64,000 bases of DNA from Acetonema longum DSM 6540 (GTDB taxonomy: Bacteria > Bacillota > Negativicutes > Sporomusales > Acetonemataceae): positions 1 through 64,000 of the forward strand of contig NZ_AFGF01000017.1 in NCBI RefSeq assembly GCF_000219125.1. Direction: 5' to 3'. Below, piece after piece: positions 1-64,000 of this stretch (its first letter is position 1; each line of letters opens with the position of its first letter). A model generated the notes under the pieces. The model was given only the letters and a program-made list of their open reading frames with translations, did not search any database and was not told the DNA's origin. Position numbers and translations under genes: made by a program.

Positions 1-150
1 TCTTTTCTCGTTTCGGCTTCCTTAACTTAATGACATTGCCCCGCAAACACTCTTTTTTTATAGGGAACAATGAATTTCAACAGCTTTAGCAAGGTTAAAT
101 CCTCCTGGAACCCAAAATTGCAGCATAAATTCTCTCTTTACTAAATAACG

Positions 151-205
151 TTGATTTGGCTGATATGGATCAGTATGATAAACTGTACACACGCTATACG
201 GTCAA
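151..205. promoter_or_regulatory. divergent MerR-type promoter/operator
   Basis: On the plus strand TTGATT (151-156), a 17-bp spacer and TATGAT (174-179) form a promoter for the MerR gene. On the minus strand TTGACC (205-200), a 19-bp spacer and TATCAT (180-175) form a second, divergent promoter with the long spacer typical of MerR-activated promoters. The spacer carries an imperfect dyad (GTA...TAC). The same arrangement recurs at 1847-1877, where it faces an MFS gene. To the left (1-150) I see no intact gene that this promoter could serve. Confidence 0.6.
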
Positions 206-232
206 CTCTTAAAAACAATAAAAGGGGAAGTT

Positions 233-1066
233 ATGAGAAGTAATCATATGAAAATCAGCGAGTTTGCACAGGTAACCGGAATTACACGCAAGAATCTCAT
301 ATTCTATGACAAGATAGGACTTCTATCGCCCACAAGGGTAGATGGGCAGAACAATTACCGTTATTACACTTATCAGCAGATTGACACCGCAAATGTTATT
401 ACCGTATTACGGGAGATTGATATGCCGCTGAAAGAAATTAAAGCGTATTTGTGCGGACGCTCCCCGGAAAAAATGATTTGTATGCTGAACAGGCAAAAGG
501 AGATTGTGCAGGAAAAGATTAAGATGCTTGTACAAATCAGCGATATGCTGGACACTCGAATTGATTTGACTCAGCAGGGGATTGATGCGGAGCGGAATAT
601 AGATTCCATTGCTCTAAAGGAGTGTGAAGCAACCCCGATTTTGTTGGGGCCGGAGCTTCCTGCGGATGCGAATAACCATTTGCTGAAGGGCTGGTACTAT
701 CTCTTGGATTTTTATGAGTTTTGCAGGAAAAACAAGGTGATTCGCGGTTTGCCGACCGGGATCATCATTTCCCATGCAGATCTGATGAAGGGAATTTATC
801 TGCACCCGTCCTACTACTACTACCGCCCTGTATCCGGAAGCAGCTATCCCAACAATGCACAAAAACCCAGAGGCTTATATGTCATCGGGCAGGAACAGGC
901 GGAGTACGGCAGGGGCAGCAATCTATACAATCGTCTTTTGGCCTATATTAAAGAAGCCGGTCTTACGATCTGCGGCAATGCCTATGAAGAGTATTTGTTT
1001 GATGAAATATCTACGATGGACTCCGGGCAATATCTTTTGCAAATAGCAATACATGTCCAAAAATAA
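233..1066 (+). CDS. MerR-family transcriptional regulator with effector-binding domain
   Basis: A 277-residue regulator. Residues about 6-75 form the winged-helix MerR DNA-binding domain (KISEFAQVTGITRKNLIFYD, then an NNYRYY wing), followed by a coiled-coil dimerisation helix (about 80-115) and a C-terminal region of about 150 residues that resembles the GyrI/BmrR-type small-molecule binding fold. The ATG at 233 follows a GGGGAAG ribosome site; an in-frame ATG at 248 is the alternative. Family members twist 19-bp-spacer promoters into an active form when they bind a drug or metabolite, usually to induce an efflux pump. The convergent MFS gene downstream has exactly such a promoter but is broken. 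Ligand unknown. Confidence 0.85.
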   Translation: MRSNHMKISEFAQVTGITRKNLIFYDKIGLLSPTRVDGQNNYRYYTYQQIDTANVITVLREIDMPLKEIKAYLCGRSPEKMICMLNRQKEIVQEKIKMLVQISDMLDTRIDLTQQGIDAERNIDSIALKECEATPILLGPELPADANNHLLKGWYYLLDFYEFCRKNKVIRGLPTGIIISHADLMKGIYLHPSYYYYRPVSGSSYPNNAQKPRGLYVIGQEQAEYGRGSNLYNRLLAYIKEAGLTICGNAYEEYLFDEISTMDSGQYLLQIAIHVQK

Positions 1067-1073
1067 AACCAGC

Positions 1074-1796
1074 TTAGCTGTTGTCAGACTCCGTAGGCGA
1101 TTTCTGTTTTTGATATTTCTTTATATAAATACTCAAAACCATGTAAGCTACAATAAACAATATCAACAAAAGATACATTGTTTTATAAGAAGTCGCTTCG
1201 ATAACCAATCCCAAGAGCAGCGAACCGCCTCCAATCCCCAGGTCAAAAAAGTTAAGAAATGAGCCTACTGCGGCTTCCCTATCCTCTGCCTCAACATCAC
1301 TGATGATCCAAGCCTGTACTGCAGGGAAAATTGCACCGAATGCAACTCCGTAAAATAGAGCAGAGATATTAAGAAGCAGCTCGGAATTGCTGTGAGCAAT
1401 GAGAATCATAGCAATAATCAAGCTGAAACCGCAGGGAATAAGCACATATACGGGGCCCTTCGCGTCAAATATCTTTCCTGATATCACTCTGATAAAGATG
1501 CCGGTAATTGTTTCTCCCACTCCGAAGTAGCCCATTCCTTCTCCTAATCGGCTGGAAGGCAATTCTTCCGATGCCAATGTAGCAAAGTAGGTGCTGGCAA
1601 CACCAAAGCCAATTCCATGGATGAGCCGGAAGCTAAGCAACGCAGCCAGGTTTCCGGAAAACAGATAACTTCCCGTAGCTACTGCACAGATTAAAACGCC
1701 CGTCAATAAGATGAATTTTTTCTTCATAATATATACTAAACTGCTGGCAAACATTCAAATCAGCAGCGCGGAAATGGTAAACGAACCCACTATCAT
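1074..1796 (-). pseudogene. degraded MFS efflux transporter
   Basis: Residues from the 226-aa open stretch (1754 to 1074) match the drug-efflux branch of the major facilitator superfamily, for example RLIHGIGFG, GEGMGYFG, SGKIFDAKGP, FGAIFPAVQAW and FDLGIGGGSLLLG. It cannot be complete. The frame continues upstream as MIVGSFTISALLI and then meets a TGA at 1755-1757, where the family normally has an Arg-Pro/Arg-Phe. TM1 is missing. GEGMGYFGVGETITG is joined directly to the TM8-like IFIRVISGKIFDAKGP, so about 100 residues (TM5-TM7) are deleted in frame. Normal members are about 400 residues. I read it as a pseudogene that was the target of the neighbouring MerR regulator; its promoter at 1847-1877 is still near-perfect. 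Confidence 0.75.
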
Positions 1797-1846
1797 CCTC
1801 CAGCAATAATAGTTTTGATCTAACAAATTTATTTTCTCCTCAACGC

Positions 1847-1877
1847 ATTATAAACTGTATACATTCTGTACAGTCAA
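1847..1877 (-). promoter_or_regulatory. MerR-type 19-bp-spacer promoter
   Basis: On the minus strand TTGACT (1877-1872), exactly 19 bp, then TATAAT (1852-1847), with the spacer containing the dyad GTACAG...GTATAC. It points at the MFS pseudogene. It closely matches the operator at 175-205, and the similarity extends on the far side through CTTAAAA(A/G)CAATAA, the sequence that precedes the merR ribosome site, which suggests that the whole divergent merR/target intergenic region was duplicated. Confidence 0.75.
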
Positions 1878-1918
1878 ATCTTAAAAGCAATAATAAAGAG
1901 GTAATCCTGGGATTATTT

Positions 1919-1952
1919 AAGGCTTTGCGAAATTTTTTCAAAGCCTTTTTGC
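1919..1952 (+). terminator. rho-independent terminator (orphan)
   Basis: AAGGCTTTG / CAAAGCCTT stem (1919-1927, 1939-1947) followed by TTTTT. It lies on the plus strand with no intact plus-strand gene before it. It either ends a lost gene or attenuates transcription towards the dehydrogenase at 2074. The rest of 1953-2073 shows nothing beyond the AAGGAG ribosome site of that gene. Confidence 0.6.
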
Positions 1953-2073
1953 CGTTCGGCAAATTAGCCCGGGTATTAATGCTCACACTGTTAAAGCATA
2001 TAGTTTGGCAATTATCTCATACTAAATTCTGATAACATGCAAAGCAAATAAGAATATCGAAGGAGAAACGAAC

Positions 2074-2988
2074 ATGAAATTTTCTGTTATCGGATGCGGC
2101 AAAGTTGGCGCCACTATAGCGTTTACCGCCATGCTGAAAAATTTCGCCCACGAAATTGTCCTGGTTGACGTAAACAGCGATAAAGCTCGCGGCGAGATGT
2201 TCGATATCATGCAGTGCGAAGCCTATGAACCTCAAACCCTATTTCATGCCGGCAGCTATGAAGACACCGCAGGCTCAGATGTTGTTATTATCACTGCCGG
2301 CATTCCCCGCAGGCACGATGAGCCCAGAGTCCTGCTGCTGGAGAGAAACGCCCGGCTGATAGCGGATATTGTTCGCCAAGTCGTGAACTACAGTCCGGAG
2401 TGCATCCTTTTCATGGTTACCAATCCTCTGGATGTAATGGTCCAACTGGCTTATGAAGTTTCCGGTTTTCCTGCGTCCAGGGTTATTGGAATGGGTACGG
2501 TTCTTGATACTGCCCGGTATCGTGCCTTCCTGAGCCGGGAGTTTACAGTGAATGCGCGTGATATTGATGCATATGTGATTGGCGAGCATGGTGAAACAAT
2601 GGTCCCTGTAGCTTCCAATATAAAAATTAAGGGTATTTCCCTGGAACAATTCCCGGCCTATTCCGATAAGATACTGACCGATATCATTGATCACGTGATT
2701 GCTACTTCCGGTGAAGTGATTGCCCTGAAAGGCGGTACGGTATTTGCCCCTGCGGTTTCAGCCTGTATCGTTCTGGAGGCAATCGTTCATAACGCTTCTG
2801 CCATACTCCCGGTTTGTACGGTGAACGAAAGATATGGAGCGCCTTTAAGTCTTCCTACGGTTATCGGTAAAAATGGAGCCGGGACAGTATTTGATCTGGC
2901 TCTTACCAAAGCCGAAAAAGAAAGACTGGATGCTTCCGTTGCGAATATCAAAACATATGTCGATGAACTGCACAGTGCTATAAAATAA
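2074..2988 (+). CDS. malate/lactate dehydrogenase family protein
   Basis: A 304-residue NAD-dependent 2-hydroxyacid dehydrogenase of the LDH/MDH superfamily. Visible are the N-terminal Rossmann motif (GCGKVGATIAF), the acidic NAD-ribose residue in VLVDVN, the substrate-loop GIPRRHDEPR, the NP motif (VTNPLDVM), the second substrate arginine in DTARYR and the catalytic His in GEHGETMVP. The specificity position of the loop (Gln in LDH, Arg in MDH) aligns with Arg, so malate/oxaloacetate is more likely than lactate/pyruvate, but the loop is atypical. The ATG has a GGAG site 9 bp upstream. Stands alone between terminators. Confidence 0.85.
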   Translation: MKFSVIGCGKVGATIAFTAMLKNFAHEIVLVDVNSDKARGEMFDIMQCEAYEPQTLFHAGSYEDTAGSDVVIITAGIPRRHDEPRVLLLERNARLIADIVRQVVNYSPECILFMVTNPLDVMVQLAYEVSGFPASRVIGMGTVLDTARYRAFLSREFTVNARDIDAYVIGEHGETMVPVASNIKIKGISLEQFPAYSDKILTDIIDHVIATSGEVIALKGGTVFAPAVSACIVLEAIVHNASAILPVCTVNERYGAPLSLPTVIGKNGAGTVFDLALTKAEKERLDASVANIKTYVDELHSAIK

Positions 2989-3080
2989 ATGGAACTGTTA
3001 CCAAGTTTCTCGTTAGAGGCCGTAGCGGCCCTCTGTTGGTCATGAAACCGGCGGTTGAAAAACTGCGGTAAGAGCAATAC

Positions 3081-3119
3081 AGCCACCCTCAGCCCGTTTT
3101 ATGTACGGGGAGGGTGGCT
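3081..3119. terminator. hairpin downstream of dehydrogenase
   Basis: AGCCACCCTC pairs with GAGGGTGGCT, with inner pairing of GCCCG and CGGGG. No strong T-run follows, so it may act as an mRNA 3' end stabiliser as much as a terminator. Confidence 0.45.
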
Positions 3120-3150
3120 TGTCTAAAAGTTCAGGTTCTGGAAATACATC

Positions 3151-3182
3151 GGCCCCCTCCCGATAGTAAACGGGAGAGGGCC
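3151..3182. terminator. bidirectional terminator-like hairpin
   Basis: GGCCCCCTCCCG / CGGGAGAGGGCC with an 8-nt loop between the convergent dehydrogenase and lipase genes. It lies 7 bp from the lipase stop codon. Confidence 0.5.
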
Positions 3183-3188
3183 GTATAA

Positions 3189-4521
3189 CTATTTTCCCTG
3201 GCTTGCTTTGTTAAACTGATCCGCCAATTGGGCATGCATTCCTTTGAAAGTATGAATGAAGGCGCCCAAGGGGGTCAAGGTAGAGGTTGATGTTGAAAAA
3301 ACAGCGGTGGCGGCTACGGAAGCGCTGTCGTTTGTGATATTATAGACAGTTTGCGTAAATATGATGTAGTAAGTGTTCTCTACTTCCTTCATTTTCACAG
3401 CGCCCACCTCGGAGACCACGGCCCAGCGGCAGCCAGCGGCGACGGCTGCTTCTCGCCAGTTAGTCCGGTCTTTGGCTATAACGGAATCCGGCAAGGCTTG
3501 CCGGTATTCATCCAGTAAGGCTTCTTGCATGTACCAGAAATCGGACGACAGGTCGGAGAGAAGATTGTTGGTAAGCGGGGTGATATAGACGCGTTCGTGA
3601 TTTTGGTATTTGCCGCCGGGAAGGACAGGCTGCGGCATGCCGGCCTCAATAGCCAGACGGCGTTTGTCATAGTAGTTCTTTATCGCCGAATCAATATAAC
3701 CGGCCAATTCATGCGCATCGTCCACCATATCCGGCGGTCGCCATAGAATTTCCCGGCCGAACTGCCGGTAGCCGCCGGCCAGAGTTTGCAGGACGCCGGT
3801 TACCTTATCGCCGGAATGGACGATCCGGGTGAGGGGAAGGATTGGCTCGTAATGAGCGGCAAAAGCCGCATTGCCTACGGCGGGGGCACCAAACGTGATG
3901 ATCTCCAGCTGATCCGGGCTGACTCCCATGCTTAACAGCCGGGCCCCGGACAGGGTGGCGGCTGCGCCGCCGAGACTGTGGCCGGTCAGGAGCAGCTTGT
4001 AATTTCTGTCATTGCGGAGCAAGTCGGGAAAAGAAAGGTGAATCCGCTGGGGATTGCGCAGAACAGCCGACGGACCGGCCTGGACAAATTCGTTAAAGCC
4101 CTTGTGGACCTTCGGTTCCGTGGGGGGGAGTCTTCTTTTTTGCGGCATTGGCGGCGAATTCTTCGGGAGTGCTGCCGGCAAAATAGACTTTACCCACTCG
4201 TAGGTCGGTTTTAACGTCCCATTTATTCTCTGTGCCGACGATGGCTACCAGATAATAAGGAACACCCTCTCGCCGGGCAATCAGGTAACGAGCGCCATTA
4301 CGTCCGTGAGCCTGGATGTAATGGTCAATTTGCCAGCCATTCTGTTCCAGGTAATAACTGGCCAGTTCGCCGAGTCGGCCACTATAGGCGGCAGCGCTGG
4401 CGCCGACCGACAGATAGATCCGGGCGGCTAACTCATAGTCTTCCTGGGGCCCGGCAGCGCCGCTGACCGGTGAACCGAGCAGCACGCTGACGGTCAGTAA
4501 TAGCACCAGGATTTGTTTCAA
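3189..4521 (-). pseudogene. secreted class 3 lipase, frameshifted in a C7 tract
   Basis: Two overlapping reading frames together make one lipase of about 440 residues. The first (4521 down to about 4122) has a signal peptide (MKQILVLLLTVSVLLGSPVSGA) and the N-terminal half. The second has the lipase core: nucleophile elbow GHSLGG, a downstream Asp in VHSGDKVTGV and a His in YQNHERVYI. Dropping one base from the run of seven C (minus strand; G at 4122-4128) joins AKKKTPP to TEPKVHKGFN without a break. So this is a +1 slip in a homopolymer: a recent null mutation, a phase-variable switch or a sequencing error. The start ATG overlaps the stop of the upstream TetR gene (ATGA), so the two are cotranscribed. 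Confidence 0.75.
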
Positions 4522-5099
4522 CGGATATCACCTTCTTTTGGCGGGATCAGACCATGTAAAATAATGTCCGAGAGTGCGGTCAATGCATCTGCATAGGTCA
4601 TGTTGTTTTTTTCTAAAAATTGAAAGGAACATAAATCATCCAGTACGCTGATGATCAACTGCCTGAATACAGAGACGTTGACAGGGCGAAATGCGTGTTC
4701 TTCTATACCCTGCTGGATAAGCGCCATCAGCTTATCGAGACGTTCCTGGCGAAAATCTGATAGCTGCTTATAATGATCAGGATAATAATGTCGGAAATCA
4801 TCGTGAATCGCACGATTGTAAACCGGCCCAAATACTTTTTGACTGATTTTCAGCAGACTTTGAATTTTTTCGGCAGTGGATAGTCGGGCATTCTTATAAA
4901 TCTCATCTTCCTGTTCCTGAATAGTTTGGCTGCTCCTGTTTACCAGTTCCTGTATCAGATCGCTTTTTGCGGCAAAGTGATCATATAAAGTCGTTTTGCT
5001 GAGACTAAGCCGCTTGGCCAGGTCATTCATCGTGAACTTTACGCCTCGGGTTTTCAGTTCTTCGGCAGCGGCTAAGACAATGTGGTCACGCAAGAACAT
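4518..5099 (-). CDS. TetR-family regulator
   Basis: A 193-residue repressor. Residues about 1-50 form the TetR helix-turn-helix (FTMNDLAKRLSLSKTTLYDHFAAKSDLI); the rest is the all-helical ligand domain, with no motif that reveals the ligand. It overlaps the lipase gene by 4 bp. Its promoter (TTGACA 5185-5180, 17-bp spacer, TATCAT 5162-5157) is followed by a 26-bp inverted repeat at 5117-5142 that is a good candidate for autoregulation. The same promoter and repeat occur again at 6089-6157. Confidence 0.88.
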   Translation of the reverse strand: MFLRDHIVLAAAEELKTRGVKFTMNDLAKRLSLSKTTLYDHFAAKSDLIQELVNRSSQTIQEQEDEIYKNARLSTAEKIQSLLKISQKVFGPVYNRAIHDDFRHYYPDHYKQLSDFRQERLDKLMALIQQGIEEHAFRPVNVSVFRQLIISVLDDLCSFQFLEKNNMTYADALTALSDIILHGLIPPKEGDIR

Positions 5100-5116
5100 G
5101 TCACCTCAGTTGCTGT

Positions 5117-5185
5117 TGTACCAAAAAGACAAAAATGGTACAGAAATTTTAAGTTTATGATATCCTCCTTTTTAGTACGTGTCAA
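5117..5185 (-). promoter_or_regulatory. TetR operon promoter and operator
   Basis: Minus-strand TTGACA (5185-5180), 17 bp, TATCAT (5162-5157), then the inverted repeat TGTACC-N14-GGTACA at 5117-5142, between the -10 box and the start codon where a repressor would block transcription. The -35 hexamer overlaps the stop codon of the upstream membrane-protein gene. Confidence 0.7.
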
Positions 5186-5862
5186 TATTCTTTCCGCCCG
5201 GATAATGAGACCGTATATTTTAAGGCCGAAATTAAACAGAGGGTATAACCGAATAATTCGGTTCCTTCCTCCATCGCATTTTTTACGACCCGGAGGTATG
5301 ATTCGTTTAATAGATTCTGCCATAGCAGCCCCATGCCCATCAAGCGGGAGAAAACGAAAACCGTCAGCAAGCCGCAAAGCATGATGTAATAGCTTTCGCT
5401 TTTGCAGAAATCCACGACTCCATCCAGTATATCCGGGTGCCGCCAGGCTAAAAAGATCATGTAAGAGACAATAGCCAGTACAAAGTAAAACCAGGAAATG
5501 TGGAGCTGATCCGTAATAAAATCCAGCTCCCGAATCACGGCACAGGAGAAAAAGCCGGCGATCAGAACCATGCCGTATTTGGTTCCGGGAACCGGATGAT
5601 GCCGGGAAAGATAGATAAAAATGCCGGCAATCATAGTTAAAATACTTCCCTGAAGCAGTTCTGTCAGCGAGGTTTCCGTAATGGTATTTTTTAAAATCAA
5701 GACATCAATAAACGGCGCCTGTAAAATGATCGCGGCGCTCACGGCAAGCGCGACGAATTCCAGCAGTTTCCTTTTGAAAAACAGAAGGTTGCTGCGCGTG
5801 TCTGGCTTGATGCTGCACATATCCATTTTTTCGGCTGCCGTAATCTGAATCCGGTTACGCAA
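5182..5862 (-). CDS. polytopic membrane protein, unknown
   Basis: A 226-residue protein with about five or six hydrophobic segments (FVALAVSAAIILQAPFI, LLQGSILTMIAGIFIYL, YGMVLIAGFFSCAVI, ISWFYFVLAIVSYMIFLAW, YYIMLCGLLTVFVFSRLMGMG, ELFGYTLCLISALKYTV). Starts at TTG 5862 with GAGGTG 8 bp upstream. Charged residues inside membrane segments (CAVIRELDF, NAMEEGTELFGY) look conserved in character, but I recognise no named family. It has its own promoter at 5921-5949. It separates the TetR operon from the remnant of its duplicate. Confidence 0.6.
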   Translation of the reverse strand: MRNRIQITAAEKMDMCSIKPDTRSNLLFFKRKLLEFVALAVSAAIILQAPFIDVLILKNTITETSLTELLQGSILTMIAGIFIYLSRHHPVPGTKYGMVLIAGFFSCAVIRELDFITDQLHISWFYFVLAIVSYMIFLAWRHPDILDGVVDFCKSESYYIMLCGLLTVFVFSRLMGMGLLWQNLLNESYLRVVKNAMEEGTELFGYTLCLISALKYTVSLSGRKEY

Positions 5863-6325
5863 AATAATTCACCTCAAATTTCCGGTTAACATTCAACAGG
5901 TTATCCATTATTTAACAATTATGCTATTCCTTTTTTTTACATATGTCAACCGTGTTTGTATGTATAAAGGGATTTCGTAAGATGGAGAAATCTACAACTG
6001 TTCTCCTTTCTTCCTTAACCTGTTTTAAGTGGATCTGCCAATTAAACATGCATTTCCGGGGGGCATCTTTCACTGATCAGTGTGGCTTTGTACCGAAATG
6101 ACAAAATCAGTACATAGAGTTTAAATTTATAATATCCTTTTTTTTACTGTCTGTCAATATACTGTCCGCGCAATCCAGACAGGTGGAGTTCCAGACTCAC
6201 TGGCGGCGAAGCATTCTTCTTTCGCCGAACCTAGTCACATGCTATACTAGTAAAGTATCCATTCGTTTCGTTCAATCTAAATCAGATGCAAATTAGAAAG
6301 TACTTTTTAAGGAGCCACCAATATT
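5863..6325. other. 463-bp gene-free interval
   Basis: Contains a minus-strand promoter for the membrane protein (TTGACA 5949-5944, 17 bp, TAGCAT 5926-5921), the decayed TetR-lipase copy (see 6018-6157) and, close to 6310, the AAGGAG ribosome site of the AEC gene. No other open frame of interest. Confidence 0.6.
6018..6157 (-). pseudogene. remnant of a second TetR-lipase operon
   Basis: 6086-6157 repeats the TetR promoter: TTGACA (6157-6152), 17 bp, TATTAT (6134-6129) and the 26-bp operator-like repeat TGTAC...GGTACA (6089-6114), with similar flanking sequence. About 30 bp further on in the direction of transcription, 6018-6058 resembles the 3' end of the lipase gene: on the minus strand it reads MHV-stop-LADPLKTG where the lipase has MHAQLADQFNKA. 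Everything between (the TetR gene and most of the lipase) is gone. An internal deletion of a tandem copy explains both matches. Confidence 0.6.
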
Positions 6326-7273
6326 GTGGATATATTTACAAAATTGCTGTACCTGTTTGCGGACCTGATCCTGCCTTTGGCTGTCGGATATTTATGCCGT
6401 TGCCGGGCCTGGTTTGATCAGGATATTTCCCGGCGGTTGGTCCGGACCAACATCTGGGGTTTTGTGCCGGTTTTAGCCATATTGACTTTGTGGGTGCTGC
6501 CGCTTAACTATTCATTGATCTGGCTGCCGGCTATCGGTGTTTTGCTTTGCATGATTCCGGGGATCGTTGCCTATTTTCGGGTAGAAAAGAAATTTCCCGA
6601 TCCCCTGGACAAAGGAAGCTATGTTCTGAGCGCCATATTATCCAACACCACTACATTAGGCGGCCTGTGCGCTTATATCTTTTATGGGGAAACAGGCTTT
6701 GCGGCAGGGCAGATGGTTGTTATGCTGCAAAATGTGGTCATGTTTTCCTTTTGTTTTCCTCTGGCAGCGTACTATTATCAGAAAAGCATCGGCGGCCGTT
6801 TTGACGGGCAGTCCGTGTCAGCTATCTTCATCACCCCGAATCAGCTGCCGGTAGTGGGTACGATCGTTGGCCTTCTGCTGAACCTGTCCGGGATAGCCCG
6901 GCCGGCTTTGGCCGCGGCGGCAGTAGACCCTTTGGTGCATATCGGCGCCTGGACAGCCTTACTCCCCATAGGCTATTCTATCGATATCGCCGGTATGCGT
7001 AAATATTACAGCGAACTGTTGGATCTCTTGCCGGTTAAATTTATTGTGACGCCCCTGGCTGCCTATTTGTTAGCCAATGGATTGATTGCCAACGGGGACA
7101 AAGCAATTTTACATACCGTTGTTCTTCTTGCCGCCATGCCTACTGCTGTCAATACTGTAATTGCCGCACAGATGAACCAATTGAACGTTAACATAGCCAT
7201 GGCTGCATTTGTTTTGACCACTGCCGTATTTGTCGGTCTGGGAATTCCTTTGCTATTTTTGTGGATCATGTAA
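6326..7273 (+). CDS. AEC (auxin efflux carrier) family permease
   Basis: A 315-residue membrane protein with about 9-10 hydrophobic segments and the two-half layout of AEC transporters. The family signature region NTTTLGGLCAYIFYGETG (residues about 108-125) and the C-terminal PTAVNTVIAAQ near residue 272 are typical; members export small organic acids such as malate or malonate. GTG start at 6326 after AAGGAG at about 6308. Monocistronic between long intergenic regions. The substrate cannot be told from sequence. Confidence 0.8.
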   Translation: MDIFTKLLYLFADLILPLAVGYLCRCRAWFDQDISRRLVRTNIWGFVPVLAILTLWVLPLNYSLIWLPAIGVLLCMIPGIVAYFRVEKKFPDPLDKGSYVLSAILSNTTTLGGLCAYIFYGETGFAAGQMVVMLQNVVMFSFCFPLAAYYYQKSIGGRFDGQSVSAIFITPNQLPVVGTIVGLLLNLSGIARPALAAAAVDPLVHIGAWTALLPIGYSIDIAGMRKYYSELLDLLPVKFIVTPLAAYLLANGLIANGDKAILHTVVLLAAMPTAVNTVIAAQMNQLNVNIAMAAFVLTTAVFVGLGIPLLFLWIM

Positions 7274-7431
7274 GGGGTTCAATGCTCCGGAATTTTTAAA
7301 CAAAAAAATGCAAAATTATTAATATGCAAAACTCGAGAGAGGAATTCTGAATAATTTGAAGAAAGGTTTTACTTTAGAATGCAGCTTAAAAACGACGAAT
7401 TGATCTATATGCGATTAAAGAGGTATCGATC

Positions 7432-9129
7432 ATGCCTTTATTCCTTTCTGACAGTGTCAAACAAGCTGTGCGCACATTGAGCAGCGGAAAAATCAGTTTA
7501 AAAATTTCTTTTTGGTATCTTGTGGCAAGTTCTTTGTGGATTTTGCTTTCCGACCAGGCGGTTGCTCTGTTGGATGTTGACATGCCTACCTTTATACGCA
7601 TGAATACTTATAAAGGCTGGACGTTTGTTTTGGTGACGGCGATTCTTTTGTATCTCTTGGTTCAACGCTTTTTACGGACAGCAGTAGAATCCGGCAATAA
7701 GCTGATGATCGCGCAGCAGGAACTGGAATCGTCCTATGAGGAACTTGCCGCTGCCGAGGAAGAACTGCGACAGCAGTTTGAAACGTTTGAAGGACAAACC
7801 AAGACATTAACCCTTAGCGAGTGGAACTATCGCAATTTATATTATGACGCCTTGACCGGCTTGCCTAATCGCTATTTATTGCGGGACCGGCTGCAAAAGG
7901 CCGTTGAAGACGCCTCTGCGGGCAAGGAAAAACTGGCGGTCATCTTTCTTGATTTAGATGGTTTTAAACTGATGAATGATACCCTGGGTCATTTGGCCGG
8001 GGACGAACTTCTCAAGGCGGTTGGCGGAAGACTGGCGGCCTCTGTCTCGGGCAATGATACTGTCGGCCGCCTGGGCGGGGATGAATTTATGGTCCTGGTG
8101 AAAAACGGCCAATCTCTTGATAATATCGACGCTACTGTCGACAAACTGATTCAGGCAGTGGCGACTCCCTGGCAGCATAACGGGAGTACCTATCGTGTAA
8201 CCTGCAAAGCGGGTATTGCTTTATCCTCCGAAAGTCACTCGACGGATGCCGACGCCCTCTTGCGGCAAGCCGACATTGCCATGTATCAGGCGAAAGAGCA
8301 GGGAAAAGGAAAGTATCAGTACTATCTGCCGGATATGGCCATACAGTTTTCCCGGCGTCTGGAGATTGAGACGGAATTGCACCGGGCCATTGAAGAACAG
8401 CAATTTATCCTGCATTATCAGCCCCAGGTTGCCGGCAACGGTCGCATCGTCGGCGTTGAGGCTCTGCTCCGCTGGCAGCATCCGACAAAGGGATTGATCC
8501 CGCCTCAGGACTTTATCCCGGTGGCGGAAGAGACTGGATTGATCCTGAAAATCGGTGAATGGGTACTAAACACAGCCTGCCGCCAGAGCAGGATCTGGCA
8601 GGACGCCGGTCTGCCAGATCTGCTGATGGCTGTGAATCTTTCGGCCCATCAGCTGCAGCAGAAAGACCTTATAAAGGTTATTTCCCGCGCCATGGATAAG
8701 GCCGGTGTGAAGCCAGAAAATTTAGTCCTGGAAATCACTGAAACAATGGCGATGGAGAATGCCGAACATACGGTTCAGGTGCTGCAGGCGCTTCGGACGA
8801 TGGGGATCCGGATCGCCCTTGACGATTTTGGCGTCGGTTATTCTTCTTTAATTTATCTGAAACGCTTTCATATCAACTCACTCAAAATCGATCGTTCTTT
8901 CATTCAGGATATCCATACTAATTCGGAAGGAGCAATCATCGTCCGAATGATTCTGGCTCTGGCGAAAAATCTTAACTATGTGGTGGTAGCGGAAGGGGTC
9001 GAGACGGTCGGGCAATTGAGTTTTCTAAAAGATTTGCAATGCGACTATATGCAGGGATATCTCTTTAGCGAACCCTTGCCTGCCTCTGCGATGACGAAGC
9101 TGCTGGCTCAATATGGGAACAGACTATGA
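7432..9129 (+). CDS. GGDEF-EAL cyclic-di-GMP enzyme
   Basis: A 565-residue membrane protein. Two N-terminal TM segments (about 24-42 and 58-78) flank a short outside loop, followed by a coiled coil (about 90-130, [19 protein letters not shown]). The GGDEF domain (about 140-300) has DALTGLPNR and an intact active loop [11 protein letters not shown]. The EAL domain (about 315-560) has [43 protein letters not shown] and AEGVET, so the phosphodiesterase residues are present. It may make, degrade or sense c-di-GMP. Own terminator at 9241. Confidence 0.93.
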
Positions 9130-9240
9130 CGGGAGTGAAGCACAGGCAGAGAGGGCTTGCGGGCCCTGCTTTTTAAGGAGGATATTGTTTGACGCAGTAT
9201 GCAATTTGTGTTATGGTAATTAAGGATATGTAATAACAGG

Positions 9241-9267
9241 GCCGTCATTACGACGGCTTTTACTTTT
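9241..9267 (+). terminator. rho-independent terminator
   Basis: GCCGTC-ATTAC-GACGGC followed by TTTTACTTTT, ending the GGDEF-EAL transcript. Just after it, 9270-9302 holds short ACTGACTACTGA direct repeats with no evident role. Confidence 0.75.
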
Positions 9268-9323
9268 AACTGACTACTGAACTACATACTACTGACTACT
9301 GATTATGGAAGGCGGAATTTTAA

Positions 9324-10913
<1,590 letters not shown>

Positions 10914-10967
10914 TCCGCCAGGCTTTAAAATCGGTCAGGGCAATGATACCTTGCATTGCCTTGCAGG

Positions 10968-11002
10968 AGCCCCGGTTGTGGCCGTTTATGAGGGGCTTTC
11001 GC
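10968..11002 (+). terminator. rho-independent terminator
   Basis: AGCCCC / GGGGCT stem with TTTC, 55 bp after the ABC-F stop codon; the T-run is short. Confidence 0.5.
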
Positions 11003-11117
11003 CTAGAAATCGCCAATTTGTATGATATAACCAGGCAGGAGATGTTTTGTCTTAATCGACAAGAGCATTTGGCTATAGTACAATAGTGTTGATAGAAAAT
11101 AGCGGTGGCTTCGGTTT

Positions 11118-11570
11118 ATGGCGGAGGTGCAGGATCGCTTGAAGAGTAAGTATTTATTAGCAATGCTGGCAGTGCTTTGGGTCAGCGGACTTTATCATAG
11201 CTTCTCATCGCAAGCGTGGCTGGTTGCAATGGCTTCTGCTGCGGCAATGGACTATCCAGTCCAGAGTACCACGAAGAATTTTACTGATAAGCCGGGTATT
11301 GCCGGCGAACCCGAAGCGGGGAATGAAGGTCGGGAACAGAGCGACACCTTGCGGCTTGAACTGGGTAAAAAAGGATTGGTCAGTGAACAGGCTGATCATG
11401 ATCTGTCCCTGCGTCTTACCCGCAAAACCTGGCAAAAGGAAGTGCTGCCAGGGCTGTTCTTTACTTCAGGGGAAGGGTTTAGCTTTAAATGGCCAAATAC
11501 TGATTTGCGTTTATATATTCAGCGCGATGACGGGCAATATCAACTGCTGTGGAAGCAAAATTTCGATTAA
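11118..11570 (+). CDS. signal-anchored small protein, unknown
   Basis: 150 residues: an N-terminal hydrophobic segment (YLLAMLAVLWVSGLYHSF, about 12-30), then a polar, probably extracytoplasmic region without cysteines or a known motif. Several basic/aromatic stretches (KTWQKEVLPGLFFTSGEGFSFKW). ATG with GGAG about 35 bp upstream is poor, so the ATG may not be the true start; followed by a strong hairpin at 11606. I do not recognise a family. Confidence 0.5.
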   Translation: MAEVQDRLKSKYLLAMLAVLWVSGLYHSFSSQAWLVAMASAAAMDYPVQSTTKNFTDKPGIAGEPEAGNEGREQSDTLRLELGKKGLVSEQADHDLSLRLTRKTWQKEVLPGLFFTSGEGFSFKWPNTDLRLYIQRDDGQYQLLWKQNFD

Positions 11571-11605
11571 TATCCGGGAAGTCAGTTCTTTTCCAAAACT
11601 GCGTG

Positions 11606-11631
11606 ACGGCAGGCCGACGGCCTGCCGTTTG
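11606..11631 (+). terminator. rho-independent terminator
   Basis: ACGGCAGGCC / GGCCTGCCGT perfect stem with a 3-nt loop, then TTGTC. Ends the preceding small gene. Confidence 0.65.
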
Positions 11632-11729
11632 TCATGTGCCGGCAAATAGAAATATCTGGACAGGTCTAGGCGGCAAGTTGTAACAATGGTATAATGATTA
11701 TGTTAACTCAAAGGGAAAGATAAGAGGAA

Positions 11730-12251
11730 ATGGCGATGAATCTGCGGAAATACAATTGGCCGGTCTGCCTGCTGGCTTTAGCGCTGACGGTTCTGTTACT
11801 GCTCGGCGGCGAAAAGGCCTGGTATCTTTTGGCCAAAGACAAACCTCTGGATCATGCCTTTCAAGGTATAGAAGGGGTGCAGACAGTAAGCCGGACTAGG
11901 GAAGACGGGATTGCCTTACTGCGGGTTACCCTGGGACGGACCGACAATTTTGAAGAAACGTATGAAGCCCTTTGGGCGGCCGCTGAAAAAATTCTGGGCC
12001 AGGGGCAATTTCGTATTCTGCTGCAGGATACACGGACGCCTGAATTGGAGCAATTTTACTACACCGTTCAATATGATGCGGAAGAGGCGGTGCAAACCGG
12101 CCAATTCAGCTCCATGGTCCGGCGGATTGAGGAAAAATCCGGGCAAGCCGGAGTCCGGGCTGCTATCTATGTAGACCGGCAAAGAATCTATTTACATTTT
12201 TCCCGGGCCGATCAGGATATGTACGTCGTAGTGCCGCGAGGGGACCGTTGA
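11730..12251 (+). CDS. membrane-anchored protein, unknown
   Basis: 173 residues: a TM anchor (about 11-30, PVCLLALALTVLLLLGG), then a mixed alpha/beta soluble domain (about 45-170) without recognisable motif. Start either ATG 11730 or, better spaced from AAGAGGAA, ATG 11736. Its last codons GGGGACCGTTGA (Gly-Asp-Arg-stop) are the left end of the REP-like repeat at 12240, so the C-terminus may have been created by that repeat. Lies 242 bp upstream of the FtsH-like gene in the same direction; link not proven. Confidence 0.55.
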   Translation: MAMNLRKYNWPVCLLALALTVLLLLGGEKAWYLLAKDKPLDHAFQGIEGVQTVSRTREDGIALLRVTLGRTDNFEETYEALWAAAEKILGQGQFRILLQDTRTPELEQFYYTVQYDAEEAVQTGQFSSMVRRIEEKSGQAGVRAAIYVDRQRIYLHFSRADQDMYVVVPRGDR

Positions 12252-12442
12252 AAAAGGCCCATCCGCGTCGTTTCAGCCTCCTGTGCGCGCGGCCTCGTCG
12301 CGCTGTATCAGAATTTGCGGCTTTTCGGGAGAACGGTAATGGTGGTGGCCTCTTAGGCTGAAAAGGCGCCTGAGTTCTTCACTAGTACGGAAACGCAAGC
12401 GTTTCTCTTACCTAGCACCTGGACCTTCTTGAACGGTCCCTG
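12240..12442. repeat. REP-like inverted doublet
   Basis: The left end GGGGACCGTTGAAAAAGG (12240-12257) and the right end GGACCTTCTTGAACGGTCCC (12421-12440) are inverted copies of the same short unit, about 200 bp apart; each unit can also form a GGACC/GGTCC mini-hairpin. The unit recurs as single copies at 16222, 17584, 20720, 56222 and 57275. The interior has a TTTCAGCCT...AGGCTGAAA inverted pair, so the whole segment could fold as one long hairpin, like a REPIN or small MITE. Confidence 0.55.
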
Positions 12443-12493
12443 TTTCGACATTGAAGATGAGTTTTACAGCAGAGTATAAAGGGAGGTGACAGC

Positions 12494-13975
12494 GTGCACC
12501 GGATGGAAATCATTGTCGGCACTGGCGTCGGGATTTTGGCGTATTTGCAATGGAAGGGATTTAATATCCTTCCGGTTTTGTTTTTGCTGGGGATTGTTGC
12601 CGCTTTGTTTTATGTCGGCAATCAGCATGCCGTTGGCCGCTCCTTTGCTGCGATGGACAGCCGGAAAGCCCGGCAGAGCCTGATCCGTTTCGAGGATATC
12701 GGCGGGCAGGACGTGGCGAAAAATGAATTGTGCGAAGCACTTGAATTCATTAAAAATGCGGCACAGGTCAGGGAGATGGGGATTCGCCCGCTCAAGGGAG
12801 TGCTTCTTACCGGACCGCCGGGAACGGGTAAAACCTTGCTGGCCAAGGCAGCCGCCCAGTTCACCAATTCGTCCTTCCTGGCCGCCAGCGGCTCGGAATT
12901 TGTCGAGATGTATGTGGGCGTAGGGGCTCAGCGTATCCGAAAATTGTTTAGCCAGGCCCGTGATACTGCCCGTAGAAACAAGCTGAAAAGCGCGGTCATC
13001 TTCATTGACGAGATCGACGTGCTGGGGGGAAAACGCGGCCAGAGCGGCAATAATCAGGAACACGATCAGACCTTAAACGAATTGCTGGTGCAAATGGACG
13101 GCTTGTCTCTGGAGGACGAGATATGCTGTCTGGTGATTGCGGCGACCAACCGGCCGGAGGCGCTGGATCAGGCGCTGTTGAGGCCCGGACGGTTTGACCG
13201 GCAGGTCCGGGTGGATCTTCCGGATAAGAAAGGCCGGTTGCATATTTTGCATTTGCATACCCGGAATAAGCCCTTGGCGGAGGCGGTAGACCTGGAAGAA
13301 ATTGCCGCCGATACTTTCGGTTTCTCCGGGGCCCACCTGGAAAATGTGGCCAATGAAGCAGCTATCCTGGCCTTGCGGGACGGCGCCGGTCAAATCGAGA
13401 TGCGTCATCTGCGCAGTGCCGTGGAAAAAGTTATTCTGGGGGAAAAGCTGGACAGGACGCCAGTCGCCGAAGAAAAGCAGCGGGTAGCGGTGCATGAAGC
13501 CGGGCATGCCCTGGTGAGCGAACTGACCCGGCCCGGGTCAGTGGCCACTGTCAATGTGGCTGCCCGTAACAACGCATTAGGTTATGTGCGTCAGACCCAA
13601 GAGTCTGATATTTATCTATACACCAAAGACCAGCTTTTAGACCGGATTGCCGTGGCTCTGGCCGGAGCAGCGGCGGAAGAACTGATGCTGGGCAGCCGCA
13701 GCACCGGAGCGGCGAACGATTTTAAGCAGGCGACAGATGTGGCCAGACAGATCGTGTTTGCCGGGTTATCCGAACTGGGAGTGGTGTCGGCTGACGATCT
13801 GCCGCGAGATCTTTTGCATCAGACGGTCAGGAGCATCATTCAAAACGCGGGCGATAAAGTGAATGCCCTGTTAGCCGGGAACAGCGACGCCTTGCAGCGT
13901 ATTGTCGGCGTGCTGCAGGAACAGGACTCCATTTCCGGAGCAGAGTTACGGGCAATGATGCAAAAAATCGCCTAA
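12494..13975 (+). CDS. short FtsH-like AAA+ zinc protease
   Basis: 493 residues, shorter than housekeeping FtsH (600+). Two N-terminal hydrophobic segments (about 6-20 and 25-42) with almost no periplasmic loop. AAA module: FEDIGGQDVAKNEL, Walker A GPPGTGKT, pore motif EMYVGVGA, Walker B VIFIDEID, SRH ATNRPEALDQALLRPGRFDR. Peptidase M41 module: HEAGH near residue 335 and the third zinc ligand in AANDFKQAT near 407. GTG start with GGGAGGTG 6 bp upstream. All catalytic residues are present, so it should be an active membrane-bound ATP-dependent protease; the missing periplasmic domain argues for a specialised, possibly sporulation-related, paralogue. Confidence 0.88.
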   Translation: MHRMEIIVGTGVGILAYLQWKGFNILPVLFLLGIVAALFYVGNQHAVGRSFAAMDSRKARQSLIRFEDIGGQDVAKNELCEALEFIKNAAQVREMGIRPLKGVLLTGPPGTGKTLLAKAAAQFTNSSFLAASGSEFVEMYVGVGAQRIRKLFSQARDTARRNKLKSAVIFIDEIDVLGGKRGQSGNNQEHDQTLNELLVQMDGLSLEDEICCLVIAATNRPEALDQALLRPGRFDRQVRVDLPDKKGRLHILHLHTRNKPLAEAVDLEEIAADTFGFSGAHLENVANEAAILALRDGAGQIEMRHLRSAVEKVILGEKLDRTPVAEEKQRVAVHEAGHALVSELTRPGSVATVNVAARNNALGYVRQTQESDIYLYTKDQLLDRIAVALAGAAAEELMLGSRSTGAANDFKQATDVARQIVFAGLSELGVVSADDLPRDLLHQTVRSIIQNAGDKVNALLAGNSDALQRIVGVLQEQDSISGAELRAMMQKIA

Positions 13976-13997
13976 AATCAGAGTCTAATTACAGAAT

Positions 13998-14036
13998 AGG
14001 TCCTGGCCGGTTGTTCGGTCAGGACCTATTTTTTCA
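13998..14036. terminator. bidirectional rho-independent terminator
   Basis: AGGTCCTG(G)CCGG...(T)CAGGACCT stem followed by ATTTTTT on the plus strand, with A-rich sequence on the other side, between convergent genes. Confidence 0.8.
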
Positions 14037-14038
14037 GT

Positions 14039-14263
14039 CTAGGGGTTTATCGGTTGTTCGGCGGATTCGTTTTCGTTCGCCGTCTGCCGGTGGTTATTTG
14101 TCAGAAGCTCAATTATCTTATCGTTTTGTTGGATGATAGTTTTTTGGTTCACTATGATATTTTTAATCAGTGCCAGGTTATGATTCATTTGCTCCAGCGC
14201 CACCGCGGCGGAGGAAGAGAACTCCGTTACTTGTTTGGCGATTTTACCAAAACTTCTGTTCAA
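14039..14263 (-). CDS. small coiled-coil protein, unknown
   Basis: 74 residues, highly polar, with a continuous amphipathic helix (about 8-55: VALEQMNHNLALIKNIIVNQKTIIQQNDKIIELL) and an acidic tail. TTG start at 14263 preceded by GGAGGG at good spacing, and it shares the terminator at 13998. Looks like a real small structural or regulatory protein; no family recognised. Confidence 0.5.
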   Translation of the reverse strand: MNRSFGKIAKQVTEFSSSAAVALEQMNHNLALIKNIIVNQKTIIQQNDKIIELLTNNHRQTANENESAEQPINP

Positions 14264-14450
14264 CTAAATCCCTCCATCCATACTCTATTCGATATTCTGG
14301 GAATCTTGTTGCAAAGCTCATCTGCAGCCTGGAAATGGGCCTTTTTCAAAGGCCCCCAGATAAAAAAATGCTAGTTAAGATCACGTCGCTTAGTATATAC
14401 TATTGCCGTGGGAAGAATTGTGTTCACTATTCATGCCAGGGGAGGGAGCC

Positions 14451-14993
14451 ATGCTTACTGCCTTAGTTGCCCATCCGTTCGCCGGGTACCTTTTTATTTT
14501 TTTCGCCAGAGTTATGGATGTATCCCTTGATGTTTTCCGGCTGCTGCTATTGACCCGGGGCTATGCGATGCCAGCCGCGCTCATTGGTTTTGTGGAAGTG
14601 ACGATTTTCGTTACGGCTCTTAGCACAGTGATTGGTAGTGGTATAACCGATCCGATTAAAATCGTAGCCTATGCCGCTGGTTTTGCCACCGGTAATCTGG
14701 TGGGAATATATGTTGAAGGGAGGATGGCGGTAGGATATGTAGCCATCCAGATTTTCCCCAGCCAGGATTACTGCCAGGACTTGCTGGACCGCCTGCGCAA
14801 AAGCGACTTTGGTTTCACCAGCCTTAGCGGACAGGGCCGATCCGGCCCCCGGGAAGTCTTTATCGTTACCGTCAAGCGCAAAGATCTGCCTCGGATTCTG
14901 CAGATCCTGGACGAGACTGCCCCTGACACATTTTTTAATATTTCTGATGTACGGTCGATCCGTGGAGGAATCTTTCCCCACCGTAATATTTAG
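14451..14993 (+). CDS. UPF0316 / DUF2179 membrane protein
   Basis: 180 residues from ATG 14451, chosen because GGGGAGGGAG lies 5-10 bp before it; the frame is open further upstream but without a ribosome site. Three TM helices (about 10-30, 38-60, 65-88) containing RVMDVSLDVFRLLLLTRG and FATGNLVGIYVEGRMAVGYV, then a cytoplasmic DUF2179-type domain (about 95-175, REVFIVTVKRKDLPRILQILDE). That is the arrangement of the UPF0316 (YebE-like) family of unknown function. The next gene starts 25 bp downstream. Confidence 0.8.
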   Translation: MLTALVAHPFAGYLFIFFARVMDVSLDVFRLLLLTRGYAMPAALIGFVEVTIFVTALSTVIGSGITDPIKIVAYAAGFATGNLVGIYVEGRMAVGYVAIQIFPSQDYCQDLLDRLRKSDFGFTSLSGQGRSGPREVFIVTVKRKDLPRILQILDETAPDTFFNISDVRSIRGGIFPHRNI

Positions 14994-15018
14994 ATTGAGT
15001 AAAGAGCAGGTATATGGG

Positions 15019-16233
15019 ATGAGGAATCTTGCCTGGTATATATTTAATGTATTGTCTGTCGGACTGATTCTCGGCCTAAATGGTCTGGCCTGCATTTTGC
15101 TGGCGCGGCTGTCGGATGTGTATAAGCGCCGCTGGTTTTTACCGGCCTTTTGGTCCATGACGGTGTTGTCGCTGGTGACCTATGGGGCGGGCCGCATCAT
15201 TTCCCTGCGCATGGTGACTGACCAGACAGCTTGGCTGGGTATTCTGGTATATCTGACCATCATCTGGAATGTAGGGGTGATGGTGCTTTTAGCCCTGTTT
15301 CCAGTTTGGTACGGATTGTACCGATTCGGCAACCCGCGGCGCAGAGCAGGGCGGCAGGTGCCGCAGCCGGTATCGGCAGTCAGCCGCCGGCAGTTTATAT
15401 CCGGAGTGCTGACTGCTGCCCCGGTGCTGAGTATGGGTTTGGCTTCCTATGGGGTGGTCAACGCCGAGACCTACATTGCCACTACCCGGATTTCGCTGCC
15501 GTTTCCTTCTTTGCCGGCAGGTTTTGACGGATTGAAGGTGGCGCAGATCTCAGATACGCATCTCGGTCTGTTTTTTTCATTAAAAAAGCTGGATCGCCTA
15601 TTGAATATGATCCGGGAGGAACAGCCTGATTTACTGGTCATCACCGGCGATTTTGTCGATGACCTGGCCTTGCTGCAGCCGGCGCTGGCAAAGATCGAAG
15701 GGCTGCATCCTTCCCTGCCGCTGGGAATTCTGTATTGCCTGGGAAATCACGAGTATTTTCGCGATATTGAGCGGGTGCGCCGGGAGTTTACTCAAAGCTC
15801 CATTCCGTTGCTGGATAATAGGCATGTCCGGCTGCAGCGGGGTAACGATATGCTGTATGTTGCCGGTGTGGACTATCCCTTAACCCATGATGCTTTTGAC
15901 CGGCTGAACGTCGCCAGAAGGTATCTGGATACAGCAATGCAGGGCATTCCGGATCAGGCATTCACGCTTCTTTTGGCCCACCATCCCGACTTCATCACCG
16001 CAGGGTTTGAACGCAATATCCCGCTGAGTCTGACCGGACATACTCATGGCGGTCAAGTGGCGCTTTTTGGGCAAGCTCTTTTTGCCTTCGCCTTTAAATA
16101 TACCCGGGGTTTGTATCAGGAAAAAAATCGGTATGGTTATGTGAGTACCGGGGCGGGTCATTGGATGCCCTTCCGGTTTAACTGTCCGGCGGAGATGGCG
16201 GTCTTTACCCTAAAACGGGCAGGGGACCATTGA
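15019..16233 (+). CDS. membrane-anchored metallophosphoesterase
   Basis: 404 residues from ATG 15019 (the open frame extends upstream inside the preceding gene in another frame). Three TM helices in residues 1-105, then SRRQFISGVLTAAPVLSMG (about 128-146), a twin-arginine-like segment that may be a fourth anchor. The calcineurin-like domain (about 165-400) has all metal motifs: SDTHLG, GDFVDD, GNHEYF, AHHPD and GHTHGG. This is the YkuE/YaeI-like group of extracytoplasmic phosphoesterases. The stop codon lies in a REP-like unit (GGGGACCATTGA). Confidence 0.85.
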   Translation: MRNLAWYIFNVLSVGLILGLNGLACILLARLSDVYKRRWFLPAFWSMTVLSLVTYGAGRIISLRMVTDQTAWLGILVYLTIIWNVGVMVLLALFPVWYGLYRFGNPRRRAGRQVPQPVSAVSRRQFISGVLTAAPVLSMGLASYGVVNAETYIATTRISLPFPSLPAGFDGLKVAQISDTHLGLFFSLKKLDRLLNMIREEQPDLLVITGDFVDDLALLQPALAKIEGLHPSLPLGILYCLGNHEYFRDIERVRREFTQSSIPLLDNRHVRLQRGNDMLYVAGVDYPLTHDAFDRLNVARRYLDTAMQGIPDQAFTLLLAHHPDFITAGFERNIPLSLTGHTHGGQVALFGQALFAFAFKYTRGLYQEKNRYGYVSTGAGHWMPFRFNCPAEMAVFTLKRAGDH

Positions 16234-16261
16234 AAAGACCTGGTTGCGATGGCTTTCAACT
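16222..16261. repeat. REP-like unit at gene 3' end
   Basis: GGGGACCATTGAAAAGACC overlapping the phosphoesterase stop (Gly-Asp-His-stop), with a partly inverted partner CTTTCAACTG at 16252-16261, giving a small hairpin. The rest of the gap to 16422 has no credible gene. Confidence 0.45.
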
Positions 16262-16422
16262 GAATGAGAAAATGGCGGATGTCGGTGAAATACCGGATTA
16301 TCCGCTTTTTTCGTTGGTTGTACAAAGCTGGTCCGGTTATATTGCTTTTTCGGGGCTGGTGGCGGACAATAAGACTATATCTTACAGTGAGCAACAGACG
16401 ATTAGGCAGGAGGTTTTACACT

Positions 16423-17595
16423 ATGACTGATATTAAAGCTTTAGCGGCAGGGCAGAAGGACTATGTGATTTCCCTGCGCCGTCATTTTCACATGTTTCCG
16501 GAACTGGGCGGCGAGGAATACCGGACGCAGGAGAAGGTCATGGAGGAACTGAAAGCGTGCGGCCTTTCGCCACGATCGGCGGCGGGCACCGGGGTCATTG
16601 CTGAATTTACAGGCGGCCGGCCCGGCAAGCGGGTGGCCATCCGGGCGGATATGGATGCCCTGCCGCTGCAGGATGAAATCGATCAACCTTATCGGTCCCA
16701 ACATGCAGGCATCTGCCATGCCTGCGGCCATGACGGTCATACGGCCATGCTGCTGGGGGTGGCCAAAAGCATGAAGTCACTGCAGGCTGAACTGGCCGGC
16801 AGCGTGCGTTTCCTGTTCCAGCCCAGCGAGGAAAAGTTTCCCGGTGGGGCGGAAGCCATGATTGCCGACGGCGCCATGGATGGCGTGGACTATGTGCTGG
16901 GGGCTCACCTTTGGCAGGCGGTGCCTGCCGGCAAAATCGGGGTGACTTATGGTCGGATGATGGCGTCGCCGGATGCGTTTACCCTGACCATTCAGGGGCG
17001 GGGCGGACATGGGTCCATGCCTCATCAGACCGTAGACCCGATCTTTATCGGAGCCCAGATCGTGGTGGCCTTAAAAACGATCACTGGATGCAATATGGAC
17101 CCTATGGAACCGGCGGTATTGTCCCTGGGTATGTTTAAGTCGGGAGAAGCCTTTAACGTGATTCCGGACGTGGCGGTCATCAAAGGGTCGGTCCGTACAT
17201 TCCAGGAAGCGACGCGTCAGCGGATTTTCGAACGGATTCACCAAATCTGCCAGGGGATCTGCCAGGCGTCCGGCGCTCAATATAAATTGGATGCGATTTT
17301 TGGTTATCCGCCGGTTATCAATCATCCGGCAATTTCCAAGGTCATCGCCCAAGCCGGAGAACAAGCCCTGGGCAGGGATGGAGTCATCGAAATTGTACCG
17401 GTACTGGGCGGGGAGGATTTTTCGTTCTATCTGGGAAAGGCTCCCGGCGCCTTTATGTTCGTCGGCGCCGGCAACCCGGAAAAAGGCATTGTCTATCCCC
17501 AACATCACCCTAAATTCGATATTGATGAGACCGCCTTGCCCGGGGGGGTAGAGGTGCTGCTGCGGGCCACTCTTACCTTAGGGGGGGGCCGTTGA
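16423..17595 (+). CDS. M20-family amidohydrolase/carboxypeptidase
   Basis: 390 residues from ATG 16423 with AGGAGG 7 bp upstream. M20D (amidohydrolase/hippurate hydrolase-like) features: RRHFHMFPELGGEEYRT, RADMDALPLQ, CHACGHDGHTAMLLG (metal Cys and His), FQPSEEKFPGGAEAM (catalytic Glu), the dimerisation-domain motif GRGGHGSMPH, and LGGEDFSFYL. Cytosolic; removes the acyl or aminoacyl group from an N-substituted amino acid. The C-terminal LGGGR-stop is again formed by a REP-like unit (GGGGGCCGTTGAAAAAGG). Confidence 0.88.
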   Translation: MTDIKALAAGQKDYVISLRRHFHMFPELGGEEYRTQEKVMEELKACGLSPRSAAGTGVIAEFTGGRPGKRVAIRADMDALPLQDEIDQPYRSQHAGICHACGHDGHTAMLLGVAKSMKSLQAELAGSVRFLFQPSEEKFPGGAEAMIADGAMDGVDYVLGAHLWQAVPAGKIGVTYGRMMASPDAFTLTIQGRGGHGSMPHQTVDPIFIGAQIVVALKTITGCNMDPMEPAVLSLGMFKSGEAFNVIPDVAVIKGSVRTFQEATRQRIFERIHQICQGICQASGAQYKLDAIFGYPPVINHPAISKVIAQAGEQALGRDGVIEIVPVLGGEDFSFYLGKAPGAFMFVGAGNPEKGIVYPQHHPKFDIDETALPGGVEVLLRATLTLGGGR

Positions 17596-17601
17596 AAAAG
17601 G
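17584..17601. repeat. REP-like unit at gene 3' end
   Basis: GGGGGCCGTTGAAAAAGG overlaps the amidohydrolase stop codon; one base from the copy at 12240. Confidence 0.5.
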
Positions 17602-17707
17602 CTACGCTGAAAAGTCCAATGGTTCACAGAAATGGGAAGCTTATGATATAATGGTACCAGATCGTTCTTTCGGGATAATCTGGGATCAGAGGAGTGGAGC
17701 AAAACAT

Positions 17708-19051
17708 TTGGATACGGAGTCTATAGGTTTGGTGATAGGACTCATTATTGCTTTGGTTGTAGCAAGCGGTTTCTTTTCTATGGCCGAAATTGCTGTCGTA
17801 TCTGCCCGGAAAGCCCGGCTTGAGATGCGGGCTGAGGAAGGAAAAAAAGGAGCCCAGGCGGCTTTGACAGCTGTCCGCCAGCCGGATCGGCTGCTGCCCG
17901 CGCTGCAGGTGGGGATTACCCTCAGCGGCATCTGTATCGGTGCTTTGGGCGGCACGGTACTGGCAGACGGACTGTCAGTGTATCTGAAAACAATACCTTA
18001 TCTGGCTCCCCATAGTTACAGCTTGAGCCTGGTGCTCGTCGTAACCGTTCTGGCGTTTATTTCGATGATATTCGGCGAGCTGGCGCCTAAACAGATCGCT
18101 TTGACCCGGCCTGAATCAGTGGTCGTTATGGTGGCTTCGCCTCTTACCGTATTTGCCGGCCTTTTCTCCCCGATTGTGGCCCTTTTAAGCAAGATCACCA
18201 GCTTGGTCCTGCGGTTTTTGCCAGCGAATACCGCCAGTGAACCGGCGGTCATTGAGGAAGAAGTATACCTGCTCTTAGAGCACGGCGCCAAAGATGGGAC
18301 CTTTGACAAAGCCGAGCAGGATATGGTGCAAAGGGTTTTCCAACTGGACGATATCCGGGCCAGCGCCCTGATGACGCCCCGTACCCAGGTGGACTGGCTG
18401 GATATTGAGGAAGGACTGGATGTTCATCTGGATATCGTCCGGGAAAGTCCTCATTCCCGCTTTCCCGTGGGCAGGGAAAGTCTGGATGACGTGGTAGGGA
18501 TCATTTATGCCAGGGACATTCTGACCGAAACTCTGGCTGGCAGACCGTTTGTTCTGGCGGAGCATCTGCACACGCCGCTGTTTGTGCCCCGCAGTATGAG
18601 CGGACTGGAAATCCTGGAATCCTTCAAAAAATCCGGCACCCATATTGCCTTGGTCATTGATGAGTATGGAGGCATGCTGGGGCTCATCACCCTGAATGAT
18701 ATTCTGGAAAAGATTGTCGGGGTTATGCCTTTGGCCGAAGATGCCGCCGCGCCTCCCATTGTACAGCGGGCGGACGGGTCCTGGCTGGTGGATGGCATGC
18801 TGCCGGTGGAGGATTTGAAAAGCTTGCTGGCTGTAGAAGAACTGCCGGCGGAAAATCGGGAAAACTATCAGACCCTGGGTGGGTTTGTCACATCCTATCT
18901 GGAACATATTCCCGCCGCTTCCGAGCATTTTATCTGGAAGGACTGGCGGTTTGAGATCATGGATATGGACCGGGCACGAGTGGATAAAGTACTGGTTTCG
19001 GCTGTAGAAACTGCGGCTGCAAGCGAAGTAACCGATAGAGATATCCCATAA
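17708..19051 (+). CDS. CNNM/CorC-HlyC family protein
   Basis: 447 residues from TTG 17708, which has GAGGAGTGGAG about 10 bp upstream (the frame stays open to 17651). N-terminal DUF21/CNNM domain with about four TM helices and SMAEIAVVSARKARLE, FGELAPKQIAL; then a Bateman pair of CBS domains (about 200-330, MTPRTQVDWLD ... VVGIIYARDIL ... LVIDEYGGMLGLITLNDILE) and the C-terminal CorC_HlyC transporter-associated domain (about 350-435, VDGMLPVEDL). Such proteins are linked to Mg2+/Co2+ efflux or homeostasis. Strong terminator follows. Confidence 0.9.
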   Translation: MDTESIGLVIGLIIALVVASGFFSMAEIAVVSARKARLEMRAEEGKKGAQAALTAVRQPDRLLPALQVGITLSGICIGALGGTVLADGLSVYLKTIPYLAPHSYSLSLVLVVTVLAFISMIFGELAPKQIALTRPESVVVMVASPLTVFAGLFSPIVALLSKITSLVLRFLPANTASEPAVIEEEVYLLLEHGAKDGTFDKAEQDMVQRVFQLDDIRASALMTPRTQVDWLDIEEGLDVHLDIVRESPHSRFPVGRESLDDVVGIIYARDILTETLAGRPFVLAEHLHTPLFVPRSMSGLEILESFKKSGTHIALVIDEYGGMLGLITLNDILEKIVGVMPLAEDAAAPPIVQRADGSWLVDGMLPVEDLKSLLAVEELPAENRENYQTLGGFVTSYLEHIPAASEHFIWKDWRFEIMDMDRARVDKVLVSAVETAAASEVTDRDIP

Positions 19052-19056
19052 ATGTA

Positions 19057-19099
19057 AGAGGGCCTGCGATTGGATGATCGCAGGCCCTCTTTTTTTTTT
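19057..19099 (+). terminator. strong rho-independent terminator
   Basis: AGAGGGCCTGCGAT / ATCGCAGGCCCTCT, a perfect 14-bp stem with a 6-nt loop, followed by nine or more T. Confidence 0.92.
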
Positions 19100-19441
19100 G
19101 AGCTGTTTTAGTTGGCGCACCTGGATGATGCCAATAAATAAAGACTGCCATTCTTTATAACAAAGTGTTATCCGAGGGTTTTGCACCTTTATAAGTAAAA
19201 GCTGGATACTCTGTATACGCATGATGGCGGACAGAGTATTTTATTGAATTTACTAAAAAAGTCCAAATCATCTTGTAATATGGAAATAGCGGCAGGATAA
19301 CTCAGTTAATCTCTTGTTAGGACCTCATAGCGTGATTGATCATATAACAACTTACATATATTATTAAATTGTTAGTAATAAAATGGCAAATAATGTCCTG
19401 TTGCCTGAAAAATGACGGTCACCATAGAAGGGGGGACTCTG
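19100..19441. other. intergenic leader of the osmoprotectant operon
   Basis: No gene. Holds a second hairpin with T-rich tail (ATACTCTGT 19206-19214 / ACAGAGTAT 19231-19239, then TTTATT), an AT-rich tract with TAACAA...TTGTTA inverted repeats near 19345-19375, and the GGGGGG-type ribosome site of the next gene. A promoter is expected in 19250-19400 but I cannot choose one with confidence. Confidence 0.45.
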
Positions 19442-20086
19442 ATGGATTGGACGACGTACCTGACCACCCGGTCTGATTATTTGGTGAAAACAACCGTCGA
19501 CCACCTGACAATGGCGGCCTGGGTTATTGCAATGGCGGTAAGCGCAGGTATTGTCACCGGCATTTTTATCGCCAAACTGTCGCGCCTGGCAAAGCCAGTG
19601 CTGAATTTAGCCAGCATTATTCAGACCATTCCGGTTCTGGCCATGTTTGCGCTGCTGATGCCGTTTGTCGGCATCGGTTCTAAAGCCGGCGTTATTGCCG
19701 TTACTTTATATTCTGTGCTGCCGATTATTCAGAACACATATACAGGCATTACCAATGTAGATCCGAGTTTCATTGATGCCGGCAGGGGGATGGGCATGAC
19801 TGAGCGAGACCTTTTGATTAAAGTGGAGCTGCCATTGGCTATGCCGGTCATACTGGCCGGCATACGCACGGCGTCAGTCCTTGCAGTGGCTATGATAACT
19901 CTGGTCGCGCTGATTGGCGGCAGCGGCTTGGGGAAGGTTATCTTCCGCGGTATCACCAAAGTCGATAATACTGAAATCATGGTGGGGGCCATTCTGGCGG
20001 CCATACTGGCCATACTGGCCGATGGGATCTTAGGGCTGGCGGAGAAAAAGTTGCGATGGGACAGCGCAAAACGAGTAAGAGGGTGA
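19442..20086 (+). CDS. osmoprotectant ABC transporter permease (OpuCB/OpuBB-like)
   Basis: 214 residues from ATG 19442 (GAAGGGGGGAC just upstream; an in-frame ATG at 19412 lacks one). About five TM helices and the binding-protein-dependent permease motif EAA-like GRGMGMTERDLLIKVELPLAMPVILAGIRTA (contacts the ATPase). First of four adjacent genes that form a complete glycine betaine/carnitine/choline-type importer. The next permease starts 4 bp after its stop. Confidence 0.88.
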   Translation: MDWTTYLTTRSDYLVKTTVDHLTMAAWVIAMAVSAGIVTGIFIAKLSRLAKPVLNLASIIQTIPVLAMFALLMPFVGIGSKAGVIAVTLYSVLPIIQNTYTGITNVDPSFIDAGRGMGMTERDLLIKVELPLAMPVILAGIRTASVLAVAMITLVALIGGSGLGKVIFRGITKVDNTEIMVGAILAAILAILADGILGLAEKKLRWDSAKRVRG

Positions 20087-20090
20087 TGCT

Positions 20091-20720
20091 ATGGATTATG
20101 TACTGTATTTTGTGGAACAACATGTCCGGATCATCACTGCCACCTGGGAACATATCCTGCTGACGGTCGCTGCGGTGGGGGCTGCGGTGCTTTGTGCGAT
20201 TCCGGCCGGAATTCTCTTATCCCGTCATAAACAGTCGCAAAAACCGGTGTTTGCAGTTGTGAATACGATACAGACCGTCCCAAGTTTGGCCCTTTTGGGC
20301 TTCATGATCCCGTTGCTGGGCCTGGGCGATACGCCGGCGGTTGTAGCCCTGTTTCTCTACGCATTGCTGCCGATTTTGCGCAATACGGTCATTGGAATGG
20401 ACGGAGTGGACAAAGGGATGCTGGAGGCCGCCACCGGCATGGGTATGACCCGGTGGCAGATTTTGTGGCGGGTCGAATTGCCACTGGCGATGCCTACCAT
20501 TCTGGCCGGCATCCGGATCGCTACAATCGTGATCATTGGCTGGGCAACATTAGCCGCCTATGTAGGCGGCAGCGGCCTGGGGAGGCTGATTGTCGCCGGC
20601 CTGGCTACCGCCCGGCTGAAGCTGGTGGTGGCAGGCGCCGTTCCGGCCGTAATTCTGGCGCTGGGCGCCAATTATTTACTGAGCTGCATTGAGAGAAGGC
20701 TGCGCGTAAGCAGAGCCTAG
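20091..20720 (+). CDS. osmoprotectant ABC transporter permease (OpuCD/OpuBD-like)
   Basis: 209 residues, homologous to the preceding permease, with GMGMTRWQILWRVELPLAMPTILAGIRIA as the ATPase-coupling loop. It would form the heterodimeric channel with its neighbour. ATG preceded by GAGGGTGATGCT. A REP-like unit (GAGACCGTTGCAAAA) begins at its stop codon. 113 bp with a TGACTGC/GCAGTCA hairpin separate it from the binding-protein gene. Confidence 0.88.
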   Translation: MDYVLYFVEQHVRIITATWEHILLTVAAVGAAVLCAIPAGILLSRHKQSQKPVFAVVNTIQTVPSLALLGFMIPLLGLGDTPAVVALFLYALLPILRNTVIGMDGVDKGMLEAATGMGMTRWQILWRVELPLAMPTILAGIRIATIVIIGWATLAAYVGGSGLGRLIVAGLATARLKLVVAGAVPAVILALGANYLLSCIERRLRVSRA

Positions 20721-20833
20721 AGGAGACCGTTGCAAAACTCCGTTATTTCCGAGCCGCAAGTGACTGCAGGAGCAGTCAGGCAGATAGGATTTTTGCAGCC
20801 GCCTCCTGGGAGCAGAATAAAGGGAGGAATACG

Positions 20834-21748
20834 ATGAGAAAATGTATCGCATTGCTGGTTATCGGCATATTGTTCATTACCTTCACCGCAGGCTGCGGCT
20901 CTACGTCGATCCCAACGGACAGCAAAGTCAAACCCGTCCGGGTTGGTTCCTTAACCTTTTCCGAATCGGTCATCCTGGCGGAAATGATCAAACTATTGCT
21001 TGAGGAAAATCTGGGCTATCAGGTAGACCACGTCACCAACCTCAGTACTTCCACCATTGCCCATCAGGCCATGATCAATAAAGAAATCGATATCAGCAGC
21101 CGCTATACCGGCACCGAAATGACCGGCCCATTGGAGATGGATCAACCGATCCGGGACCCTGAGAAGGCGTTTGATCATGTTCAGAACGAATACCAAAAGA
21201 GGTTTCAGCAAACCTGGCTGAAACCTTACGGTTTTGAAAATACATACGCTCTCACGGTACGGCGGGATGTTGCCGAAAAGTACGGCTTAAAAAAAGTTTC
21301 TGATCTGGCTAAGGTTGCCGCCAATATGAGGCTGGGTACTGACACATCCTTTCTGGAGCGGGAAGGTGACGGCTACGCGGCCTTCTGCCAGTTATACGGC
21401 TTTAAATTCGGGCAAACATTCCCGATGGAAATCGGCTTGGTGTATCAGGCAGTGAAAAGTCAGCAGGTGGATGTGGTCATCGCCTACTCTACAGACTCCC
21501 GGGTTAAATCCTTTGATTTGGTCGTGCTGGAAGACGACAAACGATTCTTCCCTCCCTACGAAGCCGCGATTCTGATCCGCAATGAAACTCTGGAGCAATA
21601 TAAAGGTCTGAAAGAAGAACTGGAAAAGCTAAGCGGTAAAATATCCACAACAACCATGACGGAATTAAACTATAAAGTGGATGAACAGAAATTGGATCCG
21701 GTCAAAGTCGCCCGGGAGTTTCTGCAACAACAAGGCCTGCTCAAGTAG
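20834..21748 (+). CDS. osmoprotectant-binding lipoprotein (OpuCC/OsmF-like)
   Basis: 304 residues. Lipoprotein signal with lipobox TAGC (Cys 21), so anchored outside the cytoplasmic membrane. The mature domain is of the OpuAC substrate-binding type: VRVGSLTFSESVILAEM, the characteristic DISSRYTGTEMTG hinge, YALTVRRDVAEKYGL, SDLAKVA, and VDVVIAYSTDSRV. Captures quaternary-amine osmolytes such as betaine or choline. RBS GGGAGG. Followed 11 bp later by the ATPase gene. Confidence 0.88.
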   Translation: MRKCIALLVIGILFITFTAGCGSTSIPTDSKVKPVRVGSLTFSESVILAEMIKLLLEENLGYQVDHVTNLSTSTIAHQAMINKEIDISSRYTGTEMTGPLEMDQPIRDPEKAFDHVQNEYQKRFQQTWLKPYGFENTYALTVRRDVAEKYGLKKVSDLAKVAANMRLGTDTSFLEREGDGYAAFCQLYGFKFGQTFPMEIGLVYQAVKSQQVDVVIAYSTDSRVKSFDLVVLEDDKRFFPPYEAAILIRNETLEQYKGLKEELEKLSGKISTTTMTELNYKVDEQKLDPVKVAREFLQQQGLLK

Positions 21749-21759
21749 GGGGCGGTTTT

Positions 21760-22872
21760 ATGATTGAACTAATTAAGGTATCCAAAACCTATCCCGGCGG
21801 GGCAGTTGTATTACAGGACATATCACTAACAGTGGAAACCGGGGAAATATTGATCTTAATCGGTCCCAGCGGCTGCGGCAAAACAACGACCATGAGGATG
21901 ATCAACCGGTTGATTGAACCCACCAGAGGGACGATTCGCATCAACGGGGAAGATATTGAACGTTTCGATCCGGTAGAATTAAGGCGTAACATCGGTTATG
22001 TTATTCAAAGCGTCGGCTTGTTCCCCCATATGAAGATCGGGGAAAATATCAGCGTGGTCCCCAGTCTGAAAGGATCTAATCAGGTCGAATGTCAGGAGAA
22101 AGCCCTTAAACTTCTGGAACTCGTCGGCCTGCCGGCGGACTATCTGAGCCGATATCCCCGTGAACTGAGCGGCGGGCAGCAGCAGCGGGTGGGAGTGGCC
22201 AGAGCGCTGGCGGCTGATCCGGACATTATTCTAATGGATGAACCGTTTGGCGCTCTGGACCCGATTACGCGGGGCAACCTGCAGGATGAACTGCTGCGGC
22301 TGCAAAAGGAAGTCCGGAAAACAATAGTGTTCGTGACCCATGATATGGATGAAGCCATTAAACTGGGCGACCGTATCGCTATCCTGAAAGAAGGGAAAAT
22401 ACTGCAGGTCGATACACCGGAACAATTGATGACCAATCCGGCTCATGGGTTTGTGGAGACATTTCTGGGCAGCCGGCGGCTAGTGCAGCAGCCGGAATGG
22501 ATTTCGGTCAAAGAGATCATGATCACTGAGCCGGTCGTGTGCCAGCCGGATCTCAGTTTGCAAAAGGCTTTGCAGCACATGCGGCGCAGTCTGGTTGACA
22601 GCCTTTTGGTGATTGGCCCGGGCAGAAGACTGTGTGGAATCGTCACCGCACTGGAGATCCACCATAAAATCAATGAAGCTAAGCGGGTGGAAGAGATTAT
22701 GACTCCGCCGAAAGTGACGGCGGGAGTTGACGAGAATTTAAAAATGGCCCTTCAATTGATGGCCGACCATAATCTTTCCAATTTACCGGTTACTGATGAC
22801 GCGGGAAATCTGGTAGGATTGATTACCCGGGGCAGTTTAGTGAAAGTATTGGCGCAAAAAATGGTTGTCTGA
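21760..22872 (+). CDS. osmoprotectant ABC transporter ATPase with CBS pair (OpuCA-like)
   Basis: 370 residues. ABC domain (about 1-240): Walker A GPSGCGKTT, Q-loop YVIQSVGLFPHM, signature LSGGQQQR, Walker B ILMDEPFGALDP, switch His in VTHDMDEA. C-terminal tandem CBS domains (about 255-368: IMITEPVVCQPDLSLQKAL; IMTPPKVTAGVDENLKMAL), the regulatory module that senses ionic strength or nucleotides in OpuA-type systems. Last gene of the operon, followed by a strong terminator. Confidence 0.92.
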   Translation: MIELIKVSKTYPGGAVVLQDISLTVETGEILILIGPSGCGKTTTMRMINRLIEPTRGTIRINGEDIERFDPVELRRNIGYVIQSVGLFPHMKIGENISVVPSLKGSNQVECQEKALKLLELVGLPADYLSRYPRELSGGQQQRVGVARALAADPDIILMDEPFGALDPITRGNLQDELLRLQKEVRKTIVFVTHDMDEAIKLGDRIAILKEGKILQVDTPEQLMTNPAHGFVETFLGSRRLVQQPEWISVKEIMITEPVVCQPDLSLQKALQHMRRSLVDSLLVIGPGRRLCGIVTALEIHHKINEAKRVEEIMTPPKVTAGVDENLKMALQLMADHNLSNLPVTDDAGNLVGLITRGSLVKVLAQKMVV

Positions 22873-22875
22873 GAG

Positions 22876-22913
22876 AAAAACGGCTGTGCCCTGAAAGGGG
22901 CACAGCCGTTTTT
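22876..22913. terminator. bidirectional rho-independent terminator
   Basis: AAAAACGGCTGTGCCC / GGGGCACAGCCGTTTTT, symmetric with A/T tails, between the convergent Opu and DUF3100 operons. Confidence 0.92.
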
Positions 22914-22920
22914 GCTTATG

Positions 22921-23367
22921 CTAGATCTGGCCCATCATGCGCAAAACAACTTCGGCAATGAGGGCTGAGCCGAGGAAGGTGCCGACAAAAACGGCACAGG
23001 CCACCAGAATCAGTTTCCAGCCTGTTTTGGCGAAACTGTCCAGTTCTTTGCCGATGCCCAGGCCGGAGTAAGCCAAAATCGGGGTGGTCAGGGACAGAAA
23101 GTTTACTTTTGCCACATAGGCATTGATAGCGCTTGCGCCGGGAAAAGCCGGATAGGTGATCATGCAGCCAATGACGACGATATAGGCTACGCTGGGGATT
23201 TTTACAGGAATCACTTTAGCGATGAGGATGCCGGCTAAGCAAATGCCGACTAAAATCAGCATTCCAGGCAGGGACTCTATGATTCCGTTCTTATGGCCAA
23301 CCAGATTGGCGATGAGCGTCAGGGCGGCAGTGAGCAGTGTGACTGCGGCAATGTTTAAGAAATTCAT
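22921..23367 (-). CDS. small membrane protein of a DUF3100-type pair
   Basis: 148 residues, four hydrophobic helices (about 5-25, 32-52, 58-76, 115-142). Its ATG overlaps the stop of the larger membrane gene upstream by 4 bp, so the two are translationally coupled and probably make one heteromeric permease. I do not know a function; the neighbouring M20 peptidase suggests uptake or exchange of an amidated or N-acylated substrate. Confidence 0.65.
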   Translation of the reverse strand: MNFLNIAAVTLLTAALTLIANLVGHKNGIIESLPGMLILVGICLAGILIAKVIPVKIPSVAYIVVIGCMITYPAFPGASAINAYVAKVNFLSLTTPILAYSGLGIGKELDSFAKTGWKLILVACAVFVGTFLGSALIAEVVLRMMGQI

Positions 23368-24185
23368 GCTTTTGCCTCTCTTTCCGGCGCCGGCACACCG
23401 AATTTAAGCCGGTACAGCTTGCGATACAGCCATTCGGTCATGGGCAGGGACATCCACAGGGAGATATAGAGTCCGTACAAGCCCGACAGCATGTTGCTGG
23501 CAGCACCCAGGGATAGAATCTGATCTTTCATATCCGGGAACATGGTAACCAAAACTCCGGCGGAAGCTGTCATCATACTGGCGCTGCCAACCCCGGTAGC
23601 CATGCCCAGGGAGTAAGGGTGGAGCGGCAGCAGCGCAGCGGCGAAGCTGGTCATCAGGGCATAGAAAATGGTTCCGAACACGGTGCCGCAGATATATACG
23701 CCCATGACTCCCCGCCCTTCGGCACTGTTTAGCCCGTAGATGTCACCGATTAAAGCCACGTTGGGTTCCCGGGCTATAGAATGGGCAGCGCCGATGGTCT
23801 CCCGTTTTAAGCCCAGCCAGATCGCAAGGGGTACGCCCAAAAAGATGGTGCCGAAATTGCCTAATTCTTGTAAAATAAGGGCCGGGCCGGTCTGAATGAT
23901 CTTTGGCAGGGTAGGACCGACCAAAGTGCCATAGCGGGCCATTAACAGCATCAGGGTAATCGTAATCAGGCTGCTGGCATCGATCATGTCTTTGTCCTTG
24001 GCGATTTTGAGGAATTTGGGAGTTAATAAAATACCGAAAATAAGAGCATAAAGCATGGGCAACAGGATCACCATCCCCGGACCTACCTTGAACTGGATCA
24101 TGCCGATGAGTTCTGAAACAATCACCAGTGTGGCTACGATGGCATGCAGTTTCCAGTTTTTCAACGCGTCAATCATTACGTTCAC
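23364..24185 (-). CDS. DUF3100-like membrane protein
   Basis: 273 residues with about eight TM helices; hallmark stretches ELIGMIQFKVGPGMVILLPMLYALIFG, NFGTIFLGVPLAIWLGLKRETIGAAHSIAREPNVALIGDIYGLNSAEGRGVMGVYICGT and GMATGVGSASMMTA. I recall this pattern from DUF3100 proteins of Firmicutes that sit beside M20 hydrolases. Transport role is inferred from topology and context only. The M20 gene ends 20 bp upstream in the same direction. Confidence 0.7.
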   Translation of the reverse strand: MNVMIDALKNWKLHAIVATLVIVSELIGMIQFKVGPGMVILLPMLYALIFGILLTPKFLKIAKDKDMIDASSLITITLMLLMARYGTLVGPTLPKIIQTGPALILQELGNFGTIFLGVPLAIWLGLKRETIGAAHSIAREPNVALIGDIYGLNSAEGRGVMGVYICGTVFGTIFYALMTSFAAALLPLHPYSLGMATGVGSASMMTASAGVLVTMFPDMKDQILSLGAASNMLSGLYGLYISLWMSLPMTEWLYRKLYRLKFGVPAPEREAKA

Positions 24186-24205
24186 CTCTTAATTTAATTC
24201 TAAAG

Positions 24206-25513
24206 TTAAGAAAAGTACCCTTCCAGTATTTTAAGATATTGCTCCTTGGTCAGGAGCGGCTTGAACTGCTGCTGAATGTCTTTGGCCTGTTTGGCTCCGT
24301 CGGCCAGTAAATCAATGACAGTCATGGCCATCAGCTTGGCCGGCAGAACACAGGCCGCTTGATAATCAGCCACCTTAAAATCTCTGGTGTGCAGGGCTCC
24401 GAAAACGCCGCCTACGAAGGGATGCAGCGATGGCAGGAGATGGGAGATGTCCCCCATGTCAGTGGAAGCGCCAAAATGACCGGCATTGATGATTTGTTCC
24501 GGTGGGATCAGCCGGGCGGCATTGTCCTTAAACAACAAATTCATGGACCGGGAACTGGCCAGAGGCAAATAACCGGGAATGGTCTTAATCACGGTTTGAG
24601 CTCCAATGGCATCGCCGCCGGCTTTTAAGGCCCGGTCCACCTTGTGGTGGGTAGTGTCAATGGCCGCCATGGTTTTGGCCCGGACATAGGTTTCCAGGCG
24701 TACGTCAGCCGGTACCGTATTGACTAGATCACCTCCTTTGGTGATGACCGGGTGGACCCGGATGATATCGGAATCCCGGAAGGTTTCCCTCAGGGCATGG
24801 ATGCCCATCAGGCCCAGCATGGCGGCGTTCAGGGCATTGACTCCCTGATCGGGCGCCTCGGCGGCGTGAGCCTCTCTGCCGATATATTGAATGGTCTTGC
24901 CGATAAAGCCGTTGCTGGAATCGCCGAGAGCTACCAGCGGCCGGGGAGCATTCTTTTGGGAATGGATCATCATCGCTAAATCCACATCGTCGAATTCGCC
25001 CCGGTAGACCAGTTCCTGCTTGCCGCCGAGAAAGTGGATTTTGCCTTGCTCCCTCAATTGCTGCCGGTAGGCAATCTCTATATATTCCTCCGCCGGCACG
25101 GCCATAAAACTGACCCGGCCGGCCAGTTCGGGAGCTATGCCGCTTTCAGCCAGCCCCAGCGCCACCCCGGCCATGGCGGCTATCTGCAGAAAATGACCGC
25201 AGGTATGGGCAGCTCCGGTTTGGGGGTCGGCATCAGGGCTATCGGGGCAGATGACCGCGTCCAGTTCCCCCAGCACGGCTACATTGGGACCCGGCTGTCC
25301 ACCTTCCAGCATGGCCCGGACACCGGTAATCGCCAGCCCTTCCCGGCAGGAAAGGCCCAGTTCCTTAAAAAAACCGCCGGTCAGAGCGGCAGTTTTGTAT
25401 TCTTTGTAACCCAATTCCGGGTTTTTCTGGATCTCCTTTGCCAGGCCGATAATCCGGGACGACTGGGCGTCGATCGTCTGGCCGACTTGGTTTTTTAGTT
25501 CCTCCGTAATCAT
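24206..25513 (-). CDS. M20 peptidase, AbgB-like
   Basis: 435 residues from ATG 25513 (GAGGTGCTGTC upstream; the frame is open further to 25636 with no ribosome site). Features: KEIQKNPELGYKEYKT, ELDAVICPDSPDADPQTGAAHTCGHFLQIAAM (metal-binding CGH), VPAEEYIE (catalytic Glu), GREAHAAEAPDQGVNALNA (dimerisation domain) and STDMGDISHLLPSLHPFVG near the C-terminus. This resembles the AbgB subunit of p-aminobenzoyl-glutamate hydrolase and related amidohydrolases. First gene of an operon with the two membrane proteins, which would import the substrate. Confidence 0.85.
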   Translation of the reverse strand: MITEELKNQVGQTIDAQSSRIIGLAKEIQKNPELGYKEYKTAALTGGFFKELGLSCREGLAITGVRAMLEGGQPGPNVAVLGELDAVICPDSPDADPQTGAAHTCGHFLQIAAMAGVALGLAESGIAPELAGRVSFMAVPAEEYIEIAYRQQLREQGKIHFLGGKQELVYRGEFDDVDLAMMIHSQKNAPRPLVALGDSSNGFIGKTIQYIGREAHAAEAPDQGVNALNAAMLGLMGIHALRETFRDSDIIRVHPVITKGGDLVNTVPADVRLETYVRAKTMAAIDTTHHKVDRALKAGGDAIGAQTVIKTIPGYLPLASSRSMNLLFKDNAARLIPPEQIINAGHFGASTDMGDISHLLPSLHPFVGGVFGALHTRDFKVADYQAACVLPAKLMAMTVIDLLADGAKQAKDIQQQFKPLLTKEQYLKILEGYFS

Positions 25514-25539
25514 GACAGCACCTCGTTTTCTTTTCGGGA

Positions 25540-25570
25540 ACTTGTTGTACAATTCATTTCGCCAACAAGT
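25540..25570. promoter_or_regulatory. inverted repeat upstream of the M20/DUF3100 operon
   Basis: ACTTGTTG (25540-25547) and CAACAAGT (25563-25570), with further TTGTAC/GTACAA pieces beside it, 27-57 bp upstream of the M20 start. A likely operator; no regulator gene is adjacent. Confidence 0.5.
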
Positions 25571-25771
25571 ACAAAAATCCTGTATAAAAGGACATGAAAT
25601 GCAAAAAAAAGTACAAAACAAAATATTTGTCAGCAAAATAAAGGCACGAAAATTTTAGTATGCAGAGAGGGTAAATACATAAACCCGCGAAAAAGAAAAG
25701 CAAAGAAGGGATTTTACAGGTATTATGGAAAATATAAAGACTGCCAATATTAAGGCGAAGGAGTGATCAGC

Positions 25772-26248
25772 ATGATACAGGGAGATATGAAAAATCTGGA
25801 TCAGGAACTGTTTTTGTTTCATCCCTTGCTGCAAAAGGGGCTGCAATACCTGAAAAATACAGATTTTTCTAAGCTAGCGGCCGGCCGGTATGAAATTGAC
25901 GGTGATATCTTATTTGCGCTGGTGCAGGAATATGAGCCTCAGCCTAAGCAAGACCGCAAGGCTGAAACCCATGCCAAATATGCCGATGTCCAGTATGTGG
26001 CTCAAGGGCAGGAATGTATCGGTTTTGCCCGTTTAACACCCGATTGTGAAGTGGCGGAAGACAAGCTGGCCGAGAAAGACGCCGTTTTCTATAAAACGGT
26101 GAAAGACGAAGTGGATCTGGTTCTCGATGCCGGATCTTATGCCGTATTTATGCCGGCGGATGTGCACCGGCCATGCTGCCTGGGACCCGCCGGCAGGGTT
26201 CAGGTGAAAAAAGTGGTGTTGAAGGTGAAAGTCAGCGTATTGAAGTAG
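25772..26248 (+). CDS. YhcH/YjgK/YiaL family protein
   Basis: 158 residues from ATG 25772 (AAGGAG at 25757). Single-domain cupin-like beta-barrel protein of the YhcH/NanQ family: AGRYEIDGDILFALVQEYEP, HAKYADVQYVAQGQE and MPADVHRPCC carry the conserved His/Glu metal-site residues (H73-type, E, H). Characterised members act on sugars, for example the sialic acid anomerase NanQ. No sugar genes are adjacent, so the substrate is open. Confidence 0.85.
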   Translation: MIQGDMKNLDQELFLFHPLLQKGLQYLKNTDFSKLAAGRYEIDGDILFALVQEYEPQPKQDRKAETHAKYADVQYVAQGQECIGFARLTPDCEVAEDKLAEKDAVFYKTVKDEVDLVLDAGSYAVFMPADVHRPCCLGPAGRVQVKKVVLKVKVSVLK

Positions 26249-26275
26249 GTTTAGCCAATGGGGCCTTTATCGATA

Positions 26276-27229
26276 TTATAATACAATACTGGCCGGTTCC
26301 AGCCGTTTGATGCCTTTTGCTTTTTCCAGGTCTTTCATCAATACGGCCAAGGCCCGGTCTTTTTCTTTGGCTTCCAGCATGACATCAAAGTCCCGGTCCA
26401 ATTCTTTTGCTATATGCAAAAATGGCAGAAAATCATCAATATGGACATATGCAGCGTGAGGCCGGGGATCTTTGGCGCTTTTTGCACTGGATAAATGGAT
26501 TTTTGGGGTATGCTCTCCCCACGTAGCCACGATGTCCGCCCATAACTCGCCCAGATTTTCCCCGCGCTGCAGGCATTGGTGATGATGCAGGTCAAATACC
26601 ATGGGGCACCCCAGTTTCTGGCAGAGGGGCAGCACGTCTGACGCATCGTAACTTTTGTCGTCGTTTTCAATTATGATCCGCAGGCGGATGTTATCCGGCA
26701 GCTGCTGATACTCTTTCACAAACCGCTCCAGGGAAGATGCTTTGTTTTTATATACTCCGCCGGCATGAAGGACAAACTGGGGGGCATAGGGGAGTCCCAT
26801 GGCGTCGAACATGGCCCCGTGGTAGGCCAATTCCCGCAGGGCGGCCGCCAGGACATCCTTCTTTGGGGTGCTCAACAGCGTTAGATGGTCGGGATGAGCG
26901 CTGACTCTAACACCGTGGGTGGTAACAAAGGCGCCGATTTCGTGCCATTGGGACCGGAATTCTCCGATATAATCCCAGCCTTTGGTTACCGGATGTGACG
27001 CTAAAGGAACCATACGGGAACTAAACCGGTATACATTAATCCGGCGGGACTGATTATAATACAAAACTTGCCGGGTGGCTTCCAGATTATGAGCCAGGAT
27101 CCGCCGCAGCAGGTCCAGCTGTTCCGGCTGTTCTTCGACTTTTTTCAGCTTTTTGAGGGTGATCGATTGATTGGGGGAGCCGTTGGGAATTCCCAGGGCC
27201 TTGGCTACATAGCCGAATCGTACTCGCAT
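26276..27229 (-). CDS. uvsE: UV damage endonuclease UvsE
   Basis: 317 residues from the ATG at 27229, which follows AGGAGGATGCC; the open frame continues upstream without a ribosome site. TIM-barrel UvdE/UvsE family: RFGYVAKAL at the N-terminus, INVYRFSSRMVPLASHP, HPDHLTLLSTP, FVLHAGGVYKNK, RIIIENDDKSY, VFDLHHHQC, KIHLSSAK and HAAYVHIDDF supply the His/Glu/Asp metal ligands. It nicks DNA 5' of UV photoproducts in an excision pathway independent of UvrABC; common in spore-formers. Confidence 0.92.
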   Translation of the reverse strand: MRVRFGYVAKALGIPNGSPNQSITLKKLKKVEEQPEQLDLLRRILAHNLEATRQVLYYNQSRRINVYRFSSRMVPLASHPVTKGWDYIGEFRSQWHEIGAFVTTHGVRVSAHPDHLTLLSTPKKDVLAAALRELAYHGAMFDAMGLPYAPQFVLHAGGVYKNKASSLERFVKEYQQLPDNIRLRIIIENDDKSYDASDVLPLCQKLGCPMVFDLHHHQCLQRGENLGELWADIVATWGEHTPKIHLSSAKSAKDPRPHAAYVHIDDFLPFLHIAKELDRDFDVMLEAKEKDRALAVLMKDLEKAKGIKRLEPASIVL

Positions 27230-27492
27230 GGCATCCTCCTGAAAATGATTCTCGGGTAGAGGGTAATTGTCCGTATTATATATTGTTTTAGCGTCTGGCG
27301 CAACCATTTGTTGCCGCTTTCGGCCGCCGCTGCCCCGGATGAACAGTACCGTCTGTGCACTTTATCGGCTATAAGAAGAATTTTCTAAAAACTTATAAGT
27401 TATTTGGAAAAGAAATCCTTTGTATAATTTGACCCGTATGGTATGATATAGGACAGAAAATTGCGCGGCATGTACGTAGGAGGCGAGCTATT

Positions 27493-28566
27493 GTGGTACA
27501 ATTCGAAACAGCGGAAAATGCGGCGGAAAATTGCCCGCACTGCCGCAGCCGGGTCGAGGCCCGGCAATATAAGTTTTGTCCTTTTTGCGGCGGAAACTTG
27601 TCGGCGGCAGTCTCGAAAGAAGCGTCGGACTGCCGGTATGATGATGTGGAAACCGTCGAGGATATCATCCGGGTCTACGAACAGTTTGTTGCCGAGAAAA
27701 AGCACCAGGGTCTGCCGGATGATGTCATCCAGGCAGCAGCTGCGGAATGGGCAAACAAATTAAAGGCGAAAGTTCAGACAAAAATCAATTTGTCGGAGAA
27801 AAAAAGGGTATCTCCCCCCCCTTGGGAAACCGATATTTTCAGCGTCGTTTTAAAATATTGCCCTCATCCGGAGCAACTGGCGGATCGTCTTCAGCAGTAT
27901 CTTTTGCGCAGCCGGACGGCTATTCGGATGGCGCTCCTGGCTACACCTTCCCTGATAATTTATCAGCGCAAGCTGGATAAAATCGTCCCCATCCTGCGGG
28001 AGTTTCTAGCAGAACAGGCGACGATTGCGCTGATACCGGGCCGCTTTATTGCCGATCAGTCCTTTACTCAGGTGTATCCGGCCTGGAGCCAACTGGATGG
28101 AGTCACCCGGCGGTTAATTGAAGCGGCGCCGCCCTTGTTATGGGCGGGTCAGACAATCTACGGGGTGTATCGGATTACTCATGAGGCAGCAGGGCTGGCG
28201 ATCCTGGTGATCAGTGATCAGGGACTTTATTTCTTATCCGGGGACACGGGCGTTCCCGACTGCCATTGGCGGGATATACCCTATTACCTTTTAGAAGACG
28301 TCTATTCCAGCAATATTGCGGGGATTCTGGAAGTTGTGCATCGCCATACCGGACAGGAAGAAATCGACTTTCCCTTGTCCGAGGAAGCTGAGGCCGCCTA
28401 TGAAACCATCCAGCGGGCCAGGAAAGCGGGAGATGCCAGGCTGCAGATTCGGCGGCGCTGTTCCAAGTGCGGTGCAGTCGGCCAGGAAAATGCATTCCGG
28501 GCCTATGAACGGGATCAATGCGAATATTGCGGTTTTGATCTGGAACGTAAGCTGCTTTATCGTTAA
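27493..28566 (+). CDS. zinc-ribbon protein, unknown
   Basis: 357 residues from GTG 27493 (TAGGAGGCGAG upstream). An N-terminal zinc ribbon (CPHCRSR...FCPFCGG, residues about 14-36) and a C-terminal one (CSKCGAVG...CEYCGFD, about 322-350) frame a central region with no recognised motif, apart from a PH-like stretch around IYGVYRITHEAAGLAILVISDQGLYFLSG (about 215-245). Cytosolic. Next gene is speE, 69 bp downstream. Confidence 0.6.
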   Translation: MVQFETAENAAENCPHCRSRVEARQYKFCPFCGGNLSAAVSKEASDCRYDDVETVEDIIRVYEQFVAEKKHQGLPDDVIQAAAAEWANKLKAKVQTKINLSEKKRVSPPPWETDIFSVVLKYCPHPEQLADRLQQYLLRSRTAIRMALLATPSLIIYQRKLDKIVPILREFLAEQATIALIPGRFIADQSFTQVYPAWSQLDGVTRRLIEAAPPLLWAGQTIYGVYRITHEAAGLAILVISDQGLYFLSGDTGVPDCHWRDIPYYLLEDVYSSNIAGILEVVHRHTGQEEIDFPLSEEAEAAYETIQRARKAGDARLQIRRRCSKCGAVGQENAFRAYERDQCEYCGFDLERKLLYR

Positions 28567-28634
28567 TTTGCCGCATCATTGCATAAGCTACTATTAAATA
28601 ATAACGCAAAAAGTATAACCCGAGGAGGAATATT

Positions 28635-36538: not shown

Positions 36539-37444
36539 ATGGCGAACGATCAAAACCGGTTAACTGAGGTTCAAAGAAAATACCTGCAGATGCTCAGTCA
36601 AATGCAGCAGCCCCGGCAAGGGCAGAACTTCCATTATGGCGCGGCGAATGCCATAGCGGATATTGGAAGCGCGATCATTAAGCGGAATGCTGAAAAGGGC
36701 CAGGTGAAAGCCATGACTGAACAATACCAGCAACCAGGCCAGCAGCCGAATTTTAACCAATGGCAGCAGGGGCCTCTGGGAGCGGGCCTATCAGGACAGC
36801 CGCAATTCGACCAATGGAAGCAAGGTCCTCTGGGAGTCGGTATGAATAATCAACAACAGCAGCCGCAATACGATTACAACTTTTCAGGGCCTGGAGTGCT
36901 TAGCGATAACACGCCGCAGAATCCTGCACAGATGGGCCAACAGCCGAATTTTAACCAATGGAAGCAAGGCTCCCTGGGGCAGCAGCCTAACCAAGGAGGC
37001 TCAGCGATTGCCTGCTTTATCGGCTCAACCGTGATCTCAACTCCGACAGTCGATAAGCAGATTAAGGATATCCGAGTCGGGGACAAGATTATTTCCCTGG
37101 ATGTGCATGACAAGCCTTGTATTGAAGAAGTTATAGAAGTGATGGAGCCTTGCATATCGCCGAATAATTATGTTTTTGTCAACGCGAAAAAGCAGTGTAA
37201 AGCCGGAGAGCCGTTGCAGACAATCTCAGTCGGTACTACCGATACACAGCCTTTTCTAACGGTTGATGGCCTGGCAAATGCTACAGCAGCGGCGTTAACC
37301 GGGAGAAAGCTCATCGGGCTCCGGGGTATAAAAGAAGTCGTCTCTATTACTGTGAACGCAGACAAGGAGCCGGTCTATGACCTTAAAACCACGGGCCGGA
37401 ATATCTATTTTGCAAACGGCTTCGCGGTTAAGGGGAGGGATTGA
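36539..37444 (+). CDS. Q-rich phage-like protein fused to a Hint (intein-like) domain
   Basis: 301 residues. N-terminal 60 (YGAANAIADIGSAIIKRNAEKGQVKAMTEQYQQP) are shared with the next gene. Then repeats of PNFNQWKQGPLG (three to four copies, about 62-155). From about residue 158 a Hint fold: CFIGSTVISTPTVDKQIKDIRVGDKIISLD (block A with Cys1), TDTQPFLTVDGL (block B, but Gln where the catalytic His should be) and VYDLKTTGRNIYFANGFAVKG (block F) ending the protein without the His-Asn of block G and without a C-extein. Splicing is impossible as encoded; N-terminal cleavage at Ala-Cys might remain. AAGGAG RBS; next gene 2 bp away. Confidence 0.7.
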   Translation: MANDQNRLTEVQRKYLQMLSQMQQPRQGQNFHYGAANAIADIGSAIIKRNAEKGQVKAMTEQYQQPGQQPNFNQWQQGPLGAGLSGQPQFDQWKQGPLGVGMNNQQQQPQYDYNFSGPGVLSDNTPQNPAQMGQQPNFNQWKQGSLGQQPNQGGSAIACFIGSTVISTPTVDKQIKDIRVGDKIISLDVHDKPCIEEVIEVMEPCISPNNYVFVNAKKQCKAGEPLQTISVGTTDTQPFLTVDGLANATAAALTGRKLIGLRGIKEVVSITVNADKEPVYDLKTTGRNIYFANGFAVKGRD

Positions 37445-37445
37445 T

Positions 37446-38675
37446 ATGGCCTATGGATGGGCAAATGCCCTCGCAGATATCGGCAGTGCTATAATCAAGA
37501 GAAATGCAGACCGGGGAGCTGTAAACAGCCTAACTGAACAATATCAGCAACCAGCACAGGATTTACCCGGCGCGGATCAGTGGAAATACGGGCCGCTTGG
37601 CGCCGGGCAGAATACCGGCGGTCTGCCTAATCAGAGCCCCTTCAGTTCGCAAACGCAAGCGGGTTTAGGCGTATCTGTCCCGCCGGAGATCCAACAGGCG
37701 GCCAATCTTCAGCCGCAGCAGCCGACACAACCTCAAACGCTGCAGGACTTTCAGAAAAAGCATTACGGCAATATCCGGGGTAAGGCTCTTGCCTATATTA
37801 AAACCGGTATGTCGCCGATAGATGCGGCCAGGCTGGCAAGAAGCCAGGCCATGGAAGCTGCTGAACAGGAATACACTCCTGTTCGGCAACAATATCAAGC
37901 GACGGCGCAGGACGAACTCGGCGACGCTTTTTCGTCTGGAGATGCCCGGCAGATTATGGCGGCTGCCAATAAATACAACAAAGGGGCTTCTCAGTACGGC
38001 TATGATAAGGCTGATACCCAAATGCTGACCATGGCTATAAGAGCTGGAGCCAAGAGCTTTACTACTCAGCAAGAACAGGGTGAGGATGGTAAGATTTACA
38101 ATGTGACCTATGCTCAGACCCCGGACGGCCAGATGGCAGAGGTTCACAGGGGGCTGTCGGGAGCGAATGTTTCAGCTGCTACTGATAGAATCCGGGCTCT
38201 GGCAGCTCGTAATAATGCGAGTACTAAGTCGATCAGCATTCCCGGCATGGGCAGTCTGACGATGAACGAATACTTTAGCCAGCTGAATAACGCGCGCCCG
38301 AAAAGGCGGGAGACCACAGATATCTACGGCAATAAGACCTACATTGATGAGGGAAATCCGGAAGTATATAACCTTCTTCGTCAGCACATGCCCCAGGAGC
38401 TCAACGGGCAGCCGCTTCAGCAGCAAACGCAACAGTCGCAAGGCAGCATACAAGATGTTGAATCGGGGTACATCCAGGAGGCATTGTCTAACAATATTTC
38501 TCCTGCGCAAATAGCACAAGGTATACGAGCCAGAATGCCGGAACTCCAGGCCCAGGGTGTAGATGTTAATGCACTCTTGGCAATGGTTGAACAGCCACAA
38601 CAAACACAACCCGCGCCGCCGGCACAAGGGCAAACTACTGTTGATTGGAGTCAATACACGCCTTGGAGTGAATAG
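37446..38675 (+). CDS. Q-rich phage-like protein, paralogue of the preceding one
   Basis: 409 residues from ATG 37446 (AAGGGGAGGG inside the previous gene's end). N-terminus AYGWANALADIGSAIIKRNADRGAVNSLTEQYQQP...DQWKYGPLGAG parallels the Hint protein. Then helical Q/A-rich sequence (HYGNIRGKALAYIKTGMSPIDAARLARSQAM; YTPVRQQYQATAQDELGDAFSSGDARQIMAAANKYN) and a C-terminus of low complexity ending DWSQYTPWSE. Composition and neighbours suggest a virion internal/ejection-type protein of a podovirus-like phage; not proven. Confidence 0.55.
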   Translation: MAYGWANALADIGSAIIKRNADRGAVNSLTEQYQQPAQDLPGADQWKYGPLGAGQNTGGLPNQSPFSSQTQAGLGVSVPPEIQQAANLQPQQPTQPQTLQDFQKKHYGNIRGKALAYIKTGMSPIDAARLARSQAMEAAEQEYTPVRQQYQATAQDELGDAFSSGDARQIMAAANKYNKGASQYGYDKADTQMLTMAIRAGAKSFTTQQEQGEDGKIYNVTYAQTPDGQMAEVHRGLSGANVSAATDRIRALAARNNASTKSISIPGMGSLTMNEYFSQLNNARPKRRETTDIYGNKTYIDEGNPEVYNLLRQHMPQELNGQPLQQQTQQSQGSIQDVESGYIQEALSNNISPAQIAQGIRARMPELQAQGVDVNALLAMVEQPQQTQPAPPAQGQTTVDWSQYTPWSE

Positions 38676-38686
38676 GAGGGGATAAA

Positions 38687-38707
38687 GTGGCGGCAGGGCC
38701 TTGGTAA
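38687..38707 (+). pseudogene. start of a lost phage gene (MAAGPW)
   Basis: AGGAGGGGATAAA then GTG encoding Met-Ala-Ala-Gly-Pro-Trp and TAA. An ideal ribosome site in front of six codons is best read as the intact start of a deleted gene; an A-x-GPW start is typical of phage ejection/internal proteins (GPWxKY motif). Marks the break where the structural module ends. Confidence 0.4.
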
Positions 38708-38764
38708 AGGAAGCGGCTAATATGGTTATGATAGTCCTTAAAAGGTAAAAGAAAGGTGAGAAAG

Positions 38765-39012
38765 ATGACGCTATCAGAAACCAATGGTATTGCCCCTATA
38801 GCCACAGCAGAACAACTGCCTGACATTCTAACCGCTCAGCATATAGCTGACTACCTGCACATCTCCCGCCGACGGGTATATGAGTTAATGGATTTAAACC
38901 CCGGCGCCGGGGGCATACCTAACTTCTCAATTGGTATTCTCGCCGGGTGGAGAAAGCAGATTTTACCGTCTGGATAGCCGCTCAAAAAGCGAAAAGGGAG
39001 AAAGACAGGTGA
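38765..39012 (+). pseudogene. excisionase-like HTH gene, frameshifted
   Basis: Frame 1 from ATG 38765 reads TLSETNG...LPDILTAQHIADYLHISRRRVYELMDLNPGAGGIPNFSIG, a canonical HTH_17/Xis domain, and then goes off into ILAGWRKQILPSG. The +1 frame continues the family pattern YSRRVEKADFTVWIAAQKAKREKDR to a TGA at 39010. One base is missing around 38935. So either a pseudogene or a sequencing error; intact length would be about 82 residues. Confidence 0.65.
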
Positions 39013-39016
39013 TATT

Positions 39017-39274
39017 GTGAATAATCTGCCGCCAAACATGAAACTGGCTCTTACACCAAAAGAGGCTGCCGCTCTTACTCCACTTGGAGAGAATCGTATC
39101 CGGGAATTGTGCCGATGTGATCCGACATTCCCGGCTTTTCTTAACGGTCGAAGGGACATAGTCATTCCGACAAAAGCCTTTGAAGAGTGGCTAATCAAGC
39201 AGGCGCAGCTCCGAGTAGGCTTTCCTGAACCTTTGCGAAGGTTAGCAAATTCAAGTCGGAAAAAAGATGATTAG
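39017..39274 (+). CDS. HTH excisionase-like protein
   Basis: 85 residues from GTG 39017. LALTPKEAAALTPLGENRIRELCRCDPTFPAFLNGRRDIVIPTKAFEEWLIKQ is an HTH_17-type domain with the wing FLNGRRDIVIP. Third protein of this type in the element, directly after a broken one. RBS AGACAGGTG is only fair. Confidence 0.65.
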   Translation: MNNLPPNMKLALTPKEAAALTPLGENRIRELCRCDPTFPAFLNGRRDIVIPTKAFEEWLIKQAQLRVGFPEPLRRLANSSRKKDD

Positions 39275-39303
39275 TCCAGTATTACGCCGTCCCTAGTAAT
39301 GGC

Positions 39304-39335
39304 AAAGGGTGCTCGCTTAATGAGCACCCTTTGTA
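39304..39335 (+). terminator. rho-independent terminator
   Basis: AAAGGGTGCTC / GAGCACCCTTT stem with a 7-nt loop, then TTTG. Confidence 0.7.
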
Positions 39336-39455
39336 AGGAGGAAGGTTTTCGTTACCTTCAAGGGTTAGCAAATATTAGAACCAAAGGATTTTTATGCCCA
39401 TAATCCCCGGGAGACAAGACGTAGCCATAGAACCGGGACAAAGCGGAGGGCAGAA

Positions 39456-40145
39456 ATGACCAACGAAGAATTAGTCCTGCTCATACAGGCAGGCCAGCGG
39501 GAATATGAGGAAGTGCTATGGGCACAGGTCAAGCGGTTTGTTTTTAAAAAGGCGAACTGGTACGTTAAATATCTGGATGGCCGGTCAGCGGCGGATATGG
39601 AGGACTTGGAGCAAGCCGGGTATCTGGCTATGTTGGAAGCGATACGCTATTACAAGCCGGAAAGGGAATACAAATTTCTCACCTATCTGAATTGGACACT
39701 TAAAACCAGATTTGCAGAAGTGGCCGGGATAAAGACGAGCAGGAGGGATGCCGCACAGTTTGCCTTTAGCCTGGATGAGCCTTTAGCACAGGACGGTGAA
39801 GGGGATAGCCGGATAGATCTTATTGCTGATGAGCATTCCCAAGAGCCCTTCCTGCAGCTAGAGGATGACGAATATGTATTGTTTGTAAGGGCGGCACTGC
39901 TGGAGGCTATGCGGCCACTCAGCGAACGGCAGCAGGACGTACTGGCCGCTATCTATTGGGGCAATCAATCCCTTACTGACATAGGCAGGCGATTTGGCAT
40001 AAGCAAGCAGTCAGTGGATGATGCACATAGCAGGGCATTGCGCTGGCTAAGGACGTTTAAACGCTCTCTGCGGAGCCTTATCTCCGGCTTTAATCCTTCC
40101 TCAAATGCCTCATATAGTCCTGACCCGCGGCGGTATGGAGGATGA
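39456..40145 (+). CDS. sigma-70-family factor of the element
   Basis: 229 residues. Region 2-like part (about 35-95: DMEDLEQAGYLAMLEAIRYYKPEREYKFLTYLNWTLKTRFAEV) and region 4-like HTH (about 150-200: RPLSERQQDVLAAIYWGNQSLTDIGRRFGISKQSVDDAHSRALRWLR). Likely redirects RNA polymerase to element genes, as late-type sigma factors do in some phages. RBS GGAGGG; stands alone before the gene-free candidate origin. Confidence 0.8.
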   Translation: MTNEELVLLIQAGQREYEEVLWAQVKRFVFKKANWYVKYLDGRSAADMEDLEQAGYLAMLEAIRYYKPEREYKFLTYLNWTLKTRFAEVAGIKTSRRDAAQFAFSLDEPLAQDGEGDSRIDLIADEHSQEPFLQLEDDEYVLFVRAALLEAMRPLSERQQDVLAAIYWGNQSLTDIGRRFGISKQSVDDAHSRALRWLRTFKRSLRSLISGFNPSSNASYSPDPRRYGG

Positions 40146-40491
40146 GAAATTTAAAGGGGCCTGAACTAGGATACCCCTGTGGACATTGTTGCCGGTAGCA
40201 GATAACACAAAACCCGGCCATAGAGCCGGGCTGCAAGTAATTCTACCCTGCCTTCGCTGACCAGCGGCGGAAAGCCCTGGGGCAACGGCAGGAACCGTTT
40301 CTGCTATGCATTTTACGCCTGGGCCGGGCAGGTGTCAATGTCCACAGGGGCAGTGAATGTCTTTCGGATCGGCAGACTGATTACCATATTTGCTTCCATA
40401 GGGTGCACATCCCAGCTTCTTGGGATGAACAGGGTGTATAATCTTTTCGGAGTTATACCCATGAATGGGCAAACCGGAAAGGGGGAGAAAA
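40146..40491. other. 346-bp gene-free region with inverted 15-bp motif: candidate origin
   Basis: CCCCTGTGGACATTG at 40174-40188 and its exact reverse complement at 40336-40350 enclose hairpins (CCCGGC-CATAGA-GCCGGG near 40214; others near 40262 and 40410, CATCCCA/TGGGATG). Further motif copies: 35614-35627 (14 of 15), 44521-44535 (13 of 15, CCCCTGTGGCCGTTG) and a weaker one at 42725. All lie inside the element, none outside. Iteron-like sites for the primase/helicase or sites for the sigma factor or Xis are the obvious readings. Confidence 0.5.
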
Positions 40492-40641
40492 ATGATAGTT
40501 ATCAAGGTTAATCTAAACACGGGTGAACGGGAGGTAATAGATCAATACAATGACCCGGAAGATAGGCCAATATCAGACGTAGCTCAGTATCTGCTGCCGG
40601 ATGTGCTAAAGAAAATAAAGGAGCGAGACGAAGAAAAATAA
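40492..40641 (+). CDS. small protein, unknown
   Basis: 49 residues (MIVIKVNLNTGEREVIDQYND...), ATG with AAAGGGGGAG upstream. Begins with a short beta-hairpin-like stretch and ends in a charged helix. No family recognised; too short for confident assignment, but the ribosome site is strong. Confidence 0.5.
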   Translation: MIVIKVNLNTGEREVIDQYNDPEDRPISDVAQYLLPDVLKKIKERDEEK

Positions 40642-40748
40642 CATTAAGTCCACTAATATCCGTTATGTTAATCTGTTAATACATAAAACAAATATTGACA
40701 GAAATACATAAATGACTATAATTACATACAAGGGGGTGATTTATACCG

Positions 40749-40919
40749 ATGGGTGAAAAAATGAAATTCACCGTGTACGTTGATTCAGACTTAGTAAAGA
40801 TGATGAAATTACTTGGAGTACAAATGGACAAAGACCTTTCCGGGTTAATGGCTGAGGCTATGGCGGCCTATTTAGAGGCTAATAAAGACCATGTGCCAAG
40901 AGTGCCGGGCGATCAGTAA
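40749..40919 (+). CDS. ribbon-helix-helix-like small protein
   Basis: 56 residues: MKFTVYVDSDLVKMMKLLGVQMDKDLSGLMAEAMAAYLEANKD has the beta-strand plus two-helix pattern of Arc/MetJ-type DNA-binding proteins. ATG after AAGGGGGTGAT. Probably a small repressor of the element. Confidence 0.5.
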   Translation: MGEKMKFTVYVDSDLVKMMKLLGVQMDKDLSGLMAEAMAAYLEANKDHVPRVPGDQ

Positions 40920-40921
40920 AG

Positions 40922-41066
40922 GCAAATCCCGCCGGCTCCTGGCAGAGTATCGCGGCGGGATTGACAAAAGGCACAGCATTACCAATACCCCTGTCATTCC
41001 TCATTTTATCAGGTATGCGGGACAGGGGCAAGCTGTAAAGGATGACAAAATGAGGGAGGAATGAAC
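40922..41066. other. hairpin-rich spacer
   Basis: AATCCCGCCG/CGGCGGGATT hairpin (40924-40963) after the RHH gene, then CCCCTGTC...GACAGGGG, and the pair CATTCCTCATTTTATCA (40993-41009) / TGACAAAATGAGG-GAGGAATG (41042-41063), which would put the ribosome site of the next gene in a stem: possible translational control. Confidence 0.45.
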
Positions 41067-41492
41067 ATGACCACAAAGGAACAGGAGCGCAAAGCCCTTG
41101 AAGAAATCCGGCAGATTGTCGCTGACTTAGGCGAACAAAGCTATTTAGGTTCTGCCTTTACCGGAACCTTTGACCTGGCAGAGCAGAATATCGATTTTGA
41201 TGCAGCGTTCACAATGACCGGTCAGATAGATGTTATCGCTGAAGCAAAGGCCAAACAGGCCACAGAAAAGATGCAGCAGGAACTGGATGCGGTGATTCGT
41301 GAGCGGGACACGCTGCGCGATACCTGCAACCGCTGGAAGGAAACCCATAAAAGCGCATTGGAAGCTAACGCTAACATATCTCAGGATTACCTCGATTTAA
41401 GAGATTCTCACGAGGAAATTAAGCTGGAAGTAATTCGGCTGAAAGCCAAACTGTATGACATGATGATGAGCCAGGAGGTAGCGGCATCATGA
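41067..41492 (+). CDS. coiled-coil protein, unknown
   Basis: 141 residues. ATG 41067 chosen over 41061 because GGGAGGA is then 7 bp away. Long helices with heptads (about 58-135, AKAKQATEKMQQELDAVIRERDTLRDTCNRW ... DLRDSHEEIKLEVIRLKAKLYDMM). No catalytic motif. Overlaps the next gene by 4 bp. Confidence 0.55.
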   Translation: MTTKEQERKALEEIRQIVADLGEQSYLGSAFTGTFDLAEQNIDFDAAFTMTGQIDVIAEAKAKQATEKMQQELDAVIRERDTLRDTCNRWKETHKSALEANANISQDYLDLRDSHEEIKLEVIRLKAKLYDMMMSQEVAAS

Positions 41493-41767
41493 CAGAAACA
41501 GAAAGAAAGCTGCTGTGGAAGTGTATAACGGATGCTCAAAAAACGTTATCCGGAATAGCCGGTCTACTGAGTTACCCGGAAACTCCCTCTGATGCGGCAA
41601 TGCTTTCCCTGGCCCGTGCCGGCATGGAACTTACCGCCGGGATGCAGCGGCAGTATGGATTGGAAGATCAACGAAGCCATTTCATCAAACAGACTGTACA
41701 GCCTGACGGCACAGTGAAGCGCTGCCGCTCAGGCGATAGAGGGCCGCAGAAGGCCAGAATAGAATAG
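41489..41767 (+). CDS. small helical protein, unknown
   Basis: 92 residues, translationally coupled to the preceding gene (ATGA). Helical first 60 residues, basic tail (VKRCRSGDRGPQKAR). Directly followed by the second copy of the structured RNA repeat. Confidence 0.5.
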   Translation: MTETERKLLWKCITDAQKTLSGIAGLLSYPETPSDAAMLSLARAGMELTAGMQRQYGLEDQRSHFIKQTVQPDGTVKRCRSGDRGPQKARIE

Positions 41768-41770
41768 AAT

Positions 41771-41845
41771 GCCGGATTGTGTGCGGGAGCCTGCCGGATA
41801 GCGTGATGAGGGTAAAACCTTATGGCGTTATCTTGCAGGCTTTTT
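41771..41845 (+). ncRNA. structured RNA/terminator repeat, copy 2
   Basis: Same layout as 33034-33110: GCCGGATTGTG, AGCCTGC...GCAGGCT outer stem, conserved GATGAGGGT...ACCTTATGGCG core, TTTTT. Inner stem TAGCGT/GCGTTA replaces CAGCGC/GCGCTG of copy 1. Confidence 0.6.
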
Positions 41846-41915
41846 ACTTAGTGATACAGCTAAATGAGGGTGAGTATTAACCGGCTGACTTATCTTGATT
41901 TATGGAGGGAGAAGT

Positions 41916-42284
41916 ATGGATACTGGCGTGATGTTTCCATCAAGAATCTTCTGTTCCCACTGTGAACAACCTCTGCAAGTCGGATGGTGCAGATCAGACC
42001 TTGTCCTGTGCCATAGCGTAAAGCTTACTTTTACCTGCGAGCGGTGCGGCAAGGAAGGCAGACCGCCGCTTATTTTAGAACCGCAAGGCGAATGGGTTAC
42101 ACAGCGCCGGATGAAAATCTTTGATCAACTGCTGTCGATTGTGGCAAGGCATTGCTACGCAGATGATCTTGTTGCAGCGCTGAAACCGGAATACACAGAA
42201 TATCAAAAGGCTTTCCTGCAGGGCGTTCATTCTGCGCTTTCCATTATGGCGCGTATGAGAAAAAACAGTCCGGAACAGCCATAA
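41916..42284 (+). CDS. zinc-finger-containing small protein
   Basis: 122 residues from ATG 41916 (GGAGGGAG upstream). CSHCEQPL...CERCGKEG gives a four-cysteine zinc site in residues about 9-48; the rest is helical. Unknown role in the element. Confidence 0.55.
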   Translation: MDTGVMFPSRIFCSHCEQPLQVGWCRSDLVLCHSVKLTFTCERCGKEGRPPLILEPQGEWVTQRRMKIFDQLLSIVARHCYADDLVAALKPEYTEYQKAFLQGVHSALSIMARMRKNSPEQP

Positions 42285-42354
42285 CAACTGGCTCACTAAA
42301 GGTAAAATGGCGGCGGGGATTATCCCCGCCGCTGCTCTAAGGAGGGACAGCGGC

Positions 42355-42672
42355 ATGAGGAATTTAGTCCGGGCCGCTCTGAACATATCCTCTGTAGCCA
42401 TGACCAGCTTTCTGGTTATTTATGAATTGACAGCGATTATAGAGGACGCCACTTTAAAGACCGGCCTGTTTATCGGAGCGATCACCATAGAGGGCATTAT
42501 CCAGTATGACCTGGCTTTATCCTTTGCGTATTTACGCCAGGGCGGGATAAAGAATCAGATGAAGGGGATTGCCCTGCTTAGCTTTTACGGCTGGTATGTG
42601 GTTGCTTTTGCGATCATGGCGGGTATTGGCTTTTTCACTGCTGAGTTAAACACAGGGGGCAGAAGCCTATGA
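42355..42672 (+). CDS. small membrane protein, unknown
   Basis: 105 residues from ATG 42355 (AAGGAGGGAC). Three TM helices (about 8-28, 35-58, 70-98). Might be holin-like in size but has no distinguishing motif. Confidence 0.5.
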   Translation: MRNLVRAALNISSVAMTSFLVIYELTAIIEDATLKTGLFIGAITIEGIIQYDLALSFAYLRQGGIKNQMKGIALLSFYGWYVVAFAIMAGIGFFTAELNTGGRSL

Positions 42673-42797
42673 GCAGGTGCAGACCGGCAGAGACATGGCC
42701 GCTGCCAGGATAAGCAGATACATACCACTGTGGACATATTGACCCGGCAATTGGATGCAGAGGCGGCAACCGGCTACGGGCCGCAATCGAAGCTATC

Positions 42798-43232
42798 ATG
42801 GCAGAACTGGAGAAGCTGACCGCCGAACAGAAGGAACTGGCCGCCAGTATCACCAATAGCCCGGCTGCCACCGTTGCTCCTAAGAGCCTGTTTAGGGGAT
42901 TGTCGGAGACCACCGGCCAGCCGGAGAGCTTGTTTAAGGTGCTGGTATTCGGCACTTTGGTATTAGTGCTTTACCTGGGGCAGATACTTACTGCCTGGCG
43001 GGTAGACGTTGTTGACACTATAAAAAATGAAACGATAGCAGCCAGGCGTGAAACGAGTGAAACGCCTGATGCAGTGCTAGACGTTTCCGAGGAGGAACGG
43101 CAGTCGGAAGAGGAACCGACTATCTGCCCTCAGTGCGGCAAGCCCTTCCCGGCGGTCAAGGGAAAGAAATATTGCTCTCCTAACTGCAGGCTGCAGGCTT
43201 TCCGAGGGAAACGGATATTAAAAGTAACTTAA
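42798..43232 (+). CDS. membrane protein with C-terminal zinc finger
   Basis: 144 residues: helical N-terminus (ELEKLTAEQKELAASI), one TM helix (about 45-65, LFKVLVFGTLVLVLYLGQIL) and a C-terminal finger CPQCGKPFPAVKGKKYCSPNCRLQAFRGKR, the pattern common in phage and integrative-element proteins. The reading frame remains open upstream of the ATG without a clear ribosome site, so the true start is uncertain. Integrase follows 15 bp later. Confidence 0.5.
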   Translation: MAELEKLTAEQKELAASITNSPAATVAPKSLFRGLSETTGQPESLFKVLVFGTLVLVLYLGQILTAWRVDVVDTIKNETIAARRETSETPDAVLDVSEEERQSEEEPTICPQCGKPFPAVKGKKYCSPNCRLQAFRGKRILKVT

Positions 43233-43247
43233 TGGGGTGAATGGCAT

Positions 43248-44474
43248 ATGGCAGGCAGAAGATCAAACGGCGAAGGGACAGCCTATTATAACGAGGCCCG
43301 GCAACGCTGGGAAGCTCAGGCTCCTTATAAAGACGCTGGCGGACAGCCCAAAAGAAAGAAGTTTACCGGTAAAACCCAAAAGGAGGTTAACCGGAAGAAA
43401 AAGGAGTTTCTTGATAATCTGGAGGATGGCCTGCTGCCGGAAGCGGATAAATTGACGGTAGGCGTCTGGCTTGATCGGTGGCTGGCTGACTTCGTGAAAC
43501 CGAGGGTAAGAACCAAAACCTATGAGAAATACGAAAGCTGCATAAAGTCATACATCAAGCCGAAATTCAAAGATGTACTGCTCAAAAAGCTGGCGGTGGC
43601 TGATGTGCAGCGGGTGTTTAATGAAATGGGGGAGAACGGCGGGAGGCAGGGCAAGGGGCTATCATCACTCACAATACGAAATACCCGGCGAGTTTTCTCT
43701 ATGGCGCTGGACAAGGCCATAAAGCTTTCCCTGCTGCTAAAGAATCCAGTAAAGCTTACTGACCCTCCACGACTGGAGAAAATGCGAGAAATAAAGCCAT
43801 TGACCGCAGATCAGGCCAACACACTTTTGCAGATAGCCAAGAAGGATGCAGCGGAAGTATCACAGGTAAAAGCAGGTCAGAAGCGGAAAACATCAACCAC
43901 CGCCGCCGATTATGATACATATGTGGCCGTAGCTATCGCCTTGAATACCGGTATGAGGCTGGGGGAAGTTCTGGGGTTGAAGTGGGACGATATTCACCAC
44001 GAGCAGAAAATCATTACTGTTAAAAGGGCCTGGGTAAGTACCAGTAAGGGCATGAAGATTGAAGATCCCAAGACGGGCAAGGGCCGGAAGATACTGATAG
44101 ATGATGCTTTGCTCAAAGTCCTATCTTTACACCAGAAGCGGCAGAGCTGGGATAAAAACCTCATGGGGAATTTGTACAAGGATAATCAATGGATTATCGG
44201 CGGCCAGTACGGAGAGAATTACGAATCAAAGCACTTTTCATCACGGAAATATAAATCGCTGCTGGCGAAGGCCGGCATAGAGGATACCTTTACCTTTCAC
44301 GATTTGCGGCATACCCATGCAACCATATTGCTGCTCAAAGGGGTAAACCCAAAGATAGTACAGGAAAGGCTGGGACATGCGACTATTTCGATGACACTGG
44401 ACACCTATTCCCACCTGCTGCCGGACAATCAGGACAAGGCAGTAGAGGTAATATCAAGCTGTTTAGCCCTCTAA
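43248..44474 (+). CDS. int: tyrosine recombinase integrase
   Basis: 408 residues. N-terminal AP2-like arm-binding domain (about 1-50, GEGTAYYNEARQRWEAQAPYKD), SAM-like core-binding domain (about 65-180) and catalytic domain (about 195-405) with Arg in NTGMRLGEVLGL, Lys in the beta-hairpin region, HDLRHTHAT, LGHATISMTLDTYSH with the Tyr nucleophile. Acts on the tRNA-Arg att site. Located 3 kb from attR, separated from it by the cargo genes, which is unusual for integrases that lie beside their att. Confidence 0.93.
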   Translation: MAGRRSNGEGTAYYNEARQRWEAQAPYKDAGGQPKRKKFTGKTQKEVNRKKKEFLDNLEDGLLPEADKLTVGVWLDRWLADFVKPRVRTKTYEKYESCIKSYIKPKFKDVLLKKLAVADVQRVFNEMGENGGRQGKGLSSLTIRNTRRVFSMALDKAIKLSLLLKNPVKLTDPPRLEKMREIKPLTADQANTLLQIAKKDAAEVSQVKAGQKRKTSTTAADYDTYVAVAIALNTGMRLGEVLGLKWDDIHHEQKIITVKRAWVSTSKGMKIEDPKTGKGRKILIDDALLKVLSLHQKRQSWDKNLMGNLYKDNQWIIGGQYGENYESKHFSSRKYKSLLAKAGIEDTFTFHDLRHTHATILLLKGVNPKIVQERLGHATISMTLDTYSHLLPDNQDKAVEVISSCLAL

Positions 44475-44785
44475 CCGAGAGGCAATTCATCATAAGTCTT
44501 AGGGATAGCAACAGAATACCCCTGTGGCCGTTGCTATTTGTGCAACGGCCAGATGATTAGCCACAGCCGAATGAAGGCTGTGGCTTTTATATTTTTGATC
44601 ATTCTCCTTTTCTTTTGCCCCCACCGAGAGGGGGAGATTATTTTGTTTTTGCATAAAGGGTCAAACTGATTGGCCATGTAAGAAATAGCGACTGCGTGCA
44701 GGAAGATTGGAATAAAGTGTGAAACTATGTAGTAGGTAGTAGATCGTAGACCGTAAATCGTTATTGATACGAAGGGAGAATAATT
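44475..44785. other. 311-bp interval after the integrase
   Basis: Contains CCCCTGTGGCCGTTG (44521-44535, element motif) whose second part forms a GGCCGTTG/CAACGGCC hairpin, a terminator (AGCCACAGCC 44561-44570 / GGCTGTGGCT 44578-44587, TTTT) and, at 44728-44760, GTAGTAGGTAGTAG-like short repeats. Base composition becomes clearly AT-richer after about 44600. Confidence 0.5.
44561..44597 (+). terminator. integrase terminator
   Basis: AGCCACAGCC-GAATGAA-GGCTGTGGCT followed by TTTATATTTTT. Confidence 0.8.
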
Positions 44786-45097
44786 ATGTCGGGAATTTCA
44801 GTTTTTGAAACGGAAGATCAAGCCGTCGAGACCATACTTAGCTATCTTAATTCACTTGGACTACAATCAAGTATTGTTGACACAAAGAAAAGATATTGGT
44901 TTGTTAGAACTGAATCAGGGAAATATTATGACGAATTTATTATGGATGAATTTATTGCGATAGGATGGAACGAGATCCCGTGTGTATCAAATACCTTCAA
45001 AGAAGAAGAGGCTACTGCATTAATTGAGAGGCATTATCCAGAAGTAGCGCATCCTATGAGAGTTATTAATCAGATTCGACGATTTGTCAAGAAATGA
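44786..45097 (+). CDS. cargo gene, N-terminal piece (PUA/EVE-like domain start)
   Basis: 103 residues. RYWFVRTESGKYYDEFIMDEFIAIGWNEI resembles the N-terminal domain found in some restriction-like or sensor proteins that begin with an EVE/PUA-like fold. It ends RRFVKK-stop exactly where the next frame begins KPGDIVIIP, the usual continuation of this domain. One extra G (AAGGAAATGAAG) would fuse the two into one protein of about 365 residues. ATGA overlap could alternatively allow coupled translation. AT-rich, unlike the flanking element genes. Confidence 0.55.
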   Translation: MSGISVFETEDQAVETILSYLNSLGLQSSIVDTKKRYWFVRTESGKYYDEFIMDEFIAIGWNEIPCVSNTFKEEEATALIERHYPEVAHPMRVINQIRRFVKK

Positions 45098-45882
45098 AGC
45101 CTGGTGATATCGTCATAATACCCAAAAAGGGAAATGAAGTGCTAGCTTTTGGTTTAATCACGGGTGATGTTGAAGAACGAAGATTGTCAGAGGACGATAT
45201 CTTAGATGATGCATGTCCCTTTATTAGAAAGCGTTCCGTAACATGGATAAAAGGGATTGAAAAATACCGTATTGACCCGCACTTATATCAATTTCTACGT
45301 AATCAACATGCTATTTCTGTAGCAGATGAATATGCTCCATTTATTGATAGGATAATGAATAGTTTTTATATAAAAAATGGACACGCTCACTTTACCCTAA
45401 GTATTACATCGGAAGATGAACAAAGAGCTCTTGATATGCCTACATTTATTGCTGGGGTAATACACAGGGCCCAAACTATAGCAAAAGAGCTTAATGTAGA
45501 ATTTAATGAAGCTGATATTAAATTGCGCATTAATGTTCAATCGCCAGGGGTAAAAGAAGAATATGGTAAGCCGTTTAGTATTGCTTTGGTTGCACTTGTT
45601 GTAATAGGATTATTTGGCGGGTCTGTTAGTTTTAAATATAAGAATAAATCTGGAGTTGATGCGCAAGTTGATCTGGGAACAAAAGGATTGCCTCATTTGA
45701 TAGAAACAGTTAATAAAGTTAATGCTACATATGATGACAACCATCCATATAACGAAAAAAAGCTTAAAGAGATAATAGAGCGCTCAAAAATAAAGGATCC
45801 AAGGACGGAACGCCTGCAGGTAACTTCAATTTCAGATCAGTTTGAAAAAGAAGACAGGGCTGAAGAAAATCACCAAGAATAA
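45094..45882 (+). CDS. cargo gene, C-terminal piece with TM segment
   Basis: 262 residues. KPGDIVIIPKKGNEVLAFGLITGD and CPFIRKRSVTWIKGI continue the PUA-like domain; then a mixed domain (LYQFLRNQHAISVADEYAPFIDRIMNSFYIKNGHAHFTLSI), one TM helix (about 165-182, SIALVALVVIGLFGGSV) and a charged C-terminal tail. Function unknown; location between integrase and attR, membrane anchor and a possible ligand-sensing domain fit an anti-phage or stress cargo gene, but this is inference. Confidence 0.5.
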   Translation: MKPGDIVIIPKKGNEVLAFGLITGDVEERRLSEDDILDDACPFIRKRSVTWIKGIEKYRIDPHLYQFLRNQHAISVADEYAPFIDRIMNSFYIKNGHAHFTLSITSEDEQRALDMPTFIAGVIHRAQTIAKELNVEFNEADIKLRINVQSPGVKEEYGKPFSIALVALVVIGLFGGSVSFKYKNKSGVDAQVDLGTKGLPHLIETVNKVNATYDDNHPYNEKKLKEIIERSKIKDPRTERLQVTSISDQFEKEDRAEENHQE

Positions 45883-46097
45883 GGAGAATTGATTTGAATA
45901 TTCCCATTAGCGAGTAGCGCTAATAATATCGCAACAGATCCAATCCAAATTATTCTACGAACTGTAATTGTGCTAACCGAAATCCTCAATATCTTGCGAA
46001 TTATCATCCAGCAAGCTGTTATAAGAATCACACTAGAGGTCCAAAGCAACGTAAACATGGCCGAGACAGAAATGATATTGAATGCCGCATTCAACAT
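45870..46097 (-). CDS. small membrane protein on the opposite strand
   Basis: 75 residues with two TM helices (about 5-33 and 48-66). ATG with AGGAGG 7 bp upstream on the minus strand, a strong signal, which separates it from the shadow frames nearby. Overlaps the 3' end of the preceding gene by 13 bp. Function unknown. Confidence 0.55.
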   Translation of the reverse strand: MLNAAFNIISVSAMFTLLWTSSVILITACWMIIRKILRISVSTITVRRIIWIGSVAILLALLANGNIQINSPYSW

Positions 46098-46239
46098 TTC
46101 CTTTACCTCCTATGTAAAAAAAATATATAACAGGGTACTTTACATCCATTCTATATTAGGGCAATATGGTAGTCAAGCAAGAATGCAATTTATTGGATAA
46201 ACCGTAAAAAGCAGTAATCATGCCCGGAGGGAATTTAAT

Positions 46240-47223
46240 ATGTATTCACCACTTCCTGCTAACGGCGAGGTTAAATGCTTGATTTTATATCCATTATGCA
46301 ATGTTAAAGTCGAATCAACTTTATGTTTTAAAAATGGATTATCAATACTGGATTCGAATGATCTCCAATTTTGGAAGTCATATTCAAATCAGTTTGTTGA
46401 TGCGTCACTTTTCAATTTGTCTACGGGCAATTTGTTATATAACCCCAATAAATTGCTAGGTTTTCCCGAGGGAGTAACAAGCTGGATCTCATATGAATAT
46501 AAAGGTTCAACTGTACAAATAAAAAAGCTTGTTCCAGTTGAAATAAGGACACTGGTCAGTGTCCTTATTTGCCTACTTCAAAAAAATAAAACTTTTAGTA
46601 TATTAAAAAGTTCCAGACTCGAAGATGATTATATTTTGTATTTTCCTGATAGGTCTACTCCTACAGGCTTTGGCTTAACATATACACAGTTAACACCAAT
46701 TTTTCCATCACTGATTGAACCAATTTGCATACCTTGTCATATTTTTTCAGAGGTAGATCGCTGGTATAATGCTATGCTTTTGTCAGATATACATCTTAGG
46801 AATCGAATGCGGGTAGCTGCCTTTACTCTGCCGGATGCTATCATAAGCACGGGTTTGGATAGATTACTTAAATTCTTTATGATAGTTGATGCACTATTTG
46901 GGGTAAATGGTGTAGTAGGTAAGTCATTTAAAGCCGGTATAAAATTGGCACTTAACAATGAAGATCATTTAATAAATGATAAAGCAAATCGTTTATATAA
47001 ATTGCGTTGTGATGTCGCGCATGGTGATATTATCTTTGTCGATGAGTGGGAGGGGTATGAGTCATATATCAGCACATTTAAGTCAGATCCAATTGATGAC
47101 ATGCTCACAATAGTATTAAACTCTATACTAAATTATTTCGATATTGCTCCAGGACATTTACAGTCTTGGGAAAAGACAGATAGGAAGAAATATAAAAAAA
47201 CATTTAATTTAATAGAATATTGA
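46240..47223 (+). CDS. HEPN-domain (Apea-like) protein, putative defence gene
   Basis: 327 residues. The C-terminal third (about 205-300) is helical and carries LYKLRCDVAHGD, an R-x4-H HEPN ribonuclease motif, preceded by LDRLLKFFMIVDALFG, the arrangement of Apea-like HEPN proteins. The N-terminal 200 residues are of unknown fold. CCCGGAGGG ribosome site. AT-rich cargo adjoining attR. HEPN proteins of this type often act as RNases in anti-phage or toxin-antitoxin systems; no partner antitoxin is certain here. Confidence 0.65.
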   Translation: MYSPLPANGEVKCLILYPLCNVKVESTLCFKNGLSILDSNDLQFWKSYSNQFVDASLFNLSTGNLLYNPNKLLGFPEGVTSWISYEYKGSTVQIKKLVPVEIRTLVSVLICLLQKNKTFSILKSSRLEDDYILYFPDRSTPTGFGLTYTQLTPIFPSLIEPICIPCHIFSEVDRWYNAMLLSDIHLRNRMRVAAFTLPDAIISTGLDRLLKFFMIVDALFGVNGVVGKSFKAGIKLALNNEDHLINDKANRLYKLRCDVAHGDIIFVDEWEGYESYISTFKSDPIDDMLTIVLNSILNYFDIAPGHLQSWEKTDRKKYKKTFNLIEY

Positions 47224-47340
47224 TCATCACAATGATTTCGTTTCAGGTTTGCGGTCGAAATATTGTATACACCTGTTGCAGATATGGCAAGGAAGTATAC
47301 CATGCCTAAAGTAGTGTCCGTGGATTTAGTCCTCTAATTT

Positions 47341-47368
47341 TGTGGTGCAATTTGTGGGGCAATACGTC
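47341..47368 (+). repeat. right arm-type repeat
   Basis: Near-identical, same-orientation copy of 31343-31370 (25/28), 108 bp inside attR. Confidence 0.65.
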
Positions 47369-47476
47369 ATGGAAGGTATGTTTTTCATATACTGGATAGA
47401 GTAAAAATCCCTTAAAATCAAGCCCTCCAGCTATTGGATAGACAGTGAAAAACCAGCTAAAAAGCCCTTCTTTGTA

Positions 47477-47522
47477 CTCCGGAACCGGGTGCGCAGGTTC
47501 GATTCCTGCCGGGCGCACCATA
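47477..47522 (+). repeat. attR core
   Basis: 46-bp copy of the tRNA-Arg 3' half ending CCATA. It lacks the 5' half, so it is not a tRNA gene. The wider gene-free interval 47224-47784 holds the arm repeat, this site, a terminator at 47535 and the leader of the sigma-54 activator. Confidence 0.92.
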
Positions 47523-47534
47523 CATAGCAAAATT

Positions 47535-47567
47535 AAGCCTTTCGCAAAATTAGCGGAGGGCTTTTCG
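47535..47567 (+). terminator. original tRNA-Arg terminator
   Basis: AAGCCTTTCGC / GCGGAGGGCTT with TTTCG, just beyond attR; before integration it would have followed the tRNA. Confidence 0.6.
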
Positions 47568-47784
47568 TTTAGACAGCTCTGCAAAGAAGGGCTTTTCCTG
47601 TTGTCTGGAGACTTGCAGGATTTCTCCCGGCAAAAAGCGAAGGAGTTTCATATCAGCAAGGTAACAGAGGAGCTACCGGCAGCCGCCATAGCTCTCTTTG
47701 TTGTGTTAGCCCCCTGTTATTGCCAGCGCAGGGGCCGCAAGCTGAGCCGCCGTGAATATATCCAGACGCGACAGGAGGTGCGCC

Positions 47785-49533
47785 ATGTCGTATTTGCAAC
47801 AAATCCAGGCTACCGCCCAGCAGATGGCCGAAGCGATCTCCAGTGTGCTGGGAATGGAGGTCACGATTGTTGACTCGCAGCTGGAGCGAATTGCCGGAAC
47901 CGGGTTGCACCAGGAGACGGTCGGTCAGAAGATCACCGGTAAATCGATCTATCAGAAAGTGCTCCGTAACGGACGGGAATACATTGTTAATGACGTAACG
48001 ACCTTCGATGACTGCCACACCTGCGATCGCCGGGCCGAATGCAAGGAACTGGCCCAGCTTTGCTGTCCGATCATGGTTGGCGCCGATGTCATCGGGGTCA
48101 TCGGCCTTATTGCCTTTTCCCGGGAACGTCAGTCGGAATTGCGCAACACCAATGACCGACTCCTGACCTTTACCCGCAAGATGGCTGAGCTAATTGCCGC
48201 CAAGGCGGTGGAAGAGGCCAGCCGGGCCCGGCTGCTGCTGGTGAAGAATCAACTGGAGACGGTGCTGAATTTCATCGCCGAAGGTGTGCTGGCCATTGAC
48301 CATACTGCCAAGATTATCAGTATCAATTACGCTGCCGAAAAAATGCTGGGGGTTAAGGCCTCCCAGGTTATCGGGCTGACCCTGGGAGAGGTATTGCCCG
48401 GCACGCCGATCCCGGAAGCGCTGCGCAGCGGCGTTGGTTTTCATGACCGGGAAGTCAGCGTCTGGCTGAAAGGCAGGCATCACCATTATCTGTTTAATGC
48501 CACTCCCATGCGCAGTGAAGGCGCCATTTGCGGCGTAGTCGCCAGTTTCCGTTCATTTTACGACTGGCGTGAATCTTCCTCGCGGTTACCTAAAATTTCG
48601 TTTGATCAAATTGTCGGCGATTGTCCGGCGATGCTCGTTCTTAAAGCAGAAGCACGCCGTGCCGCCGCCACTGTTTCCACGGTGCTGATTACCGGTGAAA
48701 GCGGCACCGGCAAGGAGGTATTTGCTAAAGCGATACATAGCGAAAGTAATCGCGGCGAACAGCCCTTTGTTGCCGTTAATTGCGCGGCCATTCCGGAGAA
48801 TTTATTGGAAAGTGAATTATTCGGTTATGAGGAAGGTTCCTTCACTGGCGCCAGAAAAGGCGGTAAACCGGGAAAATTTCAACTGGCTGATAAAGGAACG
48901 ATTTTTCTCGATGAAATCGGCGATATGCCCCTTTCTCTCCAGGCGAAAATATTGCGGGTATTACAGGAAAAGCACGTCGACCGGGTGGGCGGTCTCCAGC
49001 CGCTGCCGGTGAACGTTCGGATTATCGCCGCTACCAACCGCAATCTGGAAACTATGATCCAAGAGGGGAAGTTCCGGGAGGATCTGTATTACCGCCTGAG
49101 TGTATATCCGCTATCACTGCCGCCCCTTCGGGAACGGCAGCAGGATATCCTGCTGCTGGCGAGGCATTGCCTGCAAAAGCATACGCGAGTCTATACCAGC
49201 GAGGTAACCGGCTTTTCGCCGGCAGCCATCAAGCTGCTGCAGCAGTATCATTGGCCGGGCAATATCCGGGAACTGGAAAATGTCACCGAATGCGCCGTCA
49301 TCCGAGCTGCCGGCCAACTGATCGATATTGGCGATCTGCCGGCCAGAATCACGCAACCCACGCCGCCTGCGCTGCCGGCCGCAAGGGCAGAACCGGCTGA
49401 GAAACAGGCAATCACCGGCCTGCTGGAAACCTACGGCAAAAGTGTGGAAGGCAAAAAGCAGGCTGCCAAAGCGCTGGGAATTGGCGTAGCTACTTTATAC
49501 AGGAAAATCCGTAAATATCAGATTGAGGGTTGA
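47785..49533 (+). CDS. GAF-PAS sigma-54-dependent activator
   Basis: 582 residues from ATG 47785 (AGGAGGTGCGCC). N-terminal GAF-like sensor (about 5-145) with a cysteine cluster CHTCDRRAECKELAQLCCP, suited to an Fe-S or metal centre; PAS (about 155-265); AAA+ sigma-54 interaction domain (about 275-505) with Walker A GESGTGKE, GAFTGA loop written SFTGARKGG, Walker B IFLDEIGD; C-terminal Fis-type HTH (KKQAAKALGIGVATLYRKIRKY). The inverted repeat and -24/-12 promoter just downstream imply that it activates the cysteine desulfidase gene. The loop reads FTGARKGGKPG, typical of this group. Confidence 0.9.
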   Translation: MSYLQQIQATAQQMAEAISSVLGMEVTIVDSQLERIAGTGLHQETVGQKITGKSIYQKVLRNGREYIVNDVTTFDDCHTCDRRAECKELAQLCCPIMVGADVIGVIGLIAFSRERQSELRNTNDRLLTFTRKMAELIAAKAVEEASRARLLLVKNQLETVLNFIAEGVLAIDHTAKIISINYAAEKMLGVKASQVIGLTLGEVLPGTPIPEALRSGVGFHDREVSVWLKGRHHHYLFNATPMRSEGAICGVVASFRSFYDWRESSSRLPKISFDQIVGDCPAMLVLKAEARRAAATVSTVLITGESGTGKEVFAKAIHSESNRGEQPFVAVNCAAIPENLLESELFGYEEGSFTGARKGGKPGKFQLADKGTIFLDEIGDMPLSLQAKILRVLQEKHVDRVGGLQPLPVNVRIIAATNRNLETMIQEGKFREDLYYRLSVYPLSLPPLRERQQDILLLARHCLQKHTRVYTSEVTGFSPAAIKLLQQYHWPGNIRELENVTECAVIRAAGQLIDIGDLPARITQPTPPALPAARAEPAEKQAITGLLETYGKSVEGKKQAAKALGIGVATLYRKIRKYQIEG

Positions 49534-49575
49534 AGACTGTAACGTTTGACATTGAGATGCGAGTACAGTTTATCA

Positions 49576-49629
49576 AAAGATGATAAACAAACGATAAATT
49601 TATCATTTTTATCGCTGTTTATCATCTTT
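49576..49629. promoter_or_regulatory. upstream activator site (14-bp inverted repeat)
   Basis: AAAGATGATAAACA and TGTTTATCATCTTT, perfect 14-bp arms 26 bp apart, with further GATAAA/TTTATC repeats inside. About 150 bp upstream of a sigma-54 promoter, the normal place for an enhancer-binding protein. Confidence 0.75.
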
Positions 49630-49755
49630 GTATTTATTCCCGGAAAAAATTCTTCCGGAGTTCTTCGCAGCCTTTCATCGATTTGGCGATAGAACCTCCT
49701 GTATCCAAGCGCGGAAGGCCGGTTGGTTCATCAAATACCTCCTGAACATCAAATC

Positions 49756-49771
49756 CGGCATGAAAATTGCA
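49756..49771 (+). promoter_or_regulatory. sigma-54 promoter
   Basis: CGGCATGAAAATTGCA: GG at -24 (49757-49758) and GC at -12 (49769-49770) with the exact 10-bp gap, matching TGGCAYRNNNNTTGCW but for the first base. Drives the gene at 49807. Confidence 0.8.
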
Positions 49772-49806
49772 AAATACCCGGGTAAGAGTGACAGGAGGTA
49801 GAAAAA

Positions 49807-51102
49807 GTGAATCATCAACTGCTGATTGCATTGCTAAAAAGTGAAGTTCTCCCTACAACCGGCTGCACCGAACCGGGGGCGGTTGCCTTGGCGACCGCTT
49901 ATGCGGCGGCGGCACTGGAGAACAGCCCGGAACAAATTCACGTAACCGTTAATCCTAATATTTACAAAAACGGTGTTGCCGTAGGCATTCCCGGCACAGG
50001 CAAAACCGGTCTGCATATCGCGGCAGCGTTAGGGGCGCTGAAAAAGCATCCTGAACGCCAATTATCCGTCTTAGAAGGCGTCACCGCCGAAGAATTGGCT
50101 CAGGCTGAAGAAATGCTGCGCCAAAAAGCGGTACAGGTTCAGGTGGATGAAAGTAAGGCCGGTTTGTGGATTGATTTACGCATGACGGCAAAAAACAACG
50201 CTTCCCGGGTGATTATTGCCGGCAGTCATACCAATGTGGTGCAGGTGGAGTATAATGGCCAATGCCTGCTGGATCGTCGTCATGCCGCTGCGGAGGACAG
50301 AGTGGATAACCGTCTCGTTCTCCGCGGGGATGTGCGCATTGCCGACATCGTGGCAGCGATTGAGGCAATTCCCGTCGATGAACTGGCCTTTTTGCTTGAC
50401 GGCGTGACCATGAATCTGGCGGCGGCCGAGGCGGGCATTTCCGGAAAACTGGGGATGGGAATCGGCGCAGCCTACGACGAGATGGTGAAAAACGGCCTGC
50501 TGGCAGAGGATATGGTCATTGCCGCGAAAAAGCTGACGGCAGCAGCAGCCGACACCCGCATGTCAGGCGAGAACATTAAAATTATGAGCAGCGCCGGCAG
50601 CGGCAATCACGGCATTACTGTCATTCTCCCGGTTTATGCGGTCGCCGGGCAGATTCATGCGCATCAGGAGCGGCTGATCCGAGCCATCGCCCTCAGTCAC
50701 GTGATAACGGTTTATATTAAAATCCACACCGGTAACCTTTCCGCCTTGTGCGGCTGTGCCGTAGCTGCAGCGACCGGTGCCAGCGCCGCGATTGCCTGGC
50801 TGCTGGACGGCGATATTCGGGCCGTTGAAGCTGCAATGAAAAATATGATTGCCAATCTGACTGGTATGATCTGCGACGGCGGCAAAGTAGGTTGCGCCTT
50901 AAAGCTGTCGACGGCAGCCGCAGCGGCAGTTGAAAGCGCTTTGCTGGCCTGCCGGCAGGTCGTCGTGCCCAGCAGCAACGGCATTATCGCCGATACGGTG
51001 GAACGTACGGTGGAAAATCTGGGCAAGGTCAGTAATCCCGGCATGCTGGAAACCGATAAAGTCATCCTTGACGTTATGCTTGATAACAGAGGTTTCTTTT
51101 GA
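49807..51102 (+). CDS. L-cysteine desulfidase family protein (UPF0597/CyuA-like)
   Basis: 431 residues from GTG 49807 (AGGAGGT upstream). Serine-dehydratase-alpha/UPF0597 family: LLKSEVLPTTGCTEPGAVALA, VAVGIPGTGKTG, SSAGSGNHGITVILPV, CGCAVAAATGA, ICDGGKVGCALK. The cysteines in TGCTEP, CGC and CDGGK are those that hold the catalytic 4Fe-4S cluster. Members break L-cysteine down to pyruvate, ammonia and sulfide (CyuA/CdsB). Its sigma-54 promoter and the Cys-rich GAF activator next door suggest induction by cysteine or sulfide/redox state. Confidence 0.85.
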   Translation: MNHQLLIALLKSEVLPTTGCTEPGAVALATAYAAAALENSPEQIHVTVNPNIYKNGVAVGIPGTGKTGLHIAAALGALKKHPERQLSVLEGVTAEELAQAEEMLRQKAVQVQVDESKAGLWIDLRMTAKNNASRVIIAGSHTNVVQVEYNGQCLLDRRHAAAEDRVDNRLVLRGDVRIADIVAAIEAIPVDELAFLLDGVTMNLAAAEAGISGKLGMGIGAAYDEMVKNGLLAEDMVIAAKKLTAAAADTRMSGENIKIMSSAGSGNHGITVILPVYAVAGQIHAHQERLIRAIALSHVITVYIKIHTGNLSALCGCAVAAATGASAAIAWLLDGDIRAVEAAMKNMIANLTGMICDGGKVGCALKLSTAAAAAVESALLACRQVVVPSSNGIIADTVERTVENLGKVSNPGMLETDKVILDVMLDNRGFF

Positions 51103-51128
51103 CAAAAAAGCAAGAATTAAAGTACAAT
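51099..51128 (+). promoter_or_regulatory. sigma-70-type promoter
   Basis: TTGACA (51099-51104), 18 bp, TACAAT (51123-51128), overlapping the preceding stop codon; start of transcription expected near 51135. Confidence 0.65.
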
Positions 51129-51134
51129 GATTAA

Positions 51135-51272
51135 GGCATGTTGACAATCTAGGATTGGTTCCCACTGGATGGTTTATAAATTCCGGACCGGAACACCGGG
51201 GTGATCCCTGGTGCAGCGGTATACAATCGATAGGGAAACTAAAAAACACATGCTGGCAGCGTGTGTTTTTTT
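51135..51272 (+). ncRNA. structured leader or small RNA ending in a terminator
   Basis: From the promoter to a strong terminator (AACACATGC-TGGC-AGCGTGTGTT, then T7 at about 51244-51272) is about 137 nt. An outer stem TTGGTTCCC / GGG-AAACTAA (51154-51162, 51230-51240) encloses hairpins TTCCGG-A-CCGGAA and CACCGGGG-TGAT-CCCTGGTG. Next come another hairpin (ATAAGCCA/TGGCTTAT, 51281-51317) and the DUF3842 gene. It matches no riboswitch consensus I can recall; either a new riboswitch/attenuator or an independent sRNA. Confidence 0.55.
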
Positions 51273-51361
51273 CAGGTGATAAGCCATGACCTTGCAAATC
51301 GGTACAGTGGCTTATAAACCGGCTAATGTTGGAAATAATAGCAAAAGAGGAGGGGTTTTCT

Positions 51362-51787
51362 GTGGTTATAGCCGTGATTGACGGCATGGGCGGCGGACTG
51401 GGGGTACAGCTGGTGTCCCTGCTGTCGGCTCAATTGGCTTCCAAAGTGGAGATTATTGCTCTGGGCACCAATGCCCTGGCCACGAATAATATGGTCCGGG
51501 CCGGCGCTCATCGGGGCGCCACCGGCGAAAACGCGGTCATCGTATCCATACGCAAGGTCGACCTGGTGACAGGCCCTATCGGTATCGTGATTCCCAATGC
51601 CATGATGGGAGAGATTACCCCTCAGATTGCGACGGCTATCGCCGGCTGCGACGCCCGTAAAGTGCTGCTGCCGGTTAATCAGAATCACGTGGAAATCATA
51701 GGCCTGGATGCCCGGCCTATGGCCGCAGTTATTAAAGATGCGGTATTTCGTATCAGCGAGATTGTGAAAGAAGGTGCAGCGCAATGA
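51362..51787 (+). CDS. DUF3842 family protein
   Basis: 141 residues from GTG 51362 (GAGGAGGGG upstream). VVIAVIDGMGGGLGVQLVSLLSAQL is a glycine-rich nucleotide-binding-like start; IIALGTNALATNNMVRAGAHRGATGENAVIV and GPIGIVIPNAMMGEITP follow, the hallmark stretches of DUF3842. Function unknown. Overlaps the thioesterase gene by 4 bp. Confidence 0.78.
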   Translation: MVIAVIDGMGGGLGVQLVSLLSAQLASKVEIIALGTNALATNNMVRAGAHRGATGENAVIVSIRKVDLVTGPIGIVIPNAMMGEITPQIATAIAGCDARKVLLPVNQNHVEIIGLDARPMAAVIKDAVFRISEIVKEGAAQ

Positions 51788-52212
51788 TTAAAGTCAGGGA
51801 TAAAGTCCGGTTTGTGGAAACGGATATGATGGGAGTAGTGCATCATTCCAATTACTTTCGCTGGTTTGAAATGGGACGGGTGGAATACCTGAAAGCAGCC
51901 GGGATTTATCTTTTGGATTTGATGGCGAACGATATTGTGTTCCCCATTACCGATGTCAGCTGTCAATATAAGGCTTCGGCCCGGTTTGACGACTACTTCC
52001 TGGTAGAGACCTGTATGGCGGAACTGTCCCGGGCCAAGATGGTGTTTACATACCGGGTGGTCCGTGAGGCTGACGGCCTGCTTTTAGCTACCGGACGAAC
52101 CCAGAATTTGTTTACTGACAGCAAGGGAAAAGTCATCCGCCTGCCGGCAAAGTACTATGATCCCTTGCGCTCTGTGGCTCAGGCGGATTTGACAGGCGCT
52201 GATTCCCAATAA
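51784..52212 (+). CDS. acyl-CoA thioesterase, YbgC/FadM type
   Basis: 142 residues, single hot-dog fold. KVRFVETDMMGVVHHSNYFRWFEMGRVEYL holds the catalytic Asp/His region (D..GVVHHSNYFRW) of 4-hydroxybenzoyl-CoA-like thioesterases. Hydrolyses short acyl-CoA or acyl-ACP. Coupled to the DUF3842 gene. Confidence 0.88.
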   Translation: MIKVRDKVRFVETDMMGVVHHSNYFRWFEMGRVEYLKAAGIYLLDLMANDIVFPITDVSCQYKASARFDDYFLVETCMAELSRAKMVFTYRVVREADGLLLATGRTQNLFTDSKGKVIRLPAKYYDPLRSVAQADLTGADSQ

Positions 52213-52320
52213 GTGTTGTATTGTCGACAGCAGGACTTTAATGTCGAATGCTTGAAATAAGTAGAGAAAATAGAGGTCGGCAGATTCATGCCGGCAGTAT
52301 ATGATATGGAAGGCTAGGGA

Positions 52321-52863
52321 GTGAGTTTTTTGGTTTTTCTGATCGATTGTATCCTGATTGTGGCGTTTGTGGTGTGGCTCTATATTCGGCGGCAGGGAGA
52401 CGCTAAATTTGTTTTCTATATTGACCAGCGCAGCGACTTTGCCTTAGTGGAATTAACCGGCCAAAAGGCCGTTTTTACCTGCGAGGTGCCTTATACGAAT
52501 GCAGGGTCCCAGGACGGAACCCTGATGGATGTATATACTCGTCATCTTTTGCCGCGGGAATACTATGACGCGGTAAGAGTATATTCCTGGCTGACCCTGG
52601 CCTCCCAACCCCGGGATGACGGATACTGGGAAGCTCTGATTGTACCTCGCGGAAAAGGTGGCGCCGTGATCGTGACGGTAGAATTGACGGCTAAAAACGG
52701 GGATATTGCGGCCGGCTTGCGTGATATGGTGGACATGCCGGTAGATCTGGTTTATCAGGTGGTAGCCCGCACTCCGCTGTACATTAATAAAGCCCAGCTG
52801 GTTATGACGGCTGATGAAATTCATCGTGCCCTGGGCGAGGGAGTAAAAGAAAGGGGGCTGTAA
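52321..52863 (+). CDS. membrane-anchored protein, unknown
   Basis: 180 residues from GTG 52321. One N-terminal TM helix (about 3-22), then a soluble mixed domain (KFVFYIDQRSDFALVELTGQKAVFTCEVPY ... PREYYDAVRVYSWLTLASQPRDDGYWEALIVPRGKGG). Ends 4 bp before the CofE-like gene, so probably cotranscribed with it. No family recognised. Confidence 0.55.
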   Translation: MSFLVFLIDCILIVAFVVWLYIRRQGDAKFVFYIDQRSDFALVELTGQKAVFTCEVPYTNAGSQDGTLMDVYTRHLLPREYYDAVRVYSWLTLASQPRDDGYWEALIVPRGKGGAVIVTVELTAKNGDIAAGLRDMVDMPVDLVYQVVARTPLYINKAQLVMTADEIHRALGEGVKERGL

Positions 52864-52867
52864 TAAT

Positions 52868-53545
52868 ATGGAATTGGAATTGAAACCGGTTCGCACGCGA
52901 ATCGTAACTCCTAAAGATAATATAGTAGACATCATCGAACGGTATGCCAAACAGGATATCGGCCCCGATGACGTGGTGTCGGTGGCGGAAAGCGTTGTGG
53001 CCATCAGCCAGGGCCGGATATTGCGGCCGGAAGACATGCAGCCCCGCTTTTCCGCCCGCGTACTTTGCCGCTTTGTACCGCAAAAAGGCAGCTTATCCAG
53101 TGCGTATGGCATGGAAGCGGCCATGCTGGCTGAAGGGGAGTGGCGCCTGATCGCCGCCATGCTGCAAGGCATGGTGGCGAAAATCGGCGGCAAGAACGGC
53201 GTATTTTATGAAAAGGCCGGCAAACAGGCGGCCTTGATCGATGATGTGACCGGCACGATGCCTCCTTTTGACAAGCATCTGGTCTACGGTCCTCAGGACC
53301 CTTGCAGCGTGGCCGAAGAAATCAAAAAACGTCTGGGCTGCTACGGGGCGGCGGTAGCTGACGTAAACGACCTGAAGCGGGCGGCGGTATTAGGTGTTAC
53401 TGTCGGCCTGGACCCTCAGCGGCTGGCTCAGATCCTGATCGATAATCCCTTTGGCAATGCTTCTCAGCAAACGCCGATCGTCATTATAAAAAATTATGCC
53501 CAGGCTGAGGCTAAAGCCTATGGCGTCCCTTCTGTTTCCGTTTAA
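52868..53545 (+). CDS. CofE-like (F420-0:gamma-glutamyl ligase family) protein
   Basis: 225 residues. Family features: PVRTRIVTPKDNIVDIIERY, DDVVSVAESVVAISQGR, AALIDDVTGTMPPFDKHLVYGP, PCSVAEEIKKRLGCYGAAVADVND and NPFGNASQQTPIVII. CofE adds glutamates to coenzyme F420-0, but F420 is not expected in this kind of Firmicute, so the protein probably ligates an amino acid to something else. GAGG-poor start (AATAATATG). Confidence 0.8.
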   Translation: MELELKPVRTRIVTPKDNIVDIIERYAKQDIGPDDVVSVAESVVAISQGRILRPEDMQPRFSARVLCRFVPQKGSLSSAYGMEAAMLAEGEWRLIAAMLQGMVAKIGGKNGVFYEKAGKQAALIDDVTGTMPPFDKHLVYGPQDPCSVAEEIKKRLGCYGAAVADVNDLKRAAVLGVTVGLDPQRLAQILIDNPFGNASQQTPIVIIKNYAQAEAKAYGVPSVSV

Positions 53546-53578
53546 CGGTAAGCGTATACTTTGACTGAAAGAGACGAT

Positions 53579-53609
53579 AGAGGATAGACTATACCTATCC
53601 TCTTTATTT
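53579..53609 (+). terminator. rho-independent terminator
   Basis: AGAGGATAG / CTATCCTCT stem, 7-nt loop, then TTATTTC. Confidence 0.8.
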
Positions 53610-53650
53610 CTTTGCCGGGAGTCTTGGAAAAATGTTAGGGGGAATTGTTG

Positions 53651-54391
53651 TTGAATAGAATCGATGGCAGACAGCCGGACCAGCTGCGCAATATCCGCAT
53701 TAGCCGCAACTATTTGAAATACCCGGAAGGCTCTGTCCTGGTGGAATATGGCGATACCAAAGTGATTTGCGCGGCGACTCTGGAAGAAAAAGTGCCGCCT
53801 TTTTTAAAAGGCGGCGGGGAAGGCTGGATCACCGCCGAATATTCTCTGCTGCCCCGCTCCACCCAAGTGCGCAATGTGCGGGAAGCGGCCAAAGGCAAGC
53901 AATCCGGCCGGACCCAGGAAATTCAGCGGCTGATCGGACGCTCCCTGCGGGGAGTCCTGGACATGAAGGCTCTGGGGGAGAAAACCGTCTGGGTAGACTG
54001 CGACGTGATTCAGGCCGATGGCGGGACCAGAACGGCGTCGATTACCGGTGCTTTTATTGCGGTGGTGGATGCCCTGGCTAAAATTCATACACCTGGAACG
54101 CCCTTTCCTATCAAGGACTTTATTGCGGCTGTCAGCGTAGGCATTATTGACGGCGCCGCCTATTTGGATTTATGCTATGAAGAAGATTCCCGGGCCGGGG
54201 TAGATATGAATCTGGTGATGACCGGCGCCGGACAGTTTATTGAAGTGCAGGGAACCGGTGAGAAAACTTCTTTCAGCCATGCCCAGTTCTCGGAGATGCT
54301 GGCTCTGGGAGAGGCCGGTATCCGGCAGCTGATTGACTACCAAAAAGATGTTCTGGGGACTCTATCCTGGAAAGTGGGGAGAGTGGATTGA
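53651..54391 (+). CDS. rph: ribonuclease PH
   Basis: 246 residues. [128 protein letters not shown]: a full RNase PH. Trims the 3' ends of tRNA precursors with phosphate. The start is ambiguous: three TTG codons in a row (53645, 53648, 53651); 53651 is best spaced from GGGGG. Followed at once by the XTP/dITP diphosphatase gene. Confidence 0.95.
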
Positions 54392-54394
54392 CAA

Positions 54395-54991
54395 GTGACT
54401 AAGCTTATTGTCGCCAGCAAAAATCGCGGCAAAATCGCGGAAATTGCGGCTAAGCTTGCCGCTTCGCCCTTTGCAGTCCTGTCGGTGCTGGACGTGGGCG
54501 ATATTCCTGAACCGGAGGAGACTGGCAGTACCTTTGCGGAAAATGCCGAACTGAAGGCCAGATACTATGCCGGACGGACCGGACTGCCCTGTCTGGCTGA
54601 CGATTCCGGCCTGGAGGTAGATGTTCTTGATAGCCAGCCGGGAGTCTATTCGGCCCGATTTGCCGGGGAGCATGCCACGGATGCGGCTAATAACGAGAAG
54701 CTTCTGGGGTTATTGGCCAACGTTCCTGCCCGCCAGCGTACGGCCAGATTTCGCTGCGCGCTGGCCTTTATCGACCCGGAGGGGACGCTGCTGACTGCCG
54801 ACGGGACCTGTGAAGGCATCATCCTGGGCCAGCCCCGGGGCAGTAACGGCTTTGGCTATGATCCACTGTTTTATATCCCTGCTTTGGGAAAAACCCTGGC
54901 TGAGATTGATCTGGCCGAGAAAAACCGGATCAGTCACCGGGCTCGGGCCCTTGGCCGGATGGCCGGCCAATTGCGGGAGTATCGGCCATGA
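54395..54991 (+). CDS. XTP/dITP diphosphatase (RdgB/HAM1)
   Basis: 198 residues from GTG 54395. LIVASKNRGKIAEI, EETGSTFAENAELKARYYA, LADDSGLEVDVL, GVYSARFAGEHA, GFGYDPLFYIP and ISHRARAL are the HAM1 motifs. Removes deaminated purine nucleoside triphosphates from the pool. rph-rdgB-yfcE is a common gene order in Firmicutes and here the genes are 3 bp apart and 4 bp overlapping. Confidence 0.94.
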   Translation: MTKLIVASKNRGKIAEIAAKLAASPFAVLSVLDVGDIPEPEETGSTFAENAELKARYYAGRTGLPCLADDSGLEVDVLDSQPGVYSARFAGEHATDAANNEKLLGLLANVPARQRTARFRCALAFIDPEGTLLTADGTCEGIILGQPRGSNGFGYDPLFYIPALGKTLAEIDLAEKNRISHRARALGRMAGQLREYRP

Positions 54992-55470
54992 AAATCGGTG
55001 TCATGAGTGATTCTCATGGCGACAAGGATGCCATCCGTCAGGCTGCGGCCAGAGCCGGTCAGGTCGATTTATGGCTGCATGCCGGCGATTACTGTCAGGA
55101 TGCCGTATTTTTGGGCAGAATTGCATCTGTTCCGGTTATCACCGTGGCCGGCAACTGCGACGGTTCTGCCCAGGTCAGACCGGACGAATTCATGAATGCT
55201 TTGGACAAAAAGATCTGGCTGACCCATGGCCATCGTTACAAGGTGAAACAAAACCAGGACGAATTGATCTGGTGGGCCGGGCAGTATGGGGTGGATATTG
55301 TTGTTTATGGACATACTCATGTGGCGGATATCCTCCGGCAGGATCAGGTGCTGGCATTCAATCCGGGCAGTGTGGCTTTTCCCAGAGTCGGCTCTCCCAG
55401 CTTCGGCCTCATTGAGATCGTTTTCGGTGATAAGGCTGAGGCGCAAATTGTATATTTAAAAGGGCGATAA
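54988..55470 (+). CDS. YfcE/MJ0936-type metallophosphoesterase
   Basis: 160 residues. MKIGVMSDSHGD, HAGDYCQD, VAGNCDG, WLTHGHRYKV and VYGHTHVAD supply the two-metal site of the small YfcE/MJ0936 phosphodiesterase family. Overlaps the preceding gene by 4 bp. Confidence 0.9.
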   Translation: MKIGVMSDSHGDKDAIRQAAARAGQVDLWLHAGDYCQDAVFLGRIASVPVITVAGNCDGSAQVRPDEFMNALDKKIWLTHGHRYKVKQNQDELIWWAGQYGVDIVVYGHTHVADILRQDQVLAFNPGSVAFPRVGSPSFGLIEIVFGDKAEAQIVYLKGR

Positions 55471-55476
55471 ATATAG

Positions 55477-55503
55477 AAAACACCCGGCTGAAGGGTGTTT
55501 TTG
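55477..55503 (+). terminator. rho-independent terminator
   Basis: AAAACACCC-GGCTGAA-GGGTGTTTTT, end of the rph operon. Confidence 0.88.
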
Positions 55504-55628
55504 TATTTCGCGGTGGCAGCAGCGTAATAATTTGTTACTTTATGTAATAAAATTTCGTAATATACACTCTTTTCAATAATTGGAATATGGTGTAAAATGT
55601 AGAATGCAAGGAAGGAGAGATAAGTGCC

Positions 55629-55820
55629 ATGATTGTTCAAATCGAAGAGCTGCGCAGCCAATTACATGCAATGATTCAAGAAAGAAGCTTGACGGATAGC
55701 GATGTTCTGGCTCTTAGCCAAGAACTGGACATAGCATTAAACCGATACTGGGAATTGGTTAATCGTCGCAGCCTGGTGCAAAATTTGGCGTATATCCGGG
55801 ATCACGCCGCTGCTGTTTAA
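55629..55820 (+). CDS. Spo0E-family aspartyl-phosphate phosphatase
   Basis: 63 residues: IEELRSQLHAMIQERSLTDSDVLALSQELDIALNRYWEL is the two-helix Spo0E fold with the signature SQELDxxLNxY. These proteins dephosphorylate Spo0A~P and delay sporulation. AGGAAGGAGA ribosome site. Evidence that the host makes spores. Confidence 0.88.
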   Translation: MIVQIEELRSQLHAMIQERSLTDSDVLALSQELDIALNRYWELVNRRSLVQNLAYIRDHAAAV

Positions 55821-55910
55821 TTCAATTTCTTACAATTTGGGACTAAAGTCCTCGGGGTTTTTATTCGATATCATAAGTAAGAAAGCAAATCAGTTGAAAG
55901 GGGTGCTATT

Positions 55911-56123
55911 ATGGAATCAAGAGATTGGGCGATTCGTCAGGTCAGTCTAAAGGAACTGTCGGCTAGGCGGGTCGATGCCGCCCACAGCCTTTATGCCGTA
56001 GGCAGAATTCAAAACAGAAAACAGGATGCATCCCGCGATTCCAGCCGCAAAAAACCAGCCCTTGATTTTAAAAAGATATATGCCTGCAAGATCAATAAGA
56101 ACGGCGTAGACTGCAGGATCTGA
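55911..56123 (+). CDS. small basic protein, unknown
   Basis: 70 residues, ATG with AAAGGGGTG 6 bp upstream and a terminator 5 bp after the stop, so probably a real gene. Charged, no TM, no recognised motif. Confidence 0.5.
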   Translation: MESRDWAIRQVSLKELSARRVDAAHSLYAVGRIQNRKQDASRDSSRKKPALDFKKIYACKINKNGVDCRI

Positions 56124-56128
56124 AAACA

Positions 56129-56171
56129 AGGAAGGCAACCGTAAAACAATACGGCTGCCTTCCTGATTTTT
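56129..56171 (+). terminator. rho-independent terminator
   Basis: AGGAAGGCAACCGTA / TACGGCTGCCTTCCT, followed by GATTTTT. Confidence 0.82.
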
Positions 56172-56219
56172 AGGGTTAGCTATAAACTTTTTGAAAACCC
56201 GTCTGCAGCCGCGAATCCA

Positions 56220-56241
56220 GGACCCTTTTCAACGGTCCCCG
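56220..56241. repeat. REP-like unit after lexA
   Basis: Minus strand CGGGGACCGTTGAAAAGGGTCC begins right after the lexA stop codon; GGACC/GGTCC can pair. Confidence 0.5.
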
Positions 56242-56859
56242 TTAGATTTGGCGGAACAGGCCGACCACCCTGCCAATGATCTCTACATGTTCGGGGTAAA
56301 GCGGCGCCATGGCGTCATTTTCCGGCTGCAGGCGAATTCGGCTGGCTTCCTTGAAGAACCGCTTGACCGTTGCCTCCTCGCCGTCGATCAGCGCCACTAC
56401 AATATCGCCATTTTCCGCCGAATGGGTTTCCTGCACCAAAATATAATCCCCGTTGAAAATTCCGGCATTGATCATGCTGTCGCCGGACACGGTGAGCATA
56501 AACACATTGTCATTGCGCCCGATCAATTCCGCCGGCAGAGGATAGGTTTCTTCGATATTTTCCACCGCCAAAACAGGCTGCCCGGCTGTGACTCTGCCCA
56601 CTACAGGAACGGGTACCATGTCTTTCTGCCGCCAGGGCGTTTCATCCAGCATGTCAATGGCTCTGGGTTTGGTGGGGTCCCGCCGTATGTACCCCTGAGC
56701 TTCCAATTTTTCTAAATAAGCGTGCACAGTAGAACTGGAACTTAAACCTACAGCCTTGCCGATTTCTCTTACGGAAGGCGGGTAGCCTTTGGCGCGTAAA
56801 TTTTCCTTGATATAGGCTAATATTTGCTCTTGTTTGTCGGTCAATGCCTGGGAAGTCAT
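56242..56859 (-). CDS. lexA: SOS repressor LexA
   Basis: 205 residues. N-terminal winged HTH (about 1-70: [63 protein letters not shown]), autocleavage Ala-Gly in [10 protein letters not shown], catalytic Ser in [11 protein letters not shown] and Lys in EATVKRFF. Divergent from the YneA-like gene, with LexA boxes in between at 56943 and 56973, the classic Bacillus-type layout. Confidence 0.97.
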
Positions 56860-56942
56860 AGTATCACCTCAACCTTATCATACCATGTCTGCGAGATTAA
56901 GGCAAACACAAGTTCGAAAAAAATCCACCTCCTTCTTGACCT

Positions 56943-56984
56943 GAACAAACGTTCTGTGCTATAGTAATTGCAGAACATTTGTTT
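56943..56984. promoter_or_regulatory. LexA boxes in the yneA promoter
   Basis: GAACAAACGTTC (56943-56954), a perfect GAAC-N4-GTTC, lies in the 17-bp spacer between TTGACC (56936-56941) and CTATAG (56959-56964). A second, GAACATTTGTTT (56973-56984), has one mismatch and lies near the transcription start. Confidence 0.85.
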
Positions 56985-56999
56985 GAGGAAGTGAATAAT

Positions 57000-57260
57000 A
57001 TGCGTATTATCTTAGGACTCATTCTGCTACTGTTTGCCCTTAGCGTGGTATATGCCGCTCCGTCAGAGCCCGCATCAGAATCTTACGTTATCGTCCGGGT
57101 TTACTCCGGTGATACGGTATGGGATATTGCCGGCAGACAGGCCGGTGACAAAGAGGATATCAGGGATATCATATGGCAGATCCGGGAGATGAACCACCTG
57201 GATAAAAACGCTTTTCTCCAGCCGGGACAGATGTTGAGAGTTCCCCGTAAAAAACTCTAA
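57000..57260 (+). CDS. YneA-like SOS cell-division inhibitor (LysM)
   Basis: 86 residues from ATG 57000 (GAGGAAGTG). N-terminal TM/signal segment (about 3-18) then a LysM domain (about 32-83: VIVRVYSGDTVWDIAGRQ ... NHLDKNAFLQPGQMLRVP). Position next to lexA and two LexA boxes point to the damage-induced division inhibitor YneA, which acts outside the membrane at the septum. Confidence 0.85.
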   Translation: MRIILGLILLLFALSVVYAAPSEPASESYVIVRVYSGDTVWDIAGRQAGDKEDIRDIIWQIREMNHLDKNAFLQPGQMLRVPRKKL

Positions 57261-57265
57261 AAGAC

Positions 57266-57291
57266 GCTGGCCCGTCCCTTTCAACGATTCC
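57266..57291. repeat. REP-like unit at gene 3' end
   Basis: Minus strand GGGAATCGTTGAAAGGGAC overlaps the stop of the TSCPD-domain gene (Gly-Asn-Arg-stop). Confidence 0.4.
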
Positions 57292-57526
57292 CTAAGTTCT
57301 CAAGGGCGATGGCTAACTGATCCGCACAGGACGTAGGGCGATTGCCGCAGCGGTTGCCTTTACATTTATTAATGACTTGCTCTACCGGCATTCCTTCGAC
57401 CAATTTGCTGATCGCCGTCAGATTGCCGGGACAGCCGCCAATAAAGTTCAATTTTTTGATGATGCCGTTTTCTACTTCGATTTGAATTTGCGAGGAACAT
57501 ACACCTTGTGTTTTAAATGTAATCAT
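57281..57526 (-). CDS. TSCPD-domain (TIGR03905-like) protein
   Basis: 81 residues. TQGVCSSQIQIEVENGIIKKLNFIGGCPGNLTAISKLVEGM ... KCKGNRCGNRPTSCADQLAIAL: the four-cysteine TSCPD family, related to the C-terminal domain of some ribonucleotide reductases; probably metal-binding. Good AGGAGTC site. Function unknown. Confidence 0.82.
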   Translation of the reverse strand: MITFKTQGVCSSQIQIEVENGIIKKLNFIGGCPGNLTAISKLVEGMPVEQVINKCKGNRCGNRPTSCADQLAIALENLGNR

Positions 57527-57740
57527 GAAGAGGACTCCTTCCTAACTCATTGCAGGTAGTTTCTTATGTAATTTCTTTGTGGAAGCCCTGCATCCCTTCT
57601 GTTCATTCCGATTCGGTTTCGTAATCATTTATAATATGGGAAAGGAGCCCGGCGACTTATTAAAAAAACGAACATTTTAAACAAATACTTCGGAAAAGTT
57701 CATTTTTTCATTGACACTATTCACCAGATACTGCTAGAAT
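57527..57740 (+). promoter_or_regulatory. pur operon promoter with PurBox-like sites
   Basis: TTGACA (57711-57716), 18 bp, TAGAAT (57735-57740). Just upstream are AAAAACGAACATTT (57664-57677) and, inverted, AAAAATGAACTTTT (57707-57694), 16 bp apart: the spacing and sequence (AWWWCCGAACWWT) of Bacillus PurR boxes. The remainder of 57527-57663 shows nothing. Confidence 0.65.
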
Positions 57741-57774
57741 AGATTTGTACAGAATATGGCCAAAAGCTAGGACA

Positions 57775-57985
57775 GGTAATGATAAATTACCTGCTTACAG
57801 TGAAAGTGCGTCTAGGGTTCCGCATGACCGGCGTTGTTCATGCTTATGCCAGCCATGGTCTGTGACCAAGCGTCGCAAGCGCGCCTGCCGGGCAGGCGTC
57901 ACACCGGAGGGATAAAAGCCCTGTCGGGGAGGTTTCGCTATTGTTGTAGTGGAATTTCTCAGCCGGGGTTTTATTTTTTCTGACG
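57775..57985 (+). promoter_or_regulatory. ykkC-class riboswitch (probably PRPP) with terminator
   Basis: CTAGGGTTCCG at 57813-57823 and ACACCGGAGGGATAAAAGCCC at about 57901-57921 are the two conserved stretches of the ykkC aptamer class. In this class guanidine-I, ppGpp and PRPP subtypes look alike; the purE operon directly downstream favours PRPP. The 3' part (GGGGAGG...CTCAGCCGGGGTTTTATTTTTT, to about 57981) gives a terminator as the expression platform. Expected to raise pur expression when PRPP is plentiful. Confidence 0.8.
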
Positions 57986-58051
57986 CTCATAGATGGACAT
58001 ATCCGGGAAAGCCTAGTAGATGAAACACGACAATGTGGAAGGATGGATGAA

Positions 58052-58534
58052 ATGAAAGTTGCAATTATTATGGGCAGCGATTCCGATTTGCCGATAATGC
58101 AGCCGGCGATCGCCACGCTGGACGAATTTGGTCTAGAACGGGAAGTAGTGATTGCTTCGGCCCACCGGACTCCGGACAAGGTGCATGAATTTGCCTCCGG
58201 CGCCAGAGAGCGGGGGATCAAGGTCATTATCGCCGCTGCCGGGGCTGCCGCGCACCTGCCGGGGGTCGTTGCCGCTTACACCACATTGCCGGTGATCGGA
58301 ATCCCCATCAACAGCACCTCTCTGGGAGGATTGGATGCGCTCTTAAGCATCGTTCAGATGCCGGCGGGCATTCCGGTGGCTGCCATGGCCATAAACGGCG
58401 CTAAGAATGCGGCCTTGCTGGCCATTGAAATCCTGGCGGCCGCTGACGCCGGGCTCACAGAAAAATTGGCTCTTCATCGCCGGAAGATGGAAGAGGAAGT
58501 GGCCCAAAAAGCGGTCATTGTGGCAAATATATAA
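58052..58534 (+). CDS. purE: N5-carboxyaminoimidazole ribonucleotide mutase
   Basis: 160 residues from ATG 58052 (an in-frame ATG at 58043 is less well spaced). [72 protein letters not shown] are class I PurE motifs, including the carboxylate-shuttle His in SAHRTP. Step 6 of purine synthesis. No purK in the window. Confidence 0.96.
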
Positions 58535-58574
58535 AAAAACCACTGCAATATTTTAAAAAATTGGAGGCAGCGTA

Positions 58575-59297
58575 ATGGAGAATCAAAAGCAAAAACAACC
58601 GATTTATGAAGGCAAGGCTAAACAGGTTTATACCACGGAAAACCCCAATGAACTGTTGGTGTACTACAAAGATGACGCCACAGCCTTTAACGGGGTCAAA
58701 CGCGGCACCATCATGAATAAAGGGGTCCTGAACAACAAAATATCGTCATTTTTCTTTGAATTATTAACCCGGAAGGGCATTCCCAATCATTTTGTCCATC
58801 GGGTAAGCGACCGGGAAATGCGGGTAAAGGCATTGAAAATCATTCAGGTGGAAGTGGTGGTCCGCAATATTGCCGCTGGCAGCCTGGCCAAGAGAATCGG
58901 TTGGGAAGAAGGTCGCAAACTGCCGACTACGGTTCTGGAAATGTACTATAAAAATGACGAGCTCAACGATCCCCTGATCAACGATTACCACATCAAAGCC
59001 ATGGGATTGGCCAGCGAGGACGAGATTACCCGGATGTCGGAATATGCCCTGAAGATTAATCAGATCCTGACCGGATATCTCAAAGAGAAAAATCTGGAGC
59101 TCATTGATTTTAAACTGGAGTTTGGCCTTCATAACGGCCAGGTCCTGCTGGGAGACGAGATTTCGCCGGATACTTGCCGTTTCTGGGATTCAGTTACGAA
59201 AGAAAAACTGGACAAAGACCGCTTCCGCCGCGATCTGGGCAATGTGGAAGAAGCATATTACGAAATTTTGTACCGCCTCACCGGAGAAAAAGCGTAA
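58575..59297 (+). CDS. purC: SAICAR synthetase
   Basis: 240 residues. [62 protein letters not shown] and [13 protein letters not shown] are the PurC motifs for ATP, aspartate and CAIR. GGAGGCAG site. 40 bp after purE. Confidence 0.97.
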
Positions 59298-59334
59298 AGT
59301 TTCGGAAAAAAACTTGGGTAAGGGAGTACAGGCA

Positions 59335-60816
59335 GTGCACTATTGTGAAACAAGCGACAAACTGCATGAAGAATGTGGCGTCTTCGGTATATTCTCCCGG
59401 GATGACCATGATAATGTAGCGTTAAATACCTATTGGGGGCTGTTCGCCTTGCAGCATCGCGGTCAGGAAAGCGCGGGCATCGCCGTGACCGATGGGACTG
59501 TCATGGATATCCAGCGCGGCATGGGGCTGGTCAATGAAGTGTTCCGACATGGTGTGCCCGGCATGCCGGCGCATATCGCGATAGGGCATGTTCGCTATTC
59601 CACCACCGGCTCCAGCCTTTTGCGCAATACTCAGCCTCTGCTGGTCACTTATTCCGGGGGTCATATCAGTCTGTCCCACAACGGCAATTTGACCAATGCC
59701 CGGGAGCTGAGAATCGAACTGGAGCAGCAGGGAAGCGTATTTCAAACCTCAATCGACAGTGAGGTCATCGTCAATCTGATTTCCCGATCCAACAAGGCTA
59801 CGGTGGAAGAAAGAATCATGGAGAGTCTTTCACGGGTAAAAGGGGCATACTGTCTGACGGTCATGACCGAGGATAAACTGATCGGAGTAAGAGATCCCCA
59901 GGGATTTCGTCCTCTGTGCATCGGCAGGCTTCATGACGGTTGGGTGCTTGCCTCTGAATCCTGCGCCTTGGATACTATCGGGGCGGAATTGATTCGGGAT
60001 GTGGAACCGGGAGAAATGGTCGTCATTGACGATACGGGACTGCATTCCCTGTCTCTGGCACCCAGTGATCGCCGCAAGGCCCTTTGTGTTTTCGAGTATA
60101 TCTATTTTGCCCGCCCTGACAGTGTGATTGACCGGCAGAGCGTACATCAGGCAAGATTTTCTATGGGTCGGCAGTTGGCTAAAGAAAGCGGCTTTAAGGC
60201 TGACATCGTCATATCCGTACCGGATTCCGGCACAACGGCGGCACTGGGTTTCAGCTGCGAATCCGGCATTCCGTTCGCCGAGGGTTTGCTGAAAAACCGC
60301 TACATTGGCCGGACCTTTATTCAGCCGGAGCAAAAAAAAAGGGACACGAGCGTGCGGCTGAAGCTGAATGCAGTCAGTTCGGTCGTCAAAGGCAAATCGG
60401 TGATTATGGTGGATGATTCGATTGTCCGGGGCACTACCAGCGGTAAGATTGTCCGGATGCTGAAAGAGGCCGGCGCGGTTAAAGTGCATATGTGCGTCAG
60501 TTCGCCGCCTATCGGATTCCCTTGTTTCTACGGCATTGATACGGCCGTGCGCAAAGAATTGATCGCTGCCTCCAAACAGGTGGAAGATATCCGGCAGTTT
60601 ATCGGCGCCGACTCCTTATATTATCTGTCGCTGGAAGGGTTGATGCGGGCCATGCCGGCTCTCAGGCCGGATGCCATGTGTTATGCCTGTTTCAATTCCG
60701 ACTATCCCTGTGCGACGCCCTCCGGAGCTGAGACTGGCGGGGCTGAGAATGAAGATAATAAATACGTATTTGAAGCAAATTACCGGACCGGAGGTGCAGG
60801 TTATGGCGGAGAATAA
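59335..60816 (+). CDS. purF: amidophosphoribosyltransferase
   Basis: 493 residues from GTG 59335; the frame is open back into purC but only here is there a ribosome site (AAGGGAG). Propeptide [13 protein letters not shown] precedes the nucleophile Cys14 (CGVFGIF), as in the Bacillus-type enzyme. Glutaminase domain ([18 protein letters not shown]), then the PRTase domain with [13 protein letters not shown]. Cysteines in [16 protein letters not shown] and CYACF fit the Fe-S cluster of the B. subtilis class. Commits PRPP to purines. The last 14 bp overlap purM. Confidence 0.96.
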
Positions 60817-61870
60817 TTCGAAACAAGGACTGACGTATGCCCAAGCCGGCGTAAATATCGATGCCGGCAACAAGGCGGTCGAGTTGATGAAACAGCATGT
60901 GCGGGCTACTTACCGGCCGGAAGTTATCGGCGACATTGGCGGTTTTGGCGGCATGTTCGCTTTGAACTGGAAAAATTATCAGCGGCCGGTCCTGGTCAGC
61001 GGCACCGACGGTGTGGGCACCAAACTGTATCTGGCCTTTATGCTGGATCGGCATGACACCATCGGCCAGGATGCTGTGGCTATGTGCGTGAATGATATTT
61101 TGGTCCAGGGGGCCGAGCCGTTATTTTTTCTGGATTATCTGGCAGTGGGAACCTTGCAGCCTGAGAAGGTGGCAGCCATTGTCAGCGGCGTGGCCAGAGC
61201 CTGCCGGGAGTCCGGCTGCGCCCTGATCGGCGGGGAAACAGCTGAAATGGCAGGTTTTTATCCTGACGGCGAATATGACATTGCCGGCTTTGCCGTGGGG
61301 GTGGTGGACCAGCCGAAAATTATCACCGGCGACAGAATCCGGACGGGAGACGTTCTGGTGGGCCTGCCCTCCAGTGGGCTTCATTCCAATGGGTTTTCCC
61401 TGGCCCGTAAGATATGCTTTGAACGGCAGGGGAAAAAACCTGCCGACATCATACCCGAACTGGGCCGTTCTCTGGGGGAAGAACTGCTGACCCCCACCCG
61501 CCTGTACCCGAAAGTGATATTACCCCTTTTGGGGAAATTCGACATCCGTGGTATGGTGCATATTACCGGCGGCGGCTTTTATGATAATATTCCCCGGGTC
61601 CTGCCCAAAGACTGCGGCGTGGAAATTGATGCCGCTGCCTGGCCTATGCCGGCGATCTTCTCGCTGCTGCAGAATTGGGGCGGTGTTGCCTGGCCGGAAA
61701 TGTACCGTACCTTTAACATGGGCATTGGCTACATGATCATCCTGCCGGCCCAGGAGGCCGACAACTTGCAGCAGGCTTTACGGCAGCAGGGCGAGGCCTC
61801 TTATGTCATCGGTACCGTTGTGGCGGGAGAACAGCAGGTCACCATACGGGGAGGAGTGTTTGATGCCTGA
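60803..61870 (+). CDS. purM: AIR synthetase (FGAM cyclo-ligase)
   Basis: 355 residues from ATG 60803 (GGAGGTGCAGGTT), inside the end of pur[102 protein letters not shown]: complete PurM. Confidence 0.97.
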
Positions 61871-62492
61871 CAGAAAAGTGCTGGGCATTCTGGCTTCAGG
61901 CCGGGGCAGCAACCTGCAGTCGATTATGGATGCGATTCTGGCCGACAGACTCCAGGCCAAGATCGGGGTCGTGATCAGCGATAAGCCGGAGGCCAATGCC
62001 CTGCGGCGAGTGATCGGCATGGATATCCCGGCTGTGTGCATTGAACGGCGAAAATTTGCCTCCAAACAGGATTTTGAGCAGGCTCTGGCGGCCGAACTGA
62101 AACTGCATCGTGTGGACTTGGTGGTGCTGGCCGGATTTATGCGCCTTTTGGGATCGGAGTTTTTATCCCGGTTTGCCGGCAGGGTAATGAATATCCATCC
62201 GTCGCTGCTGCCTTCCTTTCCCGGTCTGGAAGCGCAACAACAGGCGATTGACTATGGTGTCAGAGTGTCTGGCTGTACTGTGCATTTTGTTGATCAAGGC
62301 GTGGATTCCGGTCCGATTATCCTGCAGGAAGCAGTGCCGGTTTTACCGGAGGATACGGCGGGAATCCTGGCTGAACGGATCCTGGCGGTGGAACATGTTC
62401 TGTACCCGCGGGCCATCCAGTTGTTTTGTCAGGGGCAGCTTAAACTGGCCGGACGGCGGGTTCTTCTGGAAGAAAGGGGCTCACACTTATGA
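61863..62492 (+). CDS. purN: GAR formyltransferase
   Basis: 209 residues, overlapping purM by 8 bp. [33 protein letters not shown], catalytic [12 protein letters not shown] and [16 protein letters not shown] identify the 10-formyl-THF-dependent enzyme. Confidence 0.97.
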
Positions 62493-64000
62493 AACCACAA
62501 ACCGCTTTAATCAGCGTTTCAGATAAAACAGGTTTAATCGAATTTGCCAAAGGGCTGCAGGAGCAGGGAATCAGGATTATCTCCACCGGCGGCACTATGA
62601 AGACATTGCGGGAGGCCGGCATTTCGGTTACTTATGTCAGTGATGTCACCGGCTTTCCTGAGATCATGGACGGGCGGGTTAAAACTCTCAATCCCCTCAT
62701 CCATGGCGGCATTCTGGCCCTCCGGGACAACCCGGACCACGTTCAGGCTATGCAGGAACACGGCATTCAACCCATTGACCTGGCAGTGGTCAATCTCTAT
62801 CCTTTTGCCGCCACTATCGCCAAGCCCGGCGTCAGTCAGGAAGAAGCTGTGGAAAACATCGATATCGGCGGACCAGCTATGATCCGGGCGGCAGCGAAAA
62901 ACTTCCGGCATGTGGCGGTAGTGGTGAATCCGGCCAGATACCCGATGATTTTGCGGGAATTGTCCGCTCAGGAAGGGATTTCGCCGGAAACCCGCAGGGA
63001 GCTGGCACGTGAGGCTTTCAGCCATACAGCAACCTATGATGGCTGCATTGCCGGTTATTTGTCCGGCCAGACGAATGCAGGCATGCTCCCGGCGGACTTG
63101 CACCTTGCCTACGAAAAGATTCAGGATTTGCGCTATGGGGAAAATCCCCATCAGCAGGCGGCATTTTATCGCGCCAAGTCCGGCGTTGCCGCCGGAGTGG
63201 CCAACGCGAAACAGCTCCATGGCAGGGAACTTTCCTACAATAATATTGTGGATATAGAAGCCGCCTATAGCATCGTGGCCGAGTTTCAGCAGCCGGCGGC
63301 AGTGATTATCAAGCATACCAATCCCTGCGGCGCCGGCTGCGGCAAGACGATTTCAGCTGCCTATCACAAAGCCTATCAGGCGGACCCGGTTTCAGCTTTT
63401 GGCGGAATCGTCGGTTTAAATCAGACGGTGGATCTGGCCACGGCGGAAGAAATCAGCACGATTTTTGTCGAAGCTGTCATTGCGCCGGGCTATACGTCGG
63501 AGGCACTGACTTTATTGCAGCAAAAGCAGAATATCCGGCTGCTGGAACTGCCTGTGAAGGAAGCCGATTCCCGGGAAATGGCGATTAAGCCGGTTTCCGG
63601 AGGTATCTTGCTGCAGCAGGCGGATCAGGTTGACCTGATCTCAGAGCAGCTTCAGACGGTAACCAAGCGTCAGCCGACACCGGCTGAATGGGATCAGCTT
63701 TTGTTTGCCTGGCGGATCGTAAAACATGTGAAATCCAATGCCATTGTCCTTGCCGGCAACGATCAGACCCTGGGGGTAGGCGCCGGCCAGATGAACCGGG
63801 TAGGGGCGGCGGAAATCGCTCTGAAACAGGCAGGCAAGCTGGCCGCCGGTGCGGTTATGGCTTCAGACGCCTTTTTTCCCTTCCGGGATACAGTTGACGC
63901 AGCGGCCAAAGGCGGCATCACCGCCATTATCCAGCCCGGCGGCTCGGTGAGAGATGCCGAGTCCATTGAGGCGGCTGACGCCAAAGGAATTGCCATGGTG
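62489..64000 (+). CDS. purH: AICAR transformylase/IMP cyclohydrolase, 3' end beyond window
   Basis: 504 codons are present with no stop before the window ends; the family is about 510-520 residues, so only a few residues are missing. The ATG overlaps the purN stop (ATGA). N-terminal MGS-like cyclohydrolase domain ([45 protein letters not shown]) and transformylase domain ([85 protein letters not shown]). Last steps to IMP. Confidence 0.97.

Follow-up and report, generated by a model that had tools for sequence, protein, structure and literature searches.

Why should a short dispersed repeat form the stop codons of unrelated genes? The initial annotation of the window (the 64,000-nt stretch analysed here, which is the start of contig C17 in a genome of 4.32 Mb and 295 contigs) listed repeat units at 12240, 16222, 17584, 20720, 56220 and 57266, most of them supplying the last codons and stop of a gene. 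All six are present in the sense orientation described for them, with the repeat providing the endings GDR (12240), GDH (16222), GGR (17584), and GNR (57281-57292, minus strand, in an 86-codon frame), and with the 20720 arm placed right after a stop. Searching the window with GGGGACCGTTGAAAAGG at up to 3 mismatches gives 6 matches against 0.16 expected from dinucleotide shuffling, a set that takes in 14341-14357, absent from the earlier list, and leaves out the 20720 unit. Across the genome, GGGACCGTTGAAAA at up to 1 mismatch yields 193 matches compared with 1 for the reversed control, with counts in 60 relatives at the control level, essentially zero.

The repeat unit forms the left end (LE) of a two-ended, modular element of ~50–390 bp. 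In the anatomy derived by reading 30 copies, the LE GRGACCGTTGAAAAAGGCCCATCTGCG is followed by an inner right arm, GCATCTGGACCTTTTTGAACGGTCCC, and then by an outer tail ending ..CGCAGATGAGTTTTGCAACAGRYTC-(C)TAG, with optional palindromic modules between the arms giving size classes of ~50, 130–170, 220–290, and 390 bp. The element carries terminal inverted repeats, as a MITE does. Profile and copy analysis drew on 820 kb in eight contigs plus the match loci, and the profile searches recovered 62 copies in the 820 kb, 46 of them two-ended, 10 left-only, and 6 right-only. Near position 1500 of locus L088 (G000:C26:16220-16265) lies a 46-bp palindrome, GAGACCATTGCAAAAGCCCCCC/GGGGGGCTTTTGCAATGGTCTC, that is almost perfect and appears to consist of two outer family arms in head-to-head junction. 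Within the window, the copies and the features that they create are as follows.

12240-12474, plus strand: full element of the ~240-bp class, with left arm 12240-12265, inner right arm ~12418-12442, and outer tail to ~12474.
12240-12251, plus strand: final codons of the 11730-12251 gene together with its stop (..VVPR-GDR, then stop), supplied by the element.
12477-12486, plus strand: putative original stop TAA (12477-12479), then Shine-Dalgarno AGGGAGG, with the flanks joined by eye.
14305-14357, minus strand: compact copy, uncoupled and lying antisense to the gene on its left, overlooked by the earlier reader.
16222-16265, plus strand: degenerate compact copy, giving ..GDH and a stop to a metallophosphatase-like gene ending at 16233.
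17584-17602, plus strand: left arm only, giving ..GGR and a stop to a peptidase M20 gene ending at 17595.
20721-20741, plus strand: lone outer-right-type arm (GGAGACCGTTGCAAAACTC), directly after TAG 20718-20720 of an ABC permease gene.
56181-56240, minus strand: compact copy, 1 nt after TAA 56242-56244 of a lexA-like gene.
57270-57292, minus strand: degenerate left arm, giving ..GNR and a stop to an 86-codon open frame, with the stop at 57281.

The unit at 12240 and the inverted partner listed with it together make up a single element of ~235 bp, of which each is one arm, with profile hits for the LE at 12239-12268 (35.7 bits) and for the right end at 12411-12478 (58.5 bits), and a predicted fold that pairs the two arms. 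Behind this element lies TATAA followed by AGGGAGG, an arrangement consistent with the element having displaced the original stop and Shine-Dalgarno to its far side. Among orthologs of the 11730-12251 gene, one relative ends exactly at ..VVPR and others end 3–9 residues later, and orthologs of the peptidase M20 gene end 0–4 residues past the common core. Since the orthologs end within 0–9 residues of the core, truncating insertion deep in genes is rejected for the two genes tested, with the element lying at the native C-terminus and swapping only the last few residues. The 16222 copy, a 2-mismatch pattern match below the profile threshold, was identified by its LE match and TTTCAAC tail. Elsewhere in the window, at 36635-37559, two adjacent ORFs contain a diverged direct repeat (108 nt, 70% identity) that includes sub-repeats of 44 nt.

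Scoring a copy as coupled where a sense reading frame of 100 codons or more stops between -12 and +5 of GTTG, 38/72 copies in the window's genome are stop-coupled, compared with 0–4/72 at positions shifted by 20–200 nt. The observed 53% stands against null expectations of 4.9% for any noncoding position, 7.5% for YTAR sites, and 8.7% for NTAR sites, and a YTAR target alone is therefore rejected as the full cause of the stop bias (null 7.5–8.7%). The commonest registers are a TAG ending at -6 from GTTG, and the element's own TGA (GTTGA) at +5. The flank reads TAG where a copy is stop-coupled, and elsewhere it is mostly NNAG. The genome-wide count against stop codons that had been proposed as a check thus reveals a stop preference, rather than the spread without preference that had been named as refutation. 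Coupling is not confined to short intergenic gaps, persisting where spacing is 100–300 bp, and is independent of divergence, with 13/23 perfect copies and 13/24 copies with at least 3 mismatches coupled; slow purging of uncoupled copies is unsupported by this equality. About half of the copies are uncoupled, and ~40–50% point at the 5' end of the left gene, often ~15–40 bp ahead of its start codon, so orientation is not fixed genome-wide. The claim that the repeat always lies in the sense of the gene consequently holds for the listed units, but not for the genome, where ~40–50% of copies oppose the left gene. Contigs C14, C30, C170, and C295 of this genome start or end within or near a repeat copy, and copies at assembly breaks are under-counted because several contigs begin or end in this way.

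One suggestion of the initial annotation, a role in the 3' ends of mRNAs, is not supported. An ordinary terminator-like hairpin lies downstream of 5/13 gene-terminal coupled copies, and only 2/30 coupled copies hold such a hairpin inside, so a terminator role is rejected, with native terminators retained behind an element that seldom contains one. The element does possess a hairpin of its own, with the left and inner right arms pairing over 26 positions apart from fixed exceptions (G.G in 97/103, T.C/C.T in ~95/103, and mostly C.A), and with the bottom strand folding slightly better than the top in 83/103. Compensatory double changes within single copies number 25 in the window's genome, a count to which subfamily ancestry contributes, compared with 7.7 ± 2.2 when the right arms are shuffled. 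Other possible sources of this co-variation of the arms are coevolution of the ends with an enzyme, subfamily ancestry, and hairpin-templated repair. Stem integrity in the window's genome is alike in coupled (0.933) and uncoupled (0.920) copies, and as the hairpin is equally kept in copies away from stops, its upkeep points to a service to the element rather than to the mRNA.

The family extends well beyond this genome. The exact 21-nt core GTTGAAAAAGGCCCATCTGCG occurs in 22 stretches labelled by genome as Deltaproteobacteria, Syntrophobacteria, Rokubacteria, Gemmatimonadetes, and Sporomusa, and 14/14 of the genomes re-searched contain matches, 11 of them having 8–59 copies, with zero control matches. 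Coupling in four further sets stands at 15/22, 10/23, 10/31, and 8/18, with one of these sets using TGA and TAA stops besides TAG. Stop coupling is strong in at least five genomes, and the register is common to unrelated genomes where tested. The element gave no match to Rfam at the gathering score in the window, with one sub-threshold hit in ten loci, and no match in plasmid and phage collections; the open literature searched held nothing on its core sequences. Four relatives (G002, G009, G013, and G016, of family f2, genus g3) have several copies each of another repeat, GGGACCGTTGATAA, one of which faces a GGGACCGTTTAAAA 178 bp apart (G009:C2:55880-56057); these repeats may represent a branch of the family studied here that has diverged.

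In one Syntrophobacteria genome, reading by eye found five exact 4-bp target duplications (ATAG/ATAG, TTAG/TTAG twice, CTAA/CTAA, and CTAG/CTAG). Some 4-bp flank pairs disagree, for example TTAG/CTAG and TTAG/CTAA, and the signal of target duplication in the genome of the window is weak (8/28, permutation p = 0.04). Among the DUF772, DDE_Tnp_1, and Y1_Tnp genes near the family, none has ends that match those of the element. IS1182/IS5-type transposases are present in the window's genome but with other ends, excluding them as partners, and DUF772 gave no match in six other family-bearing genomes. The look-up of RAYT genes suggested by the initial annotation was equally negative, with RAYT genes never flanked by the studied repeat: the two full-length RAYT-like (Y1_Tnp) genes of the window's genome are flanked by other repeats, GGACGGTTCT and GGGGACGGGG, and 29 Y1_Tnp loci in six other genomes are likewise without family ends, so RAYT is rejected as partner. 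A search for Y1_Tnp in a Gemmatimonadetes genome carrying 35 copies gave no match.

Three further observations concern other repeats and Y1_Tnp sequences. The RAYT-like genes L031 and L032 (contigs C134 and C76) each have their own flanking short repeat (GTGTCAGGGGACGGGGT and GGACGGTTCTCTTGTT respectively). In genome G063, an identical 42-codon Y1_Tnp fragment recurs at ~13 contig ends (L263-L275), which suggests that this assembly is broken by a multi-copy IS200-like element. CRISPR-like repeats (GTTTCAATCCACGTGCCC...) in two variants occur on contigs C17, C49, and C56 of the window's genome, for example near 120272 of C49, and make up 112 copies of the top 12-mers in 451 kb.

The proposal of a mobile REP/MITE near stops fares best, with the family repeated, two-ended, hairpin-forming, accompanied by some target duplications, and stop-coupled in at least five genomes. 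The family is probably a small non-autonomous REP/MITE-like mobile element without coding capacity, with its left end on stop codons in about half of the copies, and is best read as a new REP/MITE-like family whose left-end placement at stops is unusually strict. A putative enzyme would insert the element at short YTAR/NNAG targets, with gene-end sites (the stop codon, or a position just before the Shine-Dalgarno) appearing strongly over-represented among present copies. The junction would usually leave the gene a stop, provided by the target (TAG/TAA) or by the element (the TGA within GTTGA), at a presumed cost to the protein of the last few residues only, and the endings GDR, GDH, GGR, and GNR would arise because the junction supplies the stop in one of these two ways. 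The hairpin would be kept for the element's own spread, and not for host mRNA. That the machinery of a cross-phylum, RAYT-independent element itself targets stop codons, in a fixed left-end register and orientation such that the upstream gene keeps its stop, we consider unlikely.

Stop coupling may possibly, at somewhat less than even chances, reflect survivorship only, with insertions elsewhere purged and the interval between stop and terminator the least harmful place to be. The genome is ~87% coding, proteins lose just a few residues, and E. coli REPs show a similar share, 260/496 having a stop no more than 15 nt away (figure quoted in PMC12306157). Survivorship sits less easily with the near absence of sense copies elsewhere in 3' untranslated regions, where antisense copies lie at variable distances, with the persistence of coupling at 100–300 bp of intergenic space, and with coupling as high in undiverged as in diverged copies. 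A selected role for the element as a regulatory RNA at mRNA 3' ends, in translation termination, 3'-end stability, or ribosome stalling, is quite improbable. Whilst the register on stop codons is fixed in several phyla, the transcribed hairpin is stable and bears compensatory changes, and ribosome stalling is reported for E. coli REPs up to 15 nt from a stop (PMC12306157), stem integrity is equal in uncoupled copies, roughly half of the copies lie away from stops, gene-terminal copies often keep an ordinary terminator that the element itself rarely has, hosts and gene functions are unrelated, and the element is absent from nearly all relatives. A classical REP/REPIN moved by a RAYT (Y1 transposase) is very unlikely. 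A TAG tag beside a hairpin with a fixed mismatch would suit such an origin, as would the presence of RAYT-like genes in the window's genome and the published observation that GTAG REPs lie near stops and donate TAG stops (PMC3733652), however the two full-length genes here carry other flanking repeats, none of the 29 loci elsewhere adjoins the family, and the 35-copy Gemmatimonadetes genome lacks a Y1_Tnp match. REPs also do not show the family's length, which reaches 390 bp, or its apparent duplications of 4 bp.

As a probable REP/MITE-like element, the family invites comparison with several known systems. The BOX elements of Streptococcus pneumoniae form hairpins and combine two end modules with internal modules that vary in number, and are likened to the family by this module architecture. 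Integron attC sites are structured imperfect palindromes right after gene stops, in which unpaired bases are conserved and the middle varies, and the family shares each of these traits. In attC, however, the order is RYYYAAC ... GTTRRRY and the sites form arrays, whereas the arms of the family read GTTGAAAAA ... TTTTTGAAC, with GTT and AAC reversed, and its copies are dispersed singly. GTAG REPs adjoin the 3' ends of ORFs and often provide a TAG stop (Di Nocera et al. 2013, PMC3733652), and Murashko et al. 2025 (PMC12306157) quote an earlier study that proposed a translational role for the 260 of 496 E. coli REPs whose distance to a stop is at most 15 nt. The stop-codon phenomenon is thus known in kind, since the proximity of REPs to stops is already published. 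Like GTAG REPs, BIMEs, and REPINs, the family lies near ORF 3' ends and supplies stop codons; unlike these palindromes of 20–40 bp, it is modular and spans 50–390 bp. Its tag is TAG/NNAG, compared with the unpaired GTAG or CGTC of REPs, and it differs from GTAG REPs further in lacking a flanked RAYT at the loci tested, in its apparent 4-bp duplications, and in a core common to several phyla. The MITE Chunjie, of 178–235 bp with many partial copies and found inserted in an operon of the deltaproteobacterium Geobacter uraniireducens (review PMC10969869), is alike in size and in its partial copies, a comparison made by description only, and the review's account of it carries no stop-codon statement; Chunjie may be a relative of the family.

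The family differs from the known cases in its length, its cross-phylum exact core, and its RAYT independence, and is missing from Rfam. Genome annotation stands to benefit, because repeats are the source of many C-terminal ends such as -GDR. With a stop position that is found again in distant genomes, does not depend on how far a copy has diverged, and is separable from hairpin maintenance, the family makes testable the question of why bacterial palindromic repeats sit on stop codons.
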